Shown: positions 1 to 49,297 of the stretch, piece after piece
Layout of the letters: the number at the start of each line of letters is the position of its first letter
Numbering within the stretch: the stretch's first letter is position 1
Assembly (NCBI GenBank): GCA_030651305.1
Contig: JAUSCI010000005.1
Span: 1 to 49,297, forward strand
DNA length: 49,297 nucleotides
Direction: 5' to 3'
Source of the DNA: Sulfuritalea sp.
Lineage (GTDB): Bacteria; Pseudomonadota; Gammaproteobacteria; Burkholderiales; Rhodocyclaceae
Translations under genes and position numbers: made by a program
Notes under the pieces: model-generated
Database searches by the model: none
What the model saw: only the letters and a program-made list of their open reading frames with translations
What the model was told of the DNA's origin: nothing

Positions 1-764
1 GTCTGCGCCGGGGCGACGGTGATCGAATCGCCGGTATGCACGCCCATCGGGTCGAGGTTCTCGATCGAGCAGATGATGATGCAGTTGTCCTTGTGGTCGC
101 GCACCACCTCCATCTCGTATTCTTTCCAGCCGAGCAGCGACTCCTCGATCAGGAGTTCATGCGTCGGCGAAGCCTCCAGGCCGCGCTCGCAGATGGCGAT
201 GAATTCGTCGCGGTTGTAGGCAATGCCGCCGCCGGAACCGCCCATGGTGAAAGACGGCCGGATAATGGCCGGAAAGCCGATGGCGCCCTGCACCTGCTGC
301 GCCTCCTCCATGCTGTGGGCGATGCCGGAACGTGCCGAACCGAGGCCGATGCGGGTCATCGCCTGCTTGAACTTTTCGCGGTCCTCGGCCATGTCGATGG
401 CCTCGCGCGAGGCGCCGATCATCTCGACGCCGTATTTCTCCAGCACGCCATGCTTGGCCAGGTCGAGCGCGCAGTTCAATGCGGTCTGCCCGCCCATGGT
501 CGGCAGCACCGCGTCGGGCCGCTCCTTGGCGATGATGTTTTCCAGCACGCGCCAGGTAATCGGCTCGATATAGGTCACGTCGGCCATCTCCGGATCGGTC
601 ATGATCGTCGCCGGATTGGAATTGACCAGGATCACGCGATATCCTTCTTCGCGCAGGGCCTTGCAGGCCTGCGCGCCCGAATAATCGAACTCGCAGGCCT
701 GGCCGATAATGATCGGGCCGGCGCCGATGATCAGGATGCTGTGTATGTCGTTACGCTTGGGCAT
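1..764 (-). CDS. carB: Carbamoyl-phosphate synthase large subunit (N-terminal part, cut by window edge)
   Basis: About 254 N-terminal residues are present; the rest lies beyond position 1. CarB makes carbamoyl phosphate from bicarbonate, ATP and the ammonia released by CarA, for arginine and pyrimidine synthesis. The protein starts [20 protein letters not shown], the typical CarB N-terminus, followed by [20 protein letters not shown] and the ATP-grasp segment with [13 protein letters not shown]. The ATG at 762-764 fits this conserved start; no strong Shine-Dalgarno (SD) site is visible in front of it. It follows carA and the exporter gene on the same strand with a 25-base gap to the latter, so the three are probably one transcript. 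Identification is near certain. Confidence 0.97.
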
Positions 765-789
765 TGCGAGTTTGCCTAATATTTTTCTG

Positions 790-1437
790 TCAATTCAAGG
801 TCGAATCGGCGAGCCTGAGACCAAATCCGATAAACATTGCGCCGACCCCGCCGGTCGCACTTGCCGCAAGCCGGCGCCGGCGGCGGAACTGTTGCGCCAG
901 GTGGGCGCCGCCCAGAATCAGTGCCGACAGGTACAGGCCGCTGATGATCTGGCAGATCAGCCCGAGAATGACAAAGGACAGCGCGGGATAGGCGTAGCCC
1001 GGATCGACGAACTGGATGAAAAACGAGACGAAGAACATGATGGCCTTGGGATTCATCAGGCTGATCACCAGCGCGGCATGGAAGGGCCGCGTCGCGTCAA
1101 CCGCCGACTGCGCGGCGGCAGGCTGCCCCCGCAGTTGCCACATCATCCAGGCGGCGCGCAACAGGCCGACGCCGAGCCAGGCCAGATAGGCCGCACCGAT
1201 GTACTTCAACGCCATGAACAGGGCAGGACTGGCCTGCAACAGCGAAGCCACGCCGGTCGCCGACAGCACCATCAGAATCGCATCGCCGGCAAAGATGCCG
1301 CAAGCACCCAGGTAGCCGGCCCGAACCCCGCGCTGCGAAGCCACCGCCAACACGTACAACGAATTGGGGCCCGGCAGCAGCACGATGAAAATCGTGCCCA
1401 GCACATAGGTCGCCAGATCGGTAATGCCGTAGGCCAT
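790..1437 (-). CDS. LysE/RhtB-family amino-acid exporter (LeuE-like)
   Basis: This 215-residue inner-membrane protein has the RhtB/LysE layout of about six hydrophobic segments. The family signature [11 protein letters not shown] lies near residue 20 and [15 protein letters not shown] near residue 130. RhtB-family proteins export neutral amino acids such as leucine, threonine or homoserine; the substrate here cannot be read from sequence. The gene begins 3 bases after carA and ends 25 bases before carB, so an exporter is interposed in the carAB operon and presumably co-transcribed. The family is clear; the LeuE-like assignment is inference. Confidence 0.9.
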
Positions 1438-1440
1438 GGG

Positions 1441-2583
1441 CTATTTCGCGGACATCGAGTGGATGAAGCGGTCGAACAGATAGGCCACGTCGTGCGGGCC
1501 CGGACTGGCTTCGGGATGCCCCTGGAAGCAGAAGGCCGGCCGATCGGTCCAAGCCATGCCCTGCAGGCTGCCGTCGAACAGCGAGACGTGGGTCACCTTG
1601 ACGTTGGCCGGCAGCGTCGCCGGATCAGCGGCAAAACCGTGATTCTGGCTGGTGATCAGCACCTGCCCGGTTTCAAGGTCCTTGACCGGATGGTTGGCAC
1701 CGTGATGGCCGAACTTCATTTTCAGGGTCTTGCCGCCTGCGGCCAGCGCCATCAACTGGTGGCCGAGACAGATGCCGAAAACCGGCAGGCGTCGATCGAG
1801 GAATTCGCGGATCGCCGCCACCGCATAGTCGCAAGGTTCCGGATCGCCGGGTCCGTTGGAGAGAAAGATGCCGTCGGGATTCATGGCCAGCACTTCCGCC
1901 GCGGGCGTCCTGGCCGGCACCACGGTGAGATCGCAGCCGCGCGAGGCCAGCATGCGCAGGATGTTGCGCTTGACGCCGAAGTCGTAGGCGACAACCTTGA
2001 AACGGAAGTTGTCGGGATGCGCAAAGCCGGCACCGAGCTTCCATTCGCCTTCACGCCAGGCATAGGCTTTCTGCACACTGACCACCTGGGCCAGATCCAT
2101 GCCGGCCAGACCCGGGAAGGCGCGTGCCTGGGCCACGGCCGCATCGGCATCGAGATGTTGACCGGCTGCGTCGGCAGATAAGAGGCAGCCGGCCTGGGCG
2201 CCGTTTTCGCGCAGGATGCGTGTCAGTTTGCGCGTGTCGATGTCGGCCAGCCCCAGCACGTTCTCGGCGCGCAGGTAGGCATCAAGCGTCTGTTCGCTGC
2301 GAAAATTCGAGGCCAGCAGCGGCAGATCGCGGATCACCAGACCGGCGGCATGAATATGCGCCGCTTCGCAGTCCTGGCGATTGACGCCGTAATTGCCGAT
2401 GTGGGGATAGGTGAGGGTGACGATCTGGCGGGCGTAGGACGGATCCGTCAGGATTTCCTGGTAGCCGGTCAGCGCGGTATTGAACACCACTTCGCCGACG
2501 CTGCCGCCGCTGGCGCCGATGCCCTTGCCTCTAAACACCGTTCCGTCGGCCAGGGCAAGAAGGGCGGGCGGAAAGTGAGGCAC
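1441..2583 (-). CDS. carA: Carbamoyl-phosphate synthase small subunit (glutaminase)
   Basis: CarA hydrolyses glutamine and channels ammonia to CarB. The protein is 380 residues, matching the usual ~380. The class I amidotransferase domain is visible with [16 protein letters not shown] (nucleophile Cys), SQNHGF and the [10 protein letters not shown] segment carrying the catalytic His and Glu. The GTG at 2583 is preferred because GGGAG sits 7 bases upstream and the protein then begins [18 protein letters not shown] at 2607 is an alternative that adds eight residues. A well-spaced sigma70-type promoter lies about 80 bases upstream. The stop is 3 bases before the exporter start, indicating an operon with it and carB. 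Confidence 0.96.
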
Positions 2584-2663
2584 GATGGGGCTCCCGGAAC
2601 AAGACAATTCGGCAATCGGAACCGGACACCGCTTGATTCACATGGCACCCGGCAAACCGTTAA

Positions 2664-2692
2664 ATTATATCTTGTCGGCCGGTCCGTCGCAA
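2664..2692 (-). promoter_or_regulatory. Sigma70-type promoter for carA
   Basis: Read on the minus strand there is TTGCGA (2687-2692), a 17-base spacer and a perfect TATAAT (2664-2669). This predicts a transcript starting near 2657 with a leader of about 75 bases before the carA GTG. It lies in the gap between dapB and carA, so the car operon can be transcribed independently of dapB. No attenuator hairpin was recognised in the leader. Confidence 0.7.
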
Positions 2693-2744
2693 ACTCGCGA
2701 CAACTCGCGCAACACGGGAAAGTCGCCGTCAATCAATCCCGCAG

Positions 2745-3551
2745 CTACTTCAGACCCAATACATCCTGCATATCGAACAGCCCGCTATCGCGCCCGTTGA
2801 GGAAACGGCCGGCGCGCAGCGCCCCCAGCGCATAGGGCATGCGACTGGCCGATTTGTGGGTGATCTCGATCCGCTCGCCGGCACCGGCAAACAGCACCGT
2901 ATGGTCGCCGACGATATCGCCGCCGCGGATGGTGGAAAAGCCGATTTGTGTCGCCGGCCGTTCGCCGGTATGGCCTTCGCGACCATACACGGCGCACTCC
3001 GACAAGTCGCGGCCGAGCGCAGCGGCCACGACTTCGCCCATGTGCAAGGCAGTACCGGACGGCGCGTCCACTTTATGGCGATGGTGCGCCTCGATCACTT
3101 CGACGTCATAACCCTGGTTGAGGATGCGCGCAGCGATGTCAAGCATACGGAATACCGCATTGACGCCCACCGCCATGTTCGGCGCGAACACTATGGGGAT
3201 TTCCTGCGCAGCCTCTTCGATGGCCTTCTTGCCCAGCGCCGAAAAACCGGTAGTACCTATAACCAGGCTGACGCGATGACGTCGACATGCGGCGAGGTGC
3301 TCCAGCGTGCCTTCCGGCCGCGTGAAGTCGATCAGACAGTCCGAGACCGCCAGCGCGGCATCGAGATCGGCAGTGATCCTGACGCCGCAGGGGGCGCCGA
3401 CCAGGTCGCCGGCATCCTTACCGAGAAACGGACTGCTGCTGTGTTCGAGCGCCGCGGCCAGGGTACCGCCCGCATCCTGCTGCAGGGCCTCGATCAGGGT
3501 GCGACCCATGCGTCCCGAACTGCCGGCAATGGCATAGCGCAACTTTTCCAT
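2745..3551 (-). CDS. dapB: 4-hydroxy-tetrahydrodipicolinate reductase
   Basis: DapB reduces the cyclic product of DapA with NAD(P)H in the lysine and diaminopimelate pathway. The protein is 268 residues, normal for the family. The N-terminal nucleotide-binding motif is [10 protein letters not shown] (residues 8-17). The catalytic and substrate loop is [16 protein letters not shown] around residues 155-170, with the His pair and Lys conserved. The start lies 3 bases after the bamE stop, so bamE and dapB are probably one transcript. The protein ends at a TAG at 2745-2747, with 160 bases of non-coding DNA before carA. Confidence 0.96.
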
Positions 3552-3554
3552 GCC

Positions 3555-3986
3555 CTACTTCTTGTCCAGTCCAGGAGCGTCGGGCGCGGGTGGCGCAGGG
3601 ATGTCGATCACCTTTGCCGCTGGTCGCGGCGCTTCGGCCTTTGAACCATCCTCGGCCACCACATCGCCCGCCACGCGTGCCAGTTTGTTGTCCACAAAGA
3701 ACACCGTCAGAGTCCGCTGCTGAACCTCTTCACGTCCGTGCCGGAAGCGATACACGTAATCCCAGCGGTCGTTGTGAAACATGTCGGCCACCAGCGGCGA
3801 GCCGAGAATGAAGCGCACCTGGTCGCGAGTAAGGCCCGGCTTCAACTGCGCCACCATCTCCTGGGTGACGAAGTTGCCCTGCCGCACATCGATGCGATAG
3901 GGCGAGAGATAGTTTGTGATCTGCGGGATCTGCGGTGTATTGGAACAGGCTGCCAGAAATGGCAGGAACAACAGGAATCGCTTCAT
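3555..3986 (-). CDS. bamE: Outer-membrane assembly lipoprotein BamE (SmpA/OmlA family)
   Basis: BamE is a small lipoprotein of the BAM complex that inserts beta-barrel proteins in the outer membrane. The 143-residue protein has a short signal peptide ending in a lipobox, FLAAC, with Cys14 as the likely lipidated residue. The SmpA/OmlA core follows, with GLTRDQVRFILGSPLVADMF and a WDYVYRF segment. The C-terminal ~30 residues are Pro/Ala-rich and probably disordered. It diverges from fur and is followed at 3 bases by dapB. A bamE gene next to fur is a recurrent arrangement in proteobacteria. Confidence 0.93.
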   Translation of the reverse strand: MKRFLLFLPFLAACSNTPQIPQITNYLSPYRIDVRQGNFVTQEMVAQLKPGLTRDQVRFILGSPLVADMFHNDRWDYVYRFRHGREEVQQRTLTVFFVDNKLARVAGDVVAEDGSKAEAPRPAAKVIDIPAPPAPDAPGLDKK

Positions 3987-4062
3987 CGGGAAATTCCGGA
4001 ATAACCATCAGTTGATCGTGGCACCCCCATTCTGGCGCGCCTCGTCTGTTCCCAATTGTTGA

Positions 4063-4105
4063 AGTCTATTTCAGCAGGAATCGACGATTCCTGCTGAAAT
4101 AGACT
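4063..4105. repeat. Perfect 21-bp inverted repeat between bamE and fur
   Basis: Positions 4063-4083 and 4085-4105 are perfect reverse complements separated by a single A. The half-site reads AGTCTATTTCAGCAGGAATC plus one G. It lies between divergent promoters, so it is not placed as a terminator for either gene, and no T-run follows on either strand. It could be a dispersed palindromic element or an operator. It does not resemble a Fur box, being GC-balanced with no GATAAT-type hexamers. No second copy was noticed in the window. Confidence 0.85.
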
Positions 4106-4193
4106 CCTATCCCAATCGGGCCGCGAAAACTATATCATAGCTGCCCGCCCTTCACTGTCCGCCCGTGCGGCCTCAGGCCGCGCTTACCGCTCC

Positions 4194-4640
4194 ATGACCC
4201 ATCCCGACGACCTCAAGAGCAGCGGCCTCAAGGCGACGTATCCGCGCCTCAAGATTCTCGATCTCTTCCGCAAGCTGCAGCACGAGGGCTCGCCGCGCCA
4301 TGTCACGGCAGAAGATGTCTATCGCCACCTGCTGGCTGACGGCATCGACATCGGGCTGGCCACCGTCTATCGCGTGCTGACCCAGTTCGAGCAGGCCGGC
4401 TTGCTGCAACGCCACCATTTTGAGTCCGGCAAGTCGATTTTCGAACTGAATGAGGGACAGCATCACGACCATCTGGTGTGCGTGGACTGCGGCCGGGTGG
4501 AGGAATTCTTTGATGCCGCGATCGAAAAACGCCAGATAAAGATCGCGGAAGAACGCGGCTTCACCGTTCGCGAACACGCTCTTTATCTCTACGTCGAGTG
4601 CCAGAAGAAGGACTGCCCGCATCGCAAGGCGGCGAATTAA
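4194..4640 (+). CDS. fur: Ferric uptake regulator
   Basis: Fur is a metal-dependent dimeric repressor of iron uptake genes. The 148-residue length is typical. The N-terminal winged helix includes [14 protein letters not shown] and [19 protein letters not shown]. The dimerisation and metal region has [19 protein letters not shown] with the His cluster and CxxC, and a C-terminal CQKKDCPH. The ATG follows a 207-base gap shared with bamE that contains a perfect 43-base palindrome. A possible Fur autoregulatory box was not recognised. The gene is followed 9 bases later by a GDT1-family exporter gene. Confidence 0.97.
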
Positions 4641-4649
4641 GGCTGAGGT

Positions 4650-5222
4650 TTGGAAGCATTTCTAACCTCGACCACCCTGGTCGCCATCGCCGAAATCGGC
4701 GACAAGACCCAGTTACTATCCTTCGTTCTCGCCGCCCGGCTGCGCAAACCGCTGCCCATCATTGCCGGCATCTTCGTTGCCACGGTGCTCAATCATGCCC
4801 TGGCCGGCTCGGTCGGCGTCTGGCTGGCGCAGTTGATCGCGCCGCAATGGCTGCCCTGGATCACCGGCTCGGTATTCATCGGCTTCGGCCTGTGGGCGCT
4901 GCACCCGGATGCGCTCGACGAAGACCCGAAGATTCATCGCGCCGGTGCTTTCATCACCACCACCATTGCCTTTTTCATCGCCGAAATGGGTGACAAGACG
5001 CAGTTCGCCACGATGGCGCTGGCGGCTCAGTTTCAGGGTGCGTTGATCGCCGTGGTAATGGGCACCACGCTGGGCATGATGCTGGCCAATGTGCCGGCGG
5101 TCATTGTCGGCGAACGCCTGGCCAAACGCCTGCCCCTGAACGCCATCCGCTGGATCGCCGCCGCCGTGTTCATCGCTACCGGCGTGGTGACCATGCTCGG
5201 TGCGCCGGGTCTTCCGGTCTAG
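4650..5222 (+). CDS. GDT1/UPF0016-family cation exporter (probable Mn2+ efflux)
   Basis: This is a 190-residue membrane protein with two homologous halves, each carrying the family motif: EIGDKTQLL near residue 15 and EMGDKTQFA near residue 112. GDT1/TMEM165 relatives, including MneA of Vibrio, move Mn2+ or Ca2+ out of the cytoplasm. The protein begins with TTG, reading MEAFLTSTTLVAIAEIGDKT; MEAF is the usual family N-terminus, so TTG is accepted although the GAGG before it is only one base away. It starts 9 bases after fur, so control together with an iron regulator is plausible. The end overlaps the convergent recN stop. Confidence 0.9.
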   Translation: MEAFLTSTTLVAIAEIGDKTQLLSFVLAARLRKPLPIIAGIFVATVLNHALAGSVGVWLAQLIAPQWLPWITGSVFIGFGLWALHPDALDEDPKIHRAGAFITTTIAFFIAEMGDKTQFATMALAAQFQGALIAVVMGTTLGMMLANVPAVIVGERLAKRLPLNAIRWIAAAVFIATGVVTMLGAPGLPV

Positions 5223-6871
5223 CCCAGACCCAGCATTTCCGCCGCGTGGCGGCGGGTGGTTTCGGTTATTTTTTCGCCGCCCAGCATGCGCGCAATCTCG
5301 CCGATGCGGGCTTCCTGATCCAGCACACTGACCGAGGACGTCGTCGCCTCGCCACGCGTCTCCTTGGCGATCGACCATTGCCAGTCGGCCTGCGCCGCCA
5401 CTTGCGGCAGATGCGTCACGCACAGCACCTGCCGCCGCTTGCCCAATTCACGCAGCATGCGGCCGACAATCTCGGCGACGCGACCGCCGATGCCGACATC
5501 GACTTCGTCAAAAATCAATGTGCCCGCCGGATTTGCCTGACTCGCGATGACCTGCAGGGCCAGACCGATGCGCGACAGTTCGCCGCCCGAAGCCACCTTG
5601 GCTAGCGCCCGCAGTGGCTGACCGGCATTGGCCGAGACGAGAAATTCGACGCTTTCGAGGCCGCAGGACGCGCCTTCGGCCAAGGGCTCCAGTGCAATTT
5701 CAAAGCGCCCCCCGGCCATGGCCAATTCCTGCATGCCGGTCGTCACCGCCGCAGACAATGCCTTGGCGGTCTTCGCTCGTAGCGCGGAAAGCTTCTTTGC
5801 GATCTCGCGAAAAGCCGCCTGCGCCTTTTGTTCCCTGTCAGCCAGCGCAGCCGGGTCGGCACGCAGCGTGAGTTCGGCCAGCCTGGCTTGCAACCCCAGC
5901 AAAAGATCGGGCAATTCCTCGGCCGTGACGCGATGCTTGCGCGCCATCTGCGTTACGGCATCGATGCGGTTGTCGAGTTCGTTCAGCCGCGCCGGATCGA
6001 GTTCCAGGCGATCCTGATAACGCCGTAGCGCCAGCGCCGACTCTTCGAGCTGGATCAGCGCCGTCTCGAACAAAGCGCCGGCCTCGCCCAGCGCTGCATC
6101 GAAGCCGGTCAGTTCCGTCAGCCGGGCACCGGCATGCTGCAACAGTGGCAGGCTCGCCGCCTCGCCCTCCTCAAGCACCGCCAGCGCGGCGCTCGCACCT
6201 TCCAGCAGGGCATTGGCATTGCCCAGCCGGCGCTGCTCCTGTTCTGTTTCCTGCCATTCATCGGCATTGAAGGCCAGTGCGACAAGCTCCTTCACCTGCC
6301 ACTCGAGCAGTTCGCGCTCGCGCAGCGTGGCCTCAACATCCTTCTCCGCCGCCTGCCGCGCTTCACGCGCAGCGCGCCAGACGCCGTACGCCGTAGCCAC
6401 TTCGCGTGCCAGCGCCATCGCACCGGCATGGGTATCAAGCAAGTCGCGTTGGGCGTCGCTGCGCAGCAGGGAATGATGGGCATTCTGACCATGGATGTCG
6501 GCAAGAAAATCTGCCACTTCGCGCATCTGTCCCAGCGTCGCCGCGGCACCATTGATATAGGCGCGGGAGCGACCGGCGCTGTCAATCACGCGGCGCAGCA
6601 GGCAGGCCTCGGTGTCGTAATCGTTGGCCTTGAGCCAGGCTTCCAGGGCGCCGCCCGGCGCCACATCGAACTCCGCCGAAACCTCGGCCCGTTCGGCACC
6701 GCTGCGCACCACGGTGGCATCCGCACGCTCACCCAGGGCCAGCGACAGCGCATCGACCAGAATCGATTTGCCGGCGCCGGTCTCGCCGGTAAGCGCGCCA
6801 AAACCGCAGCCGAACTCCAGTTCAAGCCGGTCGACAATGACAAAATCGCGGACGATCAAACGCAGGAGCAT
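5219..6871 (-). CDS. recN: DNA repair ATPase RecN
   Basis: RecN is an SMC-like protein that acts at double-strand breaks. The product is 550 residues, the usual size. The Walker A GETGAGKSILVDAL lies near residue 30, a long coiled-coil region sits in the middle, the ABC signature SGGELSRIGLAL near residue 445, and Walker B TLIFDEVDVGIGG follows. The reading frame is open further upstream to 7120, but MLLRLIVRDFVIVDRLELEF at 6871 is the conserved start and lies just 2 bases after the nadK stop, so nadK-recN is probably translationally coupled. The end overlaps the convergent exporter gene by 3 bases. Confidence 0.96.
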   Translation of the reverse strand: MLLRLIVRDFVIVDRLELEFGCGFGALTGETGAGKSILVDALSLALGERADATVVRSGAERAEVSAEFDVAPGGALEAWLKANDYDTEACLLRRVIDSAGRSRAYINGAAATLGQMREVADFLADIHGQNAHHSLLRSDAQRDLLDTHAGAMALAREVATAYGVWRAAREARQAAEKDVEATLRERELLEWQVKELVALAFNADEWQETEQEQRRLGNANALLEGASAALAVLEEGEAASLPLLQHAGARLTELTGFDAALGEAGALFETALIQLEESALALRRYQDRLELDPARLNELDNRIDAVTQMARKHRVTAEELPDLLLGLQARLAELTLRADPAALADREQKAQAAFREIAKKLSALRAKTAKALSAAVTTGMQELAMAGGRFEIALEPLAEGASCGLESVEFLVSANAGQPLRALAKVASGGELSRIGLALQVIASQANPAGTLIFDEVDVGIGGRVAEIVGRMLRELGKRRQVLCVTHLPQVAAQADWQWSIAKETRGEATTSSVSVLDQEARIGEIARMLGGEKITETTRRHAAEMLGLG

Positions 6872-6873
6872 GT

Positions 6874-7764
6874 TCAGTGACGGGGAGTCGAGCTCCAGTG
6901 CAGCTTTTCGCGCAACATGGCGAAATAGCTGTAGCCCGGCGGATGCATCAAGGTGATATGGTGGCGCGACCGCACCATGCGCACCACATCGCCGGCACGA
7001 GCATCGAAGCGCGTCTGACCGTCGAAGTGAATGGCCGCATCGTGCGGCGGCAGCAGGGCGATATCGATCGTGCTGCTGTCGCTGACGGTAATGGGGCGGT
7101 TCGTGAGCGCGTGCGGGCACAGCGGCACGATGGCGATGCCGGGCACCGACGGATGGAGAATCGGGCCATTGGCCGACAGCGCATAGGCGGTCGATCCGGT
7201 GGGCGTGGCCACGATCAGGCCGTCGGCGCGCAAGACGTGGATCAACACGCCATCGACCTTGACTTCGAGTTCGATCATGCGGCCGATGTCACCCTTGTTG
7301 ACCACCACATCGTTGAGCGCCAGCGTCTCAAAAGCCGGCTCGCCATCACGCAACACCTCAGCGGTGAGCAGAAACCTTTTCTCGCGGGAGAACTTTCCGT
7401 CCAGCAGCGCCGTGATGCTCTCGATCATGGTGCCAAGCGCGATGTCGGTCATGAAGCCAAGCCGCCCCTGATTGATGCCGACCAGCGGTACGTTGAACTT
7501 GGCCAATTGCCGCGCCGCATGCAGCATGGTGCCGTCGCCGCCGAGCACCACGGCAAGGTCGGCACGGACGCCGATCGCATCGTAGCCTGCCACCGCATAA
7601 TCGCTGGCGCCCACCTCGGTAGCAGTATCCTCTTCAAGCAATACCTGGATGCCGCGCTGCCTCAGAAACGTGGCGAGCACCCGCAGCGATTCGGCAATTT
7701 CCCGGCTCTGATATTTGCCGATCAGGGCGATGGTATGAAAAGTGGAAAATGCGGCGGTATTCAT
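6874..7764 (-). CDS. nadK: NAD+ kinase
   Basis: NadK phosphorylates NAD+ to NADP+. The 296-residue protein carries the GGDGTML motif (about residues 75-81), the INQGRLGFMTD loop and TPTGSTAYALSANGPI. It is upstream of recN with a 2-base gap and diverges from hrcA across about 109 bases. This nadK-recN pair opposite hrcA is a common proteobacterial arrangement. No clear promoter was identified in the intergenic gap. Confidence 0.96.
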   Translation of the reverse strand: MNTAAFSTFHTIALIGKYQSREIAESLRVLATFLRQRGIQVLLEEDTATEVGASDYAVAGYDAIGVRADLAVVLGGDGTMLHAARQLAKFNVPLVGINQGRLGFMTDIALGTMIESITALLDGKFSREKRFLLTAEVLRDGEPAFETLALNDVVVNKGDIGRMIELEVKVDGVLIHVLRADGLIVATPTGSTAYALSANGPILHPSVPGIAIVPLCPHALTNRPITVSDSSTIDIALLPPHDAAIHFDGQTRFDARAGDVVRMVRSRHHITLMHPPGYSYFAMLREKLHWSSTPRH

Positions 7765-7873
7765 CGGGCTGATTAAACCACAATTGGGGACTGCTTTTTT
7801 TGGCGAGTTGCCGGCTGGCGGCTTGTCGCGCTGTCCGCGCGGGGACCGTCCGGCGGACTGCTAGAATCAAGCC

Positions 7874-8893
7874 ATGCTCGACTATCGCGCGCAAACCCTG
7901 CTCAAAACCCTGATCGAACGCTATATCGCCGAAGGTCAGCCGGTCGGTTCGCGCACGCTGTCGAAATATTCGGGCCTGGAACTCTCCCCGGCGACGATCC
8001 GCAACGTGATGTCGGATCTGGAAGAGATGGGTTTCATCGCCAGTCCGCACACCTCGGCCGGACGCGTGCCGACGCCGCTCGGCTACCGGCTCTTCGTCGA
8101 TTCGCTGCTGACGGTGCGGCCCCTGGAGGGAATCGAACTATCCGAGATTCGGCAAGCCATCCAGCCCGACCAGCCGCAACTGGTGATCAGCCACGCGTCG
8201 CAATTGCTATCGCAACTCACCGCCTTTGCCGGCGTGGTGGTCGCGCCGCGCCGCCAGCAGCCGCGCATCCGCCAGATCGAGTTTCTCAGCCTGTCGGAAA
8301 AACGCATTCTGCTGATCATCGTCACCGCCGACGGCGACGTGCAGAACCGCATCCTGTTCACCCAGCGCAATTACAGCCCATCCGAACTGGTCATGGCGGC
8401 AAACTACCTGAACCAGAACTGCCTCGGCCTCGACTTTGACCAGGTCCGCGCGCGCGTGGTGGAAGAGCTGCGCCAGTTGCGCGCCGACGTGTCCGAACTG
8501 ATGGCCGCGGCACTCGACGCCAGCAACCAGGCCATCGCCGACACCTCGATGCAATACGTCATCAGTGGCGAGAAGAACCTGCTCGGCGTCGAAGACCTGT
8601 CGTCCAACATGACGCGCTTGCGTCGCCTCTTCGATCTGTTCGAACAAAGAACCGGCCTCGCGCAATTGCTCGAACTCTCCTGCCGCGCCGAAGGCGTGCA
8701 GGTCTTCATCGGCGGCGAATCCGGCATTGCGCCGCTCGACGAATGCAGCGTGGTCGCCGCACCCTACGAGGTCGATGGCCAGATCGTCGGCACCATCGGC
8801 GTCATCGGCCCGACGCGCATGGCCTACGAGCGCGTCATTCCCATCGTCGACATCACTGCCAAGCTGTTGTCCTCGGCACTCTCGACGCCCTGA
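7874..8893 (+). CDS. hrcA: Heat-inducible transcription repressor HrcA
   Basis: HrcA represses class I heat-shock genes by binding CIRCE operators, with GroE as a folding cofactor. The 339-residue product shows the N-terminal winged helix ([20 protein letters not shown], then [18 protein letters not shown] and [18 protein letters not shown]) and the C-terminal HrcA domain including FIGGES. No CIRCE sequence (TTAGCACTC-N9-GAGTGCTAA) was found near hrcA, grpE, dnaK or dnaJ here, so its targets presumably lie elsewhere, such as groES. It is followed by hemH at 6 bases. Confidence 0.96.
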
Positions 8894-8899
8894 CGACCC

Positions 8900-9985
8900 A
8901 TGTCCCGCTACGCTCCCGAACCCGCGCAACAGCACGGCGCCCCACGCCGTACCGCCGTCCTGCTGGTGAATCTCGGCACGCCCGAGGCGCCCACCGCCGC
9001 GGCATTGCGCCGCTATCTCAAGCAGTTTCTGTGGGACCCGCGCGTGGTCGAGATCCCGCGTGCGGTCTGGTGGCTGATTCTCAACGGCATCATTCTCAAC
9101 CTGCGCCCCGCCAAGTCGGCCGCCAAGTACGCGAAAATCTGGATGGTGGACGGCTCGCCGTTGAAGGTCCACACCGAGCGCCAGGCCAGGCTGCTCAAGG
9201 GCTGGCTGGGGGAGGCCGGCACCGCGGATATCGTCGTCGCGTCAGCCATGCGCTACGGTCAGCCCTCGATCGGCAGCACCCTCGACCAGTTCAAGCGCGA
9301 CGGCGTCGAGCGCGTGCTGGTGGTGCCGCTCTACCCGCAATACGCGGCCAGCGCCACCGCCAGCGTGATGGACGATGTGGCCGACTGGCTCAAGCGCAGC
9401 CGCAACCCGCCGGAACTGCGCTTCGTCAAACACTTCCACGACCATCCCGGCTACATCGCCGCGCTGGCCGCCAGCGTGCGCGAACACTGGGCCGCGAACG
9501 GCAGGCCGGACAAGCTGGTGATGAGCTTTCACGGAGTACCGCGCCGCTCGCTCGATCTGGGCGATCCCTATCATTGCGAATGCCAGAAAACCGGACGATT
9601 GCTGGCGGAGGCGCTGGGCCTGACAGAGGATAACTACCTGATCACATTTCAATCGCGCTTTGGCAAAGCCGAGTGGCTGCAACCCTATACCCAGGCGACC
9701 CTGGAAAAGCTTGGCCGCGAAGGCACGGCGCGGGTCGATGTGATCTGCCCCGGCTTCGTCGCCGATTGCCTGGAGACGCTGGAAGAAATCGCGATGGAGT
9801 GCAAGGCGGCGTTCCTTTCATCCGGCGGCAAGGAATTCCATTACATCCCCTGCGTCAATGAACGGCTCGACTGGATCGCGGCACTGCGCGATCTGGTTTC
9901 GACTCACCTTTCCGGATGGCCGCTTGCCGCTCAAGCAGAACCTGCGGCGACCACGCGCGCCAAGGCATTGGGCGCCAAGGCCTGA
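8900..9985 (+). CDS. hemH: Ferrochelatase
   Basis: HemH inserts Fe2+ into protoporphyrin IX, the last step of haem synthesis. The protein is 361 residues, slightly longer than enterobacterial forms because of an Ala-rich tail of about 20 residues. Recognisable blocks are [11 protein letters not shown] at the start, the active-site region [20 protein letters not shown] with the metal-binding His, and the C-terminal CVNERLDWI. It starts 6 bases after hrcA, so the two are likely co-transcribed. Confidence 0.96.
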
Positions 9986-10151
9986 GCCCATCTGTTCAGG
10001 GAAGCTGAGGGAGTCGGCGCTGGTGACACGCCGAAGTTGGCCTCCCTGGCGGCCAGCAATTCCAATTCAATATTTGCTGTTGATGGTTGAAATATCGGTG
10101 GCGGGCGGCCACTGCACCACGCGACGCTCTGCAGGTTACTCACGCCAGGGT

Positions 10152-10165
10152 TTGCGTTAGATCAA
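10152..10165 (+). promoter_or_regulatory. Possible FNR/ANR-type site upstream of the haem-motif kinase
   Basis: The 14-mer TTGCGTTAGATCAA matches the FNR/ANR consensus TTGAT-N4-ATCAA at 8 of 10 specified positions, with one perfect half-site. It lies about 85 bases before the kinase start in a 258-base non-coding gap in which nothing else was recognised. No good -10 box was found at the distance expected for class II activation, so this is a suggestion only. Confidence 0.35.
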
Positions 10166-10243
10166 GTCCAGACGATTGAAGCTGCACGCAAGCGCGCGTA
10201 TGGAGTATCGTCAGATCACAATTTCATACCTGTGACTCGGGCC

Positions 10244-12142
10244 ATGAACAACAACTCCCTGGACGCGAACTCGTCGTCCGCCGTCCTTCGCAGTGCGGTG
10301 ATTGCTGCGCTGGCCTGGACGACGGTACTGGCCGGGTCTTTGGCCTGGTACCTGGTGGGCAACGACCAGCAGACGCTCGCCATCGCCCGCCGCGAAGCGG
10401 CCGCCTACATCGCCAAGGACATCGCCTTCCGCGCCTGGGCCACTTCCCACGGCGGAGTCTATGTCCCGCCGACCGAGAGAACGCCGCCAAATCCCTACCT
10501 GGCCGGAATACCGAACCGCGACGTGGAAACCACGTCCGGCAAGAAACTGACCCTGATGAATCCGGCCTACGTCCTGCGCGAACTGCAAACGCATTTCGCC
10601 GGGCCGTTCGGTGAGAAGGGGCGAATCACCAGCCTGCAACCACTCAATCCCATCAACGCCCCGGACGCATGGGAGCGTTCCGCGCTGCTGCGCTGCGCGG
10701 AGGGGGCACAGGAAGTGTCGGCGGTCAGCGATCTCGACGGAATACCCCATTTGCGCGTGATGAAGCCTTTCATCGTCGAGCAAGGCTGCCTCAAATGCCA
10801 CGGCCGGCAAGGCTACAAGGTCGGCGACGTGCGCGGCGGAATTGTCGTATCGCTCTCCCTCGAACCGTTCTACGCGGACTCCCGTCGAACGTACCGCAAT
10901 CTGATGGCCGGTCATGGCGCCGTATGGTTCATCGGCCTGATGGGCATCGGTTTCGTGACACGCCAGAACCGGCGGCGCGAGTCGGAACGCAAGGTGGCGG
11001 ACGACATTCTGAGGAGCAACGAATCGAGCCTGGCGGCAGCGCAGCGCATCGCCCATCTGGGCAACTGGGAACTCGATCTGGTCAGCAACGTGCTGACCTG
11101 GTCGCCGGAGATCTATCGAATTTTCGAGATCGATCCACGGGAATTCGGCGCTTCCTATGACGCCTTTCTGGCGGCGATCCATCCTGACGATCGGGCGATG
11201 GTCAATCAGGCCTACACGGATTCGGTGGCCAGCCGTATACCCTACGACATCGTGCATCGACTCCTGATGAAGGACGGCAGGATCAAGTACGTCAATGAGA
11301 AATGCGAAACCCGCTACGGGGTCGACGGCAAGCCGCTGCGCTCCCTCGGCACCGTGCATGACATCACCGAGCGCCAGCGCGCCGAGGAACAGGTTCGCGC
11401 ACTGAATCAGGAACTCGAACAGCGTGTAAAAGATCGCACAGTACAGCTCGAAACTGCCAACAAGGAACTCGAAGCCTTTGCCTATTCCGTTTCCCACGAT
11501 CTACGGGCGCCCTTGCGGGCGATTGACGGCTTCTCGCACATCCTGCTCGAAGACTACGCGGACAAGCTCGATGCCGACGGCCGACATTATCTCGACGTGG
11601 TGCGCGCCAATACGGTCAAGATGGGGCAGCTGATCGACGACATCCTGAGTTTCTCGCGCATGAGCCGCCGCGACATCGAAACCGCGGATCTCAACATCGG
11701 GGCACTGGCGCAATCCGTGTTCGAGGAATTGCGAGCGGCCGCGCCCGGACGCACGCTACGCCTGCAGCTCGGCGATCTGCCGGCGGCGCGGGGCGATCGA
11801 GCGATGATACGGCAGGTGCTGACCAACCTGATTTCGAACGCGATCAAGTTCACCGGGCCGCGAGCGGAAGCGGTGATCGAGATCGGCGGCACTGCCGACG
11901 CGAACGAAAACCACTACTACGTCCGCGACAACGGCGTCGGTTTCGACATGCAATACGTCGACAAACTATTCGGCGTTTTCCAGCGCCTGCACGCCGCCGA
12001 AGAGTTCGAGGGCACCGGCATCGGTCTGGCGATCGTCAAGCGCATCGTCACCCGCCACGGCGGCCGGGTATGGGCGGAAAGCCAACTCGGCGAAGGCGCA
12101 ACGATTCACTTCACCTTGCCCGCGGATCGCGCGAGCGGCTAA
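10244..12142 (+). CDS. Membrane histidine kinase with periplasmic CxxCH sensor domain, PAS, HisKA and HATPase
   Basis: This 632-residue inner-membrane sensor kinase begins with a transmembrane segment at about residues 17-39. A periplasmic domain follows, of the DUF3365/Tll0287 type, containing [10 protein letters not shown] with a CxxCH motif at 182-186. A second membrane segment lies near 223-240, a PAS domain at about 265-385, a coiled coil, HisKA with His418 in [10 protein letters not shown], and HATPase_c with N528, DNGVGFD and GTGIGLAIV. CxxCH suggests covalent haem; no haem was shown. ATG at 10244 is preferred over GTG at 10232; neither has a clear SD. It is 22 bases ahead of the second kinase. 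Confidence 0.9.
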
Positions 12143-12164
12143 GGGCAGGCGGGGCAGGCCAGCC

Positions 12165-14684
12165 ATGTCCAGCAACGGCACATTGCGTTTCCCCGATTCG
12201 GCAACGTCTTCCGCGCCATTTGTCAGGTGGATGGTGGCAGGCGTCGCGCTGATCAACCTGTTCGTCTTCGGCGTAATGGCGTTTTCGCTATATCAGAGCT
12301 TTGGCGAGTCCGAGGAGCGCGCCGAGCTTACCGCGCAGAATCTATCGCAACTGCTGGCGCGGGATATCGGCGGGGACATCGACAGAATTGATTTGGCACT
12401 ACTTGCTGCGGCGGACGAAATAGAGCGCCAGCTAGCCGATGGCGGCATAGACCAGCGGGCCCTAAATGCCTTTCTGTCTCGGCAGCAGCAGCGGCTGCCT
12501 GCAATTTTCAGCCTGCGCGCGTCTGATTCGAATGGCATTGTCCGGTATGGTTTCGGTGTGGATCCCGAAGCTCGGGTCATGAATGTTGATCGTGAATACT
12601 TCAGGCGCCAGCGCGATAATCCCGGAGCCGGACTGGTGATCACCAAGCCGGTGATAACACGCATCGACAAGCGATGGGCAATTCCGATGTCGCGGCCCAT
12701 TCATCTGGCGAATGGTTCGTTTGGCGGAGTGGTCTACGCGAATGTTTCACTGGATCATCTCATCAACACTCTTGCCACGGTCGATGCCGGCCAACATGGC
12801 TCGGTTTCCCTGCGCGACGAAGAACAGACGGTCTTCGCCGTCTATCCGGCACCCGCCGACATAGACAAAGTCATTGCCGGGAAGCTCGTTGTACCCGAGT
12901 TGCAGGAACTGATCCGGACCGGTCGCGACGCCGGAACCTACGTTACCGCTCACACGGTCGACGGCGTCGAACGGAAGTTCGCCGCGCGCCGGGTGCCCGA
13001 CTATCCGCTCTACGTTGTCGTCGGCAGGGCTACCCAAGAATATATGGCCCACTGGCACGATCAGGCGCTCAAGACCGCAATGCTGGCGGTGCTGTTCTGC
13101 CTGACCACGCTGATATCGTCGTGGCTGATCTACCGCGGCTGGAAGCGGCAGGCGGTCGCCGCCCATGAGTTGGCGCGCGAGGAGGAAAAGTTCCACACCG
13201 TGGCCGACTACACCTACGACTGGGAATACTGGGAAGGACCCGCGCAGGAAATACTCTACATGTCCCCATCGTGCGAACGCGTGACGGGATATTCGCCGGC
13301 AGAGTTCCTCGCCGAACCGGATCTGCTCTCCCGCATTATCCATCCTGACGACCTGCATCTGATGACGGCCCATCGACACGATGTGGCGGACGAGAACGAA
13401 GCGGCGGTAGACTTCCGCATCGTGCGGCGGGATGGCGAGATCCGCTGGATTGCCCATGGTTGCCAGTCCGTGTACGGGCGCGACGGCCAATTCATGGGTC
13501 GGCGGGTCAATAACCGTGACGTCACGGAACGCAGACAGGCCGAGTCCGAGGTTCGTCTGGCGTATGCCTACAATCGCAGCCTTATCGAGGCGAGCCTTGA
13601 CCCGCTGGTGACGATCGGCCCGGACGGCAAGATAACCGACGTGAATTCGGCGACGGAGGAAGTGACCGGCTGCGCCAGGACTGAACTGATCGGTATGGAG
13701 TTTTCGGACTATTTCTCCGATCCCGCCCGCGCCCGCGCCGGCTATCTGCAGGTATTCCGCGAGGGCACGGTGCACGACTACGAACTGGAGATTCGTCACC
13801 GGGACGGACATTTGACGCCAGTACGCTATAACGCCTCGATCTATAGCGACGATGCCGGCAAGGTCATTGGCATTTTCGCCGCTGCCCGCGATATTTCCGA
13901 GCGCAAGCAAGCCGAGGCGGCAGTGCAACGGCTCAACGCCGAACTCGAACAGCGGGTGGCGCAACGCACCGCCGAGCTGGAAGCCGCCAACAAGGAGCTG
14001 GAAGAATTTTCGTATTCGATTTCCCACGACTTGCGCACGCCCTTGCGCGCCATTGCCGGATTCGCCCGGATCATTGTCGATGAACATGCCACCAGCCTCG
14101 ACAGCGAAGGTCGGCGCCTGCTCGACGTGGTCGGCACGAACACGGTGCGCATGGGCCAGCTGATCGACGAATTGCTCGAGTTCCTGCGGATCGGTCGACG
14201 CCAGATGGCATTCGGGCCGGTGGACGCGGTGCAACTGGTTCGGGAACTCTTTGCCGAGTTGCAGGCGTCGGTGCCGGACCGCAAGCTGGCCCTGGATGTG
14301 CAGAACCTGCCGCCGCTATGGGGAGACCGGAGCATGATCCGGCGCCTGCTGCAGAACCTGCTGTCGAATGCGATCAAGTTCACCCGACCGCGCGCGCAAG
14401 CGGTTATCGAGATCGGCGGCAGCCGCGACGGCGATGAAAACCACTACTTCATCAAGGACAACGGCGTAGGATTCGACATGAAGTACGCCAACAAGCTGTT
14501 CAAGGTCTTTGAGCACGTCCATCCGGCGGGACAATTCGAAGGCAGCGGCACCGGACTGGCGATGGTCAGGCGCATCGTCGGTCGTCACGGCGGACGCGTC
14601 TGGGCCGAAGGCCAGGTAGACGCCGGTGCGACGATCCATTTCACCTTGCCGGCAAAGGAGCATCACGATGACACAGGCAAATGA
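12165..14684 (+). CDS. Histidine kinase with periplasmic PDC/dCACHE-like sensor, two PAS domains, HisKA and HATPase
   Basis: This 839-residue membrane kinase has a transmembrane segment at about 20-42, a large periplasmic region of roughly 250 residues resembling PDC/dCACHE sensors (it includes [15 protein letters not shown] and [11 protein letters not shown]), and a second membrane segment near 305-325. Two PAS domains at about 345-465 and 470-585 are each followed by a (R/S)ERxQAE linker. A coiled coil leads into HisKA with His621 in [10 protein letters not shown] and HATPase with DNGVGFD and GTGLAMV. Its last 220 residues closely resemble the preceding kinase, suggesting duplication. The stop overlaps the response regulator by 17 bases. 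Confidence 0.92.
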
Positions 14685-15117
14685 TGCAGTCGAAATCCTT
14701 CTGGTGGAAGACACGCCGACCGACGCGGAACTGACCATCCGGGCGCTGAAGAAGCACAGCCTGGTCAATAGCCTGGTCTGGGTAAAGGATGGCGCCGAGG
14801 CGCTCGATTTCCTGTTCGGCGCCGGCGCCTACGCCGGACGCAACTGCGCCCACCTGCCCAAGGTGGTGCTGCTCGATCTGCGCCTGCCGCGCCTCAGTGG
14901 AATCGAGGTGCTGCGCCGGATCAAGAACGACGAGCGCACCTCGACGATTCCGGTCGTGGTGCTGACATCTTCGAAGGAAGACGTCGATATCGAGGAGTGC
15001 TACCGACTCGGGGTCAACAGCTACATCACGAAACCGGTATCCTTCGACGAGTTCGTCAAGGTAGTGAGCGAACTAGGCCTTTACTGGCTGCTACTGAACA
15101 AGATACCCAGCAAGTGA
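14668..15117 (+). CDS. Stand-alone receiver domain response regulator (Rcp1-like)
   Basis: This is a single receiver domain of 149 residues with no output domain. Phosphoacceptor Asp70 lies in [13 protein letters not shown], acidic residues VEDTPTDAE occupy the pocket, and VVLTSS and [11 protein letters not shown] supply the conserved Thr/Ser and Lys. The length and loop resemble Rcp1, the partner of phytochrome-type kinases. The ATG at 14668 has AGGAG 7 bases upstream and lies inside the end of the kinase gene, giving translational coupling. It is the obvious phosphorylation partner of one or both kinases and may relay to the HD-GYP protein encoded 6 bases later. Confidence 0.94.
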
Positions 15118-15123
15118 CCGGCA

Positions 15124-17409
15124 ATGCCGAATGATCTGAAAATACTGATGCTGGAGGACGAGCCGGCCGACGCCGAACTCTCCTCGCGGGCGCTGCGCAA
15201 AGCCGGCATCGGCTTCTCATCCGTGCGCGTAGACACCCGGAATGGCTTCGTCGCGGCGCTGGAGGAATTTCGCCCCGATATCATCCTGGCCGACTTCCAT
15301 CTGCCGACCTTTGACGGGATGTCGGCGCTGGCCATCGCCGTGGCACAAGCGCCAGACGTGCCTTTCATTTTCGTTTCCGGCGCGATGGGCGAAGAGTTGG
15401 CCATCGAAACCCTGCACCAGGGCGCGGCCGACTACGTCCTCAAGGACCGCCTCGTCAAGCTCGCCCCGGCGGTCACTCGCGCCTTGCAGGAAGCCACGGA
15501 ACGCAGCCTGCGCCACCGCGCCGAGACGGAACTGGCAGCGAGCGAGGAGCGTTTCCGCAAAATCGCCGAGTCGGCCCAGGATGGCATGATCATCGTCGAT
15601 CAGGACGAGCTGATCACCTACTGGAATCAGGCGGCGGAAAAGATATTGGGCTACACCGCGGCGGAAACCCTCGGCAAGCCGTTGCACGAGCTGTTGGCGC
15701 CCGCGCGCTATCACGATGCCTTCCGCCAGAACTGGGCCCGCTTCCGCGAGACCGGCCAGGGGGAGGTGGTCGGCCACACCCTGGAACTTTCAGCCGTGCG
15801 CAAGGGCGGCGAGGAGTTTCCGATCGAACTGTCGATTTCTTCTGTGAAAATCGACGGTCGTTGGCACGCCACGGGAATCCTGCGCGACATTTCCGAGCGA
15901 CGCCGGGCCGAGGCGGTGCGCCGCGAATTGGCCGCAATCGTCGAGGCGTCCGAGGATGCCATCATCGGCGCGGCCATGGATGGCCACATCACGACCTGGA
16001 ACAACGGCGCCGCGAAGATGTACGGCTACGGTGCAAATGAGACCATAGGCCAATCGGCGAAGATGCTGGTACCGGAGAAGCGCCAGCATGAGATAGACGA
16101 TTTGATAGCCATTCTCGGTAGTGGCAGGAGCGTCGCACATCACGAGACGTCGCGGCGGCGCAAAGACGGCCGCCTGATCGACGTATCCGTATCGCTCTCG
16201 CCGATCCGCGACTCGTCGGGAACGATCAGCGGCATTTCCACCATTGCCCGCGACATCACCGAACGCAAGGTCGCCGAGCGGGCCCTGCAGCGAAGCAACC
16301 GGTTTCTGCGAACTCTGAGCCGTTGCAACGAAACCCTGGTTCATGCCACTGACGAACTCGGACTACTGGGAGACATGTGCCGCGTGGTGGTGGAAGCGGG
16401 CGGCTTTCCGATGGCTTGGGTCGGCTACGCCATGACCGATGAGGGCCAGGCCATCCGGCCGATGGCTCAATTCGGCGAACACGCTGCAGAATATGTGGCG
16501 ACCCTCGCTCTGACCTGGGCCGACTCGGAACGAGGCCAGGGGCCGACCGGTCGCGCCGTGCGCAGCGGGCAGATCCAGGTGGCCGAGGATATCGCCACCG
16601 AAGCGGGCTTCATCCCGTGGCGCAAGCGCGCACTGGAACTCGGCTACCGTTCGAGCGTCGCCCTGCCGCTCAGGACCAATCACGAGGTGATGGGCACTCT
16701 CAACATCTACGCGGCGGAGGTCGGAGAGTTTGGCGAAGATGAAGTTGGCCTGCTCGCCGAGCTCGCCGCGGACCTTGCCTTCGGCATTGTCACGGTGCGC
16801 ACCCGTGCCGAGCAGCAGGAAAGTGCCCACAAGCTGGAAAAGGCCTTGGAGAATACGATCCAGGCAATCGCCACGACGATCGAGACACGTGATCCCTACA
16901 CAGCTGGGCACCAGCAGCGGGTCAGCCGGCTGGCGGCAGCCATTGCCCGCGAAATGGGCCTCAACCAAGCACGGGTGACCGGCGTCCAGCGCGGCGCCGA
17001 GATTCACGATATCGGCAAGATCTATGTGCCGGCAGAAATATTGAATCGTCCGGGGAAGCTCAGCGACATCGAGTTCTCGATGATCAAGACTCATCCCCAG
17101 GTCGGCTATGACATCATCAAGGACATCGAATTTCCCTGGCCGATCGCCGAGATGATCCTCCAGCATCACGAACGGCTGGACGGCAGCGGTTATCCGCATG
17201 GCCTGACGGGCAACGCCATCTCACTGGAAGCGAAGATCATTGCCGTAGCCGACGTTGTTGAGGCCATGATGAACCACCGCCCTTACCGCCCTGCGCTGGG
17301 CCTCGACTCGGCACTGGAGGCGATCGACCGGGGCAGCGGCCGGCTGTACGATGCGGCGGTGGTCGCGGCCTGCACGCGGCTGCTGGGCAGCGGCGAATTT
17401 GTTGTCTGA
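15124..17409 (+). CDS. Receiver-PAS-PAS-GAF-HD-GYP protein (probable c-di-GMP phosphodiesterase)
   Basis: The 761-residue cytoplasmic protein has a receiver domain (residues 5-120, Asp57 in IILADFHLP), two PAS domains (about 140-260 and 265-385), a GAF domain (about 400-555) and a C-terminal HD-GYP domain. The last has HDIGKIYVP with the metal ligands at 628-629 and HHERLDGSGYP at 681-691. HD-GYP domains hydrolyse c-di-GMP. All key catalytic residues that can be recognised are present. The C-terminus stops soon after the catalytic core (GRLYDAAVV). It is the last gene of the four-gene signalling operon starting at 10244; phosphorylation by the upstream kinases is a reasonable inference. Confidence 0.93.
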   Translation: MPNDLKILMLEDEPADAELSSRALRKAGIGFSSVRVDTRNGFVAALEEFRPDIILADFHLPTFDGMSALAIAVAQAPDVPFIFVSGAMGEELAIETLHQGAADYVLKDRLVKLAPAVTRALQEATERSLRHRAETELAASEERFRKIAESAQDGMIIVDQDELITYWNQAAEKILGYTAAETLGKPLHELLAPARYHDAFRQNWARFRETGQGEVVGHTLELSAVRKGGEEFPIELSISSVKIDGRWHATGILRDISERRRAEAVRRELAAIVEASEDAIIGAAMDGHITTWNNGAAKMYGYGANETIGQSAKMLVPEKRQHEIDDLIAILGSGRSVAHHETSRRRKDGRLIDVSVSLSPIRDSSGTISGISTIARDITERKVAERALQRSNRFLRTLSRCNETLVHATDELGLLGDMCRVVVEAGGFPMAWVGYAMTDEGQAIRPMAQFGEHAAEYVATLALTWADSERGQGPTGRAVRSGQIQVAEDIATEAGFIPWRKRALELGYRSSVALPLRTNHEVMGTLNIYAAEVGEFGEDEVGLLAELAADLAFGIVTVRTRAEQQESAHKLEKALENTIQAIATTIETRDPYTAGHQQRVSRLAAAIAREMGLNQARVTGVQRGAEIHDIGKIYVPAEILNRPGKLSDIEFSMIKTHPQVGYDIIKDIEFPWPIAEMILQHHERLDGSGYPHGLTGNAISLEAKIIAVADVVEAMMNHRPYRPALGLDSALEAIDRGSGRLYDAAVVAACTRLLGSGEFVV

Positions 17410-17463
17410 CGCGGATTTCTCGCCAGACGCGACCGAAACCGTGCCTTGAATTTCCTGACCGCA

Positions 17464-17493
17464 TCCATATATCAGTAAGACCTGATATATGGA
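17464..17493 (+). promoter_or_regulatory. AU-rich hairpin that covers the trxC ribosome binding site
   Basis: Positions 17464-17475 and 17482-17493 form a perfect 12-bp inverted repeat with a 6-base loop (TAAGAC). The right arm runs into the GGAG (17491-17494) that is the SD of trxC, so in RNA the first three bases of the SD would be paired with TCC. The stem is dominated by A-U pairs (ATATAT core). It could be an RNA thermometer-like switch or, at DNA level, a dimeric operator. Confidence 0.6.
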
Positions 17494-17500
17494 GCGCACC

Positions 17501-17935
17501 ATGTCCGAGCCCCTGATCGTCGTTTGCCCCCACTGCCATGCCGCCAATCGCGTGCCTGCCCAACGCGTTGCCGATGGCGCCACCTGCGGCAAGTGCAAGG
17601 CCCGCCTGTTCGCCGGCGAGCCAGTGGAACTCACCGCGGCGAACTTCGATACCCACGCCGGACGCTCCGACATTCCCCTGCTGGTCGATTTCTGGGCGCC
17701 CTGGTGCGGGCCCTGTCGAACCATGGCGCCAGCCTTCGCCCTGGCGGCGAAACAGCTTGAGCCGGAGTTCCGCCTGGCGAAAGTGAATACCGAGGAAGAA
17801 CAACAGTTGGCGGCGCGCTTCGGCATTCGCTCGATTCCAACGCTGGCCCTGTTCAGGAATGGCCATGAAGTCGCGCGTCAGGCCGGGGCAATGGATGCCG
17901 CCAGCCTGATGCGCTGGGTACGCAGCCAGAAATAA
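17501..17935 (+). CDS. trxC: Thioredoxin 2 (zinc-binding N-terminus)
   Basis: TrxC is a cytoplasmic disulfide reductase. The product is 144 residues from the ATG at 17501, which has GGAG six bases upstream; ATG 17489 in the same frame would add MERT and has no SD. The N-terminal zinc ribbon has two CxxC pairs (CPHCH near 9-13 and CGKC near 29-32). The thioredoxin fold carries FWAPWCGPCRTMAP as the active site and the cis-Pro in RSIPTLALF. The gene sits directly before grpE, with a heat-shock type promoter between them, so trxC probably has its own transcript. Confidence 0.95.
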   Translation: MSEPLIVVCPHCHAANRVPAQRVADGATCGKCKARLFAGEPVELTAANFDTHAGRSDIPLLVDFWAPWCGPCRTMAPAFALAAKQLEPEFRLAKVNTEEEQQLAARFGIRSIPTLALFRNGHEVARQAGAMDAASLMRWVRSQK

Positions 17936-17950
17936 TTGTTCAAGGCGGCA

Positions 17951-17978
17951 CTTGAAGCTGCCCGATTCACCCTCATCT
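17951..17978 (+). promoter_or_regulatory. Sigma32 (RpoH)-type heat-shock promoter for grpE
   Basis: CTTGAAG at 17951-17957 matches the RpoH -35 consensus CTTGAAA at 6 of 7 positions. After 13 bases, CCTCATCT at 17971-17978 resembles the -10 consensus CCCCATNT. Position and spacing are right for grpE, whose ATG is at 18007. The -35 element overlaps a small TTCAAG/CTTGAA inverted repeat just after trxC. Confidence 0.65.
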
Positions 17979-18007
17979 GGGTCGGGTTTCTTCCGGAGCC
18001 CGACCCA
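17978..18007 (+). repeat. Inverted repeat enclosing the grpE SD
   Basis: TGGGTCGGG (17978-17986) and CCCGACCCA (17999-18007) are perfect reverse complements around a 12-base loop that contains CCGGAG, the likely grpE SD. The right arm ends in the A of the grpE ATG. If transcription starts near 17985 from the predicted heat-shock promoter, the left arm would be mostly absent from that RNA, so the hairpin would only form in read-through transcripts from upstream. Confidence 0.6.
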
Positions 18008-18603
18008 TGCAGCACAAGCCACACACCCACCGCGCCAAACCAGACACCGAAGCCGCGTCCGACTCGGGCCAGCCCGACCCGGTCGCCGTATCACCAGCGC
18101 CGACTCCTGAAACTGCGCCGGAAGGCACAGTGATGCCGAGCCTGGAAGAGATGCTCCAGACCGCCGAACTCAAGGCCGCCGAGCATCACGATGCTTGGCT
18201 GCGCGCCAAGGCCGAGACCGAGAACGTGCGCCGCCGCGCCCAGGAAGACATCGGCAAGGCCGGCAAATTCGCCGTCGAGAAGTTCTCCGGCGAAATGCTG
18301 GCAGTCAAGGACAGCCTCGAAGCCGCGCTGGCCAGCGAAAATCAGAGCGCCGAACACCTCAAGGCCGGCGTCGAAGTGACTCTCAGGCAGTTGATTGCGG
18401 CCTTCGAGAAATCCGGCCTGGCGGAGATCAATCCGCTCGGCGAAAAGTTCGATCCGCACCTGCACCAGGCCATCAGCCAGATCGAGGCGCCGGACGCCGC
18501 GACCGAAGCCAATACCGTGCTCACCGTCCTGCAAAAGGGTTATGCCCTGCATGGGCGCGTGATTCGCCCAGCACTGGTGGTGGTTTCGAAGGCCAAGGCT
18601 TGA
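18007..18603 (+). CDS. grpE: Nucleotide exchange factor GrpE
   Basis: GrpE releases ADP from DnaK. The 198-residue protein has a low-complexity Pro/Ala/Glu N-terminus of about 45 residues, a long coiled coil ([20 protein letters not shown] and following) and the beta-domain with [15 protein letters not shown] and [24 protein letters not shown] lies 8 bases before the ATG. It is under a predicted RpoH promoter and heads the grpE-dnaK-dnaJ cluster. 143 bases separate it from dnaK, much of them an inverted array of GTGAAAN heptamers. Confidence 0.96.
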
Positions 18604-18632
18604 AGCGGCACGCAATACCCCCATATGGAAAA

Positions 18633-18710
18633 CGTGAAATGTGAAACGTGAAAAGTGAAACGTAGAAGCCCCCGGCATCGGACATCACGTTTCACGTTTC
18701 ACGTTTCACT
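18633..18710. repeat. Inverted arrays of a GTGAAAN heptamer between grpE and dnaK (no ORF inside)
   Basis: Four consecutive heptamers GTGAAAT, GTGAAAC, GTGAAAA, GTGAAAC run from 18634 to 18661. After a 27-base spacer, three exact GTTTCAC heptamers (the reverse complement) run from 18689 to 18709. The two arrays can pair as an imperfect stem of about 24 bp. The spacer encodes nothing recognisable. Left and right arrays match those that bracket the four-helix-bundle gene 2 kb downstream, so this resembles an ORF-less version of the same unit. Confidence 0.9.
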
Positions 18711-18746
18711 CAAGATTGAAGCGACAGTCAAACAAAGGAAAAAATC

Positions 18747-20693
18747 ATGGGCAAGATCATCGGTATCGACCTCGGCACCACCAACAGCTGCGTCGCCATC
18801 ATGGAAGGCGGCAAGCCGAAAGTCATCGAAAATTCGGAAGGCGCGCGCACCACGCCGTCCATCGTCGCCTATGCGGAAGATGGCGAGATCCTCTGCGGCG
18901 CTTCGGCCAAGCGCCAGGCGGTGACCAACTCGAAGAACACCCTGTTCGCCGTCAAGCGCCTGATCGGCCGCCGCTTCGAAGAGAAGGAAGTGCAAAAGGA
19001 CATCAACATGATGCCCTTCAAGATCGTCAAGGCCGGCAATGGCGACGCCTGGGTCGAAGTGCGCAATGAAAAAATGGCGCCGCCGCAGATTTCCGCCGAA
19101 GTACTGCGCAAGATGAAGAAAACCGCCGAAGACTACCTCGGCGAGGAAGTCACCGAGGCCGTGATCACCGTGCCCGCCTACTTCAACGACAGCCAGCGCC
19201 AGGCCACCAAGGATGCCGGCCGCATCGCCGGCCTCGATGTCAAGCGCATCATCAACGAGCCGACCGCAGCGGCATTGGCCTTCGGCATGGACAAGCAGGA
19301 AGGCGACCGCAAGATTGCCGTGTATGACCTCGGCGGCGGCACCTTCGACATCTCCATCATCGAAATCGCCGAACTCGACGGCGAGCACCAGTTCGAGGTG
19401 CTGTCCACCAACGGCGACACCTTCCTCGGCGGCGAAGACTTCGACCAGCGCCTGATCGAGTACGTCGTGACCGAGTTCAAGAAGGAACAGGGCGTCGACC
19501 TGAAGAACGACGTGCTGGCCCTGCAACGCCTCAAGGAAGCCGCAGAGAAGGCCAAGATCGAGCTGTCCTCGGCCCAGCAGACCGAATTCAACCTGCCCTA
19601 CATCACGGCGGATGCCACTGGGCCGAAGCATCTGGCGATGAAGCTGACCCGCGCCAAGTACGAATCGCTGGTGGAGGACCTGATCGCCCGCACCATCGAG
19701 CCTTGCCGCATCGCCATCAAGGATGCCGGCGTCAAGGTTTCCGACCTCACCGACGTGATCCTGGTCGGCGGCATGACGCGCATGCCCAAGGTGCAGGAGA
19801 AGGTCAAGGAATTCTTCGGCAAGGAACCCCGTCGCGACGTCAACCCCGACGAAGCAGTTGCGGTCGGCGCCGCAATTCAGGGCGGCGTACTGCAGGGCGA
19901 AGTCAAGGACGTGCTGCTGCTCGACGTCTGCCCGTTGTCCCTGGGCATCGAAACCCTCGGTGGCGTGATGACCAAGCTGATCACCAAGAACACCACCATC
20001 CCGACCAAGACCAGCCAGACCTTCTCCACCGCCGACGACAACCAGAGCGCAGTGACCATCCACGTCATGCAGGGTGAGCGCGAAATGGCCAGCGGCAACA
20101 AGAGTCTCGGCCAGTTCAACCTGACCGACATTCCGCCGTCGCCGCGCGGCATGCCGCAGATCGAGGTCACTTTCGACATCGATGCGAACGGCATTCTGCA
20201 TGTTTCGGCCAAGGACAAGGGCACCGGCAAGGAAAACAAGATCACCATCAAGGCCAACTCGGGACTGTCCGAAACCGAGATCCAGAACATGGTGAAGGAC
20301 GCCGAAGCCCACGCCGAGGAAGACCACAAGGCCCGCGAACTGGTCGACGCGCGCAACCAGTGCGACGCCATGGTGCATTCGATCAAGAAGTCGCTTGCCG
20401 AACACGGCGACAAGATCGAAGCCGACGAAAAGGCCAGGATCGAAGCGGCGATCAAGGAAGCCGAAGACGTTCTGAAGGACGGCGACAAAGCCGCCATCGA
20501 AGCCAAGACCGAAGCGCTGGCGAAAGCTTCGCAAAAACTCGGCGAAAAGATTTACGGTGACGCGCAGGGTGCGGCGGGCGCTGCCGGTGCCGGCGGTGCG
20601 CCAGGTGCCGGTCACAGCGGCGGCGAGGCGAAGAAAGATGACAGTGATGTCGTTGATGCGGAGTTCACCGAAGTAAAAGATCGAAAGGCGTGA
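18747..20693 (+). CDS. dnaK: Hsp70 chaperone DnaK
   Basis: DnaK is the ATP-driven Hsp70 that works with DnaJ and GrpE. The 648-residue length is normal. The nucleotide-binding domain has [46 protein letters not shown] and [12 protein letters not shown]. The substrate domain begins around residue 390 ([17 protein letters not shown]). The acidic tail ends [23 protein letters not shown] precedes the ATG by 7 bases. The TGA stop (20691-20693) falls inside the first heptamer of the downstream GTGAAAN array, so that array abuts the coding end exactly. Confidence 0.98.
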
Positions 20694-20720
20694 AACGGGA
20701 AACGTGAAAAGTGAAACGTG
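20690..20720 (+). repeat. GTGAAAN heptamer array, left side of the four-helix-bundle unit
   Basis: Four heptamers GTGAAAC, GGGAAAC, GTGAAAA, GTGAAAC run without gaps from 20690 to 20717. The first contains the dnaK stop codon; the fourth contains the GTG start codon of the four-helix-bundle gene. An inverted four-copy array lies on the far side of that gene (21077-21104). Confidence 0.9.
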
Positions 20721-21067
20721 GTCACCGCGAGCTCCGGGTTTGGCAGGAAGCCATGGCACTGGTGGAACTCGTCTACGCGATCACGTCGACCTTTCCGAAG
20801 GATGAACAATTCGGCTTGACCAGTCAAATGCGGCGGGCAGCGGTCTCTGTTCCTGCCAATATTGCAGAGGGTGCGGCCCGCAACGGTACCAAGGAATTGC
20901 TTCATTTCCTCGGTATCGCCTCGGGTTCGCTATCCGAACTGGACACCCATCTTGAACTTTCATCCCGATTGAAATTCGTCGCCGACGCGAGTGACGTCCA
21001 GAATAAAATCGACCAGGTATCCGCACTGATAATGGCGCTATCCAAATCCTTGCGGCAGAAGCTCTGA
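20711..21067 (+). CDS. Four-helix-bundle protein (23S rRNA intervening-sequence protein / Avd-like family)
   Basis: The 118-residue protein is probably all-helical. It shows the family pattern HRELRVWQEAMALVELVY, then FPKDEQFGLTSQMRRAAVSV, PANIAEGAAR and ELLHFLGIASGSLSELDTHL. This family (TIGR02436/PF05635 type) occurs as proteins encoded in 23S rRNA intervening sequences, as Avd in diversity-generating retroelements, and alone; its cellular role when alone is unknown. GTG at 20711 is the start, because HRELRVWQ is conserved near the N-terminus, and it lies within the heptamer array. The gene separates dnaK from dnaJ and is bracketed by inverted arrays. No reverse transcriptase gene or 23S sequence is near. 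Confidence 0.88.
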   Translation: MKRGHRELRVWQEAMALVELVYAITSTFPKDEQFGLTSQMRRAAVSVPANIAEGAARNGTKELLHFLGIASGSLSELDTHLELSSRLKFVADASDVQNKIDQVSALIMALSKSLRQKL

Positions 21068-21076
21068 GCCAGACAC

Positions 21077-21105
21077 GTTTCACATTTCACTTTTCACATT
21101 TCACG
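21077..21105 (-). repeat. GTGAAAN heptamer array (inverted), right side of the four-helix-bundle unit
   Basis: On the plus strand GTTTCAC, ATTTCAC, TTTTCAC, ATTTCAC run without gaps from 21077 to 21104, the reverse complement of GTGAAAN heptamers. The array starts 9 bases after the four-helix-bundle stop and ends 5 bases before the dnaJ ATG. Together with the left array it defines a 415-base unit (20690-21104). Confidence 0.9.
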
Positions 21106-21109
21106 ACTC

Positions 21110-22231
21110 ATGAGCAAACGCGACTACTACGAAATCCTCGGCGTCAACCGCGACGCTGCCGAAGAGGACATCAAGAAGGCCTACCGCAAGCTGGCCATGA
21201 AGCACCATCCCGACCGCAATCCGGACAATCCCAAGGCCGAGGATCAATTCAAGGAAGCCAAGGAAGCCTACGAGATCCTTTCCGACGCGAAGAAACGTGC
21301 GGCCTATGATCAATACGGCCACGCCGGCGTCGATCCACAGGCGGCCGGCGGCGCGGGCATGGGCGGCTTTGCCGACGCCTTCTCTGACATTTTCGGCGAC
21401 ATCTTCGGTGCCGGCGGTGCGCGCGGCGGCGGACGCTCCAACGTCTATCGCGGCGCCGACCTGCGCTACAACCTCGAAGTCACCCTGGAAGACGCGGCGC
21501 GCGGCACCGAAACCCGCATTCGCATTCCCACCATGGCGGAATGCGAAACCTGCAGCGGCAGCGGCGCCAAGAAAGGCACCGAACCCAAGACCTGCCCGAC
21601 CTGTGGCGGCCACGGCCAGGTGCGCATGCAGCAGGGTTTCTTCTCGATCCAGCAAACCTGCCCGAAGTGCCACGGCACCGGCCGCTACATCGCCGACCCC
21701 TGCGGCACCTGCCATGGCGCCGGCCGCGTCAAGCAGCACAAGACCCTGTCGGTCAAGATTCCGTCGGGGATCGACGAAGGCGATCGCATCCGGCTCACCG
21801 GCGAGGGCGAACTCGGCGTCAATGGTGGCCCGCCGGGCGACCTCTATGTTCAGATCCACCTCAAGGCCCACGCGGTATTCCAGCGCGACCATGACGACCT
21901 GCATTGCGAAATGCCGCTCAGTTTTGCCACCGCGGCGCTCGGCGGTGAAATCGAAATCCCCACCCTCGACGGCGTCGCCAAGCTCAAGGTCCCCGCCGAA
22001 ACGCAGACTGGCAAGGTATTCCGCCTGCGCGGCAAGGGCATCAAGGGCGTCCGCTCAGCCGGCCGCGGCGACCTGCTCTGCCATGTCGTGCTGGAAACGC
22101 CCGTCAGCCTCACCGACCGGCAGAAGGAACTGCTGCAGGAATTCGAGGTGATCAGCCAGGGCAACGCCCAACGACACAGCCCGCGCGCGCAAAGCTGGCT
22201 GGATCGGGTGAAGGATTTCTTCAGCGGCTGA
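21110..22231 (+). CDS. dnaJ: Hsp40 co-chaperone DnaJ
   Basis: DnaJ delivers substrates to DnaK and stimulates its ATPase. The 373-residue protein has the J domain with HHPDRN around residues 32-37, a Gly/Phe-rich region, and four zinc-finger repeats ([32 protein letters not shown]) between about 145 and 210. The C-terminal substrate domains follow. The 25 bases before the ATG are heptamer repeat plus ACTC and contain no SD, unusual for a highly expressed chaperone gene. The unit just upstream may have replaced the native leader. Confidence 0.97.
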
Positions 22232-22367
22232 ATCGCGCTGCCCAGGAGTTATGCCTCCGGCGGAGCCGGGGGCGGTATCCCTTGCGGACGGCTCTGGTGA
22301 TACGGCGGCATGGCGTCAGCTGGCGGCCGCACTCAAGGCGCAGTTCCCTGATCGTCGGGGCCGCGCC

Positions 22368-25004
22368 TTACGCAGCGTTTTCCGTTCCCGGCTTCGCCGC
22401 GAAAAAGTGAAAGCTGTTTCCCCTCTGTTTCGCGCCGTACATGGCGGCATCGGCGGCTTTGACCAGTGCGCCCGCGTCCGCGCCGTCTGCGGGATAGAGC
22501 GCGATGCCGATGCTGGTCCCGATTTCGACCCGCCGCTTTTCACTGCCGATCTGGAACGGCGTCACAACAGCGGCAATGATTTTCCTCGCGACGGTTTCCG
22601 CGTCCTCGCGCCTGGCGACGTCGGACAGGATCACGGTGAATTCATCGCCGCCGACGCGGGCCACGGTGTCTGATCCGCGCACCTGACGCCGGATTCTCGC
22701 GGCGACGGCTTGCAACAGTTCGTCGCCGGCGGTATGCCCCAGGGTATCGTTCACCGGCTTGAACTTGTCCAGGTCGAGGTAGAGCAACGCGAACTGGCGC
22801 GAGTCGCGTTTGGCCAGATTGATCGCCTGGCTTAACCGGTCGTTGAACAGTAGCCGGTTCGGCAGGCCGGTAAGGCTGTCGTGATGCGCCACGCGCTGGA
22901 TGCGCTCTTCCGCCAGCTTGTGTTCGGTGATGTCCTTCGTCACAACAAAGCATCCCAATACCTTCCCTTGGTCTCCGATATGCGGCAGAAGATTGACCTC
23001 GAGGTAGCGAGGCTCTCCGTTCGCAAGCTTGCGCGTCCTCTCGTAAGTAACCGTTTGGCCCTGCAGCGCTTGCGCGAAATAGCCTTCGATCTCGCGGTAG
23101 GCTTCTTCCCCGACGACCTCGCTCAAGTGCCTGCCGACCACGTCCGCCGGGTCGAAACCGAAGAACTCGGCATAGCGCTTGTTGGCGAAGAGGAAGCGCA
23201 GATTCTCGTCCAGGGAGACGGTCATGGCCGGAACGTTGTCGGCAAACAGCCGCAATTGCGCCGCGCTGTCGATCAGGGCCAGTTCTGTGCGCCTGCGCTC
23301 GGTGATGTCCTGCACGGTTCCGGTGAGTGCGACTACCTTGCCGTCGTCGCCGCGACTCGCGTGTACAGTCGTCTCGACCTGTCTCAGGCTGCCGTCGGGG
23401 CGCAGCACGCGGAATTCCAGCTGATGGTCTGCGCCCTCTTCGACGGCCTGGCGCATGGTCGAGCGCAGCCTGGGCCAGTCCTCCGGATGGGTGACGGCCC
23501 GGAGCTCACTAGGGCCCTGCGGCGCCCCCAGGCTGGGGTCGCGCCGATAGATGTGAAACAGCTCCTCGGACCAGACCATGCGCCGCGACCAGTGGTCGTA
23601 GCTCCAACTGCCGATATGCGCCATGCGCTGCGCCGCCGCGAGCCGGCTTTCACTGCGCATGGTCAACTGTGCTGATCGCCACATGCGCTCGTGCACGATG
23701 AAAAAATAGATCACCAGCAATACGAGCAAAAGCGTGACGAATATCGCCGTCAGGCGGTATTCGGCTACCGAACGCTTCCAGTGCTCCGCGCTGATGTCGA
23801 CCACAAGCACCCCCGCCACGGCATGGGTGCGCGAATCGCGAATCGGCGCGAACGCCGAGAGCAGGTTGCCGCTAGCGCTGCGATAGGGACCGAGCGTGGT
23901 CAATTTGCCGGAAGAGAACGATTCCAGCAGTTCCTTGGGCGGTCGTTCATAGGCGGCGCCGGATTCCGGGCGGCCCGGATTCTTCGCATCGACGGTCACG
24001 ACCTCGATGGTCTTGCCGCCGCGAAGAACGAGAAGGCGCAGGGAGCGCACCTCGGAATTAGCATGATATACCGCCTGCATTTGTCCGCGCAGATGCCGAT
24101 AGTTCGCATCGTCCCAATCCAGGGTGTTTTCGCGCAAGGGGGCGAGTTCTTCCGGGCTGAACCCGGCCGCCGCCGTCCCCGCCTGAACCTGGAGAATGTC
24201 GCGCACTTCGTCGTCGGACCAATCGCTGGCGAACTCGGCAAAGCGCCATCCCGCCGCCAGCGTCACGGCAAGCATAATGGCGAGGCCGTAGCCTAGCGGT
24301 GCAACGCCCCGGTTTTCCGCCGCCGGCAGGTCGTTCCGGCGCAAGCGCGCCGCGTACGCCCACAGCGCAGTCGCAATGAGCACGCCCAATGTGGTCCGGA
24401 ATAACTGGATCGGTACGCCGACTGCCGAATGGAACCCGTCTGCGTTGAGGACCGAGGCGGGAAAGAACGGCGCATTCGGCACGATGGCGCCTGCGGCAAG
24501 GGCGTACGCGGCCATGCCGATCGCGGCCACGGCCAGAAAGCCGCGGCTGCGTTCGTCCTTCTGGTGCAGCCGGTACAGTGCCCAGGCTGCCCACAGGCCG
24601 CCGGACAGCGCCAGCGCGTAACGCGTCGTCGCCTGCAGGCCCGCGAATCCGCCGAGGGCGCCCGAGGCGGCGAGCGCAAGCAGCGGCAGATAGAGCCACC
24701 TGCCGGGTCCCCTGCACTGCAGTTTGCCCAGAGTCCTGCGGCCAAATTCGCACAGGAACACGAACGACAGGGCCATGAGGGCGAAGCGTACGCTGCCAAA
24801 AACAGGAGTGTCCTGCAGATCGATCGCAATTATTTCCAACCATTCCGTGACGCCGTGAGCCAGTCCGAACCCGCCGAGCCAGGTCCAGGGCGTGCCGCGT
24901 GCCGACTCCTTGGGAATGATGGCGCAAATGGTCGCGACCAGGACGAACGCCAGGCCGTAGACAAAGTACACGTAGTCGAGGTCGTATTGAAAATAGAAGG
25001 CCAT
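22368..25004 (-). CDS. Polytopic membrane PAS-PAS-GGDEF diguanylate cyclase
   Basis: This 878-residue protein begins with about seven or eight hydrophobic helices (residues 1-265), not assigned to a named domain. An extracytoplasmic stretch of about 150 residues and another membrane helix near 425-445 (LTAIFVTLLLVLLVIYFFIV) follow. Two PAS domains (about 460-575, 580-700) lead to a GGDEF domain with the active GGDEF motif at 785-789. An RxxD inhibitory site (RGSD) sits five residues before it. The start has AAGGAG 8 bases upstream. It should synthesise c-di-GMP with product inhibition. It is the last gene of the minus-strand signalling block, 134 bases after the preceding gene. The 136 bases between it and dnaJ hold nothing recognisable. 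Confidence 0.9.
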   Translation of the reverse strand: MAFYFQYDLDYVYFVYGLAFVLVATICAIIPKESARGTPWTWLGGFGLAHGVTEWLEIIAIDLQDTPVFGSVRFALMALSFVFLCEFGRRTLGKLQCRGPGRWLYLPLLALAASGALGGFAGLQATTRYALALSGGLWAAWALYRLHQKDERSRGFLAVAAIGMAAYALAAGAIVPNAPFFPASVLNADGFHSAVGVPIQLFRTTLGVLIATALWAYAARLRRNDLPAAENRGVAPLGYGLAIMLAVTLAAGWRFAEFASDWSDDEVRDILQVQAGTAAAGFSPEELAPLRENTLDWDDANYRHLRGQMQAVYHANSEVRSLRLLVLRGGKTIEVVTVDAKNPGRPESGAAYERPPKELLESFSSGKLTTLGPYRSASGNLLSAFAPIRDSRTHAVAGVLVVDISAEHWKRSVAEYRLTAIFVTLLLVLLVIYFFIVHERMWRSAQLTMRSESRLAAAQRMAHIGSWSYDHWSRRMVWSEELFHIYRRDPSLGAPQGPSELRAVTHPEDWPRLRSTMRQAVEEGADHQLEFRVLRPDGSLRQVETTVHASRGDDGKVVALTGTVQDITERRRTELALIDSAAQLRLFADNVPAMTVSLDENLRFLFANKRYAEFFGFDPADVVGRHLSEVVGEEAYREIEGYFAQALQGQTVTYERTRKLANGEPRYLEVNLLPHIGDQGKVLGCFVVTKDITEHKLAEERIQRVAHHDSLTGLPNRLLFNDRLSQAINLAKRDSRQFALLYLDLDKFKPVNDTLGHTAGDELLQAVAARIRRQVRGSDTVARVGGDEFTVILSDVARREDAETVARKIIAAVVTPFQIGSEKRRVEIGTSIGIALYPADGADAGALVKAADAAMYGAKQRGNSFHFFAAKPGTENAA

Positions 25005-25138
25005 CGCTTAGCTCCTTCTGCTGTGGCTTGCCATGCCCGCCGCTGCCGCCAGCTTCATATCGCGCTCGCCCGCAGCCATGGCGTTGCGTCCCGAGTTGCG
25101 GGCGCGTCGTGCGCAATCAGTATCGGCGCCATGATACG

Positions 25139-26970
25139 TCACCCGGCGCGGGGCGGAGAAAGGAATCTTGTTTCGAAGATCTCGCCCGGCACTGGTTTGC
25201 TGAACAAATAGCCCTGCATTTCGTCGCAGTCCAGCAAGCCCAGCAAACGCGATTGCTCGTCGGTTTCGACGCCCTCCGCCACCACCTTGAGCTTCAGCGA
25301 ATGCGCCAGGTTGATGATGGTGGAAACCAGCGCCATGCCCTGCGGTCCCCTCGTCATGTCGAACACGAACGAGCGGTCGATCTTCAGCGTATCGACCGGC
25401 AACTTGGCGAGGTAGCTCAGTGAGGAAAAACCGGTGCCGAAATCGTCGATGGCGATGCTGACGCCCATGGCGCGGATCGCCTGCAGGCTGGCGATGTTGT
25501 GCTTGACGTCCTGCATGATCACGCTTTCCGTGATTTCAAGTTCCAGCCCGGCCGCCGCCTGCGCACCGGTACCGATGGCCTGCTCGACCTCGGCGATGAA
25601 GCCACGCTGGCGCAGTTGCAGCGGCGACACATTCACCGCGATACGCACCGCCGCGAGGCCCGCGGCACGCCAGCGCAAATAGTCGGCGACGGCCTGGCGC
25701 AATGCCCACTGACCAACGTCATAGATCAGTCCGGTTTCTTCCAGGATCGGAATGAAGCGGCCCGGCGGCACCAGGCCGGTACTCGGATCGTTCCAGCGGA
25801 TCAGCGCCTCGGCGCTGGTCATCCTGCCGGTCGCGAGGTTCACTTTGGGCTGGTAATGCAGCACGAACTCGCCGTTGTCGAGCGCCTGGCGCAGCTGGTT
25901 TTCCAGGGTCAGCTTGCCGGCCACGGCTGCGGTCATTTCCTGTGCATAGAACAGGTAGCGCTCGCCGCTCGCCTTGGCCTTCTTCAGCGCCGCCTCGGCG
26001 TGCCTGAACAAGGTGTCGGCATCGGTACCGTCATCCGGAAACAATGCGACGCCGACTTTGAAGGCGATGCGGAACACGGCATCATTGAGGCGGAACGGAT
26101 GGTTCAGGAAAGCGTCATTGAATTTCTCCAGCAGCCGCACCACGTTGCCATCGTTCCTTACAATCGGCAGGACTGCGGCAAACTGGTCCGCACCCACTCG
26201 CGCCACAAGATTGGCGTCGCCTGCGGCATTGCGCGTCAACCACTCGGCGACTTGCCTCAAGAGCGCATCACCGGCCGGCCGGCCGAGGCTGTCGTTGATA
26301 TTCTTGAAGCGCTCCAGATCGATGAGGAACACGGCAAGATTGTGCCCGCCGCTGACAGCACTACGCAGGTACTGGGTCACCCGCTCGAGAAACAGGCCGC
26401 GGTTGGCGAGTCCGGTGAGTTCATCGTAGTAGGCCAGGTAATCGAGCTGCTCCTGCTTGCCGAGGTGATCGATCGCGAAGGCGATGTTACCGGCCAGCTC
26501 GCGCAGCAGCGTCATCTCCGCTTCGTCGAAATATCCGCCTTCTGCCGCATGTATGCAGAAAACCCCAACCGCTTCGTCCGCAACCAGCAAAGGCAGGCTC
26601 ACGCTGGAACGGATGCCCATATCCGCGTGCAGGGTCTTGTTGCGAATTCGGGGATCAGCCTCAACATCGTTCACGACGACCGCCTGTTTCTCCCTGACCG
26701 CCAAAGCGGGTGGGCCATACCCCTCGGGCGCGCTATCGAGCAGCGACAACCGCTCCCGCACTGCCTCAAGGAAACCAGCACTGGCGCCTGCCGAGGCGAC
26801 CGGAACAATCTTCATCGCGCTCCGATCGACGACACCTATCCAGGCCATCTGGAATCGGCCATCCTCGACCGCGATCCGACAGGCTTCCGTGAACACCTCG
26901 TCGCGGTCGCGCACGTGCACGATGAGCATATTGATGTCGCTCAACACCGCGTATACCCGGTTGAGACGGT
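25139..26970 (-). repeat. Paralogous GAF-GGDEF-EAL coding segment, copy 1
   Basis: This part of the gene, from the stop codon back to the LNRVYAVLSDIN motif, is highly similar at DNA level to 29092-30915 in direct orientation. Long blocks such as the CTGCATTTCGTCGCAGTCCA stretch (plus strand) are identical in both. The copies diverge sharply upstream of the GAF domain, where one has HAMP and membrane helices and the other PAS domains. Boundaries are estimated by eye. Confidence 0.8.
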
Positions 26971-28114
26971 TGATTCGCAGCGTTGCGAGTTGTAGCCCTG
27001 CGTCGCGTTCTTCCAGCGTTTCCGTCATTCGGTTCAACGCCACGGCCAGGGTTCCAAACTCGCTGTTGCCTTTGGGCGACAGGCGGGTCGATAGATCGCC
27101 CTGGGAAACCCGGCGGGCGAAACCAATGCACTCGTCAACCGATTTGGTAATGCTTCGGGAAATAATCAATGCGACCGCAAGTCCAAGCAGTGACGCCAGG
27201 AGCACTGCGGCACCAATTGCCCAGATGGCAATTTGCGCCTGCCTTTTTGCGTCATCTTGCGTGGTGTCGGCGTTCAGCTCGGCATTGGCATGAAGCTTTT
27301 CCAAAAGCGGCTCGACGGTGTGCGCAGCCGCGAGGTAGGCCGTCTGTTCCGCATCGATCCGAGTGCCAATTTCTGCGTATTGCTCGAACCACGCCTTGTA
27401 ATCGGTCGTTAGTCCAAGGAGCTTCCGCTTGACCTCGGGAGACAGGCGGGCCTGGGCCAGATCGACTCTGAATCGATCGATGCCTTGCGCAAATGCTTCG
27501 ACATACTTGTCGATACCGCGCGCAACGAAATCCTTTTCATGCCGACGCAGGGTGAGCAGGTCGACCATCAGTCGATCCTGATGGGCGGCACTCACGATCG
27601 CCTCTATGTCATGTGCCTTTTGCCGAAACTTGCCTTCGAAACCGGTGTTCATGTGTCCGCGACGGCCGTATAAGTCGACGACCCGAAGAAAGCCGACCTC
27701 GTATTGACCCACGGCCTGTTCAATCGCATGGGTCAGGTCGATTACCTCTGGTTCGCCACTCAACTCCCGAACATGAGCCATGTGTTGGCGGACCTCGGCG
27801 ATGTTGGTTCTCAACACCGTCACATAGCGAGATCTGGCTTCTGAAAAACCAAACTCGTTCCGGAATATCAAAAAGTCCTTCTCGGCACGCCGCGCCTTGA
27901 GCATCGCGACGTTGCTACTCAGGCTCAGATCGTCAATTCGACCGACAACGACAACGAGTTTGTCGACGGCTTCGATGGAGTGGTTTTGAGCGAACAGGGA
28001 AACGAAGCCAACGACGAGCGTCAGCGCGAGTACGGCGATGAAACCCGTCGCCAGCTCGGCCCGCAGGCTCAGGCGGCGGTACCACGCGGTTGCACTTTTT
28101 GTTCTGCTCTCCAC
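25139..28114 (-). CDS. Membrane HAMP-GAF-GGDEF(degenerate)-EAL protein with helical periplasmic sensor
   Basis: The 991-residue protein has membrane helices at about 18-40 and 300-322. The long helical periplasmic region between them carries two RRxEKDF-type motifs (RRAEKDFLIF and RRHEKDFVAR), reminiscent of HBM sensor domains. HAMP (about 322-375), GAF (about 385-555), GGDEF-type and EAL domains follow. The cyclase motif reads GADQF instead of GGDEF, so cyclase activity is doubtful. The EAL domain keeps SAEALIRW, IAIDDFGTGFSSL, LKIDRSF and AEGVET, so phosphodiesterase activity is likely. It starts 51 bases after a PstS-like gene. The GAF-to-EAL part nearly duplicates the protein encoded at 29092-32217. 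Confidence 0.92.
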   Translation of the reverse strand: MESRTKSATAWYRRLSLRAELATGFIAVLALTLVVGFVSLFAQNHSIEAVDKLVVVVGRIDDLSLSSNVAMLKARRAEKDFLIFRNEFGFSEARSRYVTVLRTNIAEVRQHMAHVRELSGEPEVIDLTHAIEQAVGQYEVGFLRVVDLYGRRGHMNTGFEGKFRQKAHDIEAIVSAAHQDRLMVDLLTLRRHEKDFVARGIDKYVEAFAQGIDRFRVDLAQARLSPEVKRKLLGLTTDYKAWFEQYAEIGTRIDAEQTAYLAAAHTVEPLLEKLHANAELNADTTQDDAKRQAQIAIWAIGAAVLLASLLGLAVALIISRSITKSVDECIGFARRVSQGDLSTRLSPKGNSEFGTLAVALNRMTETLEERDAGLQLATLRINRLNRVYAVLSDINMLIVHVRDRDEVFTEACRIAVEDGRFQMAWIGVVDRSAMKIVPVASAGASAGFLEAVRERLSLLDSAPEGYGPPALAVREKQAVVVNDVEADPRIRNKTLHADMGIRSSVSLPLLVADEAVGVFCIHAAEGGYFDEAEMTLLRELAGNIAFAIDHLGKQEQLDYLAYYDELTGLANRGLFLERVTQYLRSAVSGGHNLAVFLIDLERFKNINDSLGRPAGDALLRQVAEWLTRNAAGDANLVARVGADQFAAVLPIVRNDGNVVRLLEKFNDAFLNHPFRLNDAVFRIAFKVGVALFPDDGTDADTLFRHAEAALKKAKASGERYLFYAQEMTAAVAGKLTLENQLRQALDNGEFVLHYQPKVNLATGRMTSAEALIRWNDPSTGLVPPGRFIPILEETGLIYDVGQWALRQAVADYLRWRAAGLAAVRIAVNVSPLQLRQRGFIAEVEQAIGTGAQAAAGLELEITESVIMQDVKHNIASLQAIRAMGVSIAIDDFGTGFSSLSYLAKLPVDTLKIDRSFVFDMTRGPQGMALVSTIINLAHSLKLKVVAEGVETDEQSRLLGLLDCDEMQGYLFSKPVPGEIFETRFLSPPRAG

Positions 28115-28165
28115 GGCGAGGTAGTTCTCAGTCAGAAACGATTTGATCCTGCCGCGCCTGAATGT

Positions 28166-29023
28166 TCAATCCAGGTACGGGACGAAATCATGCTGCACCA
28201 CGATTTCGGTGATCTGCGAAGACAGCGAAAAGTTGATGAAGTCTTTTGCCAGACCGGTCGGAAGGTCCCTGGTGAGCAACAGGAGCGGGCGAGACAAGGG
28301 GAAATTTCCGTTGCGGATGTTTTTCGTTGTGGCGGCCACACCGTCGATCGGCAGCAGCTTTATGGGAACACCCTTGTTCGCCTCGTGTAGAGCCGTGCCA
28401 AAGGACATATATGCTATGCCATTGGGGTTTTCGACGAGCGCCCTGACGCGCGCCAGATTGTCGCTCACCACGATCCGGGCCTTGATATCCGCGTATCTGA
28501 GGTCAAAGTAATGGGTAAAGAGATCGACTGAACCGATGTCTTCCTTTGCGTTTATCGGCGCAATCGGCGTGTCCTGGCCGCCGACTTTGCTCCAGTTATT
28601 GATCTTTCCGGTATAGATGTCGAGCACTTGCCGGTTGCTCAGGCTTTGCACCGGATTATTCTTGTGCACCACCAGACCAACCCCGTCGCGCGCGATTGCG
28701 AAGCTGTAGAGACTGCTATCCTTATCCGCCAGGGCGCGCGACGCCATGCCGATATCGGCTTTCCCCTTCGTCACGTCGTCGATGCCTCGTCCCGACCCAG
28801 TGACTTTCACCTCGATCTGCACGCCCGGATGCAGTGTCGAGAAACGCTTGCCGACCGCCACCATCATCGGCGCCATCGTGCTTGAGCCTGAGATGAGAAG
28901 CTTGCCGGACGCAGGCGCGGTTCCTTTTGCCGGAGGCTTTTCCGCAGCGTAGACACTGCTACAGGCCAGGCACGCCGCCAACAGCAGTGCGGAAATGGAA
29001 AGTTCATTGTCAGCGATAAACAT
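28166..29023 (-). CDS. PstS-like periplasmic phosphate/anion-binding protein (orphan)
   Basis: This 285-residue exported protein has a signal peptide with cleavage likely after SSVYA (about residue 26). The mature part has the phosphate-binding-protein pattern: LLISGSSTMAPMM, KVTGSGRGIDDVTKGKADIG and NPVQSLSNRQVLDIYTG. The ATG at 29023 is chosen because it gives a proper signal peptide; the frame is open to 29095. PstS proteins normally feed a PstCAB transporter, but no permease or ATPase gene is nearby. It lies between two GGDEF-EAL genes and 51 bases ahead of the membrane-bound one, so a role as a ligand-presenting sensor subunit is inferred. Confidence 0.88.
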   Translation of the reverse strand: MFIADNELSISALLLAACLACSSVYAAEKPPAKGTAPASGKLLISGSSTMAPMMVAVGKRFSTLHPGVQIEVKVTGSGRGIDDVTKGKADIGMASRALADKDSSLYSFAIARDGVGLVVHKNNPVQSLSNRQVLDIYTGKINNWSKVGGQDTPIAPINAKEDIGSVDLFTHYFDLRYADIKARIVVSDNLARVRALVENPNGIAYMSFGTALHEANKGVPIKLLPIDGVAATTKNIRNGNFPLSRPLLLLTRDLPTGLAKDFINFSLSSQITEIVVQHDFVPYLD

Positions 29024-29091
29024 AGCTCTCAAGTGCCTCGCAGAGAGTCGCGTACTACCACTACCGATGGAATCCCCGCCGCCATTATTCG

Positions 29092-30915
29092 TCACCCGGC
29101 CGCAGGCGGAGCCAGGAATCTCGTTTCGAATGTATTGCCCGGTACCGGTTTACTGAATAAAAAGCCCTGCATTTCGTCGCAGTCCAGCAAGTGCAGCAGG
29201 CGTTGCTGTTCCTCGGTTTCGACGCCTTCGGCCACCACCTTGAGTTTCAGCGAATGCGCCAGCTTGATGACGGTGGATACCAGCGCCAGTCCCTGCGGCC
29301 CGGCGGTCATGTCGATCACGAACGAGCGGTCGATCTTCAGCGTGTCCACCGGAAGTTTGGCGAGGTAGCTGAGCGAGGAGAAACCGGTACCGAAGTCGTC
29401 GATGGCGATGCTGACGCCCATGGCACGGATCGCCTGCAGGCTGGCGATGTTGTGCTTGACGTCCTCCATGATCAGGCTTTCGGTAATCTCCAGTTCCAGC
29501 CCGGCCGCCGCATGTTCGTCAATGGCGATGACCTGCTCAATTTCGTCGATGAAGCCGCGATTGCGTAGTTGCAAAGGCGACACGTTCACTGCGATGCGCA
29601 CCGCCGGCAAACCTGCGGCACGCCAGCGCAGGTAGTCGGCGATGGCCTGGCGCAGCGCCCAGCGCCCGACGTCATTGATCAATCCGGTCTCTTCCAGGAT
29701 CGGGATGAAGCGGCCCGGCGGTACCAGGCCCGTGAGCGGATCGTTCCAGCGAATCAGCGCCTCGGCGCTGGTCATCTTGCCGGTGGCGAGGTTCACCTTG
29801 GGCTGGTAATGCAGCACGAATTCTTCGTTGTCGAGCGCCTGGCGTAGTTGATTTTCCAGGGTGAGCTTGCCCGCCACGGCTGCGGTCATTTCCTGTGCAT
29901 AGAACAGGTAGCGTTCGCCGCTCGCCTTGGCCTTCTTCAGCGCGGCCTCGGCGTGCCTGAACAAGGTATCGGCATCCGCACCGTCGTCCGGGAACAATGC
30001 GACGCCAATCTTGGCGGCGATGCGGAACACGGCGTCATTGAGGCGAAACGGGCTGTCCAGCAGATCTTCCAACGATTTCTCGAGAAGCCGTGCCACGTCG
30101 CCTTCCTGCCTTACTTCCGGCAGCACCGCGGCAAAATGGTCGGCACCCACGCGCGCCAGTAGGTTGACGTCGCCCGTCCGGCGCGTCAGCCACTCCGCCA
30201 CCTGCCGCAAAAGCGCATCGCCGGCCGGCCGGCCGAGGCTGTCGTTGATGTTCTTGAAGCGCTCCAGATCGATCAGGATCACGGCCAGCTGGTGCCCGCC
30301 GCTGACCGCGCTGCTCATGTACTGCGTTACCCGGTCGAGAAACAGATTGCGGTTCGCCAGTCCGGTGAGCACATCGTAGTAGGCCAGGTAATCTATCCGC
30401 TCCTGCCTTCCGATGTGATCAATCGCGAAAGCGATGTCGCCGGCCAGTTCAGTCAGCAGGGTCATCTCCTCTTCGCCGAAGAATTCGGTCTCGCCGGCGT
30501 ACAGCGCTATTACGCCAATGGCTATATCAGAGACCATCAGCGGCAACACGGCCATCGAGCGGACTCCGGATTCAATGTATTTCTTGCCGAACAGAACCCT
30601 GGGGTCGGTTCGCGAATCGTTGGACACGACGGCTTTTTTCTCCCGTATCGCCCGTGCGATCATGGTTTTGGGTGCGTCCTCACTCGAGGACAGGATCGTC
30701 CGGATGGCGCTCAAGAGCTCATCATCCTTGCCCGCCGACGCTACCGGGACAATCTTCATCGCACTCTGATCGACGATGGCTATCAATGCCATGAGGAAGC
30801 CGCCGGTCTCGACAGCGACCCGGCACGCTTCCCTGAATAACTGGTCCCGATCACGCACGCGCACAATCAGTGTGTTGATGCCGCTCAGCACGGCATATAC
30901 GCGGTTGAGGAATAC
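29092..30915 (-). repeat. Paralogous GAF-GGDEF-EAL coding segment, copy 2
   Basis: This is the partner of 25139-26970 in direct orientation about 4 kb away, with the PstS-like gene between the copies. Similarity extends to a shared GTCACCCGGC at the stop codons. It implies a fairly recent tandem duplication followed by replacement of the N-terminal sensor module. Boundaries are estimated by eye. Confidence 0.8.
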
Positions 30916-32217
30916 GATTCTGGCATCCGCCTTCATGCGCTCGGTGACATCGTCCGCCGTGGCGTAGGTAACGCCTTCATGCCGGTCAAAGTAGGCCGTC
31001 CACGACAAATTGATCACTGTGCCGTCAATGCGCAGGTAGCGGTTTTCGAAATGCAAGGTTGGCCGGCTTTCCACCTGCAGCTTCATTTCATCAATGGTCG
31101 TCTGGCGGTCCGCCGGCAGCACAAAATCGAGAAATGGCTTTGTCAGGAGTTCGCTTTCCGGATAACCGGTCATCTGCGCAAACGCGGGGTTAACCTGCAT
31201 GAAACAGCCGTAGGGATCGGCAATGCACATTGCGTTGGTTGAAAGCATGAAGAACTTGAAATACTGCTCTTTCTCCTGCTCCAATCGCTTGCGCTCGGTG
31301 ATGTCGCGAATGGCGCTAATCACCAGGGGACCTTCGTCCGTCTCCAGCGGGCTCAAGCTGATTTCCGCCGGAAATTCGGTACCGTCCTTGCGCAACCCGA
31401 ACTGGTCCAGTCTTGGTTCCGATCCCATTGCCCGTGAACGTGGTTTTTCAAAATAGCCGCCCTGGTTTCCGTGGTGCTTGCCGCGAAAGCGTTCCGGGAC
31501 AAGGATGTCAATCTTCTGCCCCAGCAGGTCCTCGCGGTGCCAGCCGAACAGCTTGACCGCCTGGGCGTTGACTAGCACCATTTCGGCGTCGTGGTTGACG
31601 ATCACCATCGCGTCAGGCGCTGCCTCGAGAAGATCCTTGAACTTCTGCTCGGCCCTCTTGCGCTCGGTGATGTCCAGGTGCATGACGACGACGCCATGGA
31701 GATGGTTTCCCGCCAGTGGCGTCACGGTCATCAGGAACCAGCGCTGTTGCGTTGGCGAATGACAGGGATACTCCAGCGAAAAGCTCTTTGCACCACCAGC
31801 CAACACCGACCGAATGCCTGCGGCAACCCGTGGCGCCTCGGCTGCGTCGTCACCGCTTGCGCGGTCGCAAAGCTCGAGGTAATTGACGCCGATCCCGTAT
31901 TGCGGACCCAACAGCCCATTGGTGCCGGCAAATTGCCGCCATCCCTCGTTCACCGAGATGATGATTCCCTGGCTATCGAGCAAAGCGATATGCGCGGGCA
32001 GCGCGTTGAGGATGGCGGCCTGCTTGGCGGCTTCGCTGTCACGCAACTGCTCCTGCGCATGCCGCAACAAGAACGTCCGGCCGCCACGGTCCGCGACCGC
32101 ATCCACTTCGCCTGCCGTCAGTTCCTCCAGGCGTTGCCCGGTCAAGTGCAGCGTTTCGATCAGCGCGGAGATTTCTTCATGCGCATCCCGCGGAGACGGT
32201 AGTTTGGCCGGTTTCAT
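29092..32217 (-). CDS. PAS-PAS-PAS-GAF-GGDEF(degenerate)-EAL protein, third gene of the Kai operon
   Basis: The 1041-residue protein has no membrane helix. Three PAS domains occupy about 60-185, 190-310 and 315-430, then GAF at 440-595, a GGDEF-type domain at 600-765 whose motif reads GADHF (691-695), and an EAL domain from about 780. The EAL domain has EALIRW (819-824), IAIDDFGTGFSSL, LKIDRSF and VAEGVETEEQ. The cyclase site looks inactive and the phosphodiesterase site intact. Its ATG overlaps the kaiB stop (ATGA), so translation is coupled to KaiB. This makes it the best candidate output of the KaiBC pair. Confidence 0.93.
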   Translation of the reverse strand: MKPAKLPSPRDAHEEISALIETLHLTGQRLEELTAGEVDAVADRGGRTFLLRHAQEQLRDSEAAKQAAILNALPAHIALLDSQGIIISVNEGWRQFAGTNGLLGPQYGIGVNYLELCDRASGDDAAEAPRVAAGIRSVLAGGAKSFSLEYPCHSPTQQRWFLMTVTPLAGNHLHGVVVMHLDITERKRAEQKFKDLLEAAPDAMVIVNHDAEMVLVNAQAVKLFGWHREDLLGQKIDILVPERFRGKHHGNQGGYFEKPRSRAMGSEPRLDQFGLRKDGTEFPAEISLSPLETDEGPLVISAIRDITERKRLEQEKEQYFKFFMLSTNAMCIADPYGCFMQVNPAFAQMTGYPESELLTKPFLDFVLPADRQTTIDEMKLQVESRPTLHFENRYLRIDGTVINLSWTAYFDRHEGVTYATADDVTERMKADARIVFLNRVYAVLSGINTLIVRVRDRDQLFREACRVAVETGGFLMALIAIVDQSAMKIVPVASAGKDDELLSAIRTILSSSEDAPKTMIARAIREKKAVVSNDSRTDPRVLFGKKYIESGVRSMAVLPLMVSDIAIGVIALYAGETEFFGEEEMTLLTELAGDIAFAIDHIGRQERIDYLAYYDVLTGLANRNLFLDRVTQYMSSAVSGGHQLAVILIDLERFKNINDSLGRPAGDALLRQVAEWLTRRTGDVNLLARVGADHFAAVLPEVRQEGDVARLLEKSLEDLLDSPFRLNDAVFRIAAKIGVALFPDDGADADTLFRHAEAALKKAKASGERYLFYAQEMTAAVAGKLTLENQLRQALDNEEFVLHYQPKVNLATGKMTSAEALIRWNDPLTGLVPPGRFIPILEETGLINDVGRWALRQAIADYLRWRAAGLPAVRIAVNVSPLQLRNRGFIDEIEQVIAIDEHAAAGLELEITESLIMEDVKHNIASLQAIRAMGVSIAIDDFGTGFSSLSYLAKLPVDTLKIDRSFVIDMTAGPQGLALVSTVIKLAHSLKLKVVAEGVETEEQQRLLHLLDCDEMQGFLFSKPVPGNTFETRFLAPPAAG

Positions 32218-32504
32218 GCTGCGATGTCTAGCAACCCCAACGCCTGCAACACGGTCTGCGTATGACTGAGTGTGCCGACGATTCTGCGCACCGGTGGCGG
32301 CGTCAGTACGACCAGCGTCGGTGTCATGAAGATGCCTTCTGCCAGCGCGCGCTTCGGTTCCCGGAACACGTCCACCACTTCGATCTCGTACCGATCCGGC
32401 AGATGCGCCCGGCAGAACGCGGCAAGATTGGCGATTGCCTGCGCCGAGTTCGGCGCGTCGCCGGCGACAAACAGGCGGAACTTGAACATGGCGCGCCGGC
32501 TCAT
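32214..32504 (-). CDS. kaiB: KaiB-family protein
   Basis: This 96-residue thioredoxin-like protein matches the KaiB family: FKFRLFVAGDAPNSAQAIAN at the N-terminus and MTPTLVVLTPPPVRRIVGTL in the C-terminal half, equivalent to the cyanobacterial TPTL...PPPVRRIIG block. KaiB binds the KaiC CI ring after a fold switch; whether this protein fold-switches is unknown. The start codon overlaps the kaiC stop and the stop overlaps the next gene's start, both as ATGA. An internal Met6 is an alternative start, but the coupling favours the first ATG. No kaiA gene is present. Confidence 0.93.
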   Translation of the reverse strand: MSRRAMFKFRLFVAGDAPNSAQAIANLAAFCRAHLPDRYEIEVVDVFREPKRALAEGIFMTPTLVVLTPPPVRRIVGTLSHTQTVLQALGLLDIAA

Positions 32505-34246
32505 GACGGGCTCACTTTCTTTCCCGGAATCGCCGCATCGGCCCCGCGCAACTCCTGCATCTGCGTGCGCCCGCGCGACAACTCGCCTTCGTGACTTTGC
32601 GTGGAGCGGACCAGCAAGGCCTTCTCGACCTGCTTCGCCACCAGTTCCGTCTGCAAGGATTTCAAGCGCACCTCGAGTTCGGCCTCTTCGGCATCGAGCC
32701 TGACGCGCTTGAGCTTCGCGGCGGCCTCGGCGGCTTCATGCGCGACCCGCTCGGCGCGTTCCTTTTCCCAGCGCAAGGTGCCCATCAGCACCTCGCCGCC
32801 GGCCGTGTAGGTGTCGGTCAGCGTCACTCCCGCATCGCTCAGGATCAGCTCGCGCACCTGGTTCGAATGCGCCGTGCCGCGGGACTTGACGATGGACAGG
32901 CCGCGGTTGCGCTCACCGGCCTGCATCAGGTAGTTGAGGTGGATCCAGGTGTCCGCCAGCGTCGAGATCTGCAGCGGCGAACCGCTTTCCGTCCGGTTCG
33001 ACATCTCGTCGAGCAAACTGGTGCAGAGCAGCGTAATGCCGTCGCCCTTGGACCAGTCGATCAAGCGGTCTGCAACGCTTTGCGCGGTCAGGTCATTGCC
33101 GGATTTGTACCATGTGGATACCGGGTCAATCACCAGGCACCTGGCGCCGTGCTCTTTCGCCAGCGTCTTGATGCGCACCAGGTAGGTCTCTGCGCTGCCC
33201 GCGATGGAGCGCGCCGAGACCATCAGCAGGCTACCGTTCTTGATGTATCGCTCCAGCCGGATGCCAACCGAGGCCAAGTTGCGGATCACTTCGTTGCAAT
33301 CCGAATCAAAGCTGACGAACATGGTGCGCTCGCCGCGCCGGCAGGCCGCTTCGGCGAACGCTGCACTCAGGGTGGTTTTGGCCGTGCCGGAGAAGCCGGT
33401 GATCAGCACGCTGGCGCCGCGATAGTAGCCGCCGCCGAGCATGGTATCGAGCCGCTCCACGCCACTGGAAACGCGTTCGCTGCTGACCTTGGCGTCCACC
33501 CGGACCCGCGTGCGCGCGACGGCGACCTCCAGGCCGGAGTTGCCGATCAGGAATGGCGATTCATTCTCGTCGAAGCCGGAGCCGCGATACTTCTGCACGC
33601 GCAGGTTGCGATGCGACACACCCAAGGCCACGCTATGGTTGAGGATCACGGCGCAGTCCACCATGAATTGCATGAAGCCGAAGGGCTGCTCGATGATGGA
33701 ACTCGCCTCGTCCCCGCCAGCCTTCGCGGTGATGATGCCCGTCAGGTCGTGCGCCAATAACCACTCGTGCAGCCGGTAAATCTCGCGCCTTTTTGTCGCC
33801 GGGTCAGGCAACAGCGCCAACACGACATCCAGCGCATCGAATACTATGCGCCGCGCCCTCATTCCCCTGGTTTGTGCCTCCAGCGCCGCCAGCATCCCGC
33901 CCAGATCGAAATCCCCCGACTGGATCAGGCTCGGCAGCGGCTGCGCGTCCATGAAATAGAGATTCTTTTTTTGCAGGGCCGCGAGTTTCCAGCCGAAACT
34001 CTCGGCATTGGCCACGATGCGCTTCGAGCTTTCCTCAAAGGCGACAAAGATGCCGGGTTCCCTGCAATCCTGGGCGCCATGCACCAGGAATTGCAATGCC
34101 AGTACGGTTTTGCCGGAGCCGGGTCCGCCCACCAGCAGCGTCGTTCGGCCGTGCGGCAGACCGCCACCGGTGATTTCATCGAAACCGGCGATGCCGGTCG
34201 GCGCCTTGGCTGGCGATTTGATGCGGGGAGATCTGGTCAATTTCAT
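32501..34246 (-). CDS. kaiC: KaiC-family double-domain ATPase with C-terminal coiled coil
   Basis: The 581-residue protein has two RecA-like domains. CI has Walker A GGPGSGKT (40-47), the Glu pair FEESSKR (71-72) and Walker B RIVFDAL. CII has Walker A GFSGTAKT (284-291) and Walker B LVIDPVS (371-377). QISTLADT aligns with the cyanobacterial Ser431/Thr432 phosphorylation segment, giving Ser428 and Thr429. The CII position of the catalytic Glu pair reads FDSD. After about residue 490 a Glu/Ala/Lys-rich coiled coil replaces the usual KaiA-binding tail. The SD AGGAGAAAGG precedes the ATG, which overlaps a 23-codon upstream ORF. Confidence 0.94.
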   Translation of the reverse strand: MKLTRSPRIKSPAKAPTGIAGFDEITGGGLPHGRTTLLVGGPGSGKTVLALQFLVHGAQDCREPGIFVAFEESSKRIVANAESFGWKLAALQKKNLYFMDAQPLPSLIQSGDFDLGGMLAALEAQTRGMRARRIVFDALDVVLALLPDPATKRREIYRLHEWLLAHDLTGIITAKAGGDEASSIIEQPFGFMQFMVDCAVILNHSVALGVSHRNLRVQKYRGSGFDENESPFLIGNSGLEVAVARTRVRVDAKVSSERVSSGVERLDTMLGGGYYRGASVLITGFSGTAKTTLSAAFAEAACRRGERTMFVSFDSDCNEVIRNLASVGIRLERYIKNGSLLMVSARSIAGSAETYLVRIKTLAKEHGARCLVIDPVSTWYKSGNDLTAQSVADRLIDWSKGDGITLLCTSLLDEMSNRTESGSPLQISTLADTWIHLNYLMQAGERNRGLSIVKSRGTAHSNQVRELILSDAGVTLTDTYTAGGEVLMGTLRWEKERAERVAHEAAEAAAKLKRVRLDAEEAELEVRLKSLQTELVAKQVEKALLVRSTQSHEGELSRGRTQMQELRGADAAIPGKKVSPS

Positions 34247-34314
34247 CCTTTCTCCTTCAGCATGGATTCGGCTTCGCGGTCGAAAACCGCGGAATCTGGG
34301 TTGGTTGTTGACAT
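34243..34314 (-). CDS. Short ORF (23 codons) coupled to kaiC
   Basis: On the minus strand an ATG at 34314 follows a textbook SD (GGAGGT, 5 bases away). It opens a frame of 23 residues, MSTTNPDSAVFDREAESMLK plus EKG, ending in a TGA that overlaps the kaiC ATG as ATGA. The kaiC SD lies inside its last codons. The strong SD and exact coupling argue that it is translated, as a leader that drives kaiC translation or as a small protein. It is too short to identify, and no hairpin attenuator was noticed around it. The 207 bases upstream of it, up to the divergent synthetase gene, showed no confident promoter. Confidence 0.55.
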   Translation of the reverse strand: MSTTNPDSAVFDREAESMLKEKG

Positions 34315-34521
34315 GCGTGACCTCCTCTCCAGACTTCTAAGCCTCCGCTCCATTCCCTTGCCGCTCTGTGCGCCAGGGCACACAAGCACCGTTCGCGCTC
34401 AGGTATCGGGCCGACAAGGTCTTCCGCCTATCAGCGAGTCGCTTCGCGCCGCCAAGTCTCAACCCAGCCGCGCGATCACTGTGTAGACTAGGGTGGCCTG
34501 CTTTGTGAGCGAGGACACACC

Positions 34522-36222
34522 ATGTCACGACAAAAACTGATCCTCGACTACGTGTTCGATCACGAAGCGACACACCCGGACAAGGTCTATCTTTCGCAGC
34601 CGGTCGGCGGCGGCAAGGTGGTCGACTACACTTGGGCGCAGACCCTGGACCATGCGCGCAGGATGGCCGCTCATCTTCTGAGCCGGGGCTTCGAACCGGG
34701 GGCCAGAATCGCCATCCTGTCGAAGAACTGCGCCCACTTCTTCATGGCAGAACTGGCCATATGGATGGCCGGCGGCACGACTGTGGCGATCTTTCCGACG
34801 GAGACAGCGGCCACTGTCCGCTACGTGCTGGAGCACAGCGGAGCCAGCCTCCTGTTTGTCGGCAAGCTCGATACCTGGCACCAACAATCATCAGGTGTTT
34901 CCGCCGGGCTTCCCTGCATCGCCTTTCCGCTTGCCCCCGAGACGGCCTTCGACACCTGGGACGCGATCATCGCACAGACTCCTCCGCTCGGCGGCCGGCC
35001 AAACCGTGCCGCGAACGACCTGGCAATGCTGATGTACACCTCGGGTTCCACCGGGCAGCCGAAGGGAGTCATGCATAGTTTCGAAAGGATCACCCGCGCC
35101 AGCGAATGCATCAGGCAGCACAGCTTGTCGATAGCAGGAAGGGAACCTGAGGCCAGGATGCTTTCCTACCTGCCGCTGGCACATGTTTTCGAGCGGGCGT
35201 GGGTGGAATGCTCGTCGATGATCGACGGAAGCACGCGCATATTCTTTGCCGAGTCGCTGGATACCTTCATGCAGGACCTGCAGCGTGCCCGACCCACCCG
35301 GTTCGTCTCGGTACCGCGGCTATGGCTAAAGTTCCAGCAAGGGGTATTCGCGAAGATGCCCCCGGAAAAACTCGACCGGCTATTGCGCATCCCGATCCTG
35401 GGACGTCTTGTCGGACGCAAGGTACTGAAGGGCCTGGGTCTGGATCAGGTTCTAAGCGCCGGCAGCGGCTCTGCCCCCATTCCCGGCGAACTGATCACGT
35501 GGTACCGGCGCCTCGGCCTGAACCTTCTGGAGGGCTACGCGATGACGGAGGATTTTGCCTACTCCCATAGCTCGACTCAAGCGCTCAATGCTCCGGGCTA
35601 TGTCGGCCCACCCGGAGAGGGTGTCGAGGTACGGATAAGCGAGGACGGCGAAATCCTGATCAAGTCGCCCGGCCAGATGCTGGGCTACTACAAACGCCCC
35701 GATCTGGATGCGGAATGTTTCACCGGGGACGGGTTCTTCCGCACCGGAGACATGGGCGAACGACGCCCCGATGGCCTGCTCAAGATCACCGGGCGGACCA
35801 AGGAACTGTTCAAGACGTCCAAGGGAAAATACGTCACCCCGGCCCCCATCGAGAACCGGCTGAACGCACACCCGCTGGTGGAGATGGCGCTGGTTTCGGG
35901 CATCGGCCAGCCGGCAGCCTATGCGCTGGTGGTCCTCACCGAGGACCGACGCCAAAAGTTGCGCGACCCGGCGGTCAGAACGCGAACCGAAGAGGAGCTT
36001 GAGCGACTGCTGAAGGAAGTGAACGCGCAACTGGCCCACTACGAACAACTGAAGATGATCGTCGTCTCGCCCGAGCCGTGGACCATCGAGAACGGATGCC
36101 TGACGCCGACCATGAAAGTTCGCCGCAGCCGCATCGAGGCGGCCGTCAGTGCCGAAGTGGAAGCCTGGTACGACATGCAGGTTGCCGTGCACTGGGCCGC
36201 ACCGTCCAGACCTGCCGCCTGA
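34522..36222 (+). CDS. AMP-forming acyl-CoA synthetase (long-chain fatty-acid CoA ligase type)
   Basis: The 566-residue enzyme activates a carboxylic acid with ATP and CoA. The adenylate-forming motifs are MYTSGSTGQPKGVMHS (residues about 170-185), GYAMTEDFAYSH (A5 region near 340), and FFRTGDMGERRPDGLLKITG followed by KELFKTSKGKYVTP in the hinge and C-terminal domain. FKTSKGKYV is characteristic of long-chain ACSL-type ligases; the precise substrate is not readable. AGGA lies about 8 bases before the ATG. It diverges from the Kai operon across 207 bases and faces a convergent cyclase gene 44 bases after its end. Confidence 0.93.
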   Translation: MSRQKLILDYVFDHEATHPDKVYLSQPVGGGKVVDYTWAQTLDHARRMAAHLLSRGFEPGARIAILSKNCAHFFMAELAIWMAGGTTVAIFPTETAATVRYVLEHSGASLLFVGKLDTWHQQSSGVSAGLPCIAFPLAPETAFDTWDAIIAQTPPLGGRPNRAANDLAMLMYTSGSTGQPKGVMHSFERITRASECIRQHSLSIAGREPEARMLSYLPLAHVFERAWVECSSMIDGSTRIFFAESLDTFMQDLQRARPTRFVSVPRLWLKFQQGVFAKMPPEKLDRLLRIPILGRLVGRKVLKGLGLDQVLSAGSGSAPIPGELITWYRRLGLNLLEGYAMTEDFAYSHSSTQALNAPGYVGPPGEGVEVRISEDGEILIKSPGQMLGYYKRPDLDAECFTGDGFFRTGDMGERRPDGLLKITGRTKELFKTSKGKYVTPAPIENRLNAHPLVEMALVSGIGQPAAYALVVLTEDRRQKLRDPAVRTRTEEELERLLKEVNAQLAHYEQLKMIVVSPEPWTIENGCLTPTMKVRRSRIEAAVSAEVEAWYDMQVAVHWAAPSRPAA

Positions 36223-36266
36223 GCTTGAGGCGGGCTTGCCGGTCCGGCCGCGCCGGAACCCGTCAG

Positions 36267-38519
36267 TCAAGCTTTCGCGGTATGGAACCGTATCAAGTTG
36301 CGGCCTGCCTCCTTGGCTTGATACATCGCCGCATCAGCCCATTTCAGCACTTCGTCCTGGCTGGCTTCGTGACCGAGAAACAAGGCCACGCCGATACTTG
36401 CCGTGCAATGATGCTCGACGCTGATCTCGGCTCCCCCTTCGCGTTCGATGATCAGCTCATAGGGGCCCGATAACCTGATCCGGATTTTTTCCGCAACGAT
36501 CTCGGCGTTTGCAATCGACTCCGCTTTGCTCGTATTCAAGTCCCTCAGCATGACCACAAATTCATCGCCGCCGAAGCGCGCCACCGTGTCCGTTTCGCGT
36601 ACGCAGCTTTTCAGCCGATGCGCCACTTCGATCAACAGCAAATCGCCGATCGCATGCCCGTGCCTGTCGTTGAGCGGCTTGAAATTGTCCAGGTCGAGGA
36701 ACATCAACGCGCCATGGCAAGCGCTGCGCTTGCTGAATGCCAGGGCCTGACTCAGGCGATCATTGAGCAGGCGCCGGTTCGCCAGCTTGGTCAGCGCATC
36801 GTAGAAAGCCAGTTCGCGCACCTGCTCTTCCATCTGCTTGCGTTCGGTGATGTCGCGGGCCATGGCAAACACCAGGGCCTTGTCATAGAGTTCGAAGATG
36901 TGCGCGTTGACTTCCACCGGTATGACCCTGCCGTCGCGGGTGCGGTGGAAGCTCTCGTAGACCGCCTCGCGGCGGAACGCCAGCTTGATGTTGGGTGCCG
37001 GGTGGGCCGCCGCCTCCGCGGCGATGATGTCCTCGGGCCGCATCCGCAGCAGTTCCTCGCGGCTGTAGCCAAGGCGGTAGCAGGCCATGTCGTTCACCTC
37101 GACGAAGTGTCCGACGGGCGAGCCGGAGATCGAGTCGGCCTCATAGACGAAAATAGGATCGTTGCCGCTGTTGAACAGGAGCCGTATGTGTTTCTCGGAT
37201 TCCTTCAGAGTCTTCTCGGTTCGCTTGCGCTCGGTGATGTCGATGACCACGCCGATAAGGCCGCGTTTCTCGCCGCTGGCGTCATAGAAACGCTTGCCTG
37301 TCAGATGGCCCCAGAATGCGGTGTGGTCGGCGCGCCAATAGAGGCGGTCCAGATCGACAAGGGGAATTGCGCTGGCCAGCAGGTCAAGCATCTTCTGTCG
37401 CCCCGTCTCGCGCTCTTCCGGGTGAACCAGCGCCACATACTCGTTGCCCACCAGTTCATCGAGAGCCCAGCCGAACATCTCGGCCATGCGCTGGTTGGCT
37501 TGCGTGATGCGCCCCGTCATGTCGACCAGAAATATCCCCACACTGGACGTATCGAGGATTTGCTTGAGCAAAGCCTCGCGTCCCGCCAGATCCTCGTTTA
37601 CCCTTGCCAGCGCCTGCGTGCGTTCGGCGACCTTCTGTTCGAGCTCCCCTCGATGCGCCTGCAGCTTCATTACCAGTAGTGCCACATAGCCCAGCAGCAG
37701 GCTGAATATCAGGCCGAGGACGACCTTGAGCCAGAATTCAACCGGGTTGCCCCACCAGCCCTTGATGGGAGCGACACCCAGGACCCAGTTGCCGTAAGCC
37801 AAATCCAGATTCTGTTCCACGGGCGCGATCAGGGCGCTGGATGTGGACGCGGCAATGATCTGTTTCCGTCCGTTGTCCGGATGAATGCGCCAAATTTCGT
37901 AATCGACGCCCTGCTCTGCCAACTGCGGCAGCCGGGCGCCGACGAGCGCCTCGGGAAAACGGATGACGACGTTGGTGAATCCCCAGAAGTAGGGCGTGCC
38001 GCTTGCATCTTCAAGAAACACCGGCAAGCGTCCGACGGCGCCGAAGCCGCCCTGGACCAGATTCATCGGCCCGGCCAGCGTCAGTTTTCCGCTGTCCCGG
38101 GCGATCATGGCCTCCTTGCGCTGCCCCGGACTCCGCAACTGGTCGAAGCCGATCGCCTTTTCGTTGCCGGCCAGCGGCACGGCTTGCCGAATGATTCCTC
38201 CGGGCGACAGTTCCAGCGCGGATACCCCCGGATAAAACCGCAGCATCTGGCCTGCCACGGCGTCGAAGTTGGCGATCTTGCCGTTTCCCTGGCGAACCAG
38301 TGCAGCCAGGGCGTAGGTGGCGGACAGGGCTCTTTCGATAGTAGTCTCGAGCGCACGCGCATGGTCTTTGGCCAAACCGGCGAAACGCGCGCGGTTTTCC
38401 TGCAAGTGATGCTGTTCAGATTCCCGGATCAGGCCCGCCGCGATCGCCGCGGCAAGCAGAAAAATGCCCAAGGCCACGACCAGCGGGCGCTGGTTGGCTG
38501 AACGGATCATGGCCATCAA
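36267..38519 (-). CDS. CHASE-PAS-PAS-GGDEF membrane diguanylate cyclase
   Basis: The 750-residue protein has a membrane helix at about 12-28 and an extracytoplasmic CHASE-type domain (about 70-245, including FYPGVSALELSPGGIIRQAV). A second membrane helix lies near 265-290, then a coiled coil, PAS domains (about 325-440 and 450-580) and a GGDEF domain. The GGDEF motif is intact at 650-654 with an RETD inhibitory site five residues before it, so it is probably an active, product-inhibited cyclase. CHASE domains sense small extracellular ligands. It is convergent with the synthetase gene. A short GCTTGA/TCAAGC repeat at 36223-36272 might help terminate but is weak. Confidence 0.92.
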   Translation of the reverse strand: MMAMIRSANQRPLVVALGIFLLAAAIAAGLIRESEQHHLQENRARFAGLAKDHARALETTIERALSATYALAALVRQGNGKIANFDAVAGQMLRFYPGVSALELSPGGIIRQAVPLAGNEKAIGFDQLRSPGQRKEAMIARDSGKLTLAGPMNLVQGGFGAVGRLPVFLEDASGTPYFWGFTNVVIRFPEALVGARLPQLAEQGVDYEIWRIHPDNGRKQIIAASTSSALIAPVEQNLDLAYGNWVLGVAPIKGWWGNPVEFWLKVVLGLIFSLLLGYVALLVMKLQAHRGELEQKVAERTQALARVNEDLAGREALLKQILDTSSVGIFLVDMTGRITQANQRMAEMFGWALDELVGNEYVALVHPEERETGRQKMLDLLASAIPLVDLDRLYWRADHTAFWGHLTGKRFYDASGEKRGLIGVVIDITERKRTEKTLKESEKHIRLLFNSGNDPIFVYEADSISGSPVGHFVEVNDMACYRLGYSREELLRMRPEDIIAAEAAAHPAPNIKLAFRREAVYESFHRTRDGRVIPVEVNAHIFELYDKALVFAMARDITERKQMEEQVRELAFYDALTKLANRRLLNDRLSQALAFSKRSACHGALMFLDLDNFKPLNDRHGHAIGDLLLIEVAHRLKSCVRETDTVARFGGDEFVVMLRDLNTSKAESIANAEIVAEKIRIRLSGPYELIIEREGGAEISVEHHCTASIGVALFLGHEASQDEVLKWADAAMYQAKEAGRNLIRFHTAKA

Positions 38520-38671
38520 ACGATTCTCAATGTGTGCGCCATAGCCGCAAGATACTCCAGCCGCAACAACTCGCAGGAACCTGCACCTCGACCGCCGGGC
38601 TGCAAGTATCCGTGACCTGACTACCCGGTCGAATGCTGTTTTCCGCTACGAAGCTCCGGGGACGCCGGAAT

Positions 38672-38790
38672 TCAGCCTCTCTCCTTATGCCCGGCCTTCT
38701 TCGCCGTGCCGCCAGCGCCGACTATTGGTTCAATCGCTTCGTTGCCGAGACCGGCGACCGGCACGGCCTGAACGAAGCTTCGTCGTCGCG
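38672..38790 (-). pseudogene. Possible remnant of a cysS 3' end
   Basis: Read on the minus strand this segment encodes SFVQAVPVAGLGNEAIEPIV followed by GAGGTAKKAGHKERG and a stop. It aligns with the [30 protein letters not shown] part of the intact cysS at 40657-42027. The DNA also aligns without gaps for about 60 bases at roughly 80% identity (around 38695-38755 against 40765-40825). There is no start codon context and no upstream CysS domain. It may be a decayed partial duplicate or part of a dispersed repeat that shares this sequence. Confidence 0.4.
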
Positions 38791-38829
38791 CCGCATCAGG
38801 CTCAGCACAAGTCCATTCATTAAGCGACA

Positions 38830-38879
38830 CTCATGATCGACGGATGTGCCAAAAAGCCGGCACACCCCTCAATCATGAG
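38830..38879. repeat. Nested inverted repeat
   Basis: An outer pair CTCATGAT (38830-38837) and ATCATGAG (38872-38879) encloses an inner pair TGTGCC (38845-38850) and GGCACA (38859-38864) with an 8-base loop. It lies about 140 bases upstream of the DUF4258/DUF2283 pair and in front of the divergent CHASE cyclase. It may be an operator or a palindromic repeat. Confidence 0.5.
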
Positions 38880-39020
38880 GTTCTTGCTTCGCAAGGTCAG
38901 CAGGAAAAGGCCTTCTAAACGCGCGATGCGTCAGGGCCCGCACCAATCCGTGCCGCGCATGTCAACCACTGCACGCCTCAAGGTTTCGCTTGCCAAACGC
39001 TATTGGGCTAGACTTCCGCC

Positions 39021-39272
39021 ATGAGTTACACCTTGAGCAAACATGCGGAGGACGCCATTCATGAGCGGGAAATCAGCCCTGAGTGGATTGCAGAGACCAT
39101 GGCCCAGCCGCTGGCCATGGAACCCGACCCGGACGATCCCGAGCTACGGCACGCCTTGCGGCCAATAGCCGATTTCGGCTATCGTGTGTTACGCGTGATT
39201 TTCAATCAGACCAAAACTCCGCCCCATGTCGTTACGGTCTTCTTTGATCGCACCATGAAAGGCAAACTATGA
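39021..39272 (+). CDS. DUF4258-type small protein (putative toxin of a toxin-antitoxin-like pair)
   Basis: The 83-residue protein has the DUF4258 pattern: SKHAEDAIHEREISPEWIAE near the N-terminus and VTVFFDRTMKG at the C-terminus. This family is computationally associated with toxin-antitoxin-like pairs; no activity is established here. The ATG has no clear SD. Its last four bases overlap the start of the DUF2283 gene (ATGA), so the two are coupled. Confidence 0.8.
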   Translation: MSYTLSKHAEDAIHEREISPEWIAETMAQPLAMEPDPDDPELRHALRPIADFGYRVLRVIFNQTKTPPHVVTVFFDRTMKGKL

Positions 39273-39460
39273 AAATCGAATACGACCCGGAAGTCGACGC
39301 GCTTTATGTGCGGCTGACCGACAGTAAAATCATTGACTCCGAACAGGTGCAGCCGGGCATCATCCTGGACTTTGACGCATGCGGAAAGGTTGTTGCGGTC
39401 GAAGTGCTGAACGCCAGCAAACGCGAAACCCCGGCCGCACCGCTAAAAGCAGCCGCCTGA
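39269..39460 (+). CDS. DUF2283-family small protein (putative partner/antitoxin)
   Basis: The 63-residue protein begins MKIEYDPEVDALYVRLTDSK, the DUF2283 signature, and continues VQPGIILDFDACGKVVAVEV. These small beta-rich proteins often follow DUF4258 or similar genes. The start overlaps the preceding gene by ATGA and the end is 1 base from the convergent haemerythrin-GGDEF stop. The antitoxin role is a genomic-context prediction only. Confidence 0.82.
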   Translation: MKIEYDPEVDALYVRLTDSKIIDSEQVQPGIILDFDACGKVVAVEVLNASKRETPAAPLKAAA

Positions 39461-39461
39461 C

Positions 39462-40598
39462 CTACCCCCGGCAAACCCGGTTGCGGCCTTCTTCCTTCGC
39501 TGAATACAAACCGCGATCGGCGGCGGCAATCAATGCGTCGGAACTGGCCTGCTGGTTCGGCATCATCGTGGCGGCACCGATACTGACGGTGACCTCAGCC
39601 GCGACCGGCGAATCCGCATGGGGAATATGCAGGCCGGCAAGTTGCTGCTGGATAGCCAGCGCAACAGGCATCGCACCATCCGGATCGGTATTCGGCAGAA
39701 TGACAACCAGCTCTTCGCCGCCATAGCGAGCCAGCAGGTCCGCGGGACGTTTGAGCGCCGATAACGCGGCCCGAGCCACGGATTGAAGACAGCGGTCCCC
39801 CGCCTGGTGACCATAGTGGTCGTTGTAGCGCTTGAAGTTGTCGACATCGATCATCAGCAAAGACAAGGACTGGTGTTCCCGCATCGCCCGGCGCCATTCC
39901 ATGTCCAGCCGGGTATCGAAATACCTGCGATTGGCAATCCCCAGCAGGCCATCGCTGTTGGACAGCGCTTCCAGCCGTTGATTGAGGTCCGTCAAGTTCT
40001 GGTTGGCCTGCGCCAGTTCCCCGGTACGCGCCGCGACCCGTTCCTCGAGACCGGCATTGGCCGCGGCCAGATCACGATTCTGCGCAGTAAGCACATGGTA
40101 AAGATTGTGCATCGCCTGCAACAAGGCGGAAGTGGCGTTGTCTTTCTCGGCCGTATCCATTTCGTAGGCCTGGTCCGGCGATTTGCCGGCACGGATCAGC
40201 GCTATCTGCCGTGCCATCGCCTGGTCCTCGCCCAGGATATGAAAAGCCAGCCACGACCGAAGATAGCCGTGCAGGGCATCCGCCGCGTTGGCCATCGAAT
40301 TTCGCGAGTTCCACATGGTCGACACCTGCTGGATGAATTCAGCATGGCTGCGCCGGTGCGGGTCCTGATGACGCGGAGCAACGGCGGTCTCCGTCATCAG
40401 GCGCTCCTCTTCGCCAAAGTGATACTGGGCGTACTCCGCAAGCTCGCCGAAGATCGCCTGCAAGGACTCCGGATTATCGACTTCTCCCGCAATCAGGGAT
40501 TCGCCGAGCTGATTGATCAAGTCCACCAGGTGGTGATGTTCCAGGTCCACCCGCTTCAGGCCGGTGGTGAAATGCTCGTCCCAAACAAAGGTTTCCAT
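39462..40598 (-). CDS. Haemerythrin-GGDEF diguanylate cyclase (oxygen-responsive type)
   Basis: The 378-residue protein starts METFVWDEHFTTGLKRVDLE with a bacteriohaemerythrin domain (about 1-130). His/Glu/Asp ligands are visible in DLEHHHLVD, YHFGEEERLM and HRRSHAEF, with a terminal HILGEDQAM. A coiled coil at about 155-215 leads to the GGDEF domain, whose motif is GGEEL with an RPAD inhibitory site five residues earlier. Related haemerythrin-cyclases respond to O2 at the diiron site. The ATG at 40598 has GGGGGA about 9 bases upstream, although the frame is open to 40805. It lies 58 bases after cysS on the same strand and may be read through from it. Confidence 0.93.
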   Translation of the reverse strand: METFVWDEHFTTGLKRVDLEHHHLVDLINQLGESLIAGEVDNPESLQAIFGELAEYAQYHFGEEERLMTETAVAPRHQDPHRRSHAEFIQQVSTMWNSRNSMANAADALHGYLRSWLAFHILGEDQAMARQIALIRAGKSPDQAYEMDTAEKDNATSALLQAMHNLYHVLTAQNRDLAAANAGLEERVAARTGELAQANQNLTDLNQRLEALSNSDGLLGIANRRYFDTRLDMEWRRAMREHQSLSLLMIDVDNFKRYNDHYGHQAGDRCLQSVARAALSALKRPADLLARYGGEELVVILPNTDPDGAMPVALAIQQQLAGLHIPHADSPVAAEVTVSIGAATMMPNQQASSDALIAAADRGLYSAKEEGRNRVCRG

Positions 40599-40656
40599 AA
40601 GCGCTATCCCCCATTCAAAGTTGGCATATGACGGGAGGCTGCAAGAGCTATATGCA

Positions 40657-42027
40657 TCAAGCCCGGCGCCAGGTCGTTCCCTGCGGGCCGTCTTCGAGCA
40701 CGATGCCGGCCGCTTTGAGTTCGTCTCGAATACGATCGGATTCGGCAAAATTCCGCGCTTTCTTCGCCGTGCCGCGAGCGCCGACTTTTGCTTCGATCTC
40801 TTCATTGCTGAGGCCGCCTTCGGGCGCCGCTTGCAGGAAGCTTTGCGGGTCGCGCTGCAGCAGTCCGAGCACGCCGCCCAACGCCTTGAGTTGCCCTGCC
40901 AGGGCCGTTTCGCCGCGATTCACCGCCGTCGCCAGATCGAACAACACCGCCATGGCTTCCGGCGTGCCGAAGTCGTCGTCCAGGGCGGCCTTGAAGCGCA
41001 CGGCATGGGCCTCGCTCCAGTCCACCGCCGCCTCGCCGGTGGCGCCTTTCAGCGCCGTGTAAAGCCGCGTCAGCGCCTGCCGCGCATCGTCGAGATGAAC
41101 ATCGGAATAATTGAGCGGGCTGCGGTAGTGCGCGCGCAGGATGAAGAAGCGCACCACCTCGGCATCGTATTTCTTCAGCACCTCGCGGATGGTGAAAAAA
41201 TTGCCCAGCGACTTCGACATCTTTTCATCATCGACACGGACAAACCCGTTGTGCATCCAGTAGTTGACGAACTGGCACTGATGGGCGCCTTCGGATTGCG
41301 CGATCTCGTTCTCGTGGTGGGGAAACTGGAGGTCCTGGCCACCACCGTGAATGTCGAAATGCCGGCCCAGAAGTTCCGCGCCCATGGCCGAGCATTCGAT
41401 GTGCCAGCCGGGACGACCCGGCCCCCAGGGCGACTCCCACTTCACTTCGGCCGGCTCGTCGTCCCGCGCGTGCTTCCACAACACGAAGTCGAGCGGGTCC
41501 TGCTTGCCGGCCATGACATCGACACGTTCGCCGGCGCGCAGGTCTTCCAGCGATTTGCCGGACAGCTTGCCGTAGCCGGCAAACTTGCGCACCGAGTAGC
41601 AGACGTCGTCGCTCTCGGCAACATAGGCATAGCCGTTCTGTTCCAGGGTGGCAATCATCTCCAGCATCTGCGCCACATGGTCGGTGGCGCGCGGCTCGGC
41701 GTCCGGACGCAGCACGCCCAGCGCGGCCGCGTCCTGGTTCATCGCGGCGATGAAGCGGTCGGTCAGCTGCCGGATCGTCTCGCCGTTCTCCTGCGCGCGG
41801 CGGATGATCTTGTCGTCGATATCGGTTATGTTGCGCACATAGGTCAAGGCGTAGCCGCTGGCCCTGAGCCAGCGCGCCACCAGGTCGAACACCACCATTA
41901 CGCGGGCATGCCCGAGATGGCAGAAGTCATACACCGTCATGCCGCAGACGTACATGCTGACTCGGCCTGGCAGAATGGGGACGAACGCCTGCTTTTCGCG
42001 GGCCAGGGTGTTGTATATCTTCAGCAT
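40657..42027 (-). CDS. cysS: Cysteinyl-tRNA synthetase
   Basis: CysS charges tRNA-Cys. The 456-residue protein has the zinc-site Cys in YVCGMTVYD, the class I HIGH motif as [31 protein letters not shown] and the [10 protein letters not shown] motif. The C-terminal helical domain ends [12 protein letters not shown]. The ATG at 42027 has no strong SD nearby. It diverges from the TPR gene across 256 bases. A short stretch of its 3' end resembles a remnant 2 kb away at 38672-38790. Confidence 0.97.
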
Positions 42028-42117
42028 GGGGGAGAGGAATTTCCTAAACGCCGGAGTAAGCAGAAATATGGGCAGGAAAGGCCGACATTATCGGCTCATC
42101 GATCAAACGCGGTCAGG

Positions 42118-42147
42118 TTGTGGGGAGGGGGGCCTTCTTGTTAGAAT
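42118..42147 (+). promoter_or_regulatory. Weak sigma70-like promoter for the TPR gene
   Basis: TTGTGG (42118-42123), an 18-base spacer and TAGAAT (42142-42147) precede the TPR gene by about 135 bases. The -10 fits well and the -35 poorly. The remaining leader up to 42283 holds nothing else recognisable. Confidence 0.35.
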
Positions 42148-42283
42148 CCAGCGTTGAATCCCGTATGGTTTGTCCCCGCGAAAACGCAGTTCCAGTGCCT
42201 GCCAACACCAGCCTGATCGGCGTCAAGCACAGCGACCGTAGCTAAATTCATTTTCGGGCAACCGTCAACGAGAAGTATATACC

Positions 42284-43330
42284 ATGACCAAAATCCGCTT
42301 CAATGCTTCACGCCTTCTGGCAACAGCCGTTTCCGTCGCCCTCCTGGCGCTGGCGCCGACGGTCCGCGCCGATGCCCTGCAGGACATCGGCAAACAGATC
42401 AAGCAGGGGCAGCATGCCCAGGCACTGGAACAGGTCGACAAGTATCTTGCGGCCAAACCCAAGGATGCGCAGGGGCGTTTTCTCAAGGGCATCGTGCTGA
42501 CCGAGATGAACAAGCCCAACGAGGCGATTGCGGTATTCTCCAAGCTGACCGAGGATTACCCGGAACTGCCCGAGCCCTACAACAACCTCGCCGTCATCTA
42601 CGCCCAGCAGAAACAGTATGACAAGGCCAAGCAGGCGCTGGAAATGGCCATCCGTACCCATCCGTCCTACGCCACCGCCCACGAGAACCTCGGCGACATT
42701 TACGCGCGACTCGCCAGCCAGGCCTATGACAAGGCTCTGCAGATCGATTCATCGAACTCCAGCGCGCAGAACAAGCTGGCCTTGATTCGTGACCTGATGA
42801 GCACCGCCGGGCGGCCCGGCAAGGTCACCAAGCCGATCACCGATTCGCGTCCGGTCGAACCCGGCAAACTCGCTGCAGCGCCCAAATCCATATCTTCACC
42901 CCCGGCTGCCGCGCCATCGCCGGCGCCCGTCGTCACTTCGGGCAAGCCGGCCGAAGCGCCCAGGGCGGCGCCGGCGAAAGCCGCGGGCGACGTCAATGCC
43001 GAAATTACCAACGCCGTCGAACTGTGGGCCGCGGCATGGTCGCGCAAGGATGTCAAGGCCTATCTCGCGGCTTATGCCAGCGACTTCAAGACCCCGGCCG
43101 GTGAATCGCGCGCGGCGTGGGATGCGGAGCGCCAAAAACGCATCGACAAGCCGGGCGCAATTCAGGTCGGTTACGAAAACCTGCGCATTGCAGTCAATGG
43201 CGACAATGCCACGGTGAAGTTCCGTCAGCACTACAAATCGGCTTCGCTCAAGACGTCCAGCAACAAGGTTCTGCTGATGGGCAAACGTGACGGCAAATGG
43301 CAGATCCTGCAGGAGCGGGTCGGCAGCTGA
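42284..43330 (+). CDS. Exported TPR protein with C-terminal NTF2-like (Cds6-type) domain
   Basis: The 348-residue protein has a signal peptide (cleavage likely after TVRA, about residue 29) and about four TPR motifs between 35 and 170 (AKPKDAQGRFLKGIVLTEMN and PEPYNNLAVIYAQQKQYDKA). A Pro/Ala linker (about 175-235) precedes a C-terminal domain of about 110 residues, AVELWAAAWSRKDVKAYLAA through KVLLMGKRDGKWQIL, of the NTF2-like kind. It overlaps the L,D-transpeptidase gene by one base, and that protein ends in a related domain, so the two may act together in the periplasm. GAGAAG lies about 10 bases before the ATG. Confidence 0.85.
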   Translation: MTKIRFNASRLLATAVSVALLALAPTVRADALQDIGKQIKQGQHAQALEQVDKYLAAKPKDAQGRFLKGIVLTEMNKPNEAIAVFSKLTEDYPELPEPYNNLAVIYAQQKQYDKAKQALEMAIRTHPSYATAHENLGDIYARLASQAYDKALQIDSSNSSAQNKLALIRDLMSTAGRPGKVTKPITDSRPVEPGKLAAAPKSISSPPAAAPSPAPVVTSGKPAEAPRAAPAKAAGDVNAEITNAVELWAAAWSRKDVKAYLAAYASDFKTPAGESRAAWDAERQKRIDKPGAIQVGYENLRIAVNGDNATVKFRQHYKSASLKTSSNKVLLMGKRDGKWQILQERVGS

Positions 43331-44574
43331 TGGGCCATCTGCCGAGCTCCCTGGCAGTCGTCGCCGCCTGCAGCCTGCTGCTGGCGGCAAGCACGGCAGA
43401 GGCCGCCGGCAAGGCCCCGAAACATCTCAAGAAGAACGTCGCCAGCCCGGTCGTCGCGGCGGTCTATACGGATTCCGGACCAGAACCGCTGCTGGCCAAA
43501 GTGTTCGACGCCATCGAGGGCAACCGGCTCGAACTCGCCATGCAGCAGACGGAAATGCTGATCAAGGCCTATCCCAATTTCCGTCTGGCGCATCTGGTGA
43601 TGGGCGACCTGCTGCTGGCCCGCTCGCGCCCCCTGATGGCCTTTGGCGAGGGCGGCGGACCCGCCGCGGGGGAGAAAGTGGCGGACTTGCGCGACGAAGC
43701 CACCGTCCGCCTCAAGGGCTACCGCACCAAGCCGCCGGTCGACTATGTGCCGCGCTATCTGCTGCAGATGCACCCGGAGCAGAGGCACGCCATCGTCGTC
43801 GATACTCAGAAGTCCCGTCTCTACCTCTACCAGAATGACAATGGCACGCCGCGTTTTGTCGCCGATTACTACATCACGCAGGGCAAGCTTGGCGCCGACA
43901 AGGCCCGCGAGGGTGACAGGAAAACGCCGATCGGCGTTTATCACGTTACGTCCAGCCTGCCGCGGCAGAAGCTGACCGACTTTTACGGCAGCGGCGCCTT
44001 TCCCATCAATTACCCCAACGACTGGGACAAGCGCCAGGGGCGCAACGGCCACGGCATCTGGCTGCACGGCACACCATCCGACACCTTCTCGCGGCCGCCC
44101 AAAGCCTCCGACGGTTGCGTGGTACTGGCTAACCAGGATCTCGACGCGCTGTCGAAAAGCCTGCAGATCGGCCTGACCCCGGTGATCATCAGCAACAGCA
44201 TCGAATGGCTTTCGCACGACGACTGGCAGAACGAGCGTGCGTCGCTGCTCAGGAATGTAGAGGAATGGCGGCATGACTGGGAGAGCCGCAACCTTGAGCA
44301 ATACGCGCGGCACTACTCGCACAAGTTCACCGCCGACGGCCAAGGCTATCAGGGCTGGATCGAACAGAAGCGCAAGGTCAACGCGGCCAAGAGCTGGATC
44401 AAGGTAGAGACCGGCAACATCAGCATGTTCCGCAATCCCGGCGACGAAGAGTACGTCGTTGTAAGCTTCGAGCAGGATTACCGCTCCAGCAATCTTTCCA
44501 ACCAGATGAAGAAACGCCAGTACTGGATCAAGGAAAGTGGCCACTGGAAGATTGTTTTCGAAGGCGCTGCCTGA
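43330..44574 (+). CDS. L,D-transpeptidase (YkuD fold) with C-terminal NTF2-like domain
   Basis: The 414-residue exported protein has a signal peptide ending near AEA (about residue 25) and a helical region. The YkuD catalytic domain (about 150-300) has HGIWLHGTPSDTF and PPKASDGCVVLANQDL, which supply the catalytic His and Cys. The C-terminal ~110 residues (HDWESRNLEQYARHYSHKFT through HWKIVFEGAA) form an NTF2/Cds6-like domain. YkuD enzymes make or trim peptidoglycan cross-links or attach lipoproteins; which applies here is unknown. ATG 43330 overlaps the TPR stop (TGATG), so translation is coupled; the frame is open from 43297. Confidence 0.9.
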   Translation: MGHLPSSLAVVAACSLLLAASTAEAAGKAPKHLKKNVASPVVAAVYTDSGPEPLLAKVFDAIEGNRLELAMQQTEMLIKAYPNFRLAHLVMGDLLLARSRPLMAFGEGGGPAAGEKVADLRDEATVRLKGYRTKPPVDYVPRYLLQMHPEQRHAIVVDTQKSRLYLYQNDNGTPRFVADYYITQGKLGADKAREGDRKTPIGVYHVTSSLPRQKLTDFYGSGAFPINYPNDWDKRQGRNGHGIWLHGTPSDTFSRPPKASDGCVVLANQDLDALSKSLQIGLTPVIISNSIEWLSHDDWQNERASLLRNVEEWRHDWESRNLEQYARHYSHKFTADGQGYQGWIEQKRKVNAAKSWIKVETGNISMFRNPGDEEYVVVSFEQDYRSSNLSNQMKKRQYWIKESGHWKIVFEGAA

Positions 44575-44640
44575 CGCTGGCTGTCTGGCTGCGCGAATCA
44601 CCCATTCCCTTACCCCCTTACCCATTTGTCCGGAGGCTCC

Positions 44641-45204
44641 ATGCACCGCCTATATCTTCTTGCTATCGCATTTCTCGTCAGCATCGCCGCACATGCCGCC
44701 AACCCGCAGCTTGAGTTGAAGACGTCGCAGGGCGCGCTGGTCATCGAGTTGTATCAGGACAAGGCACCGAAGTCAGTGGAGAACTTTCTTCAGTACGCGA
44801 AGGATGGCTTCTTCAACGGCACCGTGTTCCACCGCGTGATTCCGGGTTTCATGATCCAGGGCGGCGGCTTCACGCCGGACATGAAGCAAAAGGAAGCTCG
44901 CGCACCGATTCAGAACGAAGCCGCGAACGGGCTGAAAAACGAAACAGGTACTCTGGCCATGGCGCGCACGGGCGATCCGCATTCGGCCAGCGCACAGTTC
45001 TTCATCAACCTCAAGGACAACAGCTTCCTCGATTACCCGGGCCGCGACGGCTGGGGTTACGCCGTATTCGGCAAGGTCGTACAAGGCCTCGACATCGTGC
45101 AGAAGATCGCCATGGTGCCAACCGCAAATGCCGGCCCACACCAGAACGTGCCGACCACGCCGGTTCTTATCGAATCCGTCAAACTGCTGCCGGCAAAGAA
45201 ATAA
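44641..45204 (+). CDS. ppiA: Periplasmic cyclophilin-type peptidyl-prolyl isomerase
   Basis: The 187-residue protein begins with a signal peptide (cleavage likely after AAHA, residue 19). The cyclophilin core has [36 protein letters not shown] and [16 protein letters not shown]. The ATG at 44641 is preferred because GGAGG ends 4 bases before it. It catalyses prolyl cis-trans isomerisation in the periplasm. A second, cytoplasmic cyclophilin follows 19 bases later, which suggests an old tandem duplication. Confidence 0.92.
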
Positions 45205-45223
45205 TTCACACAGGACAAACCTC

Positions 45224-45712
45224 ATGATCAAACTCACCACCAACCTCGGCGCCATCACGCTCGAACTCGATGCCGAAAAGGCGCCCAAGAGCGTTGCCAA
45301 CTTCATCGCCTACGTTGAAGCCGGCCATTACGACAACACCATTTTCCACCGCGTGATCGACGGCTTCATGGTCCAGGGCGGCGGCTTCGAACCCGGCATG
45401 GACCAGAAACCGGTCAAAGCGCCGATCGAGAACGAAGCCAGGAACGGCCTGAAGAACGAGCGCTACACGGTCGCCATGGCGCGTACCAGCGACCCACATT
45501 CGGCCACCGCGCAGTTCTTCATCAACGTCGGCGACAACGACTTCCTCGACAACGACAAGTGCCAGGACGGCTGGGGCTATTGCGTCTTCGGTCGCGTTGT
45601 CGAAGGGCAGGATGTCGTGGACAAAATCAAGTCGGTGAAAACCGCCAACAAGGCCTTCCACCAGAACGTGCCGGCGGCCGACGTCATCATCGAGCGCGCC
45701 GAGGTAGTTTGA
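45224..45712 (+). CDS. ppiB: Cytoplasmic cyclophilin-type peptidyl-prolyl isomerase
   Basis: This 162-residue cyclophilin has no signal peptide; it begins [20 protein letters not shown]. The core motifs are [40 protein letters not shown] and [20 protein letters not shown] precedes the ATG by about 9 bases. It follows ppiA by 19 bases and precedes lpxH by 17, giving a likely ppiA-ppiB-lpxH operon. The ppiB-lpxH neighbourhood is common in betaproteobacteria and gammaproteobacteria. Confidence 0.95.
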
Positions 45713-45729
45713 AGCATCGGGGCGGTTCC

Positions 45730-46476
45730 ATGCTGCCCATCGCCGGAACTGCCCGCTTCGTTTCCGACTTGCACCTGCGGGCCGAGCGGCCCGATCTGAC
45801 CCGGCGCTTCGCCGACTTTCTGGCCGATACGGCCGCGGCCAAAGTCGAGGTGCTGTTCGTCCTTGGCGACCTGTTCGAGTACTGGATCGGCGACGATGAT
45901 CTGGCCGACCCATTCAATTTGCAGGTATGCAAGCTGCTGCGTAATCTTGCGGATCAGGGCACGCGCATCTTTTTCATCGCCGGCAACCGCGATTTCCTGA
46001 TCGGCGACGCATTCGCCGCAGCGGGCGGCATCACCCTGCTGAGCGAGACTGCAAGAGTCGGCGCTGGCGGTACGCCGACCTTGCTGATGCATGGCGATAC
46101 CGTCTGCACCGATGACATTCCCTACCAGGAATTCCGGCGCATGGTTCGCGCGAAAGAATGGCAGGCGGATTTTCTTGCCCGCCCCCTATCCGAGCGCCGC
46201 GCCGAGGTGGCAGACCTGCGACGTCGCAGCGCCGCGGCAATGCAGGGCAAGACAGCCGGGATCATGGACGCCAACGCCGCTGCAATACGCGCCGCTCTAA
46301 CGGCAAATGAATGTACCCGGCTGATCCACGGCCATACGCACCGGCCGGGACACGAAGACATCGCGCTCACTGACGGAGTGGCCGAACGCTGGGTGCTTTC
46401 CGATTGGGACACGGGGCGCGGTGACGCGCTGGAAATCGGCGTCGCAGGCGCGCGCCGCATCGATTGGTCTGCTTAG
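45730..46476 (+). CDS. lpxH: UDP-2,3-diacylglucosamine hydrolase
   Basis: LpxH removes UMP from UDP-diacylglucosamine to give lipid X in lipid A synthesis. The 248-residue protein has all the calcineurin-like metallophosphoesterase motifs: VSDLHL, GDLFEYWIGDD, GNRDFLIG, HGDTVCTDD and HGHTHRPGHE. The start MLPIAGTARFVSDLHL at 45730 has GGGG about 10 bases upstream. The stop overlaps the convergent metZ stop by four bases. Confidence 0.95.
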   Translation: MLPIAGTARFVSDLHLRAERPDLTRRFADFLADTAAAKVEVLFVLGDLFEYWIGDDDLADPFNLQVCKLLRNLADQGTRIFFIAGNRDFLIGDAFAAAGGITLLSETARVGAGGTPTLLMHGDTVCTDDIPYQEFRRMVRAKEWQADFLARPLSERRAEVADLRRRSAAAMQGKTAGIMDANAAAIRAALTANECTRLIHGHTHRPGHEDIALTDGVAERWVLSDWDTGRGDALEIGVAGARRIDWSA

Positions 46477-47654
46477 GCCAAACCCCGCGCCAGGTCTGCC
46501 TGCAGATCCGCGACGCTTTCCAGCCCGACCGCAATCCGCAGCAGACCTTCACTTATGCCTGACGCCGCCCGCGCTTCGGGCGTAATGCGGCCATGCGTGG
46601 TTGATGCCGGATGGGTAATGGTGGTCTTGGTATCGCCCAGATTGGCGGTGATCGACAACAGGCGGCAGTTGTCCACCACGCGCCATGCGGCTGCGCGCTC
46701 GCCCTTGACCTCGAATGAGACAATCGCGCCGCCGCTGGCCTGTTGCCGCATCGCCAGTGCATGCTGCGGGTGCGAAGCCAGCCCCGGGTAATACACCCGC
46801 GCCACCTGTGGCTGCGCTTCCAGCCACTGCGCCAGTTCGAGTGCATTGGCCGACTGCGCCTTCATGCGCACAGACAGGGTTTCCAGACCTTTGAGAATCA
46901 CCCAGGCGTTGAACGGAGAGAGTGTCGGCCCGGCCGTGCGCAAGAACTTGAAGACTTCGTCCGTCAGCGCACTGGGGCCGCAGACAGCGCCGCCCAGCAC
47001 ACGGCCCTGCCCGTCCAGATACTTGGTGGCGGAATGGATCACCAGATCGGCGCCCATTTGCAGCGGACGCTGCAGCGCCGGTGTACAGAAGCAGTTATCG
47101 ACCACCAACAGTGCGCCTGCGGCGTGGGCGACGGCGGCCAATGCCACGATGTCGAATACCTCGGTCAAGGGATTCGACGGTGTCTCGATGAACACCAGCC
47201 GGGTGTTCGGACGCAACGCCGCGCGAAAAGCATCGACGCTGCCCTTGTCGACGAAACTGGTGTCGACGCCAAAGCGCGGCAGGATGGTGCCGAAAAGTTG
47301 CTGAGTGGCGCCGAAGATGCTGCGCGAGGCGACGATGTGTTCGCCCGACTTCATCAGCGCCATTACGGTGGACAGGATCGCCGCCATGCCGGTGGCAGTG
47401 GCGACGCAGGCCTCGGCGCCTTCGAGCGCCGCCAGTCTCTCCTGCATGGTGGTAACGGTCGGATTGGTGAAGCGCGCATAGACGTTGCCCGGTTGCTCGC
47501 CCGAGAAGCGTGCCGCAGCCTGCGCCGCGCTGGCGAAGACGAAGCTCGACGTGAGGTAGAGCGCCTCCGAATGCTCGCCGAACTGGCTGCGCTCCTGACC
47601 GGCACGCACGGCGAGGGTATCGAACGACCAGCCTGACGTATCCACCTCGCTCAT
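46473..47654 (-). CDS. metZ: O-succinylhomoserine sulfhydrylase
   Basis: MetZ makes homocysteine from O-succinylhomoserine and sulfide, using PLP. The 393-residue protein belongs to the Cys/Met metabolism PLP family, with the cofactor Lys in HSATKYLDGQGRVLGG, VYARFTNPTVTTMQERLAAL, VFIETPSNPLTEV and VVDNCFCTP. The start MSEVDTSGWSFDTLAVRAGQ overlaps the purF stop (ATGA), so metZ is translationally coupled to purF, an arrangement seen in other proteobacteria. Distinction from cystathionine gamma-synthase rests on N-terminal similarity and context, so the exact substrate is probable rather than certain. Confidence 0.9.
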   Translation of the reverse strand: MSEVDTSGWSFDTLAVRAGQERSQFGEHSEALYLTSSFVFASAAQAAARFSGEQPGNVYARFTNPTVTTMQERLAALEGAEACVATATGMAAILSTVMALMKSGEHIVASRSIFGATQQLFGTILPRFGVDTSFVDKGSVDAFRAALRPNTRLVFIETPSNPLTEVFDIVALAAVAHAAGALLVVDNCFCTPALQRPLQMGADLVIHSATKYLDGQGRVLGGAVCGPSALTDEVFKFLRTAGPTLSPFNAWVILKGLETLSVRMKAQSANALELAQWLEAQPQVARVYYPGLASHPQHALAMRQQASGGAIVSFEVKGERAAAWRVVDNCRLLSITANLGDTKTTITHPASTTHGRITPEARAASGISEGLLRIAVGLESVADLQADLARGLA

Positions 47655-49192
47655 CCCGCCTGCACCAGATTCAGGTCGAGTTGCTCGCCATCCTGGCCAT
47701 CGAAGCCATCCAGGTCGTCCGACTTCTGCAACGGCGGCAGCGAGCGCCTGTCCTCCATGCTCTGCAGATAGGCGGCGCTGACATCGCCGGTGATGTACTG
47801 GCCGTCGAAACAGGAAGTCTCGAACTGGGTCACCGTCGGATTGACCGAGCGTACCGCCGCCCTGAGCGCATCGAGATCCTGGTAGATCAGCGCATCGGCG
47901 CCGATTTCGCGACACACTTCGTCGTCATTGCGAAAGGCGGCGATCAGTTCACTGCGCGTCGGCATGTCGATGCCATAGACGTTGGCATAGCGCACCGGCG
48001 GCGAGGCGGAGGCGAAATAGACTTTCCTGGCGCCGGCTTCGCGCGCCATCATGATGATTTCGCGACTGGTGGTGCCGCGCACGATTGAATCATCGACCAG
48101 CAGCACGTTGCGTCCCTTGAACTCCTGGCTGATGGCGTTGAGTTTCTGCCGCACTGATTTGCGCCGTGTCGCCTGGCCCGGCATGATGAAAGTACGGCCG
48201 ATGTAGCGATTCTTGACAAAGCCCTCGCGGTAGGGAAGGTCCAGGCGCCGCGCCAGTTCCATCGCCGAATGGCGGCTGGAGTCGGGAATCGGAATCACCG
48301 CGTCGATCGCCAGATGCGGCATGGTCAGACGGATCTTGTCGGCCAGATAGTCGCCCATCTTGGCCCGCGTTTCATACACCGAAATGCCGTCCATCACCGA
48401 ATCGGGACGCGCCAGATAGACGAACTCGAACATGCAGGGTGCATGGAGCGTGCGTTCGGCGCACTGCCGGCTGACAAAGTTGCCGCGCATGTCGATCAGC
48501 ACCGCTTCGCCCGGCTCGACGTCGCGCAACATCTTGAAACCCAGCGTATCGATGGCCACGCTCTCCGACGCCACGAGATATTCGGTGCCCAGCGACGTCT
48601 CGTTCTTGCCGATCACCAGCGGACGGATGCCGTAAGGGTCACGAAACGCCAGCAGGCCATAGCCGGCGATCATCACGACTACGGCATAGGCGCCCCGCGC
48701 GCGTCGATGCACGCCGGATACGGCCTTGAAAATGGTCTCGGCATCGAGCTGATACTTGGTCGACGCGGCTTGCAATTCGTGCGCCAGAACATTGAGCAGC
48801 ACCTCCGAATCGGAGTTGGTGTTGATGTGGCGCAAGTCCTGCAGGAACATGTCCTGCTTCAACTGGTCGGCGTTGGTCAGGTTGCCGTTGTGCGCCAGCA
48901 TCAGGCCGAACGGGGAGTTGACGTAAAAGGGCTGCGCTTCGGCGGCATTGTCGGCCGATCCGGCGGTCGGGTAACGGCAATGTCCGATGCCCCAGTTGCC
49001 GACCAGACTGCGCATGTTGCGGGTACGGAAGACATCGCGCACCAGGCCGGAGCCCTTGTGCATGTGGAAGCGCCCGCCTTCGGCCGTGGCGACACCGGCA
49101 GCGTCCTGGCCGCGATGCTGGAGCACCTGCAGTCCGTCGTAGAGCAACTGGTTCACCGGCGTGGTGGCCCCCACACCCAGAATTCCGCACAT
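47651..49192 (-). CDS. purF: Amidophosphoribosyltransferase
   Basis: PurF catalyses the first committed step of purine synthesis, PRPP plus glutamine to phosphoribosylamine. The 513-residue protein starts MCGILGVG, with Cys2 as the Ntn nucleophile after Met removal. It has HRGQDAAG, GHCRYPTAG, HNGNLTNA and the PRPP motif VLLVDDSIVRGTT. AGAAGGA lies just before the ATG at 49192; the frame is open to 49261 but the Cys must follow the first Met. No canonical Cys cluster for an Fe-S site was sought in detail. The 105 bases upstream contain a GCGGGC/GCCCGC repeat but no clear promoter or cvpA sequence. Confidence 0.97.
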   Translation of the reverse strand: MCGILGVGATTPVNQLLYDGLQVLQHRGQDAAGVATAEGGRFHMHKGSGLVRDVFRTRNMRSLVGNWGIGHCRYPTAGSADNAAEAQPFYVNSPFGLMLAHNGNLTNADQLKQDMFLQDLRHINTNSDSEVLLNVLAHELQAASTKYQLDAETIFKAVSGVHRRARGAYAVVVMIAGYGLLAFRDPYGIRPLVIGKNETSLGTEYLVASESVAIDTLGFKMLRDVEPGEAVLIDMRGNFVSRQCAERTLHAPCMFEFVYLARPDSVMDGISVYETRAKMGDYLADKIRLTMPHLAIDAVIPIPDSSRHSAMELARRLDLPYREGFVKNRYIGRTFIMPGQATRRKSVRQKLNAISQEFKGRNVLLVDDSIVRGTTSREIIMMAREAGARKVYFASASPPVRYANVYGIDMPTRSELIAAFRNDDEVCREIGADALIYQDLDALRAAVRSVNPTVTQFETSCFDGQYITGDVSAAYLQSMEDRRSLPPLQKSDDLDGFDGQDGEQLDLNLVQAG

Positions 49193-49297
49193 GGTCCTTC
49201 TCCGCCGGGCCGTCCCACGGGGAAGCAGCCAAAACATGGAGCGGGCAGCGCCCGCGAACAATTATCGCCCCTTACCCCGGGAAGGGGGAAGGGGGGA

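Follow-up and report, generated by a model that had tools for sequence, protein, structure and literature searches.

Cyanobacterial KaiABC systems, which operate with SasA and CikA, contain a thioredoxin-like KaiB that binds the CI domain of KaiC. A catalytic Glu-Glu pair in the CII domain is described for all cyanobacterial KaiC subgroups in the available excerpt of PMC5520375. The hourglass KaiBC of Rhodobacter sphaeroides and the proto-circadian KaiBC of Rhodopseudomonas palustris are encoded in kaiC-kaiB-PAS operons without KaiA. As far as the accessible parts of PMC10076222 and PMC4794148 go, their KaiC has two domains and a C-terminal extension, their KaiB binds CI, and their third gene encodes a PAS histidine kinase. 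Finally, in the Ramlibacter genome paper of 2011 (PMC3164672, in the excerpt on kai clusters), a histidine kinase gene or a GGDEF/EAL gene is described immediately downstream of nearly every kaiC-kaiB cluster from outside the cyanobacteria. The linkage of kaiC-kaiB with GGDEF/EAL genes has thus been in print since 2011, and the novelty that a preliminary description of the present DNA had implied for a Kai/c-di-GMP connection does not hold.

We analysed a stretch of 49,297 nucleotides of Sulfuritalea sp. (contig JAUSCI010000005.1), hereafter the window. The locus studied here has the gene content and order of the first kaiC context in that excerpt of PMC3164672. It shares the operon type, the lack of KaiA and the KaiC architecture of the R. 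sphaeroides and R. palustris systems, and its KaiB would likewise bind CI. In contrast to these systems, the third gene encodes a predicted phosphodiesterase, and the CII Glu pair, which R. sphaeroides KaiC keeps in the alignment, is replaced by Asp-Ser. As compared to cyanobacterial KaiABC, the KaiB and KaiC families are the same, but KaiA and the CII Glu pair are missing, SasA was not found, and the predicted output is c-di-GMP breakdown.

Organisation of the locus

The three genes are on the reverse strand: kaiC (32501..34246, 581 residues), kaiB (32214..32504, 96 residues) and a gene for an output protein of 1041 residues (29092..32217). As initially reported, an ATGA sequence joins the kaiC stop to the kaiB start (32501..32504), and another joins the kaiB stop to the output start (32214..32217); both are read directly from the sequence. 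The upper limit given earlier, 34314, marks where an open reading frame of 23 codons begins, and not kaiC. This frame (34314-34243) also overlaps kaiC by ATGA at its end, and was considered as a fourth overlapping gene. It was rejected: by eye, no similar peptide precedes kaiC in 36 relatives, and the kaiC start was therefore set at 34246.

Overlaps of four nucleotides are widespread in bacteria and are little proof alone. Their recurrence across loci is more telling. A single KaiB query led to 63 named loci, in which kaiB genes were located by tblastn; the seven most distant were dropped, leaving 56. With start codons chosen by script, the kaiB-output overlap is four nucleotides long in 42 of the 56 loci, and the kaiC-kaiB overlap in 35 of 56. 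In 11 of the 56, the output was not determined because of contig ends or because no frame was found. Overall, the gene string is a real, conserved module, which excludes a linkage unique to this strain.

The preliminary description had noted that kaiA and sasA are absent from the locus. This absence extends to the genome (assembly 97.6% complete). No match to KaiA (PF07688) was obtained, with a positive S. elongatus control. SasA, in which a KaiB-like domain is fused to a kinase, was not found either, since the sole KaiB-domain match in the genome is the 96-residue KaiB itself.

KaiB and KaiC

KaiB contains the PPPVRRIVG block pointed out earlier and matches PF07689 (72.8 bits for a cut-off of 27). 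It stays under the NCBIfam clock-KaiB equivalog cut-offs (63.8 versus 145.3 for TIGR02654; 66.6 versus 110 for NF006798). An AlphaFold2 model built with 45 close kin (pLDDT 87.6) has a thioredoxin-like, KaiC-binding ('fold-switched') topology. Its best fold-search matches are 4kun, 5jwr, 5jwo and 8fwj, and the best 50 matches listed include no KaiB entry in the ground state. This model is weak evidence, because AlphaFold2 favours fold-switched KaiB when alignments are deep (PMC10808063, in the part available).

KaiC has the two domains first ascribed to it (Pfam KaiC family, 297.7 bits, two stretches). It passes the cut-off of NF006799 (476.2 versus 408) and falls below that of TIGR02655 (269.5 versus 546.25). 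Its closest PDB structure match is 8dba (E 7e-104), the R. sphaeroides hourglass KaiC. The C-terminal extension, about residues 490-581, resembles that of the R. sphaeroides protein, where it forms a coiled-coil bundle, the alignment with 8dba reaching residue 558. The P-loop and the Glu pair of CI are intact. In CII, the P-loop reads GFSGTAKTT and the Glu pair has become Asp314-Ser315, while phosphosites Ser428-Thr429 are retained.

These CII changes are shared by the clade. In all 44 clade KaiCs compared, the first catalytic Glu of CII is Asp and the P-loop reads GTAK with Ala; the second Glu position is Ser in 37, Thr in six and Glu in one. The CI Glu pair is kept in 44/44. Phosphosite 1 is Ser in 43/44. 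At phosphosite 2 there are 26 Thr, nine Ala, five Lys, three Ser and one Met, so that only 29 of the 44 KaiCs have a Thr or a Ser there. Four distant KaiCs retain the CII Glu-Glu and GTGK/GTGKT. From these residues, a cyanobacterial-type phosphorylation cycle appears doubtful in this clade, though Asp might still serve as base at the CII site. Because the CII Glu pair is altered clade-wide and the second phosphosite is variable, a daily course of KaiC phosphorylation may reveal little. The clade could therefore be one where Kai function does not depend on a phosphorylation cycle.

The same data bear on a rival reading, in which KaiBC keeps time as a genuine circadian or hourglass clock like that of R. 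sphaeroides and c-di-GMP is its timed output. Such a clock would suit the nearest solved KaiC, C-terminal extension included, the kaiC-kaiB-PAS/histidine kinase order that is identical in Rhodopseudomonas and Rhodobacter (PMC4794148, as excerpted) and the conservation of Ser428-Thr429 in the window KaiC. It is difficult to reconcile with the clade-wide change of the CII Glu pair and of the P-loop Gly, the varying second phosphosite, the lack of KaiA in the genome and the occurrence of the genes in some hosts that are non-phototrophic according to record titles. We consider it very improbable.

The output protein

The output protein consists of an N-terminal element (N-element, see below) followed by three PAS domains, a GAF domain, a GGDEF domain and an EAL domain; Pfam gives several PAS matches, GAF, GGDEF at residues 612-768 and EAL at 789-1024. 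All EAL sites scored, which we take to be the catalytic ones, are present (EAL, N, E, DD, K, E, Q). They are retained in 27 of the 27 complete EAL domains compared, so that these domains look like enzymes. The GGDEF signature reads GADHF and is degenerate. A GG(D/E)EF motif is missing in 25/25 type-E proteins and present in four of five type-G proteins. By sequence, the protein is thus a predicted c-di-GMP phosphodiesterase with an inactive cyclase signature, as the preliminary description had proposed. Phosphodiesterases of the MucR, MorA and DosP type (5m3c, 4rnh, 9bgv) have the same tandem GGDEF-EAL with an intact EAL domain, and DosP is controlled by PAS. They differ from the present protein by its Kai-linked N-element, its upstream kaiC-kaiB and its degenerate GGDEF.

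Control might also run the other way, with c-di-GMP, or the PAS and GAF sensors carried by the output protein, acting as an input that sets the KaiC-KaiB state. This could be so because c-di-GMP is reported to act on the cyanobacterial clock: in the accessible part of PMC13001216 (2026), it alters the S. elongatus clock in both period and phase. Likewise, the linked kinase of R. sphaeroides has been suggested to relay a redox signal to KaiBC (PMC5520375), and a degenerate GGDEF-EAL protein can act as a receptor. However, the kinase-REC and kinase-REC-Hpt types found at related loci resemble signal emitters, and the 27 complete EAL domains all keep their catalytic residues. An input role of this kind seems unlikely to us.

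Exchange of outputs among related loci

Four output types follow kaiB in the 56 related loci: GGDEF-EAL, GGDEF-EAL-REC, kinase-REC-Hpt-EAL and kinase only. Kin with a KaiC 90-91% identical to that of the window carry a different GGDEF-EAL lineage (46-52% identity). Where KaiC is 80-88% identical, kinases or kinase-REC-Hpt-EAL proteins occupy the same place, so that the c-di-GMP output of the preliminary description is not a dedicated one. The first 190 output residues are 64-77% identical across the kin with swapped outputs.

On a KaiC tree of 51 rows, 36 of them labelled, there are six changes among the four output types, three of them between EAL-bearing and kinase-only, in a tree with some long branches and a bootstrap that is not settled. 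The well supported branches force four changes for type E and two for kinase-only. Unlabelled rows include L087, L096 and the truncated L092, L095, L119 and L120, where contigs or frames end early. An earlier quick tree, in which L087 and L096 counted as kinase-only and the other four as type E, gave seven changes, four of them EAL/kinase.

A constant N-terminal element after kaiB

What stays when the output changes is the N-element, a segment of about 50 residues at the N-terminus of the protein encoded directly after kaiB in the 56 related loci. In the window, it corresponds to positions 32032..32181 of the reverse strand (residues about 13-62 of the output protein). It has no Pfam match. 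A helix (11-33), a beta hairpin (40-50) and the start of another helix (52-72) are predicted, running directly into the PAS domain, and a fold search with the N-element together with the first PAS gave PAS matches among the best 50 listed. The first PAS was considered as the constant unit and rejected: in L092, L112, L127 and L128, it is unalignable or weakly alignable, while the N-element is 56-86% identical.

An N-element profile (A2) was run on 101 relatives and 369 class genomes, i.e. 470 scans, the own genome being in both sets. Matches appeared in 13 genomes, though some non-Kai N-elements may be missed, as at most 16 candidates were scored per class genome. In ten of the 13, the match is immediately downstream of a KaiB match, and six of these ten genomes are absent from the rows of A2. 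The other three matches are weak and unrelated; from their sequences, we read them as a 53-residue frame, a coiled coil resembling a chemoreceptor and a coiled-coil membrane protein. Neither KaiB nor KaiC was found near them. The idea of a general feature of PAS proteins was accordingly discarded. In the own genome, all 49 candidates were scored; one match was left despite 20 EAL domains, and the other EAL proteins lack the element. At 25 distant-KaiB loci, the best match is the gene directly after kaiB in 12, for about 0.4 expected, and this holds for all nine loci scoring at least 11 bits. In the other 13, the best match does not fall on that gene, so the N-element is not universal among KaiB operons.

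This shared N-terminal segment points to a plug common to the different outputs, by which the Kai pair would connect to the enzyme it controls. Its presence in the gene directly after kaiB indirectly supports a functional coupling. The excerpt of PMC3164672 mentions no CII change and no constant N-element that kinases and EAL proteins encoded after kaiB would have in common; the N-terminal domain it does describe, RtaNt (KaiB/SasA-like), is given only for kinases from clusters that lack kaiB. Searches of open-licence PubMed Central papers turned up neither a constant N-element under changing outputs nor the clade-wide CII change.

Being short, helical and beside a PAS domain, the N-element could also be a sensor or dimerisation part. 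KaiBC and the output would then be operon partners without contact, sharing a stress or energy response, and the N-element simply the helix through which a PAS sensor that travelled with kaiBC dimerises. Overlapping genes yield co-expression only, the predicted helix-hairpin-helix enters the PAS domain at a usual site for signalling coiled coils, and the diverse PAS/GAF sensors that follow the N-element can take other inputs. Yet the 470 scans gave no instance of the element apart from kaiB, save for the three weak matches. The other EAL proteins of the own genome lack it, and it persists where the first PAS and the output have been replaced. We regard partners without contact as a real but clearly minor possibility.

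Possible coupling of KaiC-KaiB to the phosphodiesterase

The reading to which we give an even chance is that KaiC-KaiB, by docking on the N-element, would gate the c-di-GMP phosphodiesterase. The translationally coupled operon would join a KaiB-KaiC front end to an output protein starting with the Kai-linked element. The CI ring of KaiC would read the ATP/ADP state, and KaiB, probably largely held in its KaiC-binding fold, would bind CI. The N-element may then be the docking place for KaiB, KaiC or their complex, docking shifting the coiled-coil and PAS/GAF relay so that EAL activity is raised or lowered. With an altered CII, the system would be a switch or a slow timer run by the ATPase of CI, and not a clock based on Ser/Thr phosphorylation; the degenerate GGDEF may bind GTP and in this way regulate the EAL domain.

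More tentatively, KaiB-KaiC could form a portable front end, of slow-state or ATP-state type, and the N-element a Kai-specific socket for any output enzyme; the clade would run on the CI ATPase alone, CII being a non-kinase regulator, and keep state or time without a phosphorylation clock. We think this extension possible, albeit on the unlikely side.

If the N-element is a docking part, it marks KaiBC-driven genes in genomes, and the question can be tested with a peptide of about 70 residues. Coupling as envisaged would tie an ATP-reading Kai module directly to c-di-GMP, and hence to biofilm and motility decisions, and the swapped outputs would offer natural starting material for engineering signalling that is timed or energy-gated. 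The module is accessory, KaiB being detected in only 11 of 101 relatives. Judging by record titles, non-phototrophic hosts occur among the kin.

Genes of the kai string

The three genes of the string lie on the reverse strand: kaiC at 32501-34246 (581 aa), kaiB at 32214-32504 (96 aa) and the output gene, encoding a PAS-GAF-GGDEF-EAL protein, at 29092-32217 (1041 aa). The ATGA overlaps on which the preliminary description based a coupling of kaiC to kaiB and of kaiB to the output gene are both present in the sequence. A candidate fourth gene before kaiC (34314-34243, reverse strand, 23 codons), also in ATGA overlap with kaiC, was rejected, as inspection by eye of 36 relatives showed no like peptide. 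The best solved-structure match of the window KaiC was R. sphaeroides KaiC 8dba (E 7.1e-104, residues 13-558), with the C-terminal extension included in the alignment. Its closest sequences were Sterolibacterium and Betaproteobacteria entries, with Sulfuritalea among the named kin. KaiB matched known KaiBs, including the Legionella protein 4kun, and the GGDEF-EAL part of the output protein matched 5m3c, 4rnh and DosP.

Searches of the 3.9-Mb assembly holding the window yielded one KaiB domain, 20 EAL domains and four KaiC-family matches, namely the two domains of the window KaiC and two partial matches elsewhere. KaiA was not found in this whole-genome search, in agreement with the absence of kaiA already claimed. 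Because KaiB is carried by 11/101 relatives and by 33/369 class genomes at E 0.001 (28 of them above the Pfam cut-off), its distribution is patchy.

Conserved linkage to several output types

A single scan of named genomes with the KaiB alignment gave 63 loci, 56 of which were kept after exclusion of the seven most distant (L138-L144). With start codons chosen by script, the gene following kaiB shows a 4-nt overlap in 42/56 loci and kaiC-kaiB in 35/56; the linkage is not confined to this strain. Degenerate GGDEF-EAL proteins (type E) are encoded at 24 loci, some of them truncated, and in the window. A second GGDEF-EAL lineage (type G) comprises five loci (L082, L083, L099, L103, L110); in L083, the one scanned with Pfam, a REC domain follows EAL. 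Two loci, L085 and L111, encode PAS-kinase-REC-REC-Hpt-EAL proteins (type X), 12 complete loci a kinase without EAL (type H) and two, L087 and L096, truncated kinases; 11/56 loci stand outside this assignment. Isolates, as judged by title, occur in type X (Aromatoleum diolicum), type E (Pelomonas Root1237, Methylotuvimicrobium buryatense 5G, Methylomonas methanica) and type H (Rhizobium NFR03). Therefore, the variety is not merely a binning artefact. At L119 (8332-14825), nine GAF domains precede GGDEF in the output protein after kaiB, the frame running off the contig end. Separately, L020, L021, L022, L073 and further loci carry a tandem pair of kaiB matches after kaiC and represent KaiB operons of another type.

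The output was exchanged between close relatives. L083 and L082 share 90-91% identity with the window in KaiC and 76-77% in the first 190 output residues, but just 46-52% in GAF-GGDEF-EAL. L111 (KaiC 88%, first 190 output residues 76%) has a kinase-REC-Hpt-EAL output and L118 (80% and 64%) a plain kinase-REC-Hpt. On a KaiC tree of 51 rows, 36 of them labelled, with unsettled bootstrap and some unsure long branches, six changes among four types were counted, three of them between EAL-bearing and kinase-only outputs.

An N-terminal element common to the outputs

Proteins encoded right after kaiB share an N-terminal segment of about 50 residues (about 13-62), hereafter the N-element, over which a Pfam scan of the window output protein reported no family. 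It is kept where the first PAS is exchanged, with identities of 86% over 50 residues in L092, 74% over 46 in L112, 58% in L127 and 56% in L128. An AlphaFold2 model of output residues 1-195 (49 rows, mean pLDDT 85.7) predicts a helix at 11-33, a hairpin at 40-50, a helix at 52-72 and then the PAS fold; the Foldseek matches listed for it were PAS proteins.

A profile built from output residues 1-70 of the window and 29 loci was searched against 101 relatives and 369 class genomes, the window's genome (G000) being in both sets and at most 16 candidates being scored per class-set genome. Thirteen genomes matched, and in ten the match lies just downstream of KaiB: G000, G027, G046 and G349, which are rows of the alignment, and G015, G022, G119, G182, G250 and G302, which are not. 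G119 (8e-4) and G182 (2e-5) are weak. The matches in G124, G291 and G383 were weak and, on reading the sequences, unrelated. In a second set of 31 KaiB loci, the six close-kin loci scored 97-112 bits directly after kaiB. Among the 25 others, some from the same matched genomes and so overlapping the profile search, the best match lay within 250 nt downstream of a kaiB stop and on its strand in 12 (about 0.4 expected), whereas 13 lacked it there; all nine loci with at least 11 bits had it after kaiB.

The accessible text of earlier papers already states kaiBC-HK or kaiBC-GGDEF/EAL linkage (PMC3164672) and describes kaiC-kaiB-PAS operons in purple bacteria (PMC4794148, PMC6627678). Within the running text of the open-licence papers searched, neither the shared N-element nor the KaiC change described below was found; gene linkage is known, and these two features appear to be additions.

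KaiC and KaiB states

The comparison covered 44 KaiCs of the clade, each more than 450 aa in length and the window's among them. The Glu pair of the CI domain is kept in 44/44. In CII, the first Glu is Asp in all 44, the second position is Ser in 37, Thr in six and Glu in one (Asp-Ser in the window), and the P-loop residue preceding Lys is invariably Ala. Phosphosite 1 is Ser in 43/44; phosphosite 2 varies, with Thr in 26, Ala in nine, Lys in five, Ser in three and Met in one. Four distant KaiCs have CII Glu-Glu and P-loop Gly. According to the parts of these sources available, the Glu pair occurs in all cyanobacterial subgroups (PMC5520375), a Glu near the gamma-phosphate may be the general base (PMC6378743) and ATPase activity falls when Gln is put in place of all four Glu (PMC4794148). 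Because the CII pair is changed, and given these roles, it is reasonable to infer that the CII kinase of the clade may be weak or absent, though the Asp might still work.

In the KaiB model, built from 45 close kin (pLDDT 87.6), strands and helices follow the thioredoxin-like order, and its best fold matches were KaiC-bound or fold-switch-stabilised KaiBs and 4kun. As far as the accessible text of PMC10808063 goes, AlphaFold2 with a full alignment yields the thioredoxin-like state even where the KaiB ground state differs, and close-kin alignments are more faithful. The model gives a hint that the window KaiB may adopt the fold-switched, thioredoxin-like state.

Output enzyme and neighbouring genes

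The proposal that the output protein is a phosphodiesterase with a dead cyclase site holds as a prediction from catalytic residues: EAL sites are kept in 27/27 complete EAL domains, and the GGDEF signature is lost in 25/25 type-E proteins and kept in 4/5 of type G. A HAMP-GAF-GGDEF-EAL paralogue (25139-28114, reverse strand) is identical to the output protein at 83% in GGDEF, 88% in EAL and 56% in GAF, with an unrelated N-terminus. Over the GGDEF-EAL block, DNA identity is 84.7% (1392 nt), breaking sharply before GGDEF; duplication or gene conversion of the catalytic block is therefore likely, and outputs may have been exchanged in this way.

The gene lying between this paralogue and the output gene (28166-29095, reverse strand) encodes a PBP-like (PF12849) solute-binding protein, which may feed the adjoining membrane EAL protein. 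The longest frame of this gene opens at a GTG codon that forms a GTGA overlap with the stop of the output gene; judged by eye, however, a likelier start is the in-frame ATG around 29023, which precedes a stretch resembling a signal peptide. The kai neighbourhood contains a third gene of c-di-GMP type, which encodes a CHASE-PAS-PAS-GGDEF protein (36267-38519, reverse strand); beside it lies a divergent gene for an AMP-binding enzyme (34522-36222, forward strand).
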